From positions 27,791 to 91,790 of the forward strand of contig DAICZP010000113.1 of NCBI GenBank assembly GCA_027311065.1: a DNA stretch of 64,000 nt, read 5' to 3'. Position 1 is the first letter of the stretch. The number at the start of each line of letters is the position of its first letter. Of the stretch, positions 1 to 64,000 are shown in pieces. Source of the DNA: Thiomonas sp. GTDB taxonomy: Bacteria > Pseudomonadota > Gammaproteobacteria > Burkholderiales > Burkholderiaceae_C. Under the pieces are notes generated by a model that saw only the letters and a list, made by a program, of their open reading frames with translations, ran no database searches and was not told where the DNA came from. Position numbers and translations under genes: made by a program.

Positions 1-1
1 C

Positions 2-973
2 ATCAGCGATCTCAACGCCCGCAAGATCGTCATTGCCGGTCGTCCGGTGCGTTGGGCGGTTGACGTGCGCGACGATGAAGGTAAACCGGGGCAGGCGGCC
101 ATGGTGGCGCGCGAGTTGGTTGCCGATCACGTGGCGGGCGTGATCGGAGATCTCGACGGCACCTCGACCGAAGCATCCGCGCCGGTGTATTTCGCGGCCG
201 GTATCCAGCAGATCACACCGGCTTCCGGCGATCCGGCCACCGCGCACCATGGATGGACCACGTTTCACCGCATCGTGGCGAATGATTACGCCGTCGGCGC
301 CAGCCTCGCGTTTTATGCGGGCCGCAAGCTCAAAGCGAAAACGGCGATGATCGTCGACGATGGCGGCAGCGCCGGCGGCGCGCTGACGGCCGCGTTCGAG
401 CGTGCGGCCGACGCTGGCGGGCTCCAGTTGCTGCCGGCACCCGCGCACAGCCGTGATGACGACGTCGCGGCGTTGGCGGCCAAGGTGAAAGCGGCGGCCC
501 CCGACGTGGTGTTCTACCGCGGCGCCGAATCGTTCGGCGCCGATCTGTTGCGCCGCTTGCGTGCCATCGGGGTGCAGGCGCGTGTGCTTGGAGGCAAGGT
601 GCTGTGCAGCGCGCGTTTCGCGGGGCTCGCGGGAGATGCGGCGAATGCCGGCGTGGTGTGCGCGCAAGCCAGCCGACCGCTCACGCGCATGCCGCAGGCC
701 AGAATGTGGATGCAGCGATTCAAGGAGCGTTTCGGTGCCGACCCCACCCGCCTGACCGGGCCGCACGCGTATGACGCCGCCATGACACTTGCGCAGGCGA
801 TGATCAAGGCGGACTCGACTGATCCGCGCGTCTACGGAGATGCACTACGCGACCCCGGTTACGACGGTGTCACACGCAATGACATTCGATTCAATGCCGA
901 CGGCGAACTGGTCGGCCCGAGCATCACGATTTCGACCTTCTCGCGCGGCACCAAGGTCGACCTGGGACGCTGA
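2..973 (+). CDS. Branched-chain amino acid ABC transporter-type periplasmic substrate-binding protein (5' truncated by window edge)
   Basis: Frame is open to the window start (ISDLNARKIVIAGRPVRWAVDV...); LivJ/LivK-like motifs (ELVADHVAGVIGDLDGTSTEASAPVY, HAYDAAMTLAQAM). The listed start at 47 is an internal GTG. Confidence 0.85.
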   Translation: MSDLNARKIVIAGRPVRWAVDVRDDEGKPGQAAMVARELVADHVAGVIGDLDGTSTEASAPVYFAAGIQQITPASGDPATAHHGWTTFHRIVANDYAVGASLAFYAGRKLKAKTAMIVDDGGSAGGALTAAFERAADAGGLQLLPAPAHSRDDDVAALAAKVKAAAPDVVFYRGAESFGADLLRRLRAIGVQARVLGGKVLCSARFAGLAGDAANAGVVCAQASRPLTRMPQARMWMQRFKERFGADPTRLTGPHAYDAAMTLAQAMIKADSTDPRVYGDALRDPGYDGVTRNDIRFNADGELVGPSITISTFSRGTKVDLGR

Positions 974-1027
974 CCGGGTCCGCCGTTTCGCGCACACGGT
1001 GGGTGCGCATTGCTGCGTCAGGAGGAC

Positions 1028-1059
1028 AAAAAAAGGGAGCGCAGCGCGCTCCCTTTTTT
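1028..1059. terminator. Bidirectional Rho-independent terminator between convergent genes
   Basis: Near-perfect hairpin aaaaaagggagcgc-agc-gcgctccctttttt with A/T tracts on both sides. Confidence 0.85.
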
Positions 1060-1079
1060 CACTGCATGAATGCAACAGA

Positions 1080-1391
1080 TTACTTCATGCTCAGAATCCA
1101 GGTAACGAGTTCCTTGGCTTCTGCCGGGCTGACCTGCGGGTTGGCGGGCATCGGGACCGGGCCCCAAACGCCGCTCACACCCTTCATCACGGCCTTTTCC
1201 AGTTCAGCCTGGGCGCCGGGCTTGCCGGCATATTTCTTGGCCACGTCCTTGTAGGAAGGGCCCACGAGCTTGTGGTCGACGGCGTGGCAGGCCAGACAGT
1301 TCTTGGCCTTGGCCAGGGCCATCATGTCGGCGGCGTTGGCGGCCGAAATGGTCGCGACGGCGAGGCCGGCGGCAATCAGAATTTTTTTCAT
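1080..1391 (-). CDS. Class I c-type cytochrome (c551/c552-like), with signal peptide
   Basis: MKKILIAAGLAVATISAANAAD signal peptide, CLACH heme motif, PMPANP distal Met region. Start placed at MKKIL, not the long upstream ORF extension. Confidence 0.9.
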   Translation of the reverse strand: MKKILIAAGLAVATISAANAADMMALAKAKNCLACHAVDHKLVGPSYKDVAKKYAGKPGAQAELEKAVMKGVSGVWGPVPMPANPQVSPAEAKELVTWILSMK

Positions 1392-1596
1392 TCTCGAAAT
1401 CTCCATGGTTGGGCAGTGCCATGCACTCAACGTCTGACCTGAACATCGGTTGACACGTCCGGCCGACAAGTCCGGATCCGTGCGATCCTCAAGCATTGAT
1501 CGCGCCGAGCTTACAGCAGCCGTTATGCTAACCGATGAGGCTCGCCAATTTGCAGCGGCGAAACTGGAAATTGACAACTGTCGAGGAGGCGGTGGT

Positions 1597-1845
1597 ATGT
1601 GGCTACTGATTGTGGCAATCGTGCTCTTGGGGTTGAAGTTTGCGGCGTTGGGACCGTTTGCGTCATTATCCTGGTGGTGGATCGCCGGGGCGCTGGGCGT
1701 GGTATTCATCTATTGGGAGTTGATTGATCCCTGGCTGGCCATTTCCAAGAAGCGTGCAGTGCGCGAAATGGAATTGCGACGCGAGGAGCGTGTCGAACGT
1801 GGGCGAGCGCATCTCGGACTGGGACGCGGGCGTCGCAGGAAATGA
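1597..1845 (+). CDS. Small Trp-rich membrane protein (TIGR04438-like)
   Basis: MWLLIVAIVLLGLKFAALGPFASLSWWWIAGALGVVFIYWELIDPW followed by a basic tail; RBS-like gaggaggcgg upstream. Confidence 0.7.
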   Translation: MWLLIVAIVLLGLKFAALGPFASLSWWWIAGALGVVFIYWELIDPWLAISKKRAVREMELRREERVERGRAHLGLGRGRRRK

Positions 1846-1897
1846 CAATTTCAACCGTCGACCAGCTCTGAATATGCGATACACTCGCCTTTAATCA

Positions 1898-2116
1898 GGA
1901 GAGTGTCCGCGACCGGTTACGTCGCGGGCCGCCGAAGGCGTAAGCGCTGGCCCCGTTGCCGGGAGGCGTGTACCGCTCAGGCAAAAGGACTGAGCCGACC
2001 CTCGCGGGTCAACCTCACTGGAGAGAGGCGCCGGGTACGCAGTCGGCGTCCACCGAAGGGGCAAGCTGGACCCAGGTCCGGTCAATCTCTCAGGTACAAA
2101 GGACAGCGGGGCATGC
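1898..2116 (+). promoter_or_regulatory. Tandem (two-aptamer) glycine riboswitch upstream of gcvT
   Basis: Two copies of the glycine aptamer core: ccgaaggcgtaagc...ctcaggcaaaaggactg and ggagag...ccgaaggggcaagc...ctctcaggtacaaaggac, immediately upstream of gcvT. Confidence 0.93.
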
Positions 2117-2160
2117 CGACCGGGAATCGTCCCGGCGCATCGTCGCCCGAGGAGCCTTGC

Positions 2161-3324
2161 GTGTCCAATCCTGCCGAACCTGATCTCCTGCGCACGCCGT
2201 TGTACGCGTTGCATGCGCGCCTGGGTGCCAAGATGGTGCCTTTCGCCGGTTACGCGATGCCGGTGCAATACCCGTCCGGCGTCATGGCAGAGCACAGATG
2301 CACGCGCGAGTCCGCTGGCCTGTTCGATGTTTCGCACATGGGGCAGGTCCGTATCGGTGGTCCCGACGCCGCCGCGGCGCTGGAAAGCCTGATCCCGATC
2401 GACGTGCAGGGGCTGGCGCTGGGTCGCCAGCGCTACGGCTTTTTCACGGATGCGGGCGGCGGCATCCTCGACGATCTCATGTTGACGTGTCGGCCGCGTC
2501 CGGACGGGGAGGGCAGCGAGTTTTTCATGGTCGTGAATGCGGCCTGCAAAGAGCATGATCTCGCATGGTTGCGTGAGCGCATCGGACTGCGGTGCACCAT
2601 TGAAGAACTTCCAGATCAGGGCCTGATCGCCCTGCAGGGTCCGCGCGCAGTGCCCGCCCTGGCACTGTTGCTGCCGGGTGTCGCGTCGATGCGGTTCATG
2701 GACGCAGCCTGGTTCACGCTGCCCGCGGCCATCGGTTCAGGGCGCGTATTCGTCAGCCGCAGTGGCTACACCGGTGAAGACGGCGTCGAGATTTCCGTGG
2801 ATGCTGGCGACACCGAGGCGTTGGCCGTTGCGTTGCTCGCGCTTCCGGGTGTGGCCCCGGCAGGGCTTGGCGCACGTGACAGCCTTCGTCTCGAGGCCGG
2901 CTTGTGCCTCTATGGGCACGACATGGATGCCACCACCACGCCGATTGAAGCCAGCTTGCAGTGGGCGATCCAGAAAGTGCGCCGCACCGGCGGCGCGCGT
3001 GCTGGCGGCTTCCCTGGCGCGGAAATCATTCTGGGGCAAATCGACGACGCCGCGCGCCTTGCCCGTCGCCGTATCGGTCTGCGCGGCGAGGACAGGGTTC
3101 CGGTGCGCGAAGGTGCTGAACTCGTCGACGCCGAAGGGCGCAATGTGGGCCGCGTGACCAGCGGCAGTCTCACGCCTTCCGCCAACGCGCCAGTGGCGAT
3201 GGGCTACGTCGCAGCGCCATGCGCGATAAAAGGCACCCTGGTCTTCGCGCTGGTGCGCGGACGCCAGGTGCCGATGCGCATTGTCGACATGCCGTTTGTT
3301 CCGCACGGCTACAAGCGCGACTGA
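2161..3324 (+). CDS. gcvT: Glycine cleavage system aminomethyltransferase (T protein)
   Basis: RTPLYALHARLGAKMVPFAGYAMPVQYPSGVMAEH; GTG start after the riboswitch (the ORF-track start at 1903 lies in the riboswitch). Confidence 0.96.
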   Translation: MSNPAEPDLLRTPLYALHARLGAKMVPFAGYAMPVQYPSGVMAEHRCTRESAGLFDVSHMGQVRIGGPDAAAALESLIPIDVQGLALGRQRYGFFTDAGGGILDDLMLTCRPRPDGEGSEFFMVVNAACKEHDLAWLRERIGLRCTIEELPDQGLIALQGPRAVPALALLLPGVASMRFMDAAWFTLPAAIGSGRVFVSRSGYTGEDGVEISVDAGDTEALAVALLALPGVAPAGLGARDSLRLEAGLCLYGHDMDATTTPIEASLQWAIQKVRRTGGARAGGFPGAEIILGQIDDAARLARRRIGLRGEDRVPVREGAELVDAEGRNVGRVTSGSLTPSANAPVAMGYVAAPCAIKGTLVFALVRGRQVPMRIVDMPFVPHGYKRD

Positions 3325-3413
3325 CGCGCTGTTTCGCGGCGCGGCGCCTGATTTGTCCTGATGTTCAACACCTTCCGCACAACCATATCCATCCAACCCC
3401 CACGGAGTTCGAC

Positions 3414-3788
3414 ATGACCGTCAAGTTCACCCCCGATCACGAATGGGTTCGCCTCGAAGCCGATGGCACCGCGACCGTCGGCATCACGGCGCACGCGCAA
3501 GATGCCCTCGGCGACGTGGTGTTCGTGGAGCTTCCCGCCGTCGGCACGTCCTACACGCAGCACGATGCCGCAGGTGTCGTCGAGTCGGTCAAAGCCGCCG
3601 CTGACGTGTACATGCCGATCGCCGCCGAAGTCATCGCGGTCAATGATGCCCTGGTTGCTGACCCGGCGCTGGCCAACACCGATCCGCAAGGCGCTGGCTG
3701 GTTCTTCAAGGTGCGCCCGACCGCGCCATCGCAGATCGACGCGCTGCTGGACCAGGCCGCCTACGACAAACTGCTCGCCGGCGCCTGA
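3414..3788 (+). CDS. gcvH: Glycine cleavage system H protein
   Basis: [41 protein letters not shown]...[13 protein letters not shown] lipoyl-Lys motif. Confidence 0.97.
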
Positions 3789-3822
3789 ATCGCACGCACG
3801 CAGAACCCGGTACGAGATCCCC

Positions 3823-6726
3823 ATGCTGACGCACATTGAACCCACCCTGAACGTCCTGGAGGACGCCGGCGCCTTTTGCCGACGCCACATTGGTCCCGAC
3901 AGCGCTGATCAGGCGCACATGCTGCAAGCCCTCGGACTGCCTGACATGTCTGCCTTGCTCGCCGCCGTGATTCCAGCGGGAATCCGGCGTACGCATGCAT
4001 TTGAACTTCCGCCTGCGGTCGACGAAGCGGCTGCGCTGGCGGAGTTGCGCGCCATTGCCGCGGGAAACCGCGTGATGCGCAGTTTCATCGGCCAGGGCTA
4101 TGCCAACGCCCACATGCCGGGGGTCATTCAGCGCAATATTCTTGAAAACCCGGCCTGGTACACCGCTTACACGCCTTACCAGCCGGAAATCAGCCAAGGA
4201 AGGCTCGAGGCTTTGCTGAATTTCCAGACCATGGTCGCCGACCTCACGGGACTGGACGTGGCCAACGCGTCGATGCTGGACGAGGCCACGGCCGCGGCGG
4301 AAGCGGTGACCCTCGCACTGCGGGCGGGACGCGGCGCCAGCCGCAGTGTGTTCGTGGCTGACGACGTACTTCCGCAAAGCCTCGAGGTCCTGCGCACCCG
4401 CGCGGCACCGTTGGGCATCGACGTCGTGGTCGGTCCCGTCGATGAGGCGGCGAAGGGTGCGTACTTTGCGGTGCTGCTGCAATACCCGGGCGTGGACGGC
4501 GGGGTGCGCGACCTGCGCAACATCATTGCAGGCGCGCACGCCCGCGGCGCCCTGGTCATCATGGCGGCGGATATCCTGGCACTGACGCTGCTGGTGCCGC
4601 CGGGGGAGCTTGGCGCTGACATCGCAGTTGGGAACACACAGCGTTTTGGTCTGCCCCTGGGTTTCGGGGGGCCGCACGCTGCATACCTGGCGGTGCGTGA
4701 CGCAATCAAACGCCAAATGCCGGGGCGGCTGGTGGGATCGAGTATCGATGCGCATGGCAACCAGGGCTTGCGGCTGGCGCTGCAGACACGGGAGCAGCAC
4801 ATCCGGCGCGAAAAGGCCACCAGCAATATCTGCACCGCGCAGGTATTGCCGGCAGTGCTGGCGAGCATGTATGCGGTCTATCACGGGCCACAAGGATTAC
4901 GACGCATCGCCCAGCGTGTGCATGCCTACACGGCGATCGTCGCCGACGTACTGCGCGCGCAAGACTGGACGCTCTCCCATGAGTGCTTTTTCGACACCCT
5001 GACGGTTCACACCGGGGCGCACACCGAGGCCGTGCACCTGGCCACCGTCGCTGCCGGCATCAATCTGCGGCGCGTGGCGCCGGACCGCGTCGGAATCACG
5101 CTGGACGAAACGGTGACGCGTGCGGACCTGCTCGCGTTGCTGGGGGCGTTCGCCGGGGTATGTGGAGTCGAAGCCCCCGACGGCACGTTGTTCGATGCCC
5201 ATGCGGCGGGGGTGGCGTCGCGGTATCCGGTGTCGCTTGCGCGCACCTCCGATGTCCTGACCCATCCGGTGTTTCGGCGTTACCACAGCGAAACCGAGAT
5301 GCTGCGTTACCTGCGCCGCCTTGCCGACAAGGACGTGGCGCTCGACCGCGCGATGATTCCGCTAGGTTCGTGCACCATGAAACTCAACGCCACCAGCGAA
5401 ATGGTTCCTATTACCTGGCCCGAGTTTGCGTCGATTCACCCCTTCGCGCCGGCGGACCAGGCAGCGGGTTATGCACGGCTTGCCGATGACCTGCGGCATT
5501 GGCTTGCGCAGGCCACCGGCTATGACGCCGTCAGCCTGCAGCCGAATGCGGGCTCGCAAGGTGAGTACGCCGGTCTGCTGGCGATTCAGGGGTGGCACGC
5601 CAGCCGCGGTGAGCCGCACCGCGACGTTTGCCTGATCCCGGCGTCCGCGCATGGCACCAATCCGGCGTCGGCGCAGATGGCTGGCATGCAGGTGGTGGTG
5701 GTTGCCTGCGATGCGGAAGGCAGCGTCGATCTCGACGACCTGCGCGCGAAGGCGGGGCACCATGCGGCGCGCCTGGCTGCCTGCATGATTACCTATCCCT
5801 CCACCCACGGCGTGTTCGAGCCGCGGGTACGCGAAATCTGCGACATCGTTCATGCCCATGGCGGGCAGGTCTACGTCGACGGCGCCAACATGAATGCCAT
5901 GGTGGGACTTGCCAGTCCGCCGGAATTCGGCGCCGACGTGTCGCACCTCAACCTGCACAAGACTTTCTGCATACCGCACGGCGGCGGCGGACCAGGCGTC
6001 GGCCCCGTTGCGGTGCGGGCTCACCTCGCGCCATTCCTCCCCGGTCACGCCGCCAGTGGTGACGCGGGGCGTCCGGTGGGAGCGGTCAGCGCCGCTGCGC
6101 TGGGCAACGCATCGGTGCTGCCGATCACCTGGATGTACATCCGCATGATGGGCGCCGGCGGCCTCGCCGATGCGAGTGCGGTGGCGATCCTCAGCGCCAA
6201 CTACATCGCCCGGCGCCTGTCCGCGCACTTCCCTGTGCTCTACACCGGCGCGCATGGCCTGGTCGCCCACGAATGTATCCTGGACTTGCGGGCACTGAAG
6301 GACGCCAGCGGCATCAGCAATGAGGATGTCGCAAAGCGTCTGATCGACTTCGGATTTCACGCACCAACCATGAGCTTTCCGGTTCCGGGCACGCTCATGA
6401 TCGAGCCCACCGAAAGCGAATCTCTGGTCGAACTCGACCGGTTCGTCGACGCGATGATCGCGATTCGCGGTGAAATCGCCTGGGTTGAGCGTGGCGACTG
6501 GCCGCGCGAGGACAACCCGCTCAAGGCGGCGCCGTTCACCGCCGCCGCCGTGCTCGGCGCCGAGTGGACGCGGCCGTACAGCCGCGAACAGGCGGCCTAC
6601 CCCTTGCCGTCGGTGCGTACGAACAAGTACTGGGTTCCGGTCGGCCGGGTCGACAATGTCTGGGGCGACCGCAACCTGCAGTGCGCGTGCCTCCCGCTGG
6701 CAGCGCATGTCGCCGACGGGACCTGA
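3823..6726 (+). CDS. gcvP: Glycine dehydrogenase (aminomethyl-transferring), P protein
   Basis: Full-length GcvP ([21 protein letters not shown]...; [23 protein letters not shown]-Lys region). Confidence 0.97.
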
Positions 6727-6810
6727 AGATGTGATGGAACCTGCTCGACTCGCGCAGGTGATTGCAAGAAGCGGAATGAAGTTCGTGTCGCATCGACGTA
6801 CGCTTGCGGC

Positions 6811-7686
6811 ATGGACTTCACCGTGCCCCCATCCTCTTTCGTGTCCGCTGCGGCGATGCGGCGCACGCGGCATGCCATCGACCGGCTCCTTGGCGGCGCC
6901 GAAGCCCCGTCACTGGCCGCGCTCGCGGCGGAAGCGGGCGTAACGCCCTGGTATTTCCAGCGCGAGTTTGCCGCGTGCGCGGGCGTGAGCCCCAAGCGCT
7001 TCGTCGAGGTGCTGTCCAAGGAGCGCCTGCTGGGGGCGCTGGCCCAGGGTCTTCCCGCGCTCGAGGCAGCGCTGGAATCTGGATTGTCGGGCCCGGGTCG
7101 AGCCCACGAACTTCTCTTGCGGACCGAGGGGATGACGCCGGCGCAGGCCAGACGCCACGGACAGGGCGTGGCCATCGTCTGGGGCGTCGCGCTTGCGCGC
7201 TGTGGTCCGATGTTCGGAGCATGGACTGGACAGGGGCTTTGCGCCTTGGAGTTTCTGCCCGAAGACGAGAATTCCCCGGAGTCGGAGGCGTCGACGGAAT
7301 CGATGTGCCTCGCACTGGGCGCGCGGTGGCATGCCGCGTCGATGCGTCGGGACGACGCGCTGATCGCGCGGCTGATCGATGCTGCGCTCGATGGCGATCC
7401 CGCGGTTCCGGCCCACGTCAAGGCGAGTCATTTTCGCTTGCGCGTGTGGCAGGCACTACTGTGCCTGCCGACGGGAAGCCTGGCCAGTTATACGCAGCTC
7501 GCACGCGCGGTCGGCAGGCCCGACGCGGTGCGCGCGGTGGCGGGGGCAGTGGCGGCGAACCACCTGGCCGTGCTGCTTCCCTGTCACCGCGTGATTCGAG
7601 AGGGCGCGGAGCTGGCCGGCTACCGTTGGGGCCTGGCCCGCAAGGCCATGCTCATTGCCGCGGAGCAGGCCCTCATTCCAGGGTGA
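6811..7686 (+). CDS. Ada-like protein: AraC-type HTH plus methylated-DNA-cysteine S-methyltransferase
   Basis: PCHRVIREGAELAGYRWGLARK active-site motif; N-terminal HTH resembling the Ada linker (MRRTRHAIDRLL...VTPWYFQREF). No N-terminal Zn-Cys Ada domain. Confidence 0.9.
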   Translation: MDFTVPPSSFVSAAAMRRTRHAIDRLLGGAEAPSLAALAAEAGVTPWYFQREFAACAGVSPKRFVEVLSKERLLGALAQGLPALEAALESGLSGPGRAHELLLRTEGMTPAQARRHGQGVAIVWGVALARCGPMFGAWTGQGLCALEFLPEDENSPESEASTESMCLALGARWHAASMRRDDALIARLIDAALDGDPAVPAHVKASHFRLRVWQALLCLPTGSLASYTQLARAVGRPDAVRAVAGAVAANHLAVLLPCHRVIREGAELAGYRWGLARKAMLIAAEQALIPG

Positions 7687-8734
7687 CGCGCGGCGTGCCG
7701 GTTTGCAGGCGGCCGATGACCGATGCTTCACCGAAGCCGTCAGCCCGGAAGATGCCCAGGACGGCGGGCACCGCATCTGGCGCGCAGCTCACCAGCAGGC
7801 CGCCCGCCGTCTGCGGATCGGTCAGCAGATCGCGTGTGAGCGCGTCGGCGCCGCCGAGGTCGACGTCAGTGCCATAGCTGGCCCAGTTGCGGCCGGATGC
7901 GCCGGTGACGACACCCGCGGCCGCGAGATGGCGCACGCCGGCCAGCAAGGGTACAGCGCCGACGTCCACCCGCGCGGCAAGGCCCGAACCACGGCACATT
8001 TCGAGCAGGTGGCCGAGCAGCCCGAAGCCAGTGACGTCGGTCATCGCATGCACCCCGGGCAGCGCGGCCAGGTTCGGGCCGGGTGTGTTCAATCGCGTCG
8101 TCGTATCGATCATCAGTCGGTAGGCGTCGGGCGAGAGGAGGTCCTTTTTCAGTGCAGCCGACATCACCCCGACACCCAGGGGCTTGCCGAGCACGAGGAC
8201 GTCGCCATCGCGCGCGTCGGCGTTGCGCCGGATGCGGTCCGGGTGCGCGAGCCCAAGGACTGCAAGTCCATAAATCGGCTCGACCGAATCGATGGAATGC
8301 CCGCCCGCCACCGGGATGCCGGCGCGCGCGCACACGGCCTGTCCGCCCCGAAGGATCGCGCCGATGGTTTCCTCGGGCAGGATGCTGATCGGCATGCCGA
8401 CCAGAGCCAGGGCCATGATGGGTCGTGCTCCCATGGCATAAATGTCCGAAATTGCGTTTGTCGCTGCGATAGCACCGAAATCTTCGGGGTCGTCGACGAT
8501 GGGCATGAAAAAATCAGTGGTTGCTACCAGCGCCTGGGTATCGTTGAGTCGATAGACCGCGGCATCATCCGATGTCTCGACTCCGACCATGAGTTCGGGC
8601 GGAACAGGAAATGCGGGCGTTCGGCGCAGGATGGCGCTCAGCACGCCCGGTGCGATCTTGCAGCCGCAACCGCCCCCGTGGGACAGTGAAGTCAGGCGTG
8701 GCGGCGTTGCCGGTTTGGCGTTGGATGCGGGCAT
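7673..8734 (-). CDS. selD: Selenide, water dikinase
   Basis: RLTSLSHGGGCGCKIAPGVLSAIL, GVETSDDAAVYRLNDTQALVATTDFFMPIVDDPEDFGAIAATNAISDIYAMGARPIMALAL; Cys at the Sec/Cys position. Start placed at MPASNAK. Confidence 0.94.
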   Translation of the reverse strand: MPASNAKPATPPRLTSLSHGGGCGCKIAPGVLSAILRRTPAFPVPPELMVGVETSDDAAVYRLNDTQALVATTDFFMPIVDDPEDFGAIAATNAISDIYAMGARPIMALALVGMPISILPEETIGAILRGGQAVCARAGIPVAGGHSIDSVEPIYGLAVLGLAHPDRIRRNADARDGDVLVLGKPLGVGVMSAALKKDLLSPDAYRLMIDTTTRLNTPGPNLAALPGVHAMTDVTGFGLLGHLLEMCRGSGLAARVDVGAVPLLAGVRHLAAAGVVTGASGRNWASYGTDVDLGGADALTRDLLTDPQTAGGLLVSCAPDAVPAVLGIFRADGFGEASVIGRLQTGTPRVTLE

Positions 8735-8745
8735 GGGAGCGGGGC

Positions 8746-9630
8746 TCAATGAGTGGCTTGCGGCCAGGCGGCGCAGAGGTCGTCGAAGCGCTGCAATGCT
8801 GGGGAAAACGCCTTGCGGCGAGCATGAATTCGGTAAAGCGTGCGTTCCAGAGGCGGCAGGCACGCGTCGATGCGGACGAGCTGCCTGCAATCAAGCATGT
8901 TCTGCACCACCCGCAGCGGGAGGCAACTGATCCCCAGGCCTTCCGCCACGGCGCGTTTGATCGCCTCGGCGTTGCCAAGATTCATGCCGATCGTGTACCG
9001 GGGGAGGTGGGGCATCAACAGCGCTTCCATGGTTTCACGCGTGCCGGAGCCGGCTTCTCGCTGGATCCAACGCGCTTTCGCGAGTTCCTCGATTCCAACC
9101 TCGCCGCGAGTCAGCTGGTGATCGGGTGCTGCGACCACCACCAACCGGTCGCGCAGCCAGGGATGTGATTCGATGTCGGGATGGTGACAGGCGCCCTCGA
9201 TGTAGCCAAGATCGACGCGATAGTCCGCCACCGCCTGGATCACGTCGTGGGTGTTGCCAACCTCGAGTTCGACCTGGGCCTGCGGCCACGCACGCTGATA
9301 CGCACCCAGCACCGCGGGCATGATGTAATTTCCGACCGTCGTGCTGGCACCGATGCGAAGCGCCGCCGCATCGCCATCGAACAGGGTTTCAAGATCGTGG
9401 CTCAGGTCGAGCATTGCCAATGCGCGGGGAAGCAGCAGGCGTCCGGCATCGTTGAGCACGACGCGCTTGCCGATGCGATCGAACAGCCGCGTGCCGAGCT
9501 GCGATTCGAGCTCGCCGAGGGCGGCGCTCACCGCGGACTGCGACATCGAGAGTTGGCGCCCGGCTTCGGTGGTGCTCCCGGAGCGGGCCACGGCCACCAT
9601 GACGTCGAGTTGCCGAAGGGTCAGTCTCAT
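8746..9630 (-). CDS. LysR-family transcriptional regulator
   Basis: MRLTLRQLDVMVAVARSGSTTEAGRQLSMSQSAVSAALGELESQLGTRLFDRIGKRVVLNDAG. Confidence 0.92.
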   Translation of the reverse strand: MRLTLRQLDVMVAVARSGSTTEAGRQLSMSQSAVSAALGELESQLGTRLFDRIGKRVVLNDAGRLLLPRALAMLDLSHDLETLFDGDAAALRIGASTTVGNYIMPAVLGAYQRAWPQAQVELEVGNTHDVIQAVADYRVDLGYIEGACHHPDIESHPWLRDRLVVVAAPDHQLTRGEVGIEELAKARWIQREAGSGTRETMEALLMPHLPRYTIGMNLGNAEAIKRAVAEGLGISCLPLRVVQNMLDCRQLVRIDACLPPLERTLYRIHARRKAFSPALQRFDDLCAAWPQATH

Positions 9631-9866
9631 CGAATTGATAAATTGAATTTCCGCTATTGTCCACCGAAAAAGATGGATTCAATGCACGCAACCATTCGCA
9701 ACATCCGGTTTGCCTGCGGCGGCTCGCGGGTGGGGCCGGAGACGCTGCGTACGCATTCCCATGCTGGCGAAAAGTTTGGGGGAACTTAGGGATTTGGCAG
9801 GACTCCATCAAGCTCGGGCAGCCGGTGCCGCGATGCCGTGGTTCCGGTTCTTCGTCGCCCGAGTAG

Positions 9867-9911
9867 TTGACAATTTCAGTTGGGATCTGCTAAAGTCCCA
9901 CTGAATTCGTC
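9867..9911 (+). promoter_or_regulatory. Candidate iscR promoter with an imperfect inverted repeat (possible Rrf2/IscR autoregulatory site)
   Basis: TTGACA-18-TAAAGT with tcagttgggatctgctaaagtcccactga (TCAGT..GGGA / TCCC..ACTGA) overlapping the -10. Confidence 0.45.
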
Positions 9912-9989
9912 AGGTATTGCGTGTGCGTGCTCCTGTCGAATCGACGCTTTGGATCGCGACGCGCTTGTTCATCATTTCTGGAGACCACC

Positions 9990-10532
9990 ATGCGACTGAC
10001 GACCAAAGGGCGCTTTGCCGTGACGGCCATGATCGATGTGGCTATGCGCCAACATTTCGGACCCGTCACGCTGGCAAGCATCAGCCAACGCCAGCATATT
10101 TCGCTTTCCTACCTTGAGCAGCTGTTCGGCAAGCTTCGCCGGCACGAACTCGTCGAATCCGTGCGCGGACCGGGCGGCGGCTACAGCCTGGCGCGCAAGC
10201 CGGAGGAGATCAGCATCGCCGACGTCATCATCGCCGTCGACGAGCCTCTGGACGCCACCCAGTGCGGCGGGAAGGGCAGCTGTCTTGGCGAGGACAGTGG
10301 CGAAGGGCGCTGCATGACCCACGACCTCTGGTCGGCCCTCAACAACCGCATGGTGGAGTTTCTCGATTCAGTCAATCTGAAGACCATGGTTGACCAGAAT
10401 CTTGCACAGGGCGTGTCGGTCGAGGAAGTGACGATCGTTCGCAAGCCGGTGGCGCCGTTGCCTGCGGCGAAGCCTGCCAAGGTACGTGCACCCAACTCGG
10501 TGTTCAACCTGGCACAGAACCTGAATGGATGA
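9990..10532 (+). CDS. iscR: Fe-S cluster assembly transcriptional regulator (Rrf2 family)
   Basis: MRLTTKGRFAVTAMIDVAM..., three Cys motif ATQCGGKGSCLGEDSGEGRCMTHDLW; followed by iscS. Confidence 0.95.
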   Translation: MRLTTKGRFAVTAMIDVAMRQHFGPVTLASISQRQHISLSYLEQLFGKLRRHELVESVRGPGGGYSLARKPEEISIADVIIAVDEPLDATQCGGKGSCLGEDSGEGRCMTHDLWSALNNRMVEFLDSVNLKTMVDQNLAQGVSVEEVTIVRKPVAPLPAAKPAKVRAPNSVFNLAQNLNG

Positions 10533-10613
10533 TGGCCCGCGGGGCCGTCCGCGGCCCCGCATCAGGAAGCATCAAGCCCAACCCCAGAGAAACTCGAGAG
10601 AGCGTTCCGAACC

Positions 10614-11834
10614 ATGTCCACCACTCCCCACTTTCCCATCTACCTTGACTACGGCGCCACCAGCCCGGTCGATCCTCGCGTTGTCGATGCGATGATCCCA
10701 TGGTTGCGCGAGCATTTCGGCAACCCCGCGTCGCGCAGTCACGCATGGGGCTGGGAGGCGGAGGATGCGGTCGAGAACGCGCGCTCGCAGGTGGCGGCGC
10801 TCGTCCATTGCGACCCGAAGGAAATCGTCTGGACGTCGGGAGCGACGGAGTCCATCAACCTCGCCCTGAAAGGCGCGGCGCATTTCTATCAGGGGCGCGG
10901 CAAGCACATCGTGACCCTGAAAACCGAGCACAAGGCCGTGCTCGACAGCTGCCGGGAGCTCGAACGCCAGGGTTTCGAGGTCACCTATCTCGATGTGCAG
11001 CCTGACGGTCTTGTCGATCTCGACCAATTCAGGTCTGTGCTGCGTTCCGACACCATTCTCGCGTCCGTGCTCCTGGTCAACAACGAGATCGGCGTGATCC
11101 AGGATATCCAGACAATTGGCACCATCTGCCGCGAGCGCGGGGTGCTGCTTCACGTCGACGCTGCGCAGGCGACGGGGAAGGTCGTGATCGACTTGAGCAA
11201 CAGCCCGGTCGACCTGATGAGCCTGGCGTCGCACAAGACGTATGGTCCGAAAGGCATCGGCGCGTTGTTCGTGCGTCGCAAGCCGCGCGTGCGCATCGAG
11301 GCGCAGATGCACGGCGGTGGCCACGAACGCGGCATGCGTTCCGGAACCCTGCCCACACACCAGATCGTCGGCATGGGAGAGGCTTATCGCATCGCCAAAG
11401 CCGAAATGGGTACCGAAATCGAGCGCATCCGCATGTTGCAGACGCGCCTGCTCGCGGGACTGCGCCAGATCGACGAGGTTTATATCAACGGCAATCTCGA
11501 GCGTCGGGTGCCGCATAACGTCAACGCCAGCTTCAATTTTGTCGAAGGCGAGTCGCTGATCATGGCGATCAAGGGCATCGCAGTGTCCAGCGGGTCAGCA
11601 TGCACCTCCGCCAGCCTGGAGCCGTCGTACGTGTTGCGCGCCCTTGGCCGCAGCGACGAGCTCGCGCACTCCTCGCTGCGCATGACCATCGGCCGCTTCA
11701 CCACGGAGGCCGAGATCGACTATGCCATCAATCTGCTGAAGGAAAAGGTGGCGAAGCTTCGCGAACTTTCTCCCCTGTGGGAAATGCACCAGGACGGAAT
11801 TGACATCGCCACCATCGAGTGGGCGGCGCACTGA
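10614..11834 (+). CDS. iscS: Cysteine desulfurase
   Basis: [19 protein letters not shown]..., [21 protein letters not shown]. Confidence 0.97.
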
Positions 11835-11905
11835 GACTTGCGGCGACCACGCTCGCGGCATGACCGTGGACCACCATCCACGGCAAACGATCAACGGAGG
11901 ACATC

Positions 11906-12337
11906 ATGGCTTACAGCGACAAGGTTATCGACCACTATGAAAACCCGCGCAATGTCGGTTCCTTTGCGAAGGACGACCCGACCGTCGGGACTGGCATGGT
12001 CGGCGCTCCGGCGTGCGGCGATGTGATGAAGCTGCAAATCAAGGTGAACGCGCAAGGCGTCATCGAGGACGCCCGGTTCAAGACGTACGGCTGTGGTTCG
12101 GCCATTGCGTCATCGAGCCTGGTCACCGAGTGGGTCAAGGGTAAGAGCCTTGATGATGCGATGACGATTCGCAATACCCAGATCGCCGAGGAATTGGCGC
12201 TGCCGCCGGTGAAAATCCACTGTTCGATTCTCGCCGAAGATGCGATCAAGGCAGCGGTGAAAGACTACCGCTCGCGTGTGGCGTCGCCTGCGCAGGTCGC
12301 AGCCCCGGAAGCCACCGGCGTCGCCGCAGTTGCCTGA
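11906..12337 (+). CDS. iscU: Fe-S cluster assembly scaffold protein
   Basis: [20 protein letters not shown]...[13 protein letters not shown]...[12 protein letters not shown]...[23 protein letters not shown]. Confidence 0.97.
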
Positions 12338-12365
12338 AGCCGACGCCATTGAAGGAGTACGGATC

Positions 12366-12689
12366 ATGGCCATCACCTTGACCGAAAGTGCAGCCCAGCA
12401 CGTCGAACGCTACCTTGTCCAGCGTGGCAAGGGCGTAGGTGTGCGGCTCGGCGTCAAGACCACGGGCTGCTCCGGTCTTGCTTACAAGCTGGAGTACGCA
12501 GACGCAATCGAGCCCGAGGACCAGGTGTTTGAAAGCCATGGTGTGAAGGTCCTGATTGATCCCAAGAGCCTTGGTTACCTGAACGGCACCGAACTGGATT
12601 TTGTCCGCGAGGGTCTCCAGCAAGGTTTCAAGTTCAACAATCCGAATGAGCGCGACCGCTGCGGATGCGGTGAGTCGTTCCGGGTCTGA
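12366..12689 (+). CDS. iscA: Fe-S cluster assembly protein
   Basis: [17 protein letters not shown]...[15 protein letters not shown]...CGCGESF. Confidence 0.96.
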
Positions 12690-12696
12690 GGGCGTG

Positions 12697-13338
12697 ATGG
12701 AGGTTCCTGGCCAGCATCAACCCGCGGCGGCGCTCAGCCTTGCGTCGGATTACTTTGCGTTATTTGCACTTCCGCGTCGCTTTGCGCTCGATGTCGAGGC
12801 ACTGACGCAGGCTTGGCGCCATCTGCAGGCTGCGGTTCACCCGGACCGATTCGCCGGTGCAGGTGCTGCCCAGGCGCGGTTGGCCATGCAGTGGTCGAGC
12901 CAGGTCAATGAGGCGTACCGGACTCTGAAGGATCCACAGTCTCGCGCTGCCTATCTTTGCGAGTTGCGCGGTGCTCCCATCGATGCGCAGCGAAACACGG
13001 CAATGCCGACGAGCTTTCTCATGCAGCAGATGGCGTGGCGGGAGGAACTGGCTGAAGCGCGCGAGCAGGGAGCGGATCATGCGCGCGAGCGCTTGGCGCG
13101 GGAGGTCGAAGCGGCGCGGGAAGCCACGCTCGCCGGTCTGCGCGTGTTGCTCGATGACGCCCCGGACGATCGGCAGGCTGCATTGTCCGCCGCCGATCAG
13201 GTTCGGGTACTGATGTTCATCGATCGGTTCCGCCAGGATCTCGCGCTCCGCCCGCGACAGGGGTCGCTGACGCCGAACCATGCGAGCGGGCACCCACAAG
13301 TCCAGGCAATGCCCAGCGTTGGCCAGCGAGCCGCCTGA
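12697..13338 (+). CDS. hscB: Fe-S protein assembly co-chaperone
   Basis: DYFALFALPRRFALDVEALTQAWRHLQAAVHPDRF J-domain; operon context. Confidence 0.94.
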   Translation: MEVPGQHQPAAALSLASDYFALFALPRRFALDVEALTQAWRHLQAAVHPDRFAGAGAAQARLAMQWSSQVNEAYRTLKDPQSRAAYLCELRGAPIDAQRNTAMPTSFLMQQMAWREELAEAREQGADHARERLAREVEAAREATLAGLRVLLDDAPDDRQAALSAADQVRVLMFIDRFRQDLALRPRQGSLTPNHASGHPQVQAMPSVGQRAA

Positions 13339-13388
13339 GCATCCGCCTTCAATGACATGACACGCGCGTCCATAGCGCGCGACCTTCC

Positions 13389-15272
13389 ATGGCACTTTTG
13401 CAGATTTCAGAACCTGGTCAGTCTCCGGACCCTCACCAGCGTCGTATCGCCCTGGGCATCGACCTTGGGACCACCCATTCGCTGGTCGCCGTGGTGCGCA
13501 GTGGCGTCGCCGAATGCCTGCCCGATTTTCATGGGCGCGTATTGTTGCCGTCCGCGGTACGGTATGCGCATCATCATGCGCCCGTCGTTGGCTGGGAGGC
13601 GCTGGCGGCGCGGGCGGACGACCCCTGCAACACGATCGTATCGGCCAAGCGCATGATGGGCCGTGTGATGTCGGACGTCCTGGACGTCAACAGGCTGCCC
13701 TACGCATTCGTGGATCAGCCAGGCATGGTTGCGATACGGACGACCCAGGGTATCAAGACACCCATCGACGTGGCCGCGGACATCCTGCGTGCGCTGAAGG
13801 CGCGTGCCCTGGATGCGTTGGGTGATGAACCGGTTGGCGCCGTCATCACGGTGCCCGCGTACTTCGACGATGCGCAGCGGCAGGCCACCAAGGATGCGGC
13901 GCGCCTTGCCGGTCTCAGTGTGCTGCGCCTGATCAACGAGCCCACCGCCGCGGCGCTTGCGTATGGGCTCGATCAGGGCGCTGAGGGCCTTTATGCCATT
14001 TTTGACCTCGGGGGTGGGACCTTCGACGTCTCGGTTCTGCGGCTCACCCGTGGCGTGTTTGAAGTCATGGCCACGGGGGGCGATACCGCTTTGGGGGGAG
14101 ACGACTTCGATGCGCTGTTGGCGAACATGCTGGCGCGACGTGCGAACCTGGGCGAGGTGGACGCACGCACCCACGCCGCGCTGTTGTATGCCGCGCGTGA
14201 CGCCAAGCAGGCGCTGAGCGGGGTCGACACCGTCGAGGTACGGTTGCAGCTTCCGGGCGGGCAGCAGATCAACCAGCGCGTGTCGCGCGCGGATTTCGAC
14301 GCGTGCACGCGGGAACTGACCGCACGCACCATCGCCATGCTGGCATCGGTCCTCGAAGATGCCGGGGTCGACCGCGCTGCGCTGGCTGGAATCGTGCTTG
14401 TTGGCGGGTCGACGCGCATGCCGGTGGTGCGTGACGCCGTGCGGAATTTTTTCGGACGCGAGCCGCTGGTGGACCTTGATCCGGATCAGGTGGTCGCGAT
14501 CGGGGCGGCGCGGCAAGCGCACGCCCTGGCGGGCAACCACGGTGACGATCCGTTGCTTCTGGATGTCATTCCGCTGTCGCTGGGGCTCGAGACCATGGGC
14601 GGCTTGGTCGAGCGCATCATCCCGCGAAACACGACCATTCCCACGGCGAGGGCACAGGAATTCACCACGTTCAAGGATGGCCAGACGGCAATGGCGATTC
14701 ACGTCGTTCAGGGTGAGCGCGATCTCGTCGCCGATTGCCGCTCGCTGGCGCGCTTCGAACTGCGTGGTATTCCACCGATGGTTGCGGGAGGCGCGCGCAT
14801 TCTCGTGACTTTCCAGGTGGATGCCGATGGCTTGCTTGAGGTGAGCGCGCGCGAAAGCACGACCGGAGTCCAGGCTCATGTCGAAGTCAAGCCGAGCTAT
14901 GGCCTGAGCGATGCGCAGGTGGCTGAAATGCTGCGCGCAAGCTTCGGCTCCGTCGAAGCTGACGCGGCGGCCCGCGCGCTGCGAGAGGAGCGGGTCGATG
15001 CCGAGCGGCTTCTCGATGCAACCCGCGCAGCCATGCAGGCAGACGCGGACTTGCTCGACCCCGTGGCGCTGGATCGGATTCATGCGGCCATGGCCACGTT
15101 GGCACAGGCCGCGCGGGGTGATGATTACCTGGCGATCCGCGCGGCATGCGAGCGTCTTGCGCACGACACCGAGGAATTCGCGGCCCAGCGAATGAATCGA
15201 AGCATTCAGCGCGCGCTTGCGGGGCGCACGCTGGACAGCCTGGACGATGGACCCTACACCACGAAAGGCTGA
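13389..15272 (+). CDS. hscA: Fe-S protein assembly chaperone (Hsp70 type)
   Basis: [19 protein letters not shown]..., [26 protein letters not shown]. Confidence 0.96.
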
Positions 15273-15275
15273 GGC

Positions 15276-15608
15276 ATGCCCATCATCACGATTCTCCCAA
15301 ACGAGGAATACTGCCCTGGTGGCGCCGTTGTCCAGGCGGACCGGGGAACGTCGATCTGCGAGGCGCTGCTCGAGCATGCAATTCCCATCGAACATGCGTG
15401 TGAAATGTCCTGCGCATGTACGACGTGCCACGTTGTGGTTCGAAAGGGGTACGGCTCGCTGGGCGAGCCCGATGAAAGCGAAGAGGATTTGCTCGACCGC
15501 GCGTGGGGGCTCGAGCCCACCTCGCGCCTGTCGTGTCAGGCCATCCTGAGTGATCAGGACGTCACGATCGAAATACCGAAATACTCCATCAATCATGCGA
15601 AGGAGTGA
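15276..15608 (+). CDS. fdx: ISC-type [2Fe-2S] ferredoxin
   Basis: CEMSCACTTCHVVVRKG...DLLDRAWGLEPTSRLSCQAIL. Confidence 0.96.
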   Translation: MPIITILPNEEYCPGGAVVQADRGTSICEALLEHAIPIEHACEMSCACTTCHVVVRKGYGSLGEPDESEEDLLDRAWGLEPTSRLSCQAILSDQDVTIEIPKYSINHAKE

Positions 15609-15655
15609 ATGCGAACCCACGTCGGCACACATCGATCAGCAGTCCGCACCTGGCT

Positions 15656-16432
15656 TCATGCGGCGCGCTGCCGGTCGCGCTGGGGCTGCTGCGGTGCGGC
15701 GATAGCGGGATCCTCCAGCTCGGTGGCCAGGGCACGCAGGTAGCGGTGCATCATGAGGGTTCGCGCGCGGGCAAGACGTCGGCCCGCATTCGTCAGCATG
15801 TCGTCGTGAAGGCGCAGCAGCTTGTCATGAAAGCGGCGCACGATGGAATTGGTATTTCCAGGGTTAACCGCGGCGGCGCACCCGTCGCCGGCGGCGGGCT
15901 GCCACAGCGGCTCGCCAATGCGCGCACCGGCCATGAAGGCGCGGGCGATGCCAACCGCGCCGAGGGCGTCGAGCAGATCGGCGTCCCGCACCACACAGGC
16001 TTCCCTTGATGGCTGCGACCAGGCGAGATCGTCGCCTGCACAGCGATCGCGTTCGGTGAATCGAACGCAGGCGCAAATATGATCTGCTGTGGCTGCGTTA
16101 ACGCCGCCGGCGTCGTCGAGCACCGTGCGCACCGCTTGCTCCGCGCGAGCCGGGGAGACGTAAGCCCCCTCCTCGTGCTCGAGCAGCTGATGCATCGAAT
16201 GCAACAGGGCGCTGGCCCTGACGACGAAGGGATCCCCGCCTTCGTCGCGAACGATCCGGATGGCCTGATGTTCAACCCGCGCGAGATGCGCGAGGTCGTG
16301 CGCCACGCTGCGAGGATCGAACAACCCATGGATCGCCGCCCGTATGGCGGTCAGCGACTGCGACTGGATTCGGGTCATGGCATTGGATGACATGGCGGGC
16401 AAGAGGGATATCGAGGTGGTGATGACGCACAC
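15656..16432 (-). CDS. HD-domain phosphohydrolase-like protein
   Basis: HDLAHLARVEHQAIRI...VVRASALLHSMHQL...RDADLLDALGAVGIARAF, HD-family pattern. Confidence 0.6.
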   Translation of the reverse strand: MCVITTSISLLPAMSSNAMTRIQSQSLTAIRAAIHGLFDPRSVAHDLAHLARVEHQAIRIVRDEGGDPFVVRASALLHSMHQLLEHEEGAYVSPARAEQAVRTVLDDAGGVNAATADHICACVRFTERDRCAGDDLAWSQPSREACVVRDADLLDALGAVGIARAFMAGARIGEPLWQPAAGDGCAAAVNPGNTNSIVRRFHDKLLRLHDDMLTNAGRRLARARTLMMHRYLRALATELEDPAIAAPQQPQRDRQRAA

Positions 16433-16582
16433 TGTGGTTTGTGTCGCCCTGCGGTGGTTTTGTTCCCGCTCCCATGTTCCAGCTTTTACGTCGCCGTGTC
16501 TGCGGTCGTCAGATCACTGCGCGCGGCTGATCATGCGGACCTGATGCTGGATCAACGCGACCGAGGCCCGGTGCTTTGAATA

Positions 16583-16954
16583 ATGGTGACGCGGTCACAA
16601 GGCATGTGCCGCTTCGCAGTTCCGCTCCATTGCAAAGGATGCCCGGTGATCGATGGTCATGGCTGGACGTTTCCGCTCGCGCTCGGTCTCGCGCTCGACG
16701 CTGGCATTGGCGGGTCGCCCCCACAGATGCGGGTCCACGCGTCTGACGCCGCGCTCACCCTCGGTGAGGCGCGAACCATCGCATTGAAGGCGGTGCCCGG
16801 TGGGTACATCGTTTCAGAGGAGTTGAACCATCCCGATCGCCAGGACGGTGGGACATTGCACTTCAGCTTTCAGATTCGGCGCGGCCGCGGTGCTTTCGAG
16901 GTGCGTATCAACGCAATGAGCGGAACGCCGACTGTGGGGTTGACACAAGCCTGA
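16583..16954 (+). CDS. PepSY-like small protein (start uncertain)
   Basis: ALTLGEARTIALKAVPGGYIVSEELNHPDRQDGGTLHFSFQIRRGRGAFEVRINAMSGT resembles the PepSY pattern. Confidence 0.5.
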   Translation: MVTRSQGMCRFAVPLHCKGCPVIDGHGWTFPLALGLALDAGIGGSPPQMRVHASDAALTLGEARTIALKAVPGGYIVSEELNHPDRQDGGTLHFSFQIRRGRGAFEVRINAMSGTPTVGLTQA

Positions 16955-17020
16955 ACATCCAGCAAAATTGCGTTTTTCTTGCGCTTTCTTGCCAGTGCGC
17001 TTTGCAATGAAGACGCAATT

Positions 17021-17097
17021 GGAGTGGTAGTTCAGTTGGTTAGAATACCGGCCTGTCACGCCGGGGGTCGCGGGTTCGAGTCCCGTCCACTCCGCCA
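17021..17097 (+). tRNA. tRNA-Asp (anticodon GTC), CCA encoded
   Basis: ggagtggtagttcagttggttagaataccggcctGTCacgccgggggtcgcgggttcgagtcccgtccactccgcca folds as a tRNA. Confidence 0.97.
17049..17097 (+). repeat. attL-like direct repeat (tRNA-Asp 3' end)
   Basis: 49 bp repeated at 25115..25163 with one mismatch (cgcgggttcgag vs cgcggtttcgag). Confidence 0.9.
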
Positions 17098-17128
17098 AGA
17101 ATATGCTGAGGAATCAGCAAGTTACGAA

Positions 17129-17157
17129 GCCCGCCATGTGCGGGCTTCGTGCTTGTC
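17129..17157 (+). terminator. Hairpin terminator just downstream of tRNA-Asp
   Basis: cgaagcccgc-catgt-gcgggcttcg followed by a weak T-containing tail. Confidence 0.55.
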
Positions 17158-17285
17158 GGGGCCCGAAAGTTGTGTTTTTGAGGGCTCAGAGCAACCAGAT
17201 CTCAACCAGAGATCGGCCGGAATCACCAATGATCACTGGTGGGCACTTCCTTGACCGGTGGCGTCCCTCGGCAACTTCGGGTGGC

Positions 17286-17310
17286 AAAAGCCCCGGCCGT
17301 GGCCGGGGCG
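17286..17310 (-). terminator. Rho-independent terminator for the small minus-strand ORF
   Basis: Perfect gccccggcc/ggccggggc inverted repeat followed (minus strand) by TTTT. Confidence 0.7.
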
Positions 17311-17328
17311 CCTGAAGTCAAGAAACGA

Positions 17329-17451
17329 TCAGTGGAATAATTCCATCTGACCTGGGTAGGATCGGCAGTGCTCACGCACATGCTCGAACCGACCGAACCG
17401 GAAGCGCACGTAAGGATTGACGTGCACGGCCTTCGGGTACATGCACAGCAT
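17329..17451 (-). CDS. Short ORF (40 aa), possible conserved island-borne small protein
   Basis: MLCMYPKAVHVNPYVRFRFGRFEHVREHCRSYPGQMELFH*, below the ORF-track cutoff; followed by its own terminator. Confidence 0.4.
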   Translation of the reverse strand: MLCMYPKAVHVNPYVRFRFGRFEHVREHCRSYPGQMELFH

Positions 17452-17512
17452 GGTGTTATCCCTCGAAATTGAGGGCAAAGCTTGGCCCGACACCCCGGAG
17501 TCGCTATACTAC

Positions 17513-17605
17513 GTGTGTTCCTTCAAGAACTGGTGTGGGTGGCGCGAGCCCTAACCGACGCCAAAAACGCCTCTGTCCTGGTACGACAGGGGCGTTTTCC
17601 TTTCC
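17513..17605 (+). ncRNA. Small RNA candidate, resembling the phage C4 antisense RNA family
   Basis: TTGGCC-17-TATACT promoter at about 17480-17509, then gtgttccttcaagaactggtgtgggtggcgcgagccctaaccgacgccaaaaacgcctctgtc-ctggtac-gacaggggcgtttt ending in an intrinsic terminator. Family call from recalled motif only. Confidence 0.5.
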
Positions 17606-17608
17606 GCC

Positions 17609-18154
17609 CTACCGTGCGGAAGTGGCCTCTCCTTCGGAGGTCGAGGCGTCACTTGAGCGTGACGCCAGATAGGCGATGCCCTCGTCGCTCAGGCGGAAGT
17701 GCCCGTCACGGTCACTGGCAAGCAATCCATAGGTCGCCTTGTAGGTATGAAGGAACGCGCGCATGCGTTGCCGATTTTTTTGAGTGATGCCATCGGCAGT
17801 CGCGTAGTCCAAAAATTGGTCAATTGACTTTTCGACGTTGCCGCCGCTTCCTGCAAACCGCAGCATCTTCAACGTCTGTTCACTCAGGGTCTTCTTCGGC
17901 GTTCGATCGAGGTGTGATGCCTCTGCATGAGCGCCCAACGCCTTAGCCGTGTCGCTCGGTTCGCCCGACCTTGGCGCGGGAGCCGAAGGCGCCAGGGGCG
18001 CTTGCACCTTACGGGTAAGGGCTGCGTCAAGATCGTCGTCCGTCTGCATTGAGCGGAGAACGGATATGCGATGTTCGCACTCCTTGATCTTGGCCTTGAG
18101 CACTTCGATCTTGGAGAGTTCACTCGCAATGAGACTGTCGTAGGGCGTGTTCAT
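17609..18154 (-). CDS. Uncharacterised protein: N-terminal coiled coil, C-terminal winged-helix-like region
   Basis: MNTPYDSLIASELSKIEVLKAKIKECEHRISVLRSM..., C-term ITQKNRQRMRAFLHTYKATYGLLASDRDGHFRLSDEGIAYL. Confidence 0.65.
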   Translation of the reverse strand: MNTPYDSLIASELSKIEVLKAKIKECEHRISVLRSMQTDDDLDAALTRKVQAPLAPSAPAPRSGEPSDTAKALGAHAEASHLDRTPKKTLSEQTLKMLRFAGSGGNVEKSIDQFLDYATADGITQKNRQRMRAFLHTYKATYGLLASDRDGHFRLSDEGIAYLASRSSDASTSEGEATSAR

Positions 18155-18238
18155 GGAGGCATCCTACCATAATTAGAGATGGCGTCGCAAATGTTGGGCT
18201 TGATCAAGACAATGAATGCGATCCGTGAAGTGGGGCTG

Positions 18239-19411
18239 TCACTCGCCAGGCTTCAAGTTTGACGGACTCTCCGCCACGAAAACGCGTTCCAGAAATGCAG
18301 GCAGGAGCGCGTCGTTCGCCTCTCGGATGGCGGCGTGCCGCGCCTTAAGTGCTCCGACTTCGGCTTGCAAAGCATCAAATTTCTGCTGCGTGGCAATCGG
18401 TGGAAGGGGCGCCTCGATGGCCATCAGTTTTTCCAGACCCAGGGTTCGGTTTCGCCCGGCGCCGCCGGGGGACGCGTTTCTTATCTTCAGCAGGCCATCA
18501 TCGGTCAAGAAGTAGAAGTGGAGAAATTCAGCCGTGGCGTGCGTCGCATCAGCGCGGCAGGTGATGAAGCGATGTGAGCCGAAGCGACCGGAGTCTTCAG
18601 GTTGCGCGATCGCGATGGCGCCTTCCCACGCGAACACATTGGAGAACAGGAGGTCGCCGACTTCGATTCGGAATAGCCGCTTGGTGCCGACCTCGCTGCC
18701 GGACAACGGTGGTTTATGGAAGGTTCCCCTACCGAAGGAACGGATTCCAAGTTCGGGATAGCTGGCGTCAAGGTTGATTTGTTCTTCGCGCCGGATCAGC
18801 GGCGCGATGTCAGCCATGCGCCGCAGTGGAGCGCTGGCAATCGCATCTCGAAAGCACAGTGCCAGTAGGCGGCCCGCGTCGCGCTCTGCAGCATCCAGGT
18901 GCGCCTCAAGTTCCTGCGATCTCTGGGCGAGTTGGTCGAGGCGGGTGACGATGGCTTGTTGCTCAGCCAGCGGTGGAAGCGCGATTTTCTGGCTGAGAAA
19001 CCGATCCTCCTTGATGCGCACGCGGTTCGTCGTCCCCTCGCTGGCCGCCTTGCACAGCGCCACGAAGGACGCTGACCGTACCAACCAGCCCATGAACGCC
19101 GCGTCGCACCTGGACGGGTCGGCGAACTCGAAGGAAGGGAAATCGTTGCTGACGAGCGCGCCGTCCAGTTCCGGCGGAACCAGTCCGATCGCGCCGTTGC
19201 GGGCGTCGATTTTGGACAGGATGAGTTGATTGGCGCGAACAACTCGCCGCGCCGACACCATGTCGCTCCCCAGCACCTTGCCGCGACTGACGACGCCTTT
19301 TCCCCAGAGCCGGATGGTGACCTCATGATATTCAGCCGCAGGGTCAATTGCCGCATGTTCGTCGGAGCGCCGCAGAAGTTCGCCGAGCGCGACGATTGGC
19401 CATCCCTTCAT
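18239..19411 (-). CDS. hsdS: Type I restriction-modification system specificity subunit S
   Basis: Two TRD-like halves with conserved regions (IALPPLAEQQAIVTRLDQLAQRSQELEAHLDAAERDAGRLL; EAPLPPIATQQKFDALQAEVGALKARHA). Confidence 0.93.
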   Translation of the reverse strand: MKGWPIVALGELLRRSDEHAAIDPAAEYHEVTIRLWGKGVVSRGKVLGSDMVSARRVVRANQLILSKIDARNGAIGLVPPELDGALVSNDFPSFEFADPSRCDAAFMGWLVRSASFVALCKAASEGTTNRVRIKEDRFLSQKIALPPLAEQQAIVTRLDQLAQRSQELEAHLDAAERDAGRLLALCFRDAIASAPLRRMADIAPLIRREEQINLDASYPELGIRSFGRGTFHKPPLSGSEVGTKRLFRIEVGDLLFSNVFAWEGAIAIAQPEDSGRFGSHRFITCRADATHATAEFLHFYFLTDDGLLKIRNASPGGAGRNRTLGLEKLMAIEAPLPPIATQQKFDALQAEVGALKARHAAIREANDALLPAFLERVFVAESPSNLKPGE

Positions 19412-20568
19412 TCCGCGCCCTCCGCACTGCCAGCGCGCTCGATCTGCCTTGCTTCTAACTCCGTCCTTGTCCTCGCCAGTTCCTTGGCCAGTAGCCCTTC
19501 ATCCGGCAGCACGGTCTGGTACTCGGCGGCCAGCACCTTGTTGGGCAGGCCTTCGAGGGCGTAGTGGGCTTCCGCCGCGCCTTTCTCGGCACAGAGGATC
19601 AGGCCGACCGGCGGGTTCTCTCCGGGTTTCATCCAGTGCTCGCGGGCGTAGTTCAGGTACAGGTGCATCTGGCCGGCGTCGGCGTAGCTGAACTTGCCGA
19701 CCTTGAGGTCGATGACCACCAGGCAGCGCAGGCGGCGGTGGAAGAACAGCAGGTCGACGCGGAACCAGTTGTCGTCGATGCGCAGACGACGCTGGCGGCC
19801 GACGAAGGCGAAGTCGTCGCCGAGTTCGAGCAGAAAGTCGGCAAGGTGCCGGATCAGCGCGTCTTCGAGGTCGGATTCGGAGTACTCGTCCTTGAGATCG
19901 AGGAACTCCAGGACGAAGGGATCCTTGATGGCTTGCTCGGGCGTGGGGGTGTCGTCAGGTTCGGGCGACTCACCGCGTTCGAGCATGGCCGCCTTGTTGG
20001 TCGACAGCGCCGTGCGCTCGTAGAACTGACTGCCGATCTGCCGGTCAAGCTGGCGCACCGACCAGCCGCAGCGGAGGGCCTCGGTTTCATAGAAGGCGCG
20101 GGCCTGCGAGTTCTTGACCGAGAGCAGTCGCACATAGGCCGACCAGGGAAGGGAGAAGGCGAGGGCGAGCGCAGGCAGATCGGGGGTTGCGACAGGGGCT
20201 ACAGATTCTCCAGACGGTGTCTGGAGAATTCGGGATGTGGGAGATTTTGCAGACAGTGCCTGCAAAATTTGCTCGGCGGGCCAAGCCAAGTGGAAGGCCC
20301 GCATCTGCCACAGGTTCTGCCGGCTGAACCCTCGGCCGAACCGGGCAGACAGATCGATGGACAGACGTTCGATCAAGGTCTCGCCATAGGCCGCGCGTTC
20401 CTGTCCTCCCTGCTCGAATTCGACGATGCGCTGCCCGACCGCCCAGTAGGTCGCGGTCATCAGGGCGTTGACGCTGCGCGCGGCCGTGCGTCGTGCCGAT
20501 TCCAGCAGCGCGACGATGTCGGCATGGATGGCGTTGTAGTCGCCTGGAGTTGGTGCCAGGTCCGTCAT
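19408..20568 (-). CDS. DUF1016 / YhcG-type PDDEXK nuclease family protein
   Basis: SVNALMTATYWAVGQRIVEFEQGGQERAAYGETLIERLSIDLSARFGRGFSRQNLWQMRAFH...VDLLFFHRRLRCLVVIDLKVGKFSYADAGQMHLYLNYAREHW. Confidence 0.93.
   Translation of the reverse strand: MTDLAPTPGDYNAIHADIVALLESARRTAARSVNALMTATYWAVGQRIVEFEQGGQERAAYGETLIERLSIDLSARFGRGFSRQNLWQMRAFHLAWPAEQILQALSAKSPTSRILQTPSGESVAPVATPDLPALALAFSLPWSAYVRLLSVKNSQARAFYETEALRCGWSVRQLDRQIGSQFYERTALSTNKAAMLERGESPEPDDTPTPEQAIKDPFVLEFLDLKDEYSESDLEDALIRHLADFLLELGDDFAFVGRQRRLRIDDNWFRVDLLFFHRRLRCLVVIDLKVGKFSYADAGQMHLYLNYAREHWMKPGENPPVGLILCAEKGAAEAHYALEGLPNKVLAAEYQTVLPDEGLLAKELARTRTELEARQIERAGSAEGAE
20205..20229. repeat. Perfect inverted repeat (11-bp arms) inside the DUF1016 gene
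   Basis: attctccagac-ggt-gtctggagaat. Confidence 0.9.
20244..20268. repeat. Second inverted repeat (11/12 matched arms) inside the DUF1016 gene
   Basis: attttgcagaca-g-tgcctgcaaaat. Confidence 0.85.
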
Positions 20569-22400
20569 GCCTGCATCTCGGCGACCAGGGCCTCGATCTC
20601 GCCCAGCAGGCGCATCACCTCGGCTTCGTGGCTGCGCATCGAGGCGATCAGGTCCTTGGGCTCGGCGTGCTCAAGTCCGACCTTGGCGTGCGGGTTCTTG
20701 AGGTCCAGGTTGTAGATGGGCCAGTACAGCGCGTCGCCCTCGGTCTGGGCCGCCTTGGCGGCTTGTTCATGGCTCTGCTGTTCGGCCTTCAGTGTCCGCA
20801 GCCTGTCTTGCAGCGCGGCCCTGTCGCCGTTGGCCGATTGGACGGTCTGTTCGAGTTCACGGATGGGTTTGCCCAGCGCCATGGCGGCGGCGCGTTCACC
20901 TTCAGCACGCTGCCAGAGCGGAGTGGCGGCTTCGACCGCAGCGGCGCGCTTGGCGGCGAAGTCCACTTTCCATGCCGGCGGGCCTTCCTGGCGGTCGTTC
21001 CACCAGGCCAGCGCGTCCGCGAACTCGTCCCATTGCAGCGGCGCCGTCTTGCTGTATTTCTTGCGGCCCTCGGGCAGCGGCAATTCGAAATACCAGATGG
21101 TGTCGGTCGGGCCGCCGCGCTCGAAGAACAGCAGATTGGCCGGGATGTCGGTGTACGGAGCGAACACGCCCTGCGGCAGGCGGACGATGGTGTGCAGGCG
21201 AAACTCCTTGAGCATCTCCTCCTTGATGACCGCGCACACGCCGTCGCCGAACAGGGTGCCGTTGGGCACGACCACGGCGGCGCGGCCGCCACGCGCCGCC
21301 GGCTTGCCGCCGGGCACGGGGGCGCCGGCCACGCGCAGCTTGCGCATGATGTACTGGAGGAATAGCAGCGCGGTCTCGGCCGTCTGCATATTGGGCGGGA
21401 AATTGCCCCTGATGCCAACCTCCTCCTCGCCGCCGAACGGGGGATTGGTCAGGATCACGTCGACGCGCTCGCTGTGGCCGATTTCGCTGATCCGGCGGTC
21501 CAGCGTGTTGCCGTAGTCGATCCGGGGCGCTTCGAGTCCGTGCAGCAGCAGGTTCATCTGGGCGAGCATGAAGGGCAGGGGCTTGGCCTCCTGCCCGAAC
21601 AGGGTCTCACGTTGTAGCACGCGGCGCTGCTCTGGCGTGGACACCTGCGGGGCGATGTGGTCATAGGCCTCGACCAGGAAGCCGCCAGTGCCGCAGGCCG
21701 GATCGAGCACGATTTCCCCGAGACGCGGGTCGGTCGCCTGCACCATGAACCGCACCACCGGGCGCGGGGTGTAGAACTCGCCGGCATCTCCCGCCGCGTC
21801 TCGCATCTCCCGCAGCATGGACTCGTACAGATGCGACAGGGTGTGGATCTCCTCGCTGGACGAGAAGTGGATGCCGTTGATCTTGTTCACGATGTCCCGC
21901 AGCAGATAGCCGCTGACCATGCGGTTCTGCACGCCCCTGAACACGTTGGCGATGACTTCGCGCTGACTGCCTTTGGCGCCTTCCACGGCGAGCCCGCGCA
22001 GGTAGGCGAACAGGCCCTTGCCAGCGCTGCCGTCGGGGCGCACTGCGAACTCTTGCCCGATGAAGGCCAGCAACTCATCGCCGGTGACGCCATCCTCCCG
22101 CGCAGCCCAGTCGCGCCAGCGGTAGGGCGCTTCGATGATGGGTTGATAGCGCTTGCCGTCGAGTTCTGCCTCCTCCTCGTGGATCGCTTCGAGGTCGTCG
22201 AGGAACTTGAGGAACATGACCCATGTGAGCAGCGGCAGGCGGTCGACGTCGCCGTTGAGCCCCTTGTCCTTGCGCAGGATCTTGCGGGCGGTGCCGATCA
22301 GCGCCGAGAGGTTCTCGCGGGTGGTCAGCGGGGCACGGGGCTTGCGCGTGGCGCGGGGTTTCTTCTTAGCGGTGTCGAATGACGTGGAGGAGCGGGGCAT
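20565..22400 (-). CDS. hsdM: Type I restriction-modification system methyltransferase subunit M
   Basis: LDPACGTGGFLVEAYDHI, DVILTNPPFGG (NPPF motif); HsdM N-terminal LWGTARKIL-type region. Confidence 0.96.
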   Translation of the reverse strand: MPRSSTSFDTAKKKPRATRKPRAPLTTRENLSALIGTARKILRKDKGLNGDVDRLPLLTWVMFLKFLDDLEAIHEEEAELDGKRYQPIIEAPYRWRDWAAREDGVTGDELLAFIGQEFAVRPDGSAGKGLFAYLRGLAVEGAKGSQREVIANVFRGVQNRMVSGYLLRDIVNKINGIHFSSSEEIHTLSHLYESMLREMRDAAGDAGEFYTPRPVVRFMVQATDPRLGEIVLDPACGTGGFLVEAYDHIAPQVSTPEQRRVLQRETLFGQEAKPLPFMLAQMNLLLHGLEAPRIDYGNTLDRRISEIGHSERVDVILTNPPFGGEEEVGIRGNFPPNMQTAETALLFLQYIMRKLRVAGAPVPGGKPAARGGRAAVVVPNGTLFGDGVCAVIKEEMLKEFRLHTIVRLPQGVFAPYTDIPANLLFFERGGPTDTIWYFELPLPEGRKKYSKTAPLQWDEFADALAWWNDRQEGPPAWKVDFAAKRAAAVEAATPLWQRAEGERAAAMALGKPIRELEQTVQSANGDRAALQDRLRTLKAEQQSHEQAAKAAQTEGDALYWPIYNLDLKNPHAKVGLEHAEPKDLIASMRSHEAEVMRLLGEIEALVAEMQA

Positions 22401-22415
22401 CGGACTGGATTACGG

Positions 22416-24854
22416 TCATTGGTACAGCGCGCTTTGCAGCCGGGACACGGCGTCCTTCATGCCGCGCACGCCACCGAAGTGCCGGGCGGCGATTTCGGTC
22501 GGGCTGCCGAAGCGATCAAAGGGTTGCACCTTCATCAGTTCGGACAGGGCGCTGAATTGCAGGATCCCGCGCTCGATGTAACGGTCGAGCAGCAAGGTGA
22601 GGATTTCTCGGGCGGCTTCGCCGTATTGGGCAAACAGATCCTCGGAGCGGCGCCGAGCGGCTTCCGCCCGCTGGCGGCGGGTGAACAGAGGCGCGTTCCA
22701 CGCCAGGTGGCACAGCAAGTCGAAGGGGTCAGCGTCGGGCTGTTCGCTGCTGGACGCAAGTTCCTCGAAGCTGATGCCACGTTCGGTCAGTTCGCGCAGG
22801 ACCTCGCTGCGGGTGTCGGGGTCGGCCCAGGCCGATTGCAAGGACTCACGCGTCGGGTACAGGGTGCGCACAGCGCGGCCCGAGTACTCGGTGTACTTGA
22901 CCACCTGCAACTTCTTGCCGTCGGTGTCGAGGTCGTAGACCAGATGGCCGATGACTTCGACTTCGCCGCCGTCGATGTAGAACTTGCGCGGCTCGTCCGG
23001 CAGGTCGCCGAGGACCGTCCCTCCAGTCTCATCTGCACCGCCCGGCGTAGGATCAACGTTGTACTCGCCTTCGGGTTCGGCCACGCCGGTGCCCTCATTG
23101 TCCACTGCATCGACGACATCACCCGTGTCGTCGATGGTCACCTCTTCGATTCGTGCCGGATCGCCGTCGAATTCCGGATCAGCGAAGTGACGGGTGGCCG
23201 TCCCGGTGAAGTCGATGATGTTGAAGTATTCCTTGCCGTAGTCAACCTTCAGCCGGGTGCCCCGCCCGACGATCTGCTTGAACTCCGAGCGCGATCCGAC
23301 CACGCGCGCCAGCACCACGTTCTTGACCATCTCGGCATCCACACCCGTGGTCAGCAACTGGGACGTGGTGAGGATCACGGGCGTGGGCTTGTCCACGTCC
23401 TGGAAGTTCGCGAGATGGGTCAGGCCAAGCGCGCCTTCGTCAGCGGTGACGCGGCAGACGTAGTCCGGGTACTGCATCACGAGATCGCTGTTGAGGTTGA
23501 GCAGTTCCTGGCGCATCTCGGCGGCGTGCTCCTGGTCGACGCAGAACACCAGGGTCTTGGCGAAGCGGTCGGTGCCCTTGAGCAGGTCAGTCAGGTGCCG
23601 CGCCATGGCGCGCGTGCGCGAGCGCAGGGCGACGACGCGCTCGAAGTCCTTGGTCTGGTACTCGTCGTCTGGAACCTCGCGGCCATAGCGGTCGATCTCG
23701 TCCTTGCTCGGCCGCCACCCGGCAGCGTCGACCGTTGTGATGACGCGATGCACGCGGTAGGGAGCCAGGAAGCCGTCCTCGATACCTTGGCGCAGGCTGT
23801 AGGTGTAGACGGGGTTGCCGAAGTACTCGTAGCTGTCCCGTGACTCTTGGCGCAGCGGCGTCGCGGTCATGCCGAACTGCACTGCACTGGAAAAATAGTC
23901 CAGCACCGCGCGCCAGGCGCTCTCGTCGCGGCTGGAGCCCCGGTGACACTCGTCGATGATGATCAGGTCGAAGAAGTCCGGGCGGTACTGGCGGAACACG
24001 TCCTCGGTAGAGGTCGCGAGCGCCTGATAGATGCCGAAGTACATGTCCCGGCTCTGGCTCACGTCGCCGACGGCGATCTTGTGCCGGGCATCGCCGAAGG
24101 GCGCGAACATCTTGGCCATCGGGTCGTCAACCAGGATGTTCCGGTCGGCCAGGAACAGGATCTTCGGTCGGCGGTACTCGCCGGTGCGGTTCCAGCGGCT
24201 GTTCCACAGCTTCCAGCAGATCTGGAACGCGACGCAGGTCTTTCCGGTGCCGGTGGCGAGGGTGGCCAGGATGCGCTTCTGGCCCAGCAGGGCAGCCTCG
24301 ATCACACGGTGAATCGCGATGCTCTGGTAGTAGCGGGGGACCTTGCCGGAGACCAGGTTGAACGGCTCCAGAAGATGGTCGGTGGCGACCTGCGGAAGCT
24401 GGGTCGCGGCGGTCAGTCGGGTGAACAACTCATCCGGAGTCGCATAGCGTTCGACCTCGCGCTCGGTGCCGGTGGTGTAGTCGATCTCGATGATGCGGCG
24501 CCCGTTGGTCGCGTAGGCGAACTTGAGGCCGAGAATCTCTGCGTACTCGCGGGCCTGCTGCACCCCGGTTTCGGCCGGCAGTCCGACCTCCTTGGCCTCG
24601 ACCACGGCCAGGGGGAAGTCGCGGCGAAAGTAAAGCAGATAGTCGGCGCGCTTCTGCCTGCCCCGACGAACCTTGCCGCCAGCGACGATGATGCGCCCGT
24701 TGGTGAAGCTTCTCTGCTCGCCGATGGCGTGTGGCGCGGTCGACCATCCGGCAGCGAACAGGCGTGGCGTGACGAACTCCCGGCAGGTGTCGGCCTCCGT
24801 CATCACCCCTTCGCGCATCGTCGTCCCGGTCATCAGTGTCCTTGTTGAGTCCAT
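22416..24854 (-). CDS. hsdR: Type I restriction enzyme R subunit (start may be the internal Met at about 24803)
   Basis: MTEADTCREFVTPRLFAAGW...ADYLLYFRRDFPLAVVEAK (PDDEXK region), ATGTGKTCVAFQI Walker A, IIDECHRG DEAH-like box. Confidence 0.96.
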   Translation of the reverse strand: MDSTRTLMTGTTMREGVMTEADTCREFVTPRLFAAGWSTAPHAIGEQRSFTNGRIIVAGGKVRRGRQKRADYLLYFRRDFPLAVVEAKEVGLPAETGVQQAREYAEILGLKFAYATNGRRIIEIDYTTGTEREVERYATPDELFTRLTAATQLPQVATDHLLEPFNLVSGKVPRYYQSIAIHRVIEAALLGQKRILATLATGTGKTCVAFQICWKLWNSRWNRTGEYRRPKILFLADRNILVDDPMAKMFAPFGDARHKIAVGDVSQSRDMYFGIYQALATSTEDVFRQYRPDFFDLIIIDECHRGSSRDESAWRAVLDYFSSAVQFGMTATPLRQESRDSYEYFGNPVYTYSLRQGIEDGFLAPYRVHRVITTVDAAGWRPSKDEIDRYGREVPDDEYQTKDFERVVALRSRTRAMARHLTDLLKGTDRFAKTLVFCVDQEHAAEMRQELLNLNSDLVMQYPDYVCRVTADEGALGLTHLANFQDVDKPTPVILTTSQLLTTGVDAEMVKNVVLARVVGSRSEFKQIVGRGTRLKVDYGKEYFNIIDFTGTATRHFADPEFDGDPARIEEVTIDDTGDVVDAVDNEGTGVAEPEGEYNVDPTPGGADETGGTVLGDLPDEPRKFYIDGGEVEVIGHLVYDLDTDGKKLQVVKYTEYSGRAVRTLYPTRESLQSAWADPDTRSEVLRELTERGISFEELASSSEQPDADPFDLLCHLAWNAPLFTRRQRAEAARRRSEDLFAQYGEAAREILTLLLDRYIERGILQFSALSELMKVQPFDRFGSPTEIAARHFGGVRGMKDAVSRLQSALYQ

Positions 24855-25114
24855 TGCATGCCTGAGAACGGTCGCGGCGCGGTTGACTCAGATCTGAAGC
24901 TCCATGGCGATTCTCACACAGCGCGCTCCCCGCATGTCGCGCCATCGGCCCATGCCTGGCAAGCCATTGCGGACCGTCAGCTGGACACAGCGCATTCGCT
25001 GGCGGCAGGGCTCGGCGCCGGTGTGGTCAGGCAAATCTCAACCTATAATCAACCAAAATCTAGGAATAATCTGAAAAGTCTTTTTCGATCAATGGGTTGA
25101 GTCATTCGCAATTT

Positions 25115-25163
25115 CGGCCTGTCACGCCGGGGGTCGCGGTTTCGAGTCCCGTCCACTCCGCCA
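25115..25163 (+). repeat. attR-like partial tRNA-Asp 3' end
   Basis: 48/49 identity to 17049..17097; only the 3' portion of the tRNA is present. Confidence 0.9.
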
Positions 25164-25167
25164 GCAT

Positions 25168-25204
25168 ATAAACCCAAGTTATTGATTGACTTGGGTTTTT
25201 TCTT
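25168..25204 (+). terminator. Displaced tRNA-Asp terminator
   Basis: aacccaagt...acttgggttttttct hairpin with T-run. Confidence 0.8.
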
Positions 25205-25301
25205 GTGTGGCGCGCAAGGTCTTGCCCGCGGGTAAAACTTGCCCAGTCAAGCTCATGACTTTGTGTTCGAGCATACCGCTTGCGCGGTGTGCAGACCACC
25301 T

Positions 25302-26078
25302 TCAATGCAACGCATACCAAGCCCCGCGTCCCGCGCCGCGTTGGTTTAGGGCGCCGTGCTCAGTCAGATTGCGGTTCTGCTCGATCACGCTTTCCAAGGA
25401 GCTGTACGGGACGTAGGTGTAGCCAGCTTGCATCAGCAGCATGGTCGTGAGCACGCGACCGAGTCGACCGTTGCCATCCTGGCAGGGGTGGATCTCCAGG
25501 AACACCACCACGAAGATCGAGATGATCAGCAGGGGGTGGAGCACTCTCTTGTCGCGCTCCTGGGCAACCCGGCTCACCAGTTCAGCCATGCGTCGTGGCG
25601 TGTCAAACGGCATAGCTGTCTCGAAGACGATGCGGATCTGGTTGCCGTCCTCGTCAAACGCAGCCACGCTGTTTGTGTTGGTCTTGTACTGGCCCCGGTG
25701 GCGTTCGTCCTTCTCGCTGTGGCGCACCAGGATCTGGTGGAGCTGCTTGATGTGGTTTTCGTTGCAGGGGATGTCCTGCCAGGAGCTGAAGACGAGGTCC
25801 ATCAGCTCGGCGTAGCCGGCCACCTCCTGTTCGTCGCGCGTTTCGAACGACGTGTTCTCCAGGTTGGAAAGCAGCTTCTCCACCTCGCGGTCGGAGAGCT
25901 TGCTGCCTTCGATTCGAGTGGAGGATCCAATGCTTTCGATGGTGGCTACCCGCCTCAGGGCCGATAAACGGTCTGGGGTGAGGGTGCCGAGTGCCCGCCA
26001 GGCACCCTTGAATTCGTCGATCCTGGCGATCAGGGTCAGGACTTCGGGGGTGATCCGGAGGGTGGCTGTACGCAGCAT
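25302..26078 (-). pseudogene. Fic-family protein, apparently C-terminally truncated
   Basis: MLRTATLRITPEVLTLIARIDEFKGAWRAL...EIHPCQDGNGRLGRVLTTMLLMQAGYTYVPYSSLESVIEQNR, then non-homologous LTEHGALNQRGAGRGAWYALH. Confidence 0.75.
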
Positions 26079-26135
26079 CGAACCAATGCTGCACCCATTT
26101 ACGCCCATTCGGGGTTGGTTTGTGAGCTCGGTCCA

Positions 26136-26318
26136 GCTGTGAAGCGTCAAGACGTCGTTTCCTGACGAGGGAAGTCGAGACATGGGTGGCAGGCCGCCGA
26201 TGCCGCTATGTGGGCGGTGCCAGTTGTGGTGGTGCTGCCAGCTGGCCAGGGCCTGGGTTCGCTCGGCCGAGTTCCGGTCGGTCCACCCGTAGGCCCACTC
26301 GCGCAGCGCCGACGCTGA
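26136..26318 (-). pseudogene. IS481-family transposase C-terminal remnant
   Basis: SASALREWAYGWTDRNSAERTQALASWQHHHNWHRPHSGIGGLPPMSRLPSSGNDVLTLHS, the typical IS481 tail without its N-terminal half. Confidence 0.8.
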
Positions 26319-26373
26319 GCCCCTGTTCGCGTATGATTCTTTTATCAATAATCGTAAAAGTGTGTTGTTCGTC

Positions 26374-26601
26374 ATGCTGCATCGCCATCTCAACCATCAG
26401 CGCTTCACCCTCGCTGCCATCGACGACGTGATCTCACGCGGTCGGTGGCGCGAGTGGGCTGAGCTGCGCCGGGCTGTTTTGTCCGACCGCACTCTGCTGG
26501 ACAAGGTGGAGCGCGTTTGCCGTCCTTACGTCTCCGATCCCTACGCTCAACGCCATCACTTCTGGATGCACTATGCCGAAGAACACCGCGCCGCTGCCTG
26601 A
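26374..26601 (+). CDS. Small protein paired with the downstream nucleotidyltransferase (possible antitoxin/partner)
   Basis: MLHRHLNHQRFTLAAIDDVISRGRWREWAELRRAVLSDRTLLDKVERVCRPYVSDPYAQRHHFWMHYAEEHRAAA; overlaps the next ORF by 29 nt. Confidence 0.7.
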   Translation: MLHRHLNHQRFTLAAIDDVISRGRWREWAELRRAVLSDRTLLDKVERVCRPYVSDPYAQRHHFWMHYAEEHRAAA

Positions 26602-27298
26602 CTGGGAACTCGTCTTGTCCGCTGCCGCGCGGCTCCAGCGCATCCTGCCGGATGCCGTGCTGGTCGGAGGAACCGCCTCGGCAATCCATGCCGAGCATCG
26701 CTTCTTAAGGGGATCCGACCATGTACTGACCGATCTGCGCCATCGCTTCGATGAAGTGTTGGCCGAACTTGAGTCGGTCGCAGGCTGTAAAACGGCTCGC
26801 GTGCAGCGCCCCGTCCAAATCCTTGGCAGTCTCGACGGCATTGAAACCGGCGTGCGTCAGCTTATCCGCGACGAACCGCTGGAAACGGCAGTGGTGGACT
26901 ATCACGGTGCGCGAATCACCGTTCCGACCGAGGGTGAGATTCTGCGCATCAAGGGCGTGCTGATTCTCAAGCGTAACGCCACGCGAGACTATCTCGACTT
27001 CGTGGCCTTGGCCGATCACATGGGCGACGGGAGCGTTGCCCACGCGCTGAAATCTTTTGACCGGCTCTACCAGCAGGACAACGGCGAATCGCCACTACAG
27101 CAGTTGCAAGTCCAGCTTGCTAACGCGCTGCCCTACGACCTGGAAGAAACAGAACTCAGCGAATACAAGAACCTCGATCCTCGCTGGCATGACTGGCAGG
27201 CGGTTAAAGCCGCTTGCTCGCACCTTTCAACCGTCATCTTCGACCGTGTGTGCGAGATGGATGCGGATCGTTCTGACGACTCTGGGATGAAACCATGA
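26573..27298 (+). CDS. AbiEii/AbiGii-like nucleotidyltransferase family protein
   Basis: DAVLVGGTASAIHAEHRFLRGSDHVLTDL NTase signature, PTEGEILRIKGVLILKRNATRDYLDFVALADHM. Confidence 0.75.
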   Translation: MPKNTAPLPDWELVLSAAARLQRILPDAVLVGGTASAIHAEHRFLRGSDHVLTDLRHRFDEVLAELESVAGCKTARVQRPVQILGSLDGIETGVRQLIRDEPLETAVVDYHGARITVPTEGEILRIKGVLILKRNATRDYLDFVALADHMGDGSVAHALKSFDRLYQQDNGESPLQQLQVQLANALPYDLEETELSEYKNLDPRWHDWQAVKAACSHLSTVIFDRVCEMDADRSDDSGMKP

Positions 27299-27377
27299 AC
27301 GAGAGTACGCCAATGACCACATCCACTCACAAGACAAGCAAGCGGTACTTGAAGCCATCAAGGCGGAATAGCGCGTC

Positions 27378-28772
27378 ATGCCAGCGAACATCCTGAACCT
27401 CCCGCAGTACCGAGTGATTCGCGTGGAGGAAGCCGACCACGACTACCACGTCACCGCCGAGCCGGTGGACGTGGCATCAAGCTGCCCGCACTGCCAGTCC
27501 GGCCGGCTGACCTCGTGGGGCACCCGCGAGCAGGTGTTCAAGGACTTGCCCATGCACGGCAAGCGCGTAGGCATCTACATCGACACCAAGCGGCTGCGCT
27601 GCCAAGCCTGCGGCAAGACCTTCTCGCAGGCGCTGCCGGTGCTGGCCGAGAATCGGATGATGACCGACCGGCTGGTGAAGTGGATCGGGCAACAAGCCTT
27701 GAAGCACACCTTCACCTCGCTGGCCGACGAAACTGGCGTGGTCGAAGGGACGATTCGCAACATCTTCCGCGACTACATCAATGAGCTTGAGCAGACCGTC
27801 CGCTTCGAGACGCCGAAGTGGATGGGCATCGACGAAATCCACATCATCAACAAGCCGCGCTGCGTCGTCTCGAACATTCAAAGCAACACCATCGTGGACA
27901 TGCTCCACAACCGGAACAAGGACACGGTGGCGAAGTACCTGTTCAAGATGCCGAACCGGGACAAGGTGCAGTACGTGGCGATGGATATGTGGACTCCCTA
28001 CCGCGACGCGGTGGGCGCGGTATTGCCGGACGCAACAATCGTCATCGACAAGTTCCACGTCGTCCGCATGGCAAACGATGCGATGGAGAAGGCCCGCAAG
28101 GGCCTGCGAGGCGAATTGACGATCAAGCAGAAGCGCGGGTTGATGCACGACCGATTCGTGTTGCTCAAACGCGAGCGCGACCTGAACGATGAAGACCGGC
28201 TGAACCTTGATGGTTGGACGAAGAACTACCCAGCCTTGGGAGAGGCGTACCGGCTCAAGGAGGACTTCCACGGCATCTACGAGGCCGGGACGCCAGAGGA
28301 AGCTATGCGGCGCTACGAGGCGTGGTGCAGGGGCATCTCGACTGAGATCAGACCCTACTTCGCCGACGTGATTCTGGCCTTCACCAACTGGCAGCCCTTC
28401 ATCCTCAATTACTTCGAACATCCGGTGACGAACGCCTACACCGAGAGCCTGAACAGGCTCATCCGGGTGATGAACCGCATCGGGCGGGGCTACTCGTTCG
28501 ATGCGCTCCGCGCCAGGATTCTCCTCACAAATGGTATCCACGGCAACAAGCAGAAGCGACCACGGTTCGAGCGTCATGGCGAGCCGGTGCCGGTCGAGAT
28601 GGGTTATGGCCTGTCGGGCGATGCTATCGGGTACGGGTTGTCGGTGATGGAAAAGGTGCGTCCGATGCATGCGCCCGAAGCATATGACCCACACAAGCAT
28701 GAGAAACGAGACAAGAACTACGGGGCGGACATTTCAACACTCATCCACATGATCGGAGCGGGGGAGCTTTGA
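27378..28772 (+). mobile_element. ISL3-family transposase (IS ends not resolved)
   Basis: Zn-binding CPHCQSGRLTSWGTREQVFKDLPMHGKRVGIYIDTKRLRCQACGKTF, MGIDEIHIINKPRCVVSNI, VTNAYTESLNRLIRVMNRIGRGYSFDALRARIL. Confidence 0.92.
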
Positions 28773-28803
28773 TCCCACTCCAACCACCTTTTACGAATAC
28801 CCT

Positions 28804-29166
28804 TTAATTGTTCGGACGTCGAAGAGAGAGTGATACGCCAACTCCTGTGCACTCTTGATAGACACTCGACTTTTCGACTCTGACATCGACACTTTGAACC
28901 TTCTCGGAAAGAAGGCACAAGTCAGCAACGCGCTTGGCGAAAAATTCCTGCGTCAAATAGGTGTCCAAAAACAGCAGCTTGAGGCCTTCATAGATTGCAT
29001 CGTAATCAAAATAGCATGCAATATCATCTTCCCAGGATGTCGGGAAACCAACTTCCATCGATATGCTGACTTTGTAGGGTTGCTTTTGTTTTTTTTCAAA
29101 ATCATGAATGCCGATCTGAAGTTGGCTCGTGAATTCGTTAATAAAAATTCGATAACATTCGCTCAC
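28804..29166 (-). CDS. Dihydroneopterin aldolase/epimerase family protein (FolB/FolX-like)
   Basis: FINEFTSQLQIGIHDFEKKQKQPYKVSISMEVGF...VQSVDVRVEKSSVYQECTGVGVSLSLRR. Confidence 0.8.
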   Translation of the reverse strand: MSECYRIFINEFTSQLQIGIHDFEKKQKQPYKVSISMEVGFPTSWEDDIACYFDYDAIYEGLKLLFLDTYLTQEFFAKRVADLCLLSEKVQSVDVRVEKSSVYQECTGVGVSLSLRRPNN

Positions 29167-29933
29167 TTTTTGGATCCTTCCTGGAGATATGCAACGTCGC
29201 GTTTGAGGTTCATCATGCTTTGCCCGCCATCAACAGGGATGATGAAGCCGCTCTGCAACGACCCGCTGACACAAAAATTGACCGCGGAAATGACGTCGCC
29301 GATGTTCACGGGTTCTTGCGTAAGATTGATGCTTGACAACTCCGAGACGCGTCCGGTGGTCAGCGGCCCGCTTTCCAAAAACATGGATGGAGCAACACCA
29401 TAAATTTTGGCAATCCCTTCAAAAGCAAGCGCATAAATTTTAGTTGCTGCCCCCAGGGCTGATTTTGAGAGAGAGTATGAAAGATAGTCCATGTTTGGTG
29501 AAATGACGCGGCTATCAAGCATGTTGACAACTGTCTTGTCATTCGGCTTTCCATTGCTCAAAAAGGCCTCCATCAGCAACAGCGGTGCCTGCAAGTTCAC
29601 GGAAAATGCGCTTCTCAAAGTCTCGGGATTCAGAGATCCAGGCTTGTCGTATTCAAACCGGGATGCATTGTTTATTAATATATCAATTTCCCGATTCTCA
29701 GGTGTGCCGCGACGAAAGAATTCAGTCGCCGTATTCAGGTCGGTTACCTCCCCCAAATTGTAAGAGAATGTCATCAGGTTGTCGCGGTACCTGGACGCGC
29801 CACCAGACAGATTCTTGAAATCGAAGGGTGTTGTGTGGTGATGGCTGATGACGAAAAAGCCCTGCTCCAAAAATGACGATGTCAAAGCAAGGCCGAGTCG
29901 CTTTGCGCCACCAGTCACAAGAATGGTTTTCAT
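29163..29933 (-). CDS. Short-chain dehydrogenase/reductase, FolM/pteridine-reductase-like
   Basis: MKTILVTGGAKRLGLALTSSFLEQGFFVISHHH; NNASRFEYD; YSLSKSALGAATKIYA; 4-nt overlap with the FolB-like gene. Confidence 0.8.
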   Translation of the reverse strand: MKTILVTGGAKRLGLALTSSFLEQGFFVISHHHTTPFDFKNLSGGASRYRDNLMTFSYNLGEVTDLNTATEFFRRGTPENREIDILINNASRFEYDKPGSLNPETLRSAFSVNLQAPLLLMEAFLSNGKPNDKTVVNMLDSRVISPNMDYLSYSLSKSALGAATKIYALAFEGIAKIYGVAPSMFLESGPLTTGRVSELSSINLTQEPVNIGDVISAVNFCVSGSLQSGFIIPVDGGQSMMNLKRDVAYLQEGSKK

Positions 29934-30192
29934 TTGTGCGCTTTCATGCTTCAGGAGATTGCCAGGAGAGGGTGCGTGTGCATCGCGGGGAATCTTCGCT
30001 GCTTGCCGAATTTTTTGCACCGTCATGGACGTTGACGACGCGTTCTTCTGGACGACGTCACCAAGACCAACAGTGGTCGAATGACGCTTTGTTGATTGGA
30101 TTCCAGCGGTTTTCCTTTTGAGTCACGTGCCTGCATCGCAGGTTTGGCAATCATCAAAATCCGCAGGCATCGTCACGGATGGTAAGGCTTTA

Positions 30193-31017
30193 TCATGAAT
30201 TGTTGTCCACTGATCTCTCTCTCAGAAACTGATCCGCTTCCTTGATGATCGATTTCAGAAAATACATCAAGTCTTGTGAGAAGTAAAGCTGCTCGCGCGG
30301 TGAATAAAGGAAGTCATCTGATAAAAACGCAACAAAGACTAATGAGTGAAACTGTATTCCGTCAAATTCATGCACGCCGGTGGATGGATTCAAAGTGTAC
30401 GCGTACAGCTCTCGACTGGCCGAGAGTTTCGCACCTCCGAGCGAGTGTTTGAGTGATGTGATGATTTCATCAGCTTTGCTTTGCGCTGCGGTTGGGAAAT
30501 ACAGGCACAAATTGACCCTGCGGACGTTGAGCTCGATGCGGAAGCGCAGTGCGATGGGGTTGTGCAAGTCGCTCTTGCGTGCGTTCGTCGTGTGTAGACG
30601 GAGAGTATATTCCGCGTCTCCTCTTCCAGGGTTGTGGATGACATTGATTGTGGGCTTTGCTGGAAGTTCGCACGAAGATATCGACGATGGTCCGATTGGT
30701 TCGCTGATGCGTTTTGAATAATCAAGAATGTTTTCAAGCTCTCTGGGAATGACAATTGTCAATATTTTGGTTGTTTGTTCATGAAGTGCTGAAATACCTG
30801 AGTTTGAAACTCCACTCAGCAGCGCGATGAGTGAAATCGGTAGGATATTTCCAAGCAAGATGGCGCCGGCCTCGACCCATTTTTCGTGAGATTTATAAAT
30901 GAGGCCATCCCCCGCTACGTACAAATCGATCAACAGCAGAGAAATAAGAAAAATTGCCACCAGGATTTTGTAGGGTTTTGGAATGACGGCGATTCTCAAT
31001 TGATCAAAAAATTCCAT
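30193..31017 (-). CDS. Uncharacterised protein with two N-terminal TM helices and a soluble C-terminal domain
   Basis: ILVAIFLISLLLIDLYVAG and WVEAGAILLGNILPISLIALLSGV; the remainder matches nothing I recognise. Confidence 0.7.
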   Translation of the reverse strand: MEFFDQLRIAVIPKPYKILVAIFLISLLLIDLYVAGDGLIYKSHEKWVEAGAILLGNILPISLIALLSGVSNSGISALHEQTTKILTIVIPRELENILDYSKRISEPIGPSSISSCELPAKPTINVIHNPGRGDAEYTLRLHTTNARKSDLHNPIALRFRIELNVRRVNLCLYFPTAAQSKADEIITSLKHSLGGAKLSASRELYAYTLNPSTGVHEFDGIQFHSLVFVAFLSDDFLYSPREQLYFSQDLMYFLKSIIKEADQFLRERSVDNNS

Positions 31018-31365
31018 GATATCAAACTTATAATTTAATAATTAAAAATGTTTTTGATGGTTCAAGCGGCTCGTCAACGTTGCAGACAGGTTGATCATTT
31101 GCGCGAACCAGGCTGTCGGCGGCATGGACGCAGACATGGTAATGCGCGCCGCAGGACGGTTTGCCGTATCGCGTTGTGTCATGTCTCCACCACCTTTGCG
31201 GGCAGCGAATTGAAAGGCGCGGACAATGACCGCCACAGACGGGATTGCGGCGCAGAAGCGATACCTGCGTCGGATCCCGATCCAGTTCGGGGCACGGTGC
31301 AGGCGCACCGCGCCCTCAGGCCATCCCGGAGTCGGGAATTTCGCCGCTGCCAGATGGCGGGAGAA

Positions 31366-32307
31366 TCAGTCCCCGGATCCAGACCGCGTCGCCGTCCGGG
31401 ATCGGCGGTTCAGGCGTGGCGCGAGCTGATTGAGCGCCAGACCCGCCAGCACGAGCAGGCCTGCGCCGATTTTCCACGGCTGGAGGGTTTCGCCGAGCAC
31501 CAGCGCGGCACACACCATTCCGACCGCCGGGACCAGCAGGGTGTAGGGCGCCAGCTCGGCTGCAGCATGTCGCCGCATCAGCATCGACCACACGCCGAAG
31601 CCGAACAGGGTGTTGGGATAAGACTGGAAAAACACGGCGGCCCACGACCAGACGCCCATCGCATGCAGCGCGGCAGCCACGGCGGTCGGTCCCTCTGTGA
31701 GCAGTGACAGCGCCACCAGCGGCGGCACCGCGACCAGGCTGCCCCGTGCCGCGAGGGCGAGCGGATCCACGCTGCCGATATGCTTGGTCAGCATGTTCGC
31801 CGTCGCCCACGACAGCGCGGCCCCGAGCACCATCATCAGTCCATCCAAAGTGGCCGGCTGATCGAGGTGCAGGGCGACCACAGCCATCCCCAGGAACGCA
31901 ATGCCTGCACCGATCCACTGCAGCGGGCGCACGCGCTCGTGCAGCAGGCCCCAAGCCAGCCCCATCGTGAAAAAGGCTTGCAGCTGGATGACGAGGGAGG
32001 CCAGTCCTGCCGGCATGCCCAGCTTGATACCGACGAACAGCAGCGCGAACTGCACCCCGAACTGTGCGAGGCCCCAGGCCACCAGCCACCGCCACGCGAT
32101 TGCCGGACGCCGGCGCAGGAATACCAACGGAAAGGCAGCGAACAGGAAGCGCAAGCTCGTGAACAGGAGCGGCGGCATGCCGCGAAGCCCCAGTTTGATG
32201 ACAACGAAATTCGAACCCCAGATGGTGACAACGATCAACATCAACGCGATGTCGCGAAGCCGCATCGCGTCATGCGTCTGTGCTGCCGAAGTTTGGGAGG
32301 TGCTCAT
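31366..32307 (-). CDS. EamA/DMT-superfamily transporter
   Basis: Ten-TM EamA pattern (IWGSNFVVIKLGLRGMPPLLFTSLRFLFAAFPLVFLRRR; second half LAPYTLLVPAVGMVCAALVLGETL). Confidence 0.92.
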   Translation of the reverse strand: MSTSQTSAAQTHDAMRLRDIALMLIVVTIWGSNFVVIKLGLRGMPPLLFTSLRFLFAAFPLVFLRRRPAIAWRWLVAWGLAQFGVQFALLFVGIKLGMPAGLASLVIQLQAFFTMGLAWGLLHERVRPLQWIGAGIAFLGMAVVALHLDQPATLDGLMMVLGAALSWATANMLTKHIGSVDPLALAARGSLVAVPPLVALSLLTEGPTAVAAALHAMGVWSWAAVFFQSYPNTLFGFGVWSMLMRRHAAAELAPYTLLVPAVGMVCAALVLGETLQPWKIGAGLLVLAGLALNQLAPRLNRRSRTATRSGSGD

Positions 32308-32344
32308 GGTTGCCGGGGTCCACGGGGTGTTGATTGCCGCGTCG

Positions 32345-32959
32345 TCACCGGGATTCCGCCCCTGACCGGCGATCTTGCCAATATGCGTACATGGCGAGTA
32401 CGCATTCGGGAATCTCGAGCGAAACCCGCTCGCGGTCTGCCGGGGTTTTGATCAGGGCGTCGCGCTCCGGGCCGAAATCCTCTTCGCCGAGAAGCCGGAT
32501 CGGGCGCAGCCATGCCTGACCCTGCTGGGTCGCCAGGAGGGCTGCCCAGTCCTCCTCGCAGAATTTCATGCCGGTAATGAATCCATACGCCCAGATTTCC
32601 GCGTCGTCCCGCTCCTGCGCGTGGTCCTGAAATGTCGACCAAAGGGGAACCATGGAGGGGCCATCGGGGTGCTCGAGGTTGGCAACGATGCCGTCGTGGA
32701 GGCGCGTGATCAAAACCAGAATATGGTCGAGTTCCTGCGCGTCCTGCGTCGGAGGCCGCATGGCGGCAAAGTCCTCACCCCAGATTCGGGGAATCCATTG
32801 CTGCGGCGTGACCGTCTTCGGACCGATCGCCAAGGCATGCAGGTAGCCGTCAAGCATGTCGAGGGTCATGCTGTCGGGAACGTCTGCATACAGCAGGAAG
32901 TCATCGAGGATGCCGATCTCGTCGTCGGTCAGCGGGAGGTGTGTGTTTTCGGATTCCAT
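32345..32959 (-). CDS. UPF0149 (YecA/YgfB-like) family protein
   Basis: DSMTLDMLDGYLHALAIGPKTVTPQQWIPRIWGE...WAYGFITGM. Confidence 0.85.
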   Translation of the reverse strand: MESENTHLPLTDDEIGILDDFLLYADVPDSMTLDMLDGYLHALAIGPKTVTPQQWIPRIWGEDFAAMRPPTQDAQELDHILVLITRLHDGIVANLEHPDGPSMVPLWSTFQDHAQERDDAEIWAYGFITGMKFCEEDWAALLATQQGQAWLRPIRLLGEEDFGPERDALIKTPADRERVSLEIPECVLAMYAYWQDRRSGAESR

Positions 32960-32994
32960 GGCCGGGCACTGTAGTGCATCGGCGCCACGCGCCG

Positions 32995-34104
32995 TCACTG
33001 CGCGACGGCCTGCATGTCATCGGCGATCTTGCGCGCCAGCTGCAAGCGTTCAGTCCCTCGTTCCAGACCCTCGATCCAGCGTCGAGGAATTGCCTGCAGG
33101 CCTCCGATGGCGCCGCACAGTGCACCAGTCAATATTGCGCGCGCCTGGTTCTGGCCGCCGCCGTTGACCGCCGTGAGCACGGCAGTCTCGAAATCGCTGC
33201 CGAACCGCGCGGCCAGGTAATAGGCAGCAGGAAACTGGTGGTAAACCGCGCACGGCAAGCCGTAGAGAAGGCAGATTTTCCACGCCGGCTCGAACTGCAG
33301 GTCGGGGTCGCGCGCGGCGCGTGCGATGTTGGAGGGCATGAGCAGCGCATCCGGGGAGGCGAACTGACCGGCGTCGCGACGTGGCTTTTCCGAATCAGCC
33401 GTCACGGCCGACTCCGATGCGGTGGTGACTGTATGAAACGGCAACTGTCCTTCGCGGACGAGTGCCATGAGTTTGCCCGACACTGCTTCGTCCAGCGCAT
33501 GGCCCTGCACCAGAAGGCCCAGCACGCTGGCGTAGGCCACGGTCATGGCCATGACCGTGGGATCAATCTGTGTCAGTGCGGTGTTCGCGCAGACATCGCG
33601 CGCCAGCTTCCCGGGTTGCAGCGCGTTGCGTACGGCGATGGCGAGCACGCGCTCTGCCGCTTCCGTGTTGTCGGCGTAACCACCGCTTTCACCCCATGGC
33701 CGCCCTTGCACGACGCGCGCACGCCAGGATTCGCGCATGGACTGGCTGGTGTAGCCACCCGGCCCGCTGAGTGGCGTACCGTCGATCAGCGGAAAGAATT
33801 CGTCGTCGATTCGCTGGCAGAAATCCGCCTCGTCGTAGGCGCCACGCCCGGCGAGGCTTCGCAGCGTGAGTTCCAGCAGCCATCCAGCTTGCGACGACTG
33901 ACCCGCGCGCAGGCCGGCGTGGTAGCGGCCGGGGCGCGGCTCGGTGTAGTCCGAAATCCAGGGACCATAGTCACGGCGCAGTGCATCGAGGTCGTAGTAC
34001 CAGTGCGGGCCGAGCCCCAGTGCATCCCCGACAAATGCCCCCATGAGTGCGCCGGCGACGCGCTCGCCGAGGGGAATGGAAGTGGGTTGCGGGGTGGTTG
34101 TCAT
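32995..34104 (-). CDS. ADP-ribosylglycohydrolase family protein
   Basis: ERVAGALMGAFVGDALGLGPHWYYD...GGYADNTEAAERVLAIA...AVLTAVNGGGQNQARAILTGALCGAIGGLQAIP. Confidence 0.88.
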   Translation of the reverse strand: MTTTPQPTSIPLGERVAGALMGAFVGDALGLGPHWYYDLDALRRDYGPWISDYTEPRPGRYHAGLRAGQSSQAGWLLELTLRSLAGRGAYDEADFCQRIDDEFFPLIDGTPLSGPGGYTSQSMRESWRARVVQGRPWGESGGYADNTEAAERVLAIAVRNALQPGKLARDVCANTALTQIDPTVMAMTVAYASVLGLLVQGHALDEAVSGKLMALVREGQLPFHTVTTASESAVTADSEKPRRDAGQFASPDALLMPSNIARAARDPDLQFEPAWKICLLYGLPCAVYHQFPAAYYLAARFGSDFETAVLTAVNGGGQNQARAILTGALCGAIGGLQAIPRRWIEGLERGTERLQLARKIADDMQAVAQ

Positions 34105-34268
34105 GTGTGGGTTCCATCTGGTTGTGAAGCTCTGCAGCAAATCGGCTCGACGCCTAGACTATCCGTGTTTGCGGAACATCTGGCAAGGTATGAACGAGAT
34201 TTTCCGTACGTGGTGCCGCGCGAATCCTGGCACTGTTCATGCAATGTGACTCAACAAGGAATTATCGA

Positions 34269-35324
34269 ATGCTTGTTCAAGCGTATGGAGCCCAAGCGGG
34301 CGATCAGCCTCTGGCGCCACTGGAAATCACGCGCCGAGCCCCGGGCGAACACGATGTGCAAATTGACATCGCATATTGCGGTATCTGTCATTCAGACCTG
34401 CATCAGGTGCGCTCGGAATGGGCTGGGACGCAGTACCCATGCGTTCCCGGTCATGAAATCGTGGGGCGCGTGTCCGCGGTCGGTGCGCACGTGACGGGCT
34501 TCAAGACTGGCGATCTCGTCGGTGTTGGTTGCATGGTGGACAGTTGCGGGGATTGCGAGGAGTGCCATGCCGGTCTGGAAAACTACTGTGACGGCATGGT
34601 CCCGACCTACAACGGCGCAACGCCGGATGCGCCGGGTTGGACCCACGGCGGCTATTCCCAGGCCATCGTCGTGAACCAGCGCTACGTGTTGCGGATTCGT
34701 CACCCCGAAGAGCAGCTCGCGGCCGTGGCACCGTTGTTGTGTGCTGGCATCACCACGTACTCGCCTCTGCGTCACTGGAAGGTCGGTCCGGGCATGAAGG
34801 TCGGTGTGGTCGGCATCGGCGGACTCGGGCACATGGGGATCAAGCTTGCGCACGCGATGGGCGCCCACGTGGTGGCTTTCACCACGTCGGAATCGAAGCG
34901 CGCGGCGGCCAAGGCCCTGGGTGCGGACGAGGTCGTGGTGTCGCGTCACACCGATGAAATGGCCGCGCACGCGAAGAGTTTCGACTTCATTCTCAATACG
35001 GTGGCAGCCTCGCATGATCTTGATGCGTTCCTGGTCCTGCTGAAGCGCGACGCGACCATGGCCCTGGTGGGAGCGCCGTCCACGCCTCATCCGTCCCCGC
35101 AGGTGTTTGACCTCATCATGAAGCGACGCTCGCTTGCAGGATCGTTGATCGGCGGTATTCCGGAGACGCAGGAAATGCTCGACTTCTGCGCCAGGCATGG
35201 CATCGTTTCGGACATCGAGCTGATCGGAGCCGATCAGATCAACGTCGCCTACGAGCGCATGCTCAAGGGAGATGTCAAGTATCGCTTCGTGATCGATAAC
35301 GCCACCATGGCGCGTCATTCGTAA
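34269..35324 (+). CDS. Zinc-dependent NAD(P)-dependent alcohol dehydrogenase (CAD/YahK-like)
   Basis: YCGICHSDLHQVRSEWAGTQYPCVPGHEIVGRVSAVG, GCMVDSCGDCEECHAGLENYC, GIGGLGHMGIKLAHAMGAHV. Confidence 0.94.
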   Translation: MLVQAYGAQAGDQPLAPLEITRRAPGEHDVQIDIAYCGICHSDLHQVRSEWAGTQYPCVPGHEIVGRVSAVGAHVTGFKTGDLVGVGCMVDSCGDCEECHAGLENYCDGMVPTYNGATPDAPGWTHGGYSQAIVVNQRYVLRIRHPEEQLAAVAPLLCAGITTYSPLRHWKVGPGMKVGVVGIGGLGHMGIKLAHAMGAHVVAFTTSESKRAAAKALGADEVVVSRHTDEMAAHAKSFDFILNTVAASHDLDAFLVLLKRDATMALVGAPSTPHPSPQVFDLIMKRRSLAGSLIGGIPETQEMLDFCARHGIVSDIELIGADQINVAYERMLKGDVKYRFVIDNATMARHS

Positions 35325-35340
35325 CCATTCAGGGCAAGGG

Positions 35341-35375
35341 GCAGGCTCGATCCAGGACGTCAGGGTCGAGCCTGC
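35341..35375. terminator. Stem-loop between convergent genes (possible terminator)
   Basis: gcaggctcga...tcgagcctgc 10-bp arms; no strong T-run. Confidence 0.4.
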
Positions 35376-36193
35376 GGCTGCAGGCAATCCTGCACGTTGG
35401 CAAGGTTGCGGAACATGGGCCTGGAAAACAGAAAGCCCTGGAACAGCCTGACGCCGTGATGGAGGAAGAAGTCGCGCTCCCCCTCTGTTTCCACGCCTTC
35501 GGCGACGAGATCGATCCCAAGTTCCTGCGCCAGTCGGATGACGGACCGCGCAATCGCCTGGCGCGGGCGATGCGCATCCACGCCGCGGACCAGGTCCATA
35601 TCGAGCTTGATCAGGTCGGGCTGGAAATCTGAAAGCAGTCGCAGGCCCGCGTAGCCGGCGCCGAAATCGTCAATGGCGGTCAGAAAACCCTGACGCTTGT
35701 ATTCATGGAGAATTTCGGCAAACCATGGACCGTCCTCGACGCGCTCCCCCTCCGTGACCTCGAAAATCACACTTCCGACGTCAAGCCCGCGTTTGCGCGC
35801 GATGGTCAGGCTGGTCTGGATGCAGACTTCGGGTCGGTAGATCGCATGCGGAAGGAAGTTGATCGAAAGCTTCTCGCCCCGGTCGATCACGCCGAGATCG
35901 CAGGCCAATTCGATGGCGCGCACGCGGCACGACTGGTCAAAAGTGTAGCGGTTGGTGTCGTTGACGCGCGACAGGACGCTGTTTGCAGGTTCGTCCTGCA
36001 TGCCGCGAATCAGCGCTTCATGGGCATAGATTCGGCGCGCTGGAACATCGAGGATGGGCTGGTAGGCATACGTGAATGCAAGGCCGCCGCCGCGGCCCGC
36101 CCCGCAGATCGCACAGCCAGCCTCGCTGGCTCCGCAGTAAGCATCGATGGCGCTCGATGCTACGCCGTGTGCAAGAGTTTCAGATGTTACCAT
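35360..36193 (-). CDS. EAL-domain c-di-GMP phosphodiesterase with Cys-rich N-terminus
   Basis: AYQPILDVPARRIYAHEALIRG, SINFLPHAIYRPE, FEVTEGERV, AIDDFGAGYAGL, LDMDLVRGV, AEGVETEGERDFF, FQGFLFSRP. Confidence 0.9.
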   Translation of the reverse strand: MVTSETLAHGVASSAIDAYCGASEAGCAICGAGRGGGLAFTYAYQPILDVPARRIYAHEALIRGMQDEPANSVLSRVNDTNRYTFDQSCRVRAIELACDLGVIDRGEKLSINFLPHAIYRPEVCIQTSLTIARKRGLDVGSVIFEVTEGERVEDGPWFAEILHEYKRQGFLTAIDDFGAGYAGLRLLSDFQPDLIKLDMDLVRGVDAHRPRQAIARSVIRLAQELGIDLVAEGVETEGERDFFLHHGVRLFQGFLFSRPMFRNLANVQDCLQPQARP

Positions 36194-36358
36194 GCGTCTC
36201 CCCGATTCCTGCATCTGCTCGATCCATACCCCTAGCCTAGCAGGCTGTCGGAGAATTGTTTTCCTGTCCGCGGTGGGCGGGTTGCGGGGCTTTGCGCTTC
36301 GTCGCTCCCGCTGCGACACCTGACCCACGCCCGGGTTTCCTGCAGCCGCATGGAACGG

Positions 36359-36919
36359 TCATGGCCGGGGAGCACTGCCATGCATGTCCATGCCACCCAT
36401 GTTCATTCCATGCATGTTCATGCCGTTCGCGGCGCTGGCGCCCGAGGCATCGGCGGGACGCACCTCGAATTCGACGCGAAGCGAGGCGCCGCCAGAAAAC
36501 TCCAGGTTGACGGGAACTCGTTGACCGGGGTGGATGTCCTGCTTCGGTTGCATCAGCATGATGTGATAGTCACCCGGCCGAAACTCCACCACAGCGTGCG
36601 GGGGGATCGTCACCTTGTGGACTGCGAGCATTTCCATGGTGCCGCCTTTGCGTACGCTGCGGTGGAGCATGACGTCGCCATACGCGGGGCTGCGGGCGCC
36701 GACGAGGTCGATGGGACGCGTGGAGTGATTCTCGAGCGTCATGTAGCCGCCAGCGGGAAGTCCCGCGGGGAGCCAGCGAATCCAGGCGGAGCGCACCTCG
36801 ATCGCCGCGGGTTTGGCCGCGAACGCGCAAACGCCGAGGCCGAGCCCGAGTGTCACCAAGGCACCGATGGCGGCGCGGCGAGCGCCGCGGGAATGTTTGG
36901 GTTGCAGGGTTGTGTGCAT
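36359..36919 (-). CDS. Periplasmic copper chaperone PCu(A)C family protein with Met/His-rich tail
   Basis: GGYMTLENHSTRPIDLVGARSPAYGDVMLHRSVRKGGTMEMLAVHKVTIPPHAVVEFRPGDYHIMLM; tail NGMNMHGMNMGGMDMHGS. Confidence 0.9.
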   Translation of the reverse strand: MHTTLQPKHSRGARRAAIGALVTLGLGLGVCAFAAKPAAIEVRSAWIRWLPAGLPAGGYMTLENHSTRPIDLVGARSPAYGDVMLHRSVRKGGTMEMLAVHKVTIPPHAVVEFRPGDYHIMLMQPKQDIHPGQRVPVNLEFSGGASLRVEFEVRPADASGASAANGMNMHGMNMGGMDMHGSAPRP

Positions 36920-37045
36920 GATGCGGGGTCTCCAATCAGGGTGCCGGGCGTCAGTGCGTCGGCGGAGCAGGCTGGCTTGGCTCAGGGTCAAGCCACGCAG
37001 AGTTTCGAAGGATGGCATGCGATGACTCCGCGATTGGGTTTGATG

Positions 37046-38251
37046 TTAATCGTGCGCTTGCGGCGCGTGGCAACGCGCCGCGGCGATGCTGCCGACATGG
37101 GTAGCAACCAGCAAGGTGGAAATTCCAGTAAAAATTGTCACCACGCCGTCGAAGTCCTCGATATGAACAAGGTCAAAGCCCAGCAACACCAGTCCGGCAC
37201 ATCCCATTTTGATGGCGCCTTGCAGGGCGCTGGCCGCGCCACGGGCATGCGAGCAAGCATGTGCCATGCCGAGCGCCAGAGCCAGGGGTGCTGCAATCCC
37301 GCACAGCGTGCCCAGGGCCATCGCGAACACAGCCATGGCCTGAAGATTCCGGCCAATACCCAGGGCCCATGCAAGCATGCACAGCGTCGCAAATGACGCG
37401 ACGCACGCAGCGTAGACCGATTCGGATGCCCAATGCAGCGGCAGGCGCATCGCCAGCGCCGATCCGAGGAGGATGGCGCTGGCGTACAGCAGGTAGAACA
37501 GAGCATTCTCGATGGGTGTGAACCCGAGCGCATGAAACGCATAGGGCAACATTGCATAAAGTCCCAGGCTGAAGCTCATGATCAGCGCCGAGCCGATGCC
37601 ATGGCGCATGAAGGTCGGGTTGCACAGAAGGCTGATATAGGTCGCACGCGCAGCGCTGGTCGCCGTGGGCGTGCTCCTCGCTGCAGGTGGGTGTGTCTCG
37701 CGCAGCACGCGCTTCAGGACGACGAGATGGAGGGCGGTCGCGGCCGCCAGGGTGAAGAAGCACGCACGCCAGCCCCAGCGCTGCTGGATGGCGGCGCCGA
37801 AAACGGGCGCCAGCGCCGGCGAGAGCTGGCTGGCCATTGTGAACCATGCGAATGCGCTGCGTAGCGACGAGGCACGCTCGAAGACGTCGCTGACGATCGC
37901 GCGCGCCACCACGGCGCAGGCGGCGGTGCCGCAGGCCGTGCACACGCGACCGACATAAAGCATGGTCACACCGGTGCTGACCGCCGACACTGACAGACCC
38001 ACGATGGCGATGGCAAGCCCAAGCAGCACCGCGGGGCGGCGGCCATGTCGGTCGCTGTAGCTGCCATAGAACGGCTGTGCCAGACCCAGGGCTACCAGAT
38101 ACGTCGCGACGAGGGTTTTGGTGGCCGCTTGCGTGGTGTGCAGCGCCGCCGTGATCGCGGGCAGCGACGGATTGAAGAAGTCCACCGCCATCAAACCCAT
38201 GGCGAGCACGGCGCAAGCGGTGACGAGTGCGTGGCGCTGGTCTGGTTGCAT
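37046..38251 (-). CDS. MFS transporter, Bcr/CflA drug/peptide efflux subfamily
   Basis: AVDFFNPSLPAITAALHTTQAATKTLVATYLVALGLAQPFYGSYSDRHGRRPAVLLGLAIAIVGLSVSA. Confidence 0.88.
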   Translation of the reverse strand: MQPDQRHALVTACAVLAMGLMAVDFFNPSLPAITAALHTTQAATKTLVATYLVALGLAQPFYGSYSDRHGRRPAVLLGLAIAIVGLSVSAVSTGVTMLYVGRVCTACGTAACAVVARAIVSDVFERASSLRSAFAWFTMASQLSPALAPVFGAAIQQRWGWRACFFTLAAATALHLVVLKRVLRETHPPAARSTPTATSAARATYISLLCNPTFMRHGIGSALIMSFSLGLYAMLPYAFHALGFTPIENALFYLLYASAILLGSALAMRLPLHWASESVYAACVASFATLCMLAWALGIGRNLQAMAVFAMALGTLCGIAAPLALALGMAHACSHARGAASALQGAIKMGCAGLVLLGFDLVHIEDFDGVVTIFTGISTLLVATHVGSIAAARCHAPQAHD

Positions 38252-38275
38252 GGATCCGATGCTGCCGATGCGCGC

Positions 38276-38899
38276 TCAGCCGGCGCTGCGGATGACCATG
38301 CCGCGATTGGCGAAAAAGCGCTTGAATTGGGCGCATGGCATGTAGACATCGGCCTGGGTTCCCGTAATTCCCGAGGGGTTGTGGAACCAGATTCCGTGCG
38401 TATCGCGTCCGTGAAGCAGGACGAGATGACCGCCCTGATGGACGTTTGGTCGCGAGGGGTAGCGGATCTCGGGGCTGACCGAGGCCATGGCCATCGACCC
38501 CGGGCCGATGCCATTGATCAGTTCCGACACGTCGTTGCGAGGGTAGATGCGCACGACCAACCCGAAGGCTTCGAGGAGCCAGTGCGCAAACCGGCTGTAG
38601 TACAAGCCTCCGACCGATCCGTCCGCAGCGACGACGTAGGCGTGATGATGCATGGCTTGATCGAGGAGCTGGCTGGCATTCGGAACATGGTGCTGCCAAT
38701 AACCGAGCATCGAACGCAGGCAGGCGAGACCGCACAGCCTCCGCGCCCAGAATCGGTAGCGCTGGGGATCATCGAAGCCGGACGTGCGCCAGGTCTGGTC
38801 CAGGCAGGGATCCTCCCGGTGCTCGACGATGCGGTGCACGAATCGCGGATCGGCCCATTGCGAGAAATACGGTACGGCAGGGTGGCGAAACACTGGCAT
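38276..38899 (-). CDS. C39-like (papain-fold) peptidase family protein
   Basis: RLCGLACLRSMLGYW (candidate catalytic Cys), GGHLVLLHGRDTHGIWFHNPSG (candidate His and Asn). Confidence 0.65.
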   Translation of the reverse strand: MPVFRHPAVPYFSQWADPRFVHRIVEHREDPCLDQTWRTSGFDDPQRYRFWARRLCGLACLRSMLGYWQHHVPNASQLLDQAMHHHAYVVAADGSVGGLYYSRFAHWLLEAFGLVVRIYPRNDVSELINGIGPGSMAMASVSPEIRYPSRPNVHQGGHLVLLHGRDTHGIWFHNPSGITGTQADVYMPCAQFKRFFANRGMVIRSAG

Positions 38900-38929
38900 G
38901 GCGGGTGGCGGGCCTGCGGGATCCCGGCG

Positions 38930-39913
38930 TCAGGGGCGGTAGCGCTGGCAGGCACCGATGGACGCGACGATGCGCGCGATCAATTCTTCATAGTCCCAGC
39001 CGTGCGGCGCTGCCATGGTGGCGAGGTTGCCTTGGCGCGACAGACCGGGAAGGGTGTTGACTTCGAGAAACCACGGCGTGCCCTCGCGGTCGACCATGAA
39101 GTCGAAGCGGGCGTAGCCGTGGCAACCAAGTGCCGTGAACATGTTCTGCGCATCCCGGCACACGGCGGCGGCGGTGGCGTCGGGCAATGCGGCGGGGCAT
39201 TCGTAGCGCCGCGCCGCGGGCGCGTGTTTGGTGTCGTAGTCATAGAACGGCGCGTCGTGATGAATCGCCAGTGGCGGCAGCACGGTGAGCTCCTCGCCGA
39301 TCTCGAACACCGCGACCGTGACGTCGATCCCCTCGATGCAGGCGCAGGCCAGCAATGGTGCCTCCTCCAATGCTGCCGCACGCAGGCATTCGCCAAGCGC
39401 CATGGGGGAATCAACGACGCAAGCACCCAGACTTCCGCCACCCGAGGCGGGCTTGAGGAAAACGCGGCCATTGAACACGCCGAACAGCGCACGCGCGGAC
39501 TTGTCACTTGCGTTGCGGCGGTCGCACGACATCCAGCGGGGTACATTCAGCCCGGCGTTTTCAGCGATGCGATTGCACAGTGGTTTGTGCATGGCGATTG
39601 CGCTGGCAGCCACGCCGGAGCCGTTGTAGGGGACTCCGGCGAGCTCGAGCGCGCCTTGCAGTTTGCCGTCCTCGCCCCACCAGCCATGAATGGCGAGGAA
39701 GGCGAAGTCGCAGGTCCGCAGCTCGGCATGGTCGAGGTCGTTGAGATCACGCACGCTGCAGCGCATGCCGAGGTGTGCCAATGCGGAAATTGCATCCTCG
39801 GCACTGCGCAAGGAGCCAGCGCGTTCGGGGCCCGAACCACCGGTGATCAACAGCACACTGGGGTCATGGTGGAGAAGATGCTGCCGCTTTGGGCGGGATT
39901 GGACCAGATTCAT
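38930..39913 (-). CDS. D-alanine-D-alanine ligase-like ATP-grasp enzyme
   Basis: LAIHGWWGEDGKLQGALELAGVPYNGSGVAASAIAMHK, VFLKPASGGGSLG, ARFDFMVDREGTPWFLEVNTLPGLS. Confidence 0.88.
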   Translation of the reverse strand: MNLVQSRPKRQHLLHHDPSVLLITGGSGPERAGSLRSAEDAISALAHLGMRCSVRDLNDLDHAELRTCDFAFLAIHGWWGEDGKLQGALELAGVPYNGSGVAASAIAMHKPLCNRIAENAGLNVPRWMSCDRRNASDKSARALFGVFNGRVFLKPASGGGSLGACVVDSPMALGECLRAAALEEAPLLACACIEGIDVTVAVFEIGEELTVLPPLAIHHDAPFYDYDTKHAPAARRYECPAALPDATAAAVCRDAQNMFTALGCHGYARFDFMVDREGTPWFLEVNTLPGLSRQGNLATMAAPHGWDYEELIARIVASIGACQRYRP

Positions 39914-40773
39914 GGGTGTCTTTTCCGGGTTGTGCGCATGCGAGGAATGTCCTGTCGAGGTTGACGCAGTGCAAAAGCGCGCCACCAAGCATGGGCATGG
40001 CGGCACGCGCGATATCGCGAAAACCGGGGGAGTCGCGGCTGGCGAAGAGCAGCGGGGGGCTCGCCCGGGAGGCGTGATTCGCGCCTATTTGCCCTTGGTC
40101 AATGGCCTGACGCAAATCCCCAGCCACGAGCGAGCCGGGGTCGATGACGGAAACCGCGGGGCCGAGCAGTTCGCCCAGGCGCTGGCGCAGGAACGCGAAA
40201 TGGGTGCAACCGATGATCACGGCATCACGTCGCCGCGCGTCCAGGCGCGCGAGGTCGACCGCAAGGAGCGTGCGGGTGTCGGGATGCATGCCGAGGCCCT
40301 GCTCGATGCGTGTCACCAGCTGCGGGCATGCGATGGTCGCCACGCGTGCGGCGGGTCGCAAACCCCGGATCTGCTGTTCGTAGGCGCGAGTACGGACGGT
40401 CGCTTCAGTGGCGAGAATGCCAATGTCCTGCAGATTGGGTTGCCGCGCGGCGAATCGCGCGCCGGCTTGCAGCACGTCGAACACCGGGACGTCGATCAGG
40501 TGCCTCAGCGTCGGGCCGTGCACGGCGCAAACGGTGTTGCATGCCACGACCAGCGCCTTCACGTTCTGGGTGCGCATGAAGCACGCAATGCGCGCCGTGC
40601 GTGCCTGAATCAGCGCGGGAGGCTTGTTGCCATACGGCGCATGTGCGAGGTCGGCGAAATAGATGAAGCGCTCGTGCGGGAGCAGACGCAGCAGACTGCG
40701 CAAGGTGGACAGACCGCCCACGCCCGAATCGATGACGCCGATCGGTTGCATGTTCAACGCTGTGTCGCCAGGG
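39864..40773 (-). CDS. murI: Glutamate racemase / Asp-Glu racemase family (start approximate)
   Basis: IGVIDSGVGGLSTLRSL, VVACNTVCAVHGP and VIIGCTHFAFLRQRL with both catalytic Cys; overlaps the ATP-grasp gene by about 50 nt. Confidence 0.9.
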
Positions 40774-41026
40774 ATGACACACATTCCCGAATTCCTCGTG
40801 TGGGTTCGCCCGGGGCAACTGCCTCGTCCGCAGACTGGCAGCCGCCGCTGATGAACCTTGATTGAATTGGGAAATGCTAGAGCCCGTGGGCACGCGCGAA
40901 ACCACGACACGCAAAAAGCAAGTAGCGTGCAGCTTTGGCGGCTTTAAACCGAGAAAACAATTAAAAAATATTTATTAAACAAAATAAAAATGACAATCCG
41001 GGGTCATACCATAAGGCCCGACATGG

Positions 41027-42259
41027 TTACTGGCCAGACCGGAACGACGATGGAAGCCGGTTCTCCTTGGCAGCGTCAGCCCGCGCCACCGCTCTCAGCA
41101 CGAGCAGCAGCACCGTGCCGACCACCATCACGCACGCCGCGAAGTCCAGCCCGGCCGCGTAGCTGCCTGAGCGCGCGGCCAGACGCGCCGTCACCAGAGG
41201 GCCGAGAATTTGCGCGGCGCCGTATGAAACTGTCATGCGCCCCATCATCCTGGCGGGGCGGGTCGGATAAAAGCGGCCCGCCATGGTCAGAACCAGACTG
41301 ACCATGCCGATGAATGTACCTCCGAACAGCAGCGCTCCCAGCAGCGCCGCCGGCAGGCCGCCGACGGTGACAGGCAACACGATGCCGACGATCTGAAGCA
41401 GCGCAGCCACGATCAATGCGTTGAGGTCGCCGATGCGGCGCGCGATCAGGTCCCAGTTGACGCAGGCCGGAGCAGCGCCCAGTCCGATTGCCAGAAATAC
41501 GAGGTTGCCATGACCCTTGAGTCCGGGGAGGTGGTTGACGATGGCGACGATGAACGTGGCGCTGACGACGTAGCCAATGCCAGCGCAAAAGTAGGCTGCC
41601 ATGAAAATATTGAGGAAGGTGCGGCTCGGCGGACGATCCTCCAGGCGCTGCCCGCTACGGGTCAGCCCGGATGTGTCCGGCGACGGCAGCCAGCCCAGTG
41701 CCGGCAGCAGGAGCACTGCGCCGATGGTCGTGAATGCGAACCACTGCCGCGCCCAGTCCAGTGCCGGGCTGAACAGCATCACGGCGGCAGCGCACCCTGC
41801 AATGCCAAGGCCGAGGCCAGCGAAGTGGATGCCAAGCTCGCTGCGGAAATGATGTCGCATCAACCAATGCAGAATCAAGCCTGTGCCCAGAAGCAGGCCG
41901 GCGGCGCTGCTCAGCCCTGCCAGGTAGCGCGATAGCCCCCACACCACCAGATTGGTGCTCAGGCCCATGGCGGCGGTACTCAGCACAGCAAGCACCATGC
42001 CCAGGCGGTAGAGGCGATCCTTCAGCACCATGTCGCTGATGGTCGACGCCACCAAGGCGCCACTCAGGTAGCCGGCGTAGTTGATCGATGCCAGCCAGCC
42101 AGCCTCGCGCAGGCCCAAGCCTGCTTGCTGCTGCATCAGCGGCAGCAGCGGGGTATAGGCAAAGCGGGCGACGCCCAGGGACAAAAGCAAACTGCAGATG
42201 CCAGCAAACAGAACCTTGCGGCGCTGGACGCGATCATGCGCGTCAGGAACGTGAGACAT
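41027..42259 (-). CDS. YbfB/YjiJ-family MFS transporter
   Basis: LSLGVARFAYTPLLPLMQQQAGLGLREAGWLASINYAGYLSGAL. Confidence 0.88.
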   Translation of the reverse strand: MSHVPDAHDRVQRRKVLFAGICSLLLSLGVARFAYTPLLPLMQQQAGLGLREAGWLASINYAGYLSGALVASTISDMVLKDRLYRLGMVLAVLSTAAMGLSTNLVVWGLSRYLAGLSSAAGLLLGTGLILHWLMRHHFRSELGIHFAGLGLGIAGCAAAVMLFSPALDWARQWFAFTTIGAVLLLPALGWLPSPDTSGLTRSGQRLEDRPPSRTFLNIFMAAYFCAGIGYVVSATFIVAIVNHLPGLKGHGNLVFLAIGLGAAPACVNWDLIARRIGDLNALIVAALLQIVGIVLPVTVGGLPAALLGALLFGGTFIGMVSLVLTMAGRFYPTRPARMMGRMTVSYGAAQILGPLVTARLAARSGSYAAGLDFAACVMVVGTVLLLVLRAVARADAAKENRLPSSFRSGQ

Positions 42260-42394
42260 GATGTTGTTGGACTTTTCAAGGCAACACAGGGTCGCCCCAG
42301 GTTTTCCTGTCCCTCCGGAGGACGTCGGGCACAGCCCCGGAGGCGCGCAAAAGACTTTGCCGATTCTCTACCAGGAATGACGATCGCGCATGGA

Positions 42395-42607
42395 TCAGGC
42401 GGCCGCTTCCAGGCCGTGCTCGCGCAGGGTCACCCACAGGGCGCTGGCGAGCTTGACGTCGATGGATGCCTCGCGTGCACGGTGCTCGACCGATTTCTCT
42501 CCCTGCGCGAGAAGCTCGATCAGCTCCAAACGCTTCGGGCTCGCAACAGCGCCGCCGATGCGAGCAACCTGCTCATCGAGATGGTTCTTGAGCGCCCGAG
42601 GATCCAT
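42395..42607 (-). pseudogene. ArsR/SmtB-type regulator N-terminal fragment
   Basis: MDPRALKNHLDEQVARIGGAVASPKRLELIELLAQGEKSVEHRAREASIDVKLASALWVTLREHGLEAAA*; HTH start conserved, remainder missing. Confidence 0.65.
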
Positions 42608-42700
42608 GAAAAAGATCTTAACGCGACGCAGCGCGTGCGGCGTCGCGTCGTCGACACCGGGTGGCGCCTGCGCGTCCGGTGGGCGCTCCCGTCGGCTGCC

Positions 42701-44293
<1,593 letters not shown>

Positions 44294-44329
44294 TCACTTA
44301 CAGCGCAAACATGGACCCCACGCGGGTTG

Positions 44330-47300
44330 TCAAGCCGTCGGCAACGCGGCGTTGCGCACCCTCTCCGACAACCACCGCAACAAGCTGGATGCGGCGCGGT
44401 CACGCTCCTCGCCAGCAACGTCCGCGTGGCACTGTTCGTGCCATCGCAGGATGTCTTCATCCACGACGCCCATGGCAGCAAGAAACCGGGTCAGAGGGCA
44501 GCTTGCCGAATCCGATGGCGCGAGAACATGCATCGAGCGATCATGACCGGTACGCCAGTGATAGGCCAGCGCGCCAAGCCAGGTGCGCAGGTGCCCGTCG
44601 CGCAAGAGGTCGATGGGTCGCGCCCGCGTCCATGCGATGAACGCGTCGGCAGGCATGGGGCGAGCGAGGGCGTATCCCTGACCGTAGTCGGCGCCAAGAA
44701 TGCGGGCCGCCTCCACAAATCCATCGTCTTCCAGGCCCTCGACGACTGTCATCGGTGCAAACTCCTGGCCAATGCGTAGCAGCGTGCTGAGCAGGCGCAG
44801 CGTCTTGACGGGATCTTTCGGGAGTTCGCGCACCAGCGCCTGGTCGATTTTGACGGTGTTGATCGGAAGGGAGGCCAGGCGCATGAGGCTGCTGTAGCCG
44901 GCACCAAGATCATCCAGCGCGATGTTGACACCCAACGCGCTCAACGCGTGAATGGCCTCGCTCGCACGTGTCTGGTCGAGGTCCTCGCTCTCCAGGATTT
45001 CCAGCGTCAGATGCCGCGGCGCAACCTGCGAGCTGCGTAGCGCCCGTTCGACCCAGAGGGGGCAATCCGCATGCACCAGCGTGGATGGAGAGAGATTGAC
45101 CGACACTTCCATCTCGATGCCGGCATCGCGCCAGCCGTGGACGAGATCAAGCGCTTTGCCCAGTCCCTGCACAAAAAGTGCCTGAAGTTGCTTGACACCG
45201 AAAGCTGGGAGAAACGCCGCCGGGTTCGACACCTGCCCATCGGCGGCCTGCAACCTTGCCAGCGCTTCCACTTTTGTGACGGCACCACTTTGCAAGTGGA
45301 CGATCGGCTGCACCCAGATGCGCAGGCCGTCCGCATACAGCAGTTCGCGGTAACGACGCACCTCCGCCGGATCGATCGGCTGATAGTCGCGCGCGGTTGC
45401 GGCGAACAAGGCGTTGAGGCGATTGTGCAGCGCACCGAGCCACGATCGCGCCCAATCTGACGAGAACTGGTGCGGATAGGCGCCCAGCAGCATGAGAACG
45501 CTGTCTGTCTCGTCACCTCGGACGATGGGGATCGCAGCCGCGCTTCGCCAGCCGAATTCGGTCGCCAGCGGGTGCCAGCGCGCCAGATCCTGATCGAGCA
45601 TGTATGCGTCGACGATTTGAACGTCGCGACTGAACCAGCCGTTCGATACCGGGCCGCGCACCGGGGTGCCGGATCGGTTGAGATTTGGGTAGAGTTCGCG
45701 TGAACGCAGTGCTTCGGCAAGCGCGGGATAGTCCGATCCGGCACCCATTTCGTCGCGTAATTGGCCACGTTCGTCGGGACGAAAAACAATCGCGTACCGA
45801 ATTCCTCGAAGTTGCCCCAATTGCTTGACCATTGCCGGCAGGATGTCGACCCAGCGTGCCCCGCTGGATGGCTGCACCTCGAGTAGTTCCGAGTATTCCC
45901 GGATGGTTTTCTCGATTTCCGCGAGTTGCGTCTGGACGTCGAGTCGCAGCCTGGCCGTCGTGACGCGAAGGATGCGGTAGCGTTCGCGCGACGAGTACAT
46001 GGTGCTCTCGAATTTCGCTCGCAGCAAATCTTCGTAGAGCCCAAAGCTTTTTTCCATATTGGCACCAGACACGCCGACCAGCGCGTGAATTGCGCCGAGC
46101 GACTTTGCATTCTCGACCAGCGATTCAGCGGACGTTTCAGGGCTCAACAGGAACAGCAGATGATTGCTCTGGGCATCATGCAGGCGTTCGAATTCCGCCG
46201 GAGTCAGGCATCGCAGGACACGCGCGAGATCAGCTGATTTGGCAAGCTCCTCGTAGAACGTTTCAGAAAATGCCCTGGCGACCGCTTCAAGCATGTGGGC
46301 GTCCAGCGCCGTCAACAAGAGTCTCGCCTCGTCACTGAACGGGTCGAGTTTCAGTTCGCGAACGCTTTTCTCGGCAAGCATTGCGGTGGGTGCCGCGAGG
46401 CTCCACCATTGTTCACGGTCGACTTTGTGGGCCTTGCCGGCGTACATCGCGGCATCCGCCATGCGCAGCATGGCGTCCGGCTCGGTCGCGTGGTCCGGGT
46501 AGAGGGCGACGCCCATGGTCATGCTGATGCGGGCGCTGCGACCTTCACCGAGGTCGAACGGCGCCTGCACGGCGGCGTGCAGGCGGGCCAGCGCGATGTG
46601 CAGTTCGACGAGCGGCTGCTCGGCATCCAGATCTTCGAGCACAACCACGAATTCGTCTCCCCCCAGCCGCGCGATGAAGTCCGACTGGCGAAGGCGCGTA
46701 TGCAATGCTGCAGCAAGTTTCTTCAGAAGCGTATCCCCCGCAGGGTGACCGTAGCGGTCGTTCACCGGCTTGAAGTCATCCAGATCAAAGACGCCAACTG
46801 CCACCACCGTGTGATGGCGCTGGGCACGCGTCAATGCGACGGGCAGGTGCTCGCCGAGGGCGAGGCGGTTTGGAAGCCCGGTCAGCGGGTCGGTTCTGGC
46901 GCGCTGGCTTTCCTGTTTCTGGAGCCTGGCGAGGTCTGCCTTGAAGTCGAGTTCGTCGAGCCCGTGTCCGAGCAGCGCGCTGACTTGTTCGCATGCGTCA
47001 CGGCTGCTGTCGTCAAACCAGCCGGCTTGCTCGCAGGCATAGACCAGAACCCCCCAGGCGTGCCCGCCACGCTCCACGACGGCAGCGAGGATCGAGGCCC
47101 ATTGCAATCTTTGCAAATCCGCTGCGTACGGTGAACTCGCGTGCTCCGCCAGACTGTCCTGATAAACAATCGTTCCACGCGCGCGCCAGGCACGCGCGAT
47201 TGCGGACTTTTCATCCGTGACCGAAACATGAATATTGTCGAGAAACGACAGATCCAGACTGGAGGCGCTTGCCCGGCCGGAGAAGTGGAACAAGCCGTCG

Positions 47301-49624
47301 GCGCCAGGCACGCCAAGCCATACCGCCGTGAAGTCAGTTCCGGTCACGAGGCTGTTGCACAGGCGTGCAATCATTCCTGCTTCGGTCGAGCTGTGCAATA
47401 GCGACTGCGTGGCGGCGACGAGCGCACGATAGACCCCTTGCGCCCGTTGGACCCGTTGCGCCTGGGCTTCTCTGGCGGTGACGTCCGCATATGTCCAGAC
47501 CGATGTCGCACCGTCCGGGAGCAGCCGCGCGCGCAGGTCACAAACGCGCATGTCGGCGCCGGGCCCACGCACCCGCACGTTGGCAAGCTCGACACTTCCC
47601 GTGGCGTGCAAGGTCTCATACGCGGCGCCAACCCGCGCAAATTCGATGTCGTCGGCATACAGACTGCGTGTGGATTGCCCGATGCGCGGGGCGTCATCGT
47701 CCCCAAGCATGGCCAGCATGGCACTGTTCGCCGAGACGACGAGGCGATTGCGCGCAATCAGGATCCCTGACGTGGTGTTCTCCAGCAGTGCCTCCTGAAG
47801 TTCCAGGGCTTTGCGCCGCTCGCTGATGTCGCGCGATGCAGCGTAAAGGTAGGGCTGGCCATCGATCTCGATGCCTTTGGCGTTGATTTCGACGTCGAGG
47901 AGGTGGCCATCACGATGTCGGTGCCGCGTTTCAAAGATGTGACTTTCTCCCGCTTGAAGAACGTGGTCGTTGCGAAGCCTGATCGTTTCCCATGCATCAC
48001 TCGCATCCCAGTCGGTGACATGCAGACGGCCGATGGCGTCAGCGTCATAGCCGAGCATGGCCAGAAATGCCTGATTGGCCTCGATGAGAAGCCCGTGATG
48101 ATCGAGGATGTGGATGCCGTCGCTGGCGGTTTGCAGGATGGTGCGGTAGCGAAGTCGTTCCAGCTCGATTTCGCGCTGGCCACGCTTGCGTTCGGTCATG
48201 TCAAGACCGATGCTGACGAGGTACGCTGGCGAACCCAACGGATCCGTGAGCACGGTATTGGTCCAGGCGAAAAAGCGCTGCTTGCCGTCGGGGTCAACCC
48301 ATGCCTGCTCGTGGTTTTGGGGCAGGGCTCCAGACCGGAAGTCGTCAAACACCGACTGGATCTCGGAGCGCTGCGCAGCGGGCAGGAATTTTGCCCAGAA
48401 AAACGGGATGCTCCTTGCTTCCTCCAACGTGCAGCCGGTCAAGGACTCCGCTGCCTTGTTGAGGCGAACGACGCTGCCGTCCCGATCCAGCACAACTCCG
48501 ACGCCTCCCAGGCAGTCAAAGATCGCGGCACTGAACCGACGCTGCGCGTCCAGTTCTGCCGTCCGCTCATCAACCGCGCGTTCAATCGCCGCGACCCGCG
48601 AGGCGCGCTGACGGACGTAAAGCGCCCATAGCATGGCGGCAAACAAGCCCAGCATCCAAGCCGCCGTGCTTGCCGCGCGATGCGGGAGGAACGATCCTGG
48701 CGCAGGGGATGCTTCCACGGTCCATCGCCGTCCGCCAACGTCGATCACACCGCGAACCAGCGGTCCAATGGCTGCGGTTCTTGCCGCGTTTCCAACCGAT
48801 GTCGGTGTCCGGGGGTAGAGCAGATGATCGGCGCCGGATGCGCTGTCGTCCAGGATCCGAACAAGAATGCCGGCCGCGGCCGGAGGCGAGCGTCCGTTGA
48901 TCAGATCACTGATCCGGAACACCCCGAGCACGAAGCCGATGAGTCGGCCGTTGCGCTCTGCGGCGGTGACTGGCACGGTGCCGCCGCGATACACCGGCCT
49001 GAAGACAAGGAATCCCCCCTGATTGCTGGTCTCCTGAACGAGTGCGATGCGCGCCGTGGCGACCATCGAACCCGACAGCATGGCTTTCATCAACCCGGCC
49101 AGTCGTTGCGGATTCGACGCCAGGTCGAATCCGATCGCCTTGCGGTTGTCGTCCAGCGGGTTTGCAAAGAAGACCGGGTAATACGCGGTGCGATTTGCCT
49201 CCGGCACGAGGCGTCCACCCTCGTCGCGCTGGGTGATGCGAAACGCAGGGAATCCATTCTTGCGCGCCAAAGCCTCCCAGGCGGCGCGGTCCGCATTCGA
49301 GACACGCGGAATCCATTCCAAAGCCTGGATCGGTAGTTTTTGGGCGAGAAGGGCATTGGTGAAGCGCGTAAACTGACCGCTCGAGACCATGCCCGACGTA
49401 TCGTAAAGCGCTCCCAGAGATTGCAGGCTGGCCAGCGCGGATTCCACCCGCTCGCTCACGTGCGAGATTCTTTCCCTGGCAGCATCGCGGAATTGCACCT
49501 CCGCGCTTTGGTCCTCGTGCTTTCTGAGCAGGCCCGTCACGGCGAGGACCATCAGCGTCGCTGGAAGAAACGCCTTCAGCCAGGGCCAGAGGCCGTTCGA
49601 GGAGAGGTCAAACCTTTCTGGCAT
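44330..49624 (-). CDS. Multidomain c-di-GMP protein: CHASE-PAS repeats-GAF-GGDEF-globin-like sensor-GAF-EAL
   Basis: N-term TM and CHASE-like region; PAS segments; RQSDFIARLGGDEFVVVLEDL (GGDEF plus RxxD I-site); FYEELAKSADLARVL...NAKSLGAIHALVGVSGANMEKSFGLYEDLL (globin-coupled-sensor-like); EALARLQ, ALDDLGAGYSSL, VEGLED, GQGYALARPMP (EAL). Confidence 0.9.
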   Translation of the reverse strand: MPERFDLSSNGLWPWLKAFLPATLMVLAVTGLLRKHEDQSAEVQFRDAARERISHVSERVESALASLQSLGALYDTSGMVSSGQFTRFTNALLAQKLPIQALEWIPRVSNADRAAWEALARKNGFPAFRITQRDEGGRLVPEANRTAYYPVFFANPLDDNRKAIGFDLASNPQRLAGLMKAMLSGSMVATARIALVQETSNQGGFLVFRPVYRGGTVPVTAAERNGRLIGFVLGVFRISDLINGRSPPAAAGILVRILDDSASGADHLLYPRTPTSVGNAARTAAIGPLVRGVIDVGGRRWTVEASPAPGSFLPHRAASTAAWMLGLFAAMLWALYVRQRASRVAAIERAVDERTAELDAQRRFSAAIFDCLGGVGVVLDRDGSVVRLNKAAESLTGCTLEEARSIPFFWAKFLPAAQRSEIQSVFDDFRSGALPQNHEQAWVDPDGKQRFFAWTNTVLTDPLGSPAYLVSIGLDMTERKRGQREIELERLRYRTILQTASDGIHILDHHGLLIEANQAFLAMLGYDADAIGRLHVTDWDASDAWETIRLRNDHVLQAGESHIFETRHRHRDGHLLDVEINAKGIEIDGQPYLYAASRDISERRKALELQEALLENTTSGILIARNRLVVSANSAMLAMLGDDDAPRIGQSTRSLYADDIEFARVGAAYETLHATGSVELANVRVRGPGADMRVCDLRARLLPDGATSVWTYADVTAREAQAQRVQRAQGVYRALVAATQSLLHSSTEAGMIARLCNSLVTGTDFTAVWLGVPGADGLFHFSGRASASSLDLSFLDNIHVSVTDEKSAIARAWRARGTIVYQDSLAEHASSPYAADLQRLQWASILAAVVERGGHAWGVLVYACEQAGWFDDSSRDACEQVSALLGHGLDELDFKADLARLQKQESQRARTDPLTGLPNRLALGEHLPVALTRAQRHHTVVAVGVFDLDDFKPVNDRYGHPAGDTLLKKLAAALHTRLRQSDFIARLGGDEFVVVLEDLDAEQPLVELHIALARLHAAVQAPFDLGEGRSARISMTMGVALYPDHATEPDAMLRMADAAMYAGKAHKVDREQWWSLAAPTAMLAEKSVRELKLDPFSDEARLLLTALDAHMLEAVARAFSETFYEELAKSADLARVLRCLTPAEFERLHDAQSNHLLFLLSPETSAESLVENAKSLGAIHALVGVSGANMEKSFGLYEDLLRAKFESTMYSSRERYRILRVTTARLRLDVQTQLAEIEKTIREYSELLEVQPSSGARWVDILPAMVKQLGQLRGIRYAIVFRPDERGQLRDEMGAGSDYPALAEALRSRELYPNLNRSGTPVRGPVSNGWFSRDVQIVDAYMLDQDLARWHPLATEFGWRSAAAIPIVRGDETDSVLMLLGAYPHQFSSDWARSWLGALHNRLNALFAATARDYQPIDPAEVRRYRELLYADGLRIWVQPIVHLQSGAVTKVEALARLQAADGQVSNPAAFLPAFGVKQLQALFVQGLGKALDLVHGWRDAGIEMEVSVNLSPSTLVHADCPLWVERALRSSQVAPRHLTLEILESEDLDQTRASEAIHALSALGVNIALDDLGAGYSSLMRLASLPINTVKIDQALVRELPKDPVKTLRLLSTLLRIGQEFAPMTVVEGLEDDGFVEAARILGADYGQGYALARPMPADAFIAWTRARPIDLLRDGHLRTWLGALAYHWRTGHDRSMHVLAPSDSASCPLTRFLAAMGVVDEDILRWHEQCHADVAGEERDRAASSLLRWLSERVRNAALPTA

Positions 49625-49856
49625 TCGTCATCACGTTCGGCAGCGCATGCCTCAAGCGTGGCCGGAGCGGATGGCATGCATTTTGCCGCCAGACGAGGCA
49701 TGCTGGCGATCGCTCGGCCTGCACTCGTATGCAGGAATTTGGTTAGTCTAACGTGGAACCAACCAGCTGCCGCCTGCCGCAGCGGTTTTGTCCGACAAAC
49801 GTAACAAACAGGCGCGCTGCGACCGGCTCCGCCAAGGTCGACGAGGAAGCATTCAT

Positions 49857-50519
49857 ATGAACCGCAATCCGCTTTCCATTGCCGGCGCCGCGCTCGGCAT
49901 GACCCTGGCGATCGCAGCGCTCAGCGCGTGCACCGTCGTGCATGCGGTCACGCGCCAGCAAGACCGCGCCTACGCGAGCGTTGCACCGGGAACCTACGTC
50001 ATCGATCCGCACCATTGCAGTGTGATCTTCAGCGTCGACCACCTCGGCTTTTCCGACTTCACAATGCGCTTCGACCGCGTCGCTGGCAGATTGGTCTGGC
50101 CCGCTGGTGGCATTGCCGACGCGATTGTGCGGGCGCATGTCGATACCTCCAGCATCGACACCAATGATCCGGCACTGGACGCTGCGCTGCGATCCGCGGC
50201 GATGCTCGACGCCGCGCGACGGCCGGCGATCGCTTGGTCGGCGTCGGGTTGGCGACCCACGGGGCGGAATCGCGGGGACCTGGCTGGCGTATTGAGGCTG
50301 GGTGGTCACAGCGAGCCGCTGGCGCTGCACGTGCGCTTCAACGGCCACGGCATCGACCCGCTGACAGGGGATGCGACCTTGGGATTTTCAGCGACGGGAA
50401 GTTTTTCGCGCGCCAAGCTCGGCTTGCAGGCCTGGCCCGGCTTCGTTGGCGACGTCGTGCGTCTGCGCATCGAGGCCGAGTTCGTGGCCGCGCCACGCCG
50501 CGCTCTTGCGCGTTCATGA
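49857..50519 (+). CDS. YceI-family protein, probable lipoprotein
   Basis: Lipobox LSAC; GTYVIDPHHCSVIFSVDHLGFSDFTMRFDRVAGRL; FSATGSFSRAKLGL. Confidence 0.9.
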   Translation: MNRNPLSIAGAALGMTLAIAALSACTVVHAVTRQQDRAYASVAPGTYVIDPHHCSVIFSVDHLGFSDFTMRFDRVAGRLVWPAGGIADAIVRAHVDTSSIDTNDPALDAALRSAAMLDAARRPAIAWSASGWRPTGRNRGDLAGVLRLGGHSEPLALHVRFNGHGIDPLTGDATLGFSATGSFSRAKLGLQAWPGFVGDVVRLRIEAEFVAAPRRALARS

Positions 50520-50543
50520 AGCGCAAAGGCAAATCAGTGCCTC

Positions 50544-50630
50544 TGGTGCCGGGAGGGGGACTCGAACCCCCACAGTGTTTCCACCGGCGGATTTTGAGTC
50601 CGCTGCGTCTACCGATTCCGCCATCCCGGC
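50544..50630 (-). tRNA. tRNA-Leu (anticodon CAA)
   Basis: Minus strand gccgggatggcggaatcggtagacgcagcggactCAAaatccgccggtggaaacactgtgggggttcgagtccccctcccggcacca. Confidence 0.95.
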
Positions 50631-50670
50631 CAAGCCCGCGATTATTCCACACTCCGGGCACCAACGGCGT

Positions 50671-53496
50671 TCAGCCGGTGTTGCGAAGGCCTGCCGCGAT
50701 GCCGTTGATGCTGAGGTGGATGCCGCGCTTGGTGCGCTCGTCGACCTGTCCGTCCCGGAACCGGCGCAGCAATTCGATCTGCAGATGGTTCAGTGGATCA
50801 ATGTAGGGAAATCGGGCATGGATCGATCGCGCGAGGGTAGGATTGGTCTCGAGAAAACCGGACCAGCCGGTAATGGTGTGCAGCGCTTGCACGCTGCGGT
50901 TCCACTCCGATTCAATCGCCTGAAAGACCTGCCGGCGCATACGGGCGTCGGGCACGAGTTGCGCGTAGTGTGACGCCACCGCGAGGTCGGTCTTGGATAG
51001 CACCATGTCCATATTCGACAGCAGGGCGCGGAAAAACGGCCAGTGACCGTGCATGCGCGCGAGCAGTTCCGCGCCATCCTCGGGACGTGCCTGAATAAAA
51101 GCATCCACCGCCGAGCCGAAGCCGAACCAGCCGGGAAGGGCGACACGGCATTGTCCCCAGGAAAAACTCCATGGAATCGCGCGCAGGTCGGCAATGTTTT
51201 GCGAGGCTTTGCGCGAGGCAGGGCGGCTGCCGATGTTCAGGCCGGCGATTTCGCTGATGGGCGTGGCGGCATAGAAATATTCGACAAACCGCGGATTGCC
51301 ATACACCAGTGCCCGATAGCTGTTCATCGCCACGTCGGAGAGTTCCGAGGCTGCCTCGAGAAACGCCGTCGGCACAGCGCTGCCCCCGCCGCGCCGCGGA
51401 GCATTCTCCGGCCGCAGTGGCAGCAGCGTCGCCTCCAGGGTTGCGGCAACCAGGGTTTCCAGATTGTGACGGCCGATTTCCGGGTTGGCGTACTTGCTGG
51501 CGATCACCTCGCCTTGCTCGGTGAGGCGGATGCTGCCACCCACGGTTCCGGCAGGCTGCGCAAGGATCGCCTCGAAGCTCGGGCCGCCGCCACGGCCCAC
51601 GCTACCGCCCCGACCGTGGAAAAGGCGCAGACGAATGCCATGGTCGACGTCGAAGCGTCCGAACAGCGCGGCAAGCGCAACCGATGCTTTGTGCAACTCC
51701 CAGTTCGATGTGATGTAGCCGCCGTCCTTGTTGCTGTCCGAATATCCCAGCATGATTTCCTGCAGGGATCCGGAGTCGCGCACCATGTCGGCGATGCCGG
51801 GCAGCGCGTACAGTCCGCGCATGATGGCAGGGGCGTTGCGCAGATCGTCGATGGTTTCGAACAAGGGAACGACCAGCAGCTCGGCATGGGCGCCCGGCTT
51901 GCCGAGGGTCCCGTGGAAAAGACCGCATTCCTTTTGCAGCACCAACGCCTCGAGCAGGTCGCTGACGCTTTCGGTGTGCGAAATGATGGTCTGGCGAATG
52001 GTGTCGGCGCCGAGCGTGCGGCGCGCCAGACGTGCCTGCTCGAACACCGCCAGCTCGGACCGGGTCCAGTCGGAGTAGTCTGCATCGGGTACGCGCAGCG
52101 GGCGCGGATCGCGCAGGATGTTGACCAGCAGCGCGATGCGGGCATCCTCGTCCAGCACCGAATAATCCGGACAGAGCGCGGCCGCGGCGAGCAGTTCTCG
52201 AACGACCTCCGCGTGTTTGTCGGAGCTTTGCCGCAGATCGATGGTCGCGAGGTGGAAGCCGAACACCTCGGCGGCACGGATCAGGGGATCGAGGCGCGGG
52301 CGCGCCAGCGCCTCCGCGTGGTGCTCCGCCAGCGAATCGCGTGCGGTGCGCAGATCATCGACGAACGACTCTGCGTCCGGATAAGGCGCGGCATGGCCCA
52401 GTTCGTGGCGCAGAACTTCGACATTGCAGTGCTGTCGCAGCGTGGCTGCGAGCCGTGCGTAAACGCCGATGAGGGCGCGTCGGTATGGTTCATCCTGGCG
52501 ATGCTCGGAGGCGTCGGGAGAATTTTCGGCCAGACGCAACAGCGCGGGGCTCGCGGACGCGAGCATCAGCGATACCGAGAGCTCGCCGCCGAGCGCATGG
52601 ACTTCGTTAAGGTAGTACTCCAACGCCGTACGCGATTGCTGGCGCAGAGCGTAGGCCAGGGTGTCGGCGGTCACGTTGGGGTTGCCGTCACGGTCGCCGC
52701 CGATCCAGTGGCCCATGCGAAAAAACGGACGCAGGCGCCACGGCGTGCCGTCAGTGCGCGGGAACAACTCGTCGAGGTCTTGTTCGAGATTGATGTAGAG
52801 GCGTGGGACCTCGCGAAAGAAGGTGCTGTCATAGTAGGACAGCGCGTTTTTCACTTCATCAGAGACGCGCAACTTGGTATAACGCAGCAGGCGCGTCTGC
52901 CAGAGCTGGGTGATGCGTGCCCCCAGTTCCGCATCGATGTCGCGCCGGCGGCGCGGGGGCTGCGGCTGGTCGCGACGTTCAAGCAGCCCGGCGATCACGC
53001 GCTCTGCATCGAGCAGACTCTTGCGCTGGACTTCGGTCGGATGGGCCGTGAGCACCGGGGAGATCAGCGCCTCGTTGAAGAAGGATTCCACCTGCGCTGC
53101 GTCGATTCCCGCCTTGCGCAGCGTCTCCAGCGCGGCACGCACGCTTCCCGCCGCCGGTTGTCCATGATCAAGTTCGAGGGCGTGTCGCCGGCGCAGCACG
53201 TGCCGATCCTCCGCGATATTGGCCAGAATCGAGAAATAGCTGAACGCGCGGATGACGCTCACCGCCTGGTCGCGCGACAGGCCCTGCAGCAACTTGTCCA
53301 GCGCGCGGCGCTGGCGTGCGTCGCCCTCGCGGTGAAAGCTCACCGCAAGTTGGCGCACCTTTTCCACGGTGTCGAACATTTCCGGGCCTTCCTGCTCCCG
53401 GATCACGTCGCCAAGCAGACGTCCGAGGAGGCGAATGTCGTCGAAAAGAGGCTTGTCGATACTGGTGGAAGTGGTGTTGACAGGACGGACGGCCAT
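50671..53496 (-). CDS. ppc: Phosphoenolpyruvate carboxylase
   Basis: [56 protein letters not shown]. Confidence 0.97.
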
Positions 53497-53674
53497 GGTG
53501 CACGTTGCGGGATGGGAATGGGAGCGGCTGCGTCAGACAGCCGCAAGAATCATGCTATCAGCGCGGTCAGCGCGCGCTCTTCGATTGTGCGATGCAGCAG
53601 GGTCTGGCGGCGCAGGATTTTGCTTGCGCGCGACTTTCGTCGATTGAATGTGGCGCCACTGCTACGATTTGACG

Positions 53675-54658
53675 ATGCATACCGATCAGCCTCCCGCGCG
53701 TGGCGCGGCCGTCACATCTTCCCCTCTGTCACGTCTTGTCATTGCGACGCGTGAGAGCCGGCTGGCGCTGTGGCAGGCCGAACACGTGCAGGGTTTGCTG
53801 CGCGCGCTGCATCCGGGCCGCGCTGTCGAGCTCAATGGCATGACCACCCGGGGTGATCAGATTCTTGATCAGACCTTGTCCAAGATCGGTGGCAAGGGCT
53901 TGTTCGTGAAAGAGCTTGAAACGGCTCTGGAGGTCGGTGATGCCGACCTCGCCGTGCACTCGCTCAAGGACGTTCCGATGGAATTGCCCGACGGTTTCGC
54001 GCTCGCGGTGGTCATGGAACGCGAGGACGCGCGCGACGCCTGGGTGTCGGAAAAAGCCGAACATTTTTCCGCGTTGCCGCGAGGTGCGGTGGTTGGAACA
54101 TCCAGCTTGCGCCGCGAGATGCAGATACGCGCCTTGCGCCCCGATCTGCGGGTGGTGCCATTGCGTGGCAACCTCGACACACGGCTGCGCAAGCTTGACG
54201 AGGGGCAGTATGACGGCATCGTGCTGGCGGCTGCGGGCTTGAAGCGACTGGGACTGCAGACGCGGATTCGCGCCCTGGTGTCCATCGATGAGCTCCTGCC
54301 CGCGGTGGGGCAGGCAGCGCTGGGAATCGAGATTCGTGCGGATCGTCCGGATGTCGAGGCAGCCTTGGCGCCCTTGCGTCATGCGCCGACGGCGTTGTGC
54401 ACATACGCCGAGCGCGCGCTGGCGCGGGCGCTGGGCGGCAGTTGCAGTACGCCGCTGGGTGCGCACGCGCACATCGAAGGTGCGCGGATGCATCTTCGAG
54501 CCATGCTCGGACGTCCGGATGGCAGTCGCATGCTCCGGGTGGACGTCGACAGTGTCGTGACGTCGGACGCCGACGCTGGCGCGCTCGGCCTCGAAGCAGC
54601 GGAGCGTCTGCGCGAACAGGGCGCTGACGTGCTGCTTGCGCAATTGCTCCAGGGCTGA
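53675..54658 (+). CDS. hemC: Hydroxymethylbilane synthase (porphobilinogen deaminase)
   Basis: [68 protein letters not shown]. Confidence 0.97.
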
Positions 54659-54671
54659 CGGAGCGACCCGC

Positions 54672-55472
54672 ATGTCGGGCGTGGTGGTGACGCGCGCGGC
54701 CGAGGAGGTCGATGTCGATGATGCCCGTGACCGTGCCGTGCGCGAGGCCGGCATCGCCCTGCTCCACTTCCCGCTGATTCGTATCCTGCCACCCGGAGAT
54801 CCGCACGCGGCGCGCCGCGTGCTCGCGCATCTGGACACGTTCGACCTCGCCGTTCCCGTGAGCCCGGCGGCGGTGCGTGCCGTGTTCACATTGCTGCCGG
54901 GCGCGTGGCCGGCACACTGCACGCTGGGTCTGGTGGGTCCGGGTAGCCGCGCCGCAGCTGCGCGGGCGCTGACCGCGCACGGTCAGGGGGAGGCGATGCC
55001 CGCCATGGTGTCGGCGCCGACGGAGCAGGCGGATTCGGAAGGTCTGTGGCAGGCCTTGAATCGAGCGCGCCCCCAGGGATGGAATGGCACGCGCGTGCTG
55101 ATCCTGCGCGGTGGCACGGGGCGCGAGTGGCTGGCTGAACGCATGCAGGAGTGCGGGGCGCAAGTGCAGCGGCTCGCCGTGTATCGCCGCGAGGCTCCCG
55201 TGCCCGATGCACCGACCCTGGCGCGGTTGCGCGAAGTGCTGGAGCACCCCTCGGTGTGGTTGTTCAGCGCCTCGGAAGCGGTGCGAAATCTTGACGTCTT
55301 GCTGCATGCTGGCGGATTCGACAAGGTGAACGCACTGGCGCAGCGGCGCGCCTTGGCGACGCACCCGCGCATCGCGCAGGCCGCGCGCGCGATCGGATTC
55401 GGGCGCGTGGATGTGTGCGTGCCTGACGACGCGGCCATCGTCGACGTGTTGCGCGCAGGCGCGGCCGACTAG
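54672..55472 (+). CDS. hemD: Uroporphyrinogen-III synthase
   Basis: VVVTRAAEEV...TRVLILRGGTGREWLAERMQECGAQVQRLAVYRRE; position in hemCDXY. Confidence 0.93.
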   Translation: MSGVVVTRAAEEVDVDDARDRAVREAGIALLHFPLIRILPPGDPHAARRVLAHLDTFDLAVPVSPAAVRAVFTLLPGAWPAHCTLGLVGPGSRAAAARALTAHGQGEAMPAMVSAPTEQADSEGLWQALNRARPQGWNGTRVLILRGGTGREWLAERMQECGAQVQRLAVYRREAPVPDAPTLARLREVLEHPSVWLFSASEAVRNLDVLLHAGGFDKVNALAQRRALATHPRIAQAARAIGFGRVDVCVPDDAAIVDVLRAGAAD

Positions 55473-55482
55473 AATCCACCGC

Positions 55483-56583
55483 ATGTCCGAGCCCGAACTC
55501 CCCACCCCCGACAAGGCCGTGCCGGAGCCCGCTGCAGCGGTCGGCTCCGCGCCTGCAGCCGGCTCAACACCCATGCTGCCGGCACCGCGCGCGAGTCTGG
55601 CCCCGGTCTGGCTGGCGCTCGCGGCGCTGACGGCTCTGGCGGTGGTCATGGCGTGGTGGTTCGACGGGCGGCTATACACCACCCAGGCTGAGCTCGCGCG
55701 CCGGCAGCAGGCCGCGGACACCACATCCATCGAAGCTCGCACGATCGCCCGCCAGAGCGCGGATTCCGTTCGCGAGCTCGGCGCGCGCGTCGCTGTGCTG
55801 GAATCGCGCGAGCAGGATCTGACCCTGCAGCGGCAGGCGCTGCAGCAGATGTACCAGGATTTCGCGAAAAGCCGCGACGACGCGTTTCTTGGCCAGACCG
55901 CCGAGCTGATCGCGCTGGCGCAGCAGCAGGCCGAGCTCACGGGCAGCCTCAGTCCTCTGGTCGGAACGCTCGAGATGTCCGCGCGCAGGCTGCAGCACTC
56001 GGCCAGTCCGCGCGGAGGACTTGTGCTGCATGCGGTCCAGGCCGATATCGCGAGGCTTCGCGCCAGTGTGGCGCCCGACGTGCCGGGCGCCGCGGAGCGG
56101 CTCGATGAACTCGCGGCCATGATTGATAAATTGCAGCTGTTGTCGTCGGTGTCGCCGCTCGAGGGTGCTTCCGCTCCAGCTGCGCCGTCGGGTCCAGCCA
56201 GGGGCGCGGACTGGAAAACCTGGGTCGCCTACTGGGGCCATGCCGCCTGGTATCAGGTCAGTCAGCTGGTGACGGTTACACGCATCGACCGGCCCGACGC
56301 GCTGCTGATGGCGCCGCGCCAGTCGGTGTACCTGCGCGAAAACCTCAAGCTGCGCGTGCTGAATGCGCGGTTGGACCTTCTTTCGCGCAATGCGTCGGCC
56401 TACGCGACCGACATGCGTGCCATTGCCACCATGCTGCATGAGGATTTCAACGGGCGGCAATCATCCGTGCGCCTGGCACAGACCTTGGCGGCGCAGGCAG
56501 CGCAAATCGACTTGGCAGCGCGTCCGGCGGCCAATTTGCGGTCGCTTGAAGTCCTTGCAAGTTTCGGTCTGGAGGGCGGATGA
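55483..56583 (+). CDS. hemX: HemX-like protein (uroporphyrinogen-III C-methyltransferase-like membrane protein)
   Basis: Single TM (LAPVWLALAALTALAVVMAWWF), coiled coil; hemCDXY context. Confidence 0.88.
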   Translation: MSEPELPTPDKAVPEPAAAVGSAPAAGSTPMLPAPRASLAPVWLALAALTALAVVMAWWFDGRLYTTQAELARRQQAADTTSIEARTIARQSADSVRELGARVAVLESREQDLTLQRQALQQMYQDFAKSRDDAFLGQTAELIALAQQQAELTGSLSPLVGTLEMSARRLQHSASPRGGLVLHAVQADIARLRASVAPDVPGAAERLDELAAMIDKLQLLSSVSPLEGASAPAAPSGPARGADWKTWVAYWGHAAWYQVSQLVTVTRIDRPDALLMAPRQSVYLRENLKLRVLNARLDLLSRNASAYATDMRAIATMLHEDFNGRQSSVRLAQTLAAQAAQIDLAARPAANLRSLEVLASFGLEGG

Positions 56584-57785
56584 TGCGTTGGCTTGCGTGG
56601 TTGCTGACGCTTGCGCTCGCGGCCGCGCTGCTGGCCATGGGTGCGAGCGGCCGCCCCGGCAATGTCGCCATCCTGCTGCCGCCGTATCGTATCGACGTAT
56701 CGCTGAATCTTGCCATTCTGGCGATCTTGGTCGGCTTTGCGTTGTTCTACGTCGCATTGCGCGGGCTCGGCCTCCTGCTCGGATTGCCGCGCGCCGCTGC
56801 GTTGTTCCGGGCTCGTCGACGCGCACAGGTTGCTGCTGCTGCACTGCACGAGGCTGTGATGCACCTGCTGGCCGGACGCTTCCGGCGCGCCGAGCGGGCA
56901 GCCGGGCGTGCCGTCGACAGTGAAGCGTTTCGTCCCGGTGCGCTGCTTACCGCCGCGCAGGCCGCGCAAGCCATGCAGGCCTGGGACCGGCGCGATGCCT
57001 ATCTCGAGCACTTGCCCGAGGCGGCACATGAAACAGCCACGCTGCTGCGCGCGCAGTGGTCTCTCGAGGCAAGGGAGCCCCAGGCCGCGCGCGCAGCCTT
57101 GCGCAGTCTGTCCGGTGGTGTACTGCGGCGGACCCAGACGTTGCGCATGGCGCTGGCGGCGGCGCGTGCGCTGCAGGATCACGCGGAGGTGTTGCGCCTG
57201 GCCAGCACGCTGCTCAAGCACCGAGGCCTGCACCCGGCGGCCGCCAAGGCGATGATCCATGGGGCTGCGCTGGGATTGATCCGTCAGGCCAACCATGATG
57301 GCGAGTCGTTGCGCACGTTGTGGAAGGGGTTCGACGCGGCCTTGCGGCATGATCCCCAGATCGCGGTGGCTGCGGCGCGCGGGTTCGGGCTGGCCGGGGA
57401 GCCTCCACAGGCCCGCGCGTTGTTGACGGAGGCGCTTCGAGCCGCCGACGCCGAGCCGTCGGTGCTGATGCCGGTCATGCGTGGCATGCTCACCGGCATC
57501 GACGCAGCCTTCGTCGCGCAGGCCGAGGCCTGGATGGACCGCTGGCCGCAGGAGGCGCAAGCCAGCTTTCTGGCCGCGCGCGCCTGCGCCGAGATCGAAC
57601 TGTGGGGCAAGGCGCAGCAGTACCTGCAAAAATCGATCGACCGCTGTCAGCCGGGAGAGCGCAGGTTGCGCGGACAGATCCACGCCACCCTGGCGCGATT
57701 GCAGGAGCGTATCGAACGCGAGGATCAGGCGCAGAGGCATTGGCGTCTGGCGGCGCAGGATCTTTCCAGCGACGATCTCGGCTGA
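56580..57785 (+). CDS. hemY: HemY family protein
   Basis: MMRWLAWLLTLALAAALLAMGASGRPGNVAILLPPYRIDVSLNLAILAI; TPR-like remainder; 4-nt overlap with hemX. Confidence 0.9.
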   Translation: MMRWLAWLLTLALAAALLAMGASGRPGNVAILLPPYRIDVSLNLAILAILVGFALFYVALRGLGLLLGLPRAAALFRARRRAQVAAAALHEAVMHLLAGRFRRAERAAGRAVDSEAFRPGALLTAAQAAQAMQAWDRRDAYLEHLPEAAHETATLLRAQWSLEAREPQAARAALRSLSGGVLRRTQTLRMALAAARALQDHAEVLRLASTLLKHRGLHPAAAKAMIHGAALGLIRQANHDGESLRTLWKGFDAALRHDPQIAVAAARGFGLAGEPPQARALLTEALRAADAEPSVLMPVMRGMLTGIDAAFVAQAEAWMDRWPQEAQASFLAARACAEIELWGKAQQYLQKSIDRCQPGERRLRGQIHATLARLQERIEREDQAQRHWRLAAQDLSSDDLG

Positions 57786-57791
57786 TTGCCC

Positions 57792-58931
57792 ATGCGGGAA
57801 GCCGCAACGCCTCCAGACGCCTGGCCGCGCCGCGTCGGAAGGCGACTGCGCCGCGAGCCGCTGTTGATCGGTTTCGGCGTCGCGACGCTTGTTCTCGGTC
57901 TGGTCGATCCGCGGCCCTGGTCGGTGTGGAGGACATGGATGAACCTCCCCTCCCTTCTGGGGCTGACGGCATTGTTTCTGGTCATCGAAGCCATCAATGT
58001 CAGTGGGCTGGCCCAGCGCGCGGCGAACCTTCTGGTGCGTCGTTGCGCCAATGCCCGCGTACTGGCACTGGGTCTTGTGCTTGGCGCGGCGGTGTCATCC
58101 ACCGTCCTCACCAATGACGTTGCCTTGCTGCTCGTAGTGCCGGTGACGGTGGCGCTGGGGCGTGTGTCGTCGATCCCGGTCTTGCGCCTGGTCATCTTCG
58201 AGGCGTTTGCGGTGAACGCAGGATCGACGTTGAGCCCGATCGGAAACCCGCAAAACCTGCTGTTATGGCAAGCGTCCGGTTTGTCGGCGGCGTCGTTCGT
58301 CGCGCAACTGGCGCCGGCGGCTGCAGCCATGCTCGTCTTGCTTGTTCCAGCGGTTGTGGTTGCATTTCCCGCGCGGCGCATCGAGGGCGCCGATGGCGGG
58401 CTGGTACCGGTTCGCATCCGACTCGGCACGGGAGCAATGGCATGTCTCGTCGCCGTTGTCATGCTGTTGCAATGGCATCGGCCGGGCGCGGCGGCGAGCC
58501 TGGCCGCGCTGTTCTGTTTGTTCGAAGCCCCCGAGGTACCGGGGCGTCTCGACTGGTCGCTGCTGGCGACGTTTCTCGTGATGTTCCTCGCGCTCGGCCA
58601 TGCAGCGGCACTGCCCGTGTTGCAACCGCTTTGGGGTGCGCACTGGCTGCGGCAGCACGCGGGGCTTTACATTGCGGCCATCGCGCTGTCGCAGTTCATC
58701 AGCAACGTGCCGGCAGCCGTGTTGCTGGTCCACGGAGGTGCCGACCCGATCCGGCTTGCGGTTGCGGTGAACGTCGGCGGATTCGGCCTGGCGCTTGGAT
58801 CACTGGCGAACCTCATCGCCCTGCGCCTGGTGCGCGCAGAAAACGGGTTGGCCGCATTTCATCGCTGGAGCGTGCCGTTCCTCGTGGCTTGCGCCCCACT
58901 GGTCTGGTGGGTTCAGACCTGGACGCGTTGA
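57792..58931 (+). CDS. SLC13/ArsB-type anion or ion permease
   Basis: SSTVLTNDVALLLVVPVTVAL, FAVNAGSTLSPIGNPQNLLLWQASG (ion transporter signature). Confidence 0.85.
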   Translation: MREAATPPDAWPRRVGRRLRREPLLIGFGVATLVLGLVDPRPWSVWRTWMNLPSLLGLTALFLVIEAINVSGLAQRAANLLVRRCANARVLALGLVLGAAVSSTVLTNDVALLLVVPVTVALGRVSSIPVLRLVIFEAFAVNAGSTLSPIGNPQNLLLWQASGLSAASFVAQLAPAAAAMLVLLVPAVVVAFPARRIEGADGGLVPVRIRLGTGAMACLVAVVMLLQWHRPGAAASLAALFCLFEAPEVPGRLDWSLLATFLVMFLALGHAAALPVLQPLWGAHWLRQHAGLYIAAIALSQFISNVPAAVLLVHGGADPIRLAVAVNVGGFGLALGSLANLIALRLVRAENGLAAFHRWSVPFLVACAPLVWWVQTWTR

Positions 58932-58981
58932 GCATCGCGTGCCAACCCGTGCCAGAATGCAGCCTGGAGGATCTTGATTTC

Positions 58982-59884
58982 ATGGCCTATCTCACCCTTG
59001 AACAGACCATTGGTGCCACACCGCTGGTTCAATTGCAGCGCGTTCCGGGCGCCGACAACGTGCGCCGGAACAACGTCATTCTTGGCAAGCTCGAAGGTAA
59101 CAATCCGGCTGGATCGGTGAAGGACCGCGCGGCTTTGTCGATGATCAGGCGGGCCCAGGAACGTGGCCAGATCAAGCCAGGCGACACGCTCATCGAGGCG
59201 ACATCGGGCAATACCGGCATTGCGCTGGCGATGGCAGCGGCCATTCTTGGCTACAGCATGATTCTGATCATGCCGGAAGATCTGTCGATTGAACGCGCGC
59301 AGACCATGAAGGCCTATGGGGCTGAACTCGTGCTGACTCCCCGTACGGGCGGCATGGAATATGCGCGTGATCTGGCGGAGCAAATGCAGCGTGATGGCAA
59401 GGGTCTGGTGCTCGATCAATTTGCCAACGCCGACAACCCGCGCGCCCACTACGAGACCACCGGGCCCGAAATCTGGCGTGATACGGAGGGTCGCATCACC
59501 CATTTCGTTTCGGCCATGGGAACGACGGGGACCATCACCGGAGTCTCACGCTACCTGAAGGAAATGAACCCCGGCATCCAGATCGTTGGAGCGCAGCCGG
59601 CGGAGGGTTCACGCATTCCTGGCATCCGCAAGTGGCCGCCCGAGTATCTGCCGAAAATTTACGATCCCACGCGCGTCGATCGGCTCGAATACGTCAGCCA
59701 GGCGGCGGCTGAAACCATGGCGCGCCGGCTGGCGCGCGATGAGGGGCTGTTCTGTGGCATCAGCGCCGCCGGGGCATGCGAGGTCGCCATGCGTCTGGCG
59801 CGCGAACTTCGGGATGCCACCATCGTGTTCATCGTTTGCGACCGCGGCGACCGCTACCTCAGCACTGGGGTCTTTCCCGCCTGA
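58982..59884 (+). CDS. cysM: Cysteine synthase B
   Basis: TIGATPLVQLQRVPG, LEGNNPAGSVKDRAALSMI, EATSGNTGIALAMAAA, MGTTGTITGVSRYLKE. Confidence 0.96.
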   Translation: MAYLTLEQTIGATPLVQLQRVPGADNVRRNNVILGKLEGNNPAGSVKDRAALSMIRRAQERGQIKPGDTLIEATSGNTGIALAMAAAILGYSMILIMPEDLSIERAQTMKAYGAELVLTPRTGGMEYARDLAEQMQRDGKGLVLDQFANADNPRAHYETTGPEIWRDTEGRITHFVSAMGTTGTITGVSRYLKEMNPGIQIVGAQPAEGSRIPGIRKWPPEYLPKIYDPTRVDRLEYVSQAAAETMARRLARDEGLFCGISAAGACEVAMRLARELRDATIVFIVCDRGDRYLSTGVFPA

Positions 59885-59960
59885 CGCGCGGCGGGCGGAC
59901 TCGCGTTTGCGCGGACCCCTTAGAATCCGCCGTACATGGTGCATCAATCGGAGACAGGCA

Positions 59961-60209
59961 ATGGCAGGCGGCGCAGCGGTGGACAAAGGCGATGTCGAGG
60001 TCGACGCGCGTGGGTTGAACTGTCCGCTGCCGATCCTGAAGGCCAAGAAAGCATTGGCGGGGATGCAAAGCGGTCAGTTGCTGCGTGTCCTCGCCACTGA
60101 CCCGGGATCCATGCGGGACTTCCAGGCATTCGCGCGGCAGACCGGCAACGAACTGGTCGAGCAACACCAGGACGTGAGCGCCATCGCGCACGTCCTGCGG
60201 CGGCGCTGA
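59961..60209 (+). CDS. TusA-family sulfur carrier protein
   Basis: VEVDARGLNCPLPILKAKKALAGMQSGQLLRVLATDPGSMRDFQAFARQTGNELVEQ. Confidence 0.93.
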   Translation: MAGGAAVDKGDVEVDARGLNCPLPILKAKKALAGMQSGQLLRVLATDPGSMRDFQAFARQTGNELVEQHQDVSAIAHVLRRR

Positions 60210-60213
60210 GGCC

Positions 60214-61092
60214 TCAGCCGCCGAGCTGCAGCCCCTTGAGGTACGCTGCCAGCGTCGCGCCCGTCTCTGGGTGCTCCAGGCCGAACTGCACCGTGGCTTC
60301 AAGGTATCCCTGTTTGCTGCCGCAATCAAAGCGGCGGCCCTCGTAGCGATAGGCGTAGACAGCTTCCTCCTTCAGCAGTGCGGCGATACCGTCAGTGAGC
60401 TGGATTTCCCCGCCTGCTCCTGGTGTGGCCAGGCGAAGGTGATGGAACACCCGTGGACTGAGTACATAGCGGCCGACGACAGCCTGCGTGCTTGGTGCCT
60501 CTTCGGGCGCCGGTTTTTCGACGATGCCGGTCAGCGAGGTGAGGCCTGGCAGGATTTCCTGCCCATTGACAATCCCGTAACGCCGGGTGTGCTCGCGCGG
60601 CACGTCCTCGGTGGCCAGCACACTGCGACCATGGCGGGCGTGCACTTCCACCATCTGCGCCATCACCGGCGGCTTTCCTGCCAGCAGGTCATCAGCGAGG
60701 AGGACGGCAAACGGCTCGTTGCCGACCAGTCGCTCGGCACAGAGGACCGCTGCCCCCAGACCATTCGCAACCGGTTGACGCACGAACACGCACTGCACAT
60801 CCCAGGGCTTGACGTTACGAACGACCTCGAGCATGGCTCGCTTGTTGGCGGCCTCGAGTTCATGTTCGAGCTCGTAGGCGGTGTCAAAGTGATCTTCGAT
60901 GGCACGCTTGTGGCGTCCGGTGACGAAAATCATTTCAGTAATGCCGGCAGCGTACGCTTCTTCAACCGCGTACTGAATCAGCGGTTTGTCGACCACCGGC
61001 ATCATTTCCTTCGGGGTGGCCTTCGTGGCGGGAAGAAAGCGGGTGCCGAGGCCGGCGACGGGGAAGACGGCTTTGGTGATCGCGGGTGGCAT
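60214..61092 (-). CDS. galU: UTP-glucose-1-phosphate uridylyltransferase
   Basis: [40 protein letters not shown]. Confidence 0.97.
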
Positions 61093-61192
61093 GGAGGCGA
61101 ACCTTCCTTCGTAGCTTGGTGTTGGGTTGAAGTCATGCCCGGCAGGTCCGGACTGTTGCTGGAGGATACCGCGTCATGATGACGCGGCGGCG

Positions 61193-64000
61193 TCATTCCG
61201 CTGTCGGCAGGCGGGCAAGCTGTTCCCGAAGCTGAGCCACGGTCGCGGTGAACTCTGCCTGACGCTGGCGCTCTTGTTCCACCACCGCCGCCGGCGCACG
61301 TGCGACGAAGCTTTCATTGCCAAGTTTGGCAACGGTCTTGCGGATTTCTCCCTCCAGACGCGCCATTTCCTTGCGAAGGCGTTCACGCTCGGCAACGGCG
61401 TCAACCTCGATGAACAGCGCCATGCGCGTGGTCCCCACGATGGCGGTGGGAGCAGCCTGAACTGCCGCTGCCCATTGTGCTTCGTCGTCGAAGCAACGTA
61501 CCTCGGATACGCGGGCCAGCGCCTGCAGGGCGCCCTGTTCCTCCACGAGCAGATCGACATCACCGCAGGCAAGCAGCGGCAGCCGCTTTGCCGGCGATAC
61601 GCCGAGTTCTCCGCGCAGGTTGCGGCAAGCGTCGACACGTTGCATGAACGCGGCCATGCGCGCTTCCGCAGTGACGTCGATCTTTGTCTCGCGGGCTTGT
61701 GGCCATGGTGCCACCGATACGCTCGGGCCAGCACGGCCGGCCAGCGGCGCCACTTTCTGCCACAGTTCCTCGGTGATGAAGGGGATCACCGGATGCGCCA
61801 GGCGCAAGACGGTTTCGAGGGTGCGGATGAGGGTTCGGCGCGCGCCTCGCACCAGCGCCGGGTTGCCGCTGGCGATCTGCACCTTGGCGATTTCGAGGTA
61901 CCAGTCGCAGTATGAGTCCCAGACAAATTGGTAAATCGCCTGCGCGGCGAAGTCGAGTCGGTAGTCAGCCAGTCCCTGATCCACCTGCGTGATGGTGCGC
62001 TCCAGGCGCGAGGCGATCCAGCGATCGGCAGTGGAGAAGTGCAGCATGCCATCGGGGCCACAGGCGTTGTCACACGGCGCCACGCCGCGTTCTGCCGCAT
62101 CCAGCCCGTCCATTTGCATCAGCACGAAACGGGTCGCATTCCACAGTTTGTTGCAGAAATTGCGGTAGCCTTCGCAGCGCTTGGTGTCGAAATTGATGTT
62201 GCGGCCAAGCGTCGCAAGCGACGCGAAGGTCAGGCGCAGCGCGTCCGCGCCATACCCGGGGATTCCTTCTGGAAACTCCTTTTTCGTGGCCTCGCGCACC
62301 TTGGGTGCGGTTTCAGGGCGCCGCAGTCCGGTCGCGCGCTTGTCCAGCAGAGGCTCCAGCGCGATGCCGTCGATCAGATCCACCGGGTCGAGCACATTGC
62401 CTTCGGACTTGCTCATTTTCCTGCCATGTGCATCGAGCACCAGCCCGTGGATGTACACGTCGCGGAATGGAACCTTTCCGGTGAAGTGGGTCGTCATCAT
62501 GATCATCCGCGCGACCCAGAAGAAAATGATGTCGTACCCCGTCACCAGCACCGACGAGGGCAGAAAAAGGTCCATGTCGATCGTGTGCTCGGGCCAGCCC
62601 ATGGTCGAGAATGGCACCAGCGCCGACGAGTACCAGGTGTCGAGCACGTCGGGATCGCGCCGGAGTTCTCCCGCGTAGCCTGCCGCTCGCGCCTTCGCGT
62701 GCGCCTCGGCTTCGTCGCGCGCGACGAACAGCGCGCCGCCGTCGCCATACCAGGCCGGAATCTGGTGGCCCCACCAGAGCTGGCGCGAAATGCACCAATC
62801 CTGGAGGTTGGCCATCCATTGGTTGTACGTGTTGATCCAGTTTTCGGGCACGAAACGCACGGCGCCACGCTTGACTGCGTCAATGGCCTTTTCGGCGATC
62901 GACAAGCCGTCAGGCCCTGCTTTGGTGGTGGCGACGAACCATTGGTCGGTGAGCATTGGCTCGACGATCTGTCCGGTGCGGGTGCAGCGCGGCACCATCA
63001 GCTTGTGCTTTTTCACCTCCACCAGCAGCCCCTCGGCTTCGAAGGCCGCGACCACCTTGCGTCGTGCCACGAAGCGATCGAGTCCCCGGAACTCCTCCGG
63101 AACCTCGTCGTTCATGCGCGCGTCGAACGTCAGCACCGAAAGCATCGCCAGCCCATGCCGCTGGCCCACCGCGTAATCGTTGAAATCATGCGCCGGCGTC
63201 ACCTTGACCACACCCGTGCCGAACGCGCGGTCCACATAGGTGTCGGCGATCACCGGCACCAGTCGACCGCTGATGGGCAGTCGTACCTGCCGGCCGATGA
63301 ACGCGACGTAGCGTTCGTCCTCCGGGTGCACCATGACGGCCGTATCGCCGAGCATGGTCTCGGGACGTGTGGTGGCGACGACCAGCGAGCCACTGCCGTC
63401 GGCCAGCGGATAGCGCAGGTGCCAGAGAAAGCCATCTTCCTCCTGGCTTTCCACTTCGAGGTCGCTCACCGCGCTGCGCAGCACCGGATCCCAGTTGACA
63501 AGGCGCTTGCCGCGGTAGATGAGACCTTGCTCATACAGGCGCACGAAGGTTTCCACCACGATGGTCGACAGTCTGGGATCCATCGTGAAGTATTCGTGCG
63601 ACCAGCTCACGGAGTCACCCATGCGGCGCATCTGCGCCGTGATGGTATTTCCCGATTGCTGCTTCCACTCCCAGACCTTGCCGACGAAGGCCTCACGCCC
63701 GAGGTCGTGGCGACTCAGTCCCTGGTGCTGCAATTGACGCTCGACCACGATCTGGGTGGCAATGCCCGCGTGGTCGGTGCCGGGTACCCACAAAGTGTTG
63801 TCGCCACGCATGCGATGCCAACGTGTCAGCGTGTCCATGACTGTCTGATTGAACGCATGCCCCATGTGCAGCGTGCCAGTGACGTTTGGTGGCGGCAGCT
63901 GGATGCAGAACGAGGCACGCTGGGGGTCGCGCGTGGGGTCGGCGTAGCCTTGCTGTTCCCAGAAGGAGCTCCAGCGCAACTCGATGTCGGCGGGCTCGAA
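61193..64000 (-). CDS. valS: Valyl-tRNA synthetase (5' end beyond window)
   Basis: [23 protein letters not shown] (HIGH-type), [18 protein letters not shown] (KMSKS); C-term coiled coil; frame open to the window edge. Confidence 0.97.

Follow-up and report, generated by a model that had tools for sequence, protein, structure and literature searches.

A candidate accessory D-dipeptide unit of racemase, Ddl-type ligase, C39-like and MFS transporter genes in Thiomonas

A racemase and a ligase of the Ddl family encoded side by side with a papain-type enzyme and a transporter raise the question of whether such a unit makes a small D-amino-acid peptide or belongs to the ordinary cell-wall metabolism of its host. 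In the Thiomonas stretch of 64,000 nucleotides analysed here (the window), the genes of the racemase (RAC), the ligase (LIG), the C39-like protein and the MFS transporter form one tight array on the minus strand at 37046-40784 (Table 1). As the initial annotation had described, RAC overlaps the start of LIG by about 50 nt, and only 30 nt and 24 nt separate LIG from the C39 gene and the C39 gene from the MFS gene, respectively. It had also located the racemase correctly, but its outer boundary at 40773 does not hold; translation likely starts at either of the two ATG codons given in the table, the first of which is preceded by GAGGA.

Table 1. Genes of the four-gene unit in the window
Gene	Product	Coordinates	Strand	Remarks
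RAC	MurI/Asp-Glu racemase family	39864..40784	minus	306 aa from ATG 40784; 295 aa from ATG 40751
LIG	Divergent Ddl-type ATP-grasp ligase	38930..39913	minus	327 aa
C39-like	Papain-type cysteine peptidase/transferase	38276..38899	minus	207 aa; PF13529 match
MFS	Bcr/CflA-like MFS transporter	37046..38251	minus	401 aa; PF07690 and TIGR00710

The array recurs with identical gene content and order, at about 40-58% identity, in two other genomes of the genus (one of which has its racemase truncated at the end of a contig), and is therefore more than a chance arrangement. The transporter holds the same position in both copies, with 49% identity. The YbfB-type MFS gene upstream (41027-42259) and the PCu(A)C gene downstream (36359-37018) were considered as further members and rejected, because neither is matched beside the other two copies. 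The GC and GC3 contents of the unit are those of the window, so that this comparison gave no compositional sign of recent acquisition. Further downstream, at 32995-34140, the window encodes an ADP-ribosylglycohydrolase-like protein with weak matches to DraG models. A Streptomyces plasmid (L037) likewise groups a C39 gene with MFS and ADP-ribosylglycohydrolase genes, which is perhaps a coincidence.

The unit is accessory and not part of the housekeeping gene set. The same genome encodes another full Ddl-family gene beside ftsQ, ftsA and ftsZ in the dcw cluster (contig C122), and a separate murI elsewhere (contig C65). LIG and the C39 gene are both present in the same three of 28 genus genomes, and neither was found in the other 25. 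Seven relatives from the genus were compared: Ddl and MurI genes are each present twice in the two that contain the unit and once in the other five. In the phylogenetic trees, the unit ligases form a clade (support 100/100) that groups (95/94) with plasmid-encoded ligases of Streptomyces and Nonomuraea, whose genes likewise adjoin a C39 gene of this family, and apart from the DdlB proteins of the housekeeping type, and the unit racemases split from the housekeeping MurI clade of the genus with a support of 99/98. LIG and RAC are thus neither sole copies nor members of the housekeeping clades. The initial annotation had kept a peptidoglycan-recycling or housekeeping unit as its alternative, to be judged by a second ddl and murI in the genome and by phylogeny. 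A racemase that scores above the TIGR00067 cut-off for glutamate racemases would suit such a unit with a standard Ddl and MurI, as would a C39 gene in Mesorhizobium that adjoins dipeptide-uptake and dipeptidase genes. However, the housekeeping ddl and murI at other places in the genome, the separate clades, the sporadic presence in the genus and an altered substrate pocket of LIG all speak against it, and we reject this alternative as very improbable.

In profile searches, LIG matches PF07478 (126.5 bits) and also PF01820, and it retains E15, H63, K97, K144, K215, R255, D257, E270, and N272 (E. coli DdlB numbering). The Ddl ATP-grasp motifs reported from the first inspection are therefore genuine, and the family matches together with K144, K215, R255, D257, E270, and N272 place LIG among the Ddl-type ATP-grasp enzymes. 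Its D-Ala pocket, in contrast, is changed by S150G, Y216H, and S281G, so that only E15 stays of E15, S150, Y216, and S281, and the glycine, histidine, and glycine at 150, 216, and 281 are not the residues of a D-Ala-D-Ala ligase. In DdlB, Glu15 and Arg255 touch the ligand (PMC5717164), and depsipeptide activity has been reported for changes of Tyr216 and Ser150 in Ddl (PMC7691350). Because the catalytic residues are intact while the pocket is altered, we infer that LIG is active yet does not make D-Ala-D-Ala. The actinobacterial relatives of LIG have G150 and G281 as well, with arginine or asparagine at 216, whereas the housekeeping Ddl proteins and the DdlA-type partners of C39 in rhizobia retain S150, Y216, and S281. 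All unit ligases of the window genus and their actinobacterial relatives have LPGLSxxGNLAxMA in common, and a C-terminal YRP is found in the unit ligases of the window genus and in four of the six actinobacterial ligases; these motifs are further signs of a common descent. The similarity of LIG to the solved L-amino acid ligase 3vot is weak (E = 0.0006). The Van-specific ligase models score only 90-147 bits on LIG against cut-offs of 495-775, and the unit lacks M15, VanT, and VanH genes, so that a Van-type glycopeptide resistance operon can be discarded.

RAC matches PF01177 and reaches 184.3 bits with TIGR00067 (cut-off 146.65). The score, together with the two catalytic cysteines in ACNT and GCTH that the initial annotation had already pointed out, identifies it as a member of the MurI glutamate racemase family. 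These two motifs, DSGVGG, APYG, and the glutamate that follows CPxLVxxI are all as in MurI of S. pyogenes. RAC would supply a D-amino acid, most likely D-Glu. The transporter is an MFS_1 member (PF07690, 121 bits), and its best subfamily model is TIGR00710 (Bcr/CflA) with 143.3 bits against a cut-off of 200.9. The earlier assignment to Bcr/CflA is therefore confirmed at the level of the MFS family only, and the protein may at best be called Bcr/CflA-like.

The C39-like protein scores 30.3 bits with PF13529 (cut-off 24). Gln14, Cys56, His158, and Asn174 are invariant in the alignment of 16 members of the C39 family, so that the Cys/His/Asn triad proposed from the sequence corresponds to C56/H158/N174, and Gln14 is probably the oxyanion residue. 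The family match is thus accompanied by a complete set of Cys, His, Asn, and Gln. The protein has no obvious secretion signal and is apparently cytosolic. A profile search of the PDB with the C39-like protein gave no match, and its AlphaFold2 model (pLDDT 48) is too poor for a fold comparison. Relatives are found in Paraburkholderia and on plasmids of Streptomyces, Nonomuraea, Rhodococcus, Agrobacterium, Rhizobium, Sinorhizobium, Phyllobacterium, and Mesorhizobium. A phage origin was rejected, because none of 50,697 phage records contains a member of the family; a single IMG/VR contig carries a lone C39 of the rhizobial type.

Conservation of the neighbourhood, on which the initial annotation had made its reading depend, extends for the core of ligase and C39 far beyond close relatives, whereas the complete array of four, with MurI and MFS, is confined to the window genus among the loci seen. 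A Ddl-family gene lies within 2 kb of the C39 gene in 32 of the 54 plasmid records that carry the C39 family, although the number of independent cases is lower, since many of the Agrobacterium records and some from Streptomyces are near copies of one another. Of 399 genomes sampled evenly across Pseudomonadota, ten contain the family, and in eight of these, several of which are close kin, a Ddl-family gene is adjacent; the chance expectation is about 0.2-0.3% per gene. The ligases paired with C39 belong to two quite distinct types, a divergent DdlB-like enzyme in the window genus and actinobacteria and an enzyme of the DdlA type in rhizobia. Racemase, ligase, and C39 are also found together in actinobacteria, with different enzymes in the position of the racemase. 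MurI fills this position in the window genus. Streptomyces, Nonomuraea, and Rhodococcus have a PLP fold-type II enzyme there, annotated as threonine/serine dehydratase, and S. mirabilis has an epimerase of the DapF family (TIGR00652, 171.8 bits, cut-off 114.65). The PLP enzymes could be dehydratases instead of racemases. The association of C39 with Ddl-type ligases, and with racemases of exchangeable type, is thus conserved across phyla. On actinobacterial plasmids, paralogues of MurF and MurC-like ligases adjoin this core, and in addition a gene for an M55 D-aminopeptidase (DppA) in Nonomuraea and one for an M15 protein (the family of the D-Ala-D-Ala dipeptidase VanX) in Rhodococcus. C39 genes without a ligase occur in Paraburkholderia, Phyllobacterium, Rhizobium tumorigenes, Mesorhizobium, and one gammaproteobacterium. 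Such a gene follows an oxidase of the DAO family in a Paraburkholderia-like genome and comes directly after PBP2 (mrdA) and RodA (mrdB) in the gammaproteobacterium (L099:3108-6986). On a Mesorhizobium terrae plasmid it stands behind an oligopeptide/dipeptide ABC transporter and a membrane dipeptidase (L102:887-4606), which suggests a role in dipeptide breakdown. The common theme of the neighbours of C39 is D-amino-acid peptides.

On balance, the unit probably serves as an accessory module for D-dipeptides. RAC would provide a D-amino acid, LIG would join D-amino acids to a dipeptide other than D-Ala-D-Ala, the C39-like enzyme would act on D-dipeptides, rather as a hydrolase than as a transferase, and the MFS pump would export the product or a derivative of it. 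The earlier proposal that the unit makes and exports a small D-amino-acid peptide is well supported as far as the class of pathway is concerned, and export of the product as a small peptide is plausible. The main difficulty is that one operon would encode both the synthesis and the hydrolysis of a dipeptide, a futile cycle unless ligase and hydrolase act on different peptides. In addition, an altered ligase is no necessary partner of C39: the DdlA-type partners in rhizobia have the canonical pocket, and some C39 genes have no ligase beside them.

Remodelling of cell-wall precursors is nearly as good an explanation as the export of a small peptide, because in actinobacteria the core has MurF, MurC, M15, and M55 genes for neighbours. 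RAC would then supply a new D-amino acid as VanT does with D-Ser, LIG would make D-Ala-D-X or D-X-D-Y, the C39-like enzyme would destroy the D-Ala-D-Ala pool in the manner of VanX, MurF would put the new dipeptide at the stem terminus, and the MFS protein would add drug efflux. The changes of LIG at 150 and 216, the positions linked to depsipeptide activity of Ddl (PMC7691350), are consistent with these roles, and so is the C39 gene that follows PBP2-RodA. However, neither the window unit nor its two relatives in the genus include a MurF paralogue, glycopeptide resistance would be of little use to Gram-negative hosts, and the rhizobial pairs employ a ligase with the D-Ala-D-Ala pocket. For the window operon such remodelling is thus rather unlikely, and export is favoured, since all three copies include the exporter and none a Mur ligase such as MurF. 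For the actinobacterial relatives, a van-like use in the cell wall is the stronger interpretation.

It could also be imagined that the unit provides spare targets, with the extra Ddl and MurI (elsewhere MurF and MurC) together with efflux protecting against a cytoplasmic cell-wall inhibitor, for example D-cycloserine or a D-amino-acid antimetabolite. To our knowledge, D-cycloserine does not target MurI, and the C39 and PLP enzymes are not known as targets either. Without the D-Ala-pocket residues LIG should not be able to replace Ddl. Even though mobile ddl genes do confer D-cycloserine resistance (PMC7691350), and R. rhizogenes has a locus of C39, DdlA, and a DMT transporter that would fit, we regard spare-target resistance as quite improbable.

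Extended from the D-dipeptide module of the window to all relatives, the proposal would be that of a widespread system of Actinomycetota and Pseudomonadota, both plasmid-borne and chromosomal, in which C39, a Ddl-type ligase, and a swappable racemase (MurI, PLP, or DapF) make D-dipeptides of a non-standard kind that would be exported or built into cell-wall termini. This broader version is possible but falls somewhat short of being probable.

The unit would work somewhat like the van operons or DcsI/DcsJ but is a member of neither. The van operons (VanT-VanC-VanXY; VanH-VanA-VanX) also combine a Ddl ligase of altered specificity with a supplier of the second substrate and include a dipeptidase, which the unit would have in the favoured reading only; the actinobacterial relatives share the presence of MurF and M15 genes with them. 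In contrast, LIG is a short DdlB-like ligase outside the Van clade, MurI takes the place of VanT or VanH and a papain-type C39 enzyme that of VanX or VanXY, the MFS exporter is additional, and VanRS was not seen with the unit. D-cycloserine self-resistance by the Ddl DcsI and the membrane protein DcsJ resembles the unit in having a second Ddl and a membrane transporter, whereas the altered LIG pocket, the racemase, and C39 are special to the unit, which lacks cycloserine biosynthetic genes. Bacilysin synthesis, as already brought up in the initial annotation, pairs an ATP-grasp ligase (BacD) with an MFS exporter (BacE); LIG, unlike BacD, belongs to the Ddl family. We know of no counterpart of the racemase and C39 in ATP-grasp dipeptide antibiotic clusters such as that of bacilysin. 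MysD of mycosporine biosynthesis is a Ddl homologue that acts outside the cell wall as well, but the unit has no mysA-C partner genes and this reading was set aside. A description of the combination of C39, Ddl, and racemase was not found in the open-access papers searched. If the proposal is true, the unit represents a new D-dipeptide pathway with a remodelled acceptor pocket in its ligase, and genomic context links a family of papain-type enzymes to dipeptides of D-amino acids. It would offer enzymes for unusual D,D-peptides, plasmid-borne candidates for antibiotics or resistance determinants, and a testable way to change cell-wall termini outside the known van systems.

Some smaller observations concern the relatives of the unit. 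In a rhizobial-type genome the C39 gene lies in two frames (L061:6089-6755) upstream of an intact ligase gene, which is a frameshift or an assembly error. On three Streptomyces plasmids (NZ_CP109396.1, NZ_CP108523.1, NZ_CP108260.1) the ligase adjacent to C39 is split into two hypothetical proteins, suggesting decay or a frameshift. HipA-family genes adjoin ligase-free C39 genes in Paraburkholderia and Phyllobacterium (L012:4188-5537, L052:3072-4424, L038:6662-7990), and in Paraburkholderia domus genes for trans-3-hydroxy-L-proline dehydratase and LhpI reductase are located downstream of C39 (L012:8301-10302). Divergent from the ligase-PLP-C39 operon of Nonomuraea, a fusion of a helix-turn-helix domain with peptide deformylase (L032:6229-7794) occupies the place that MurF holds on other plasmids.
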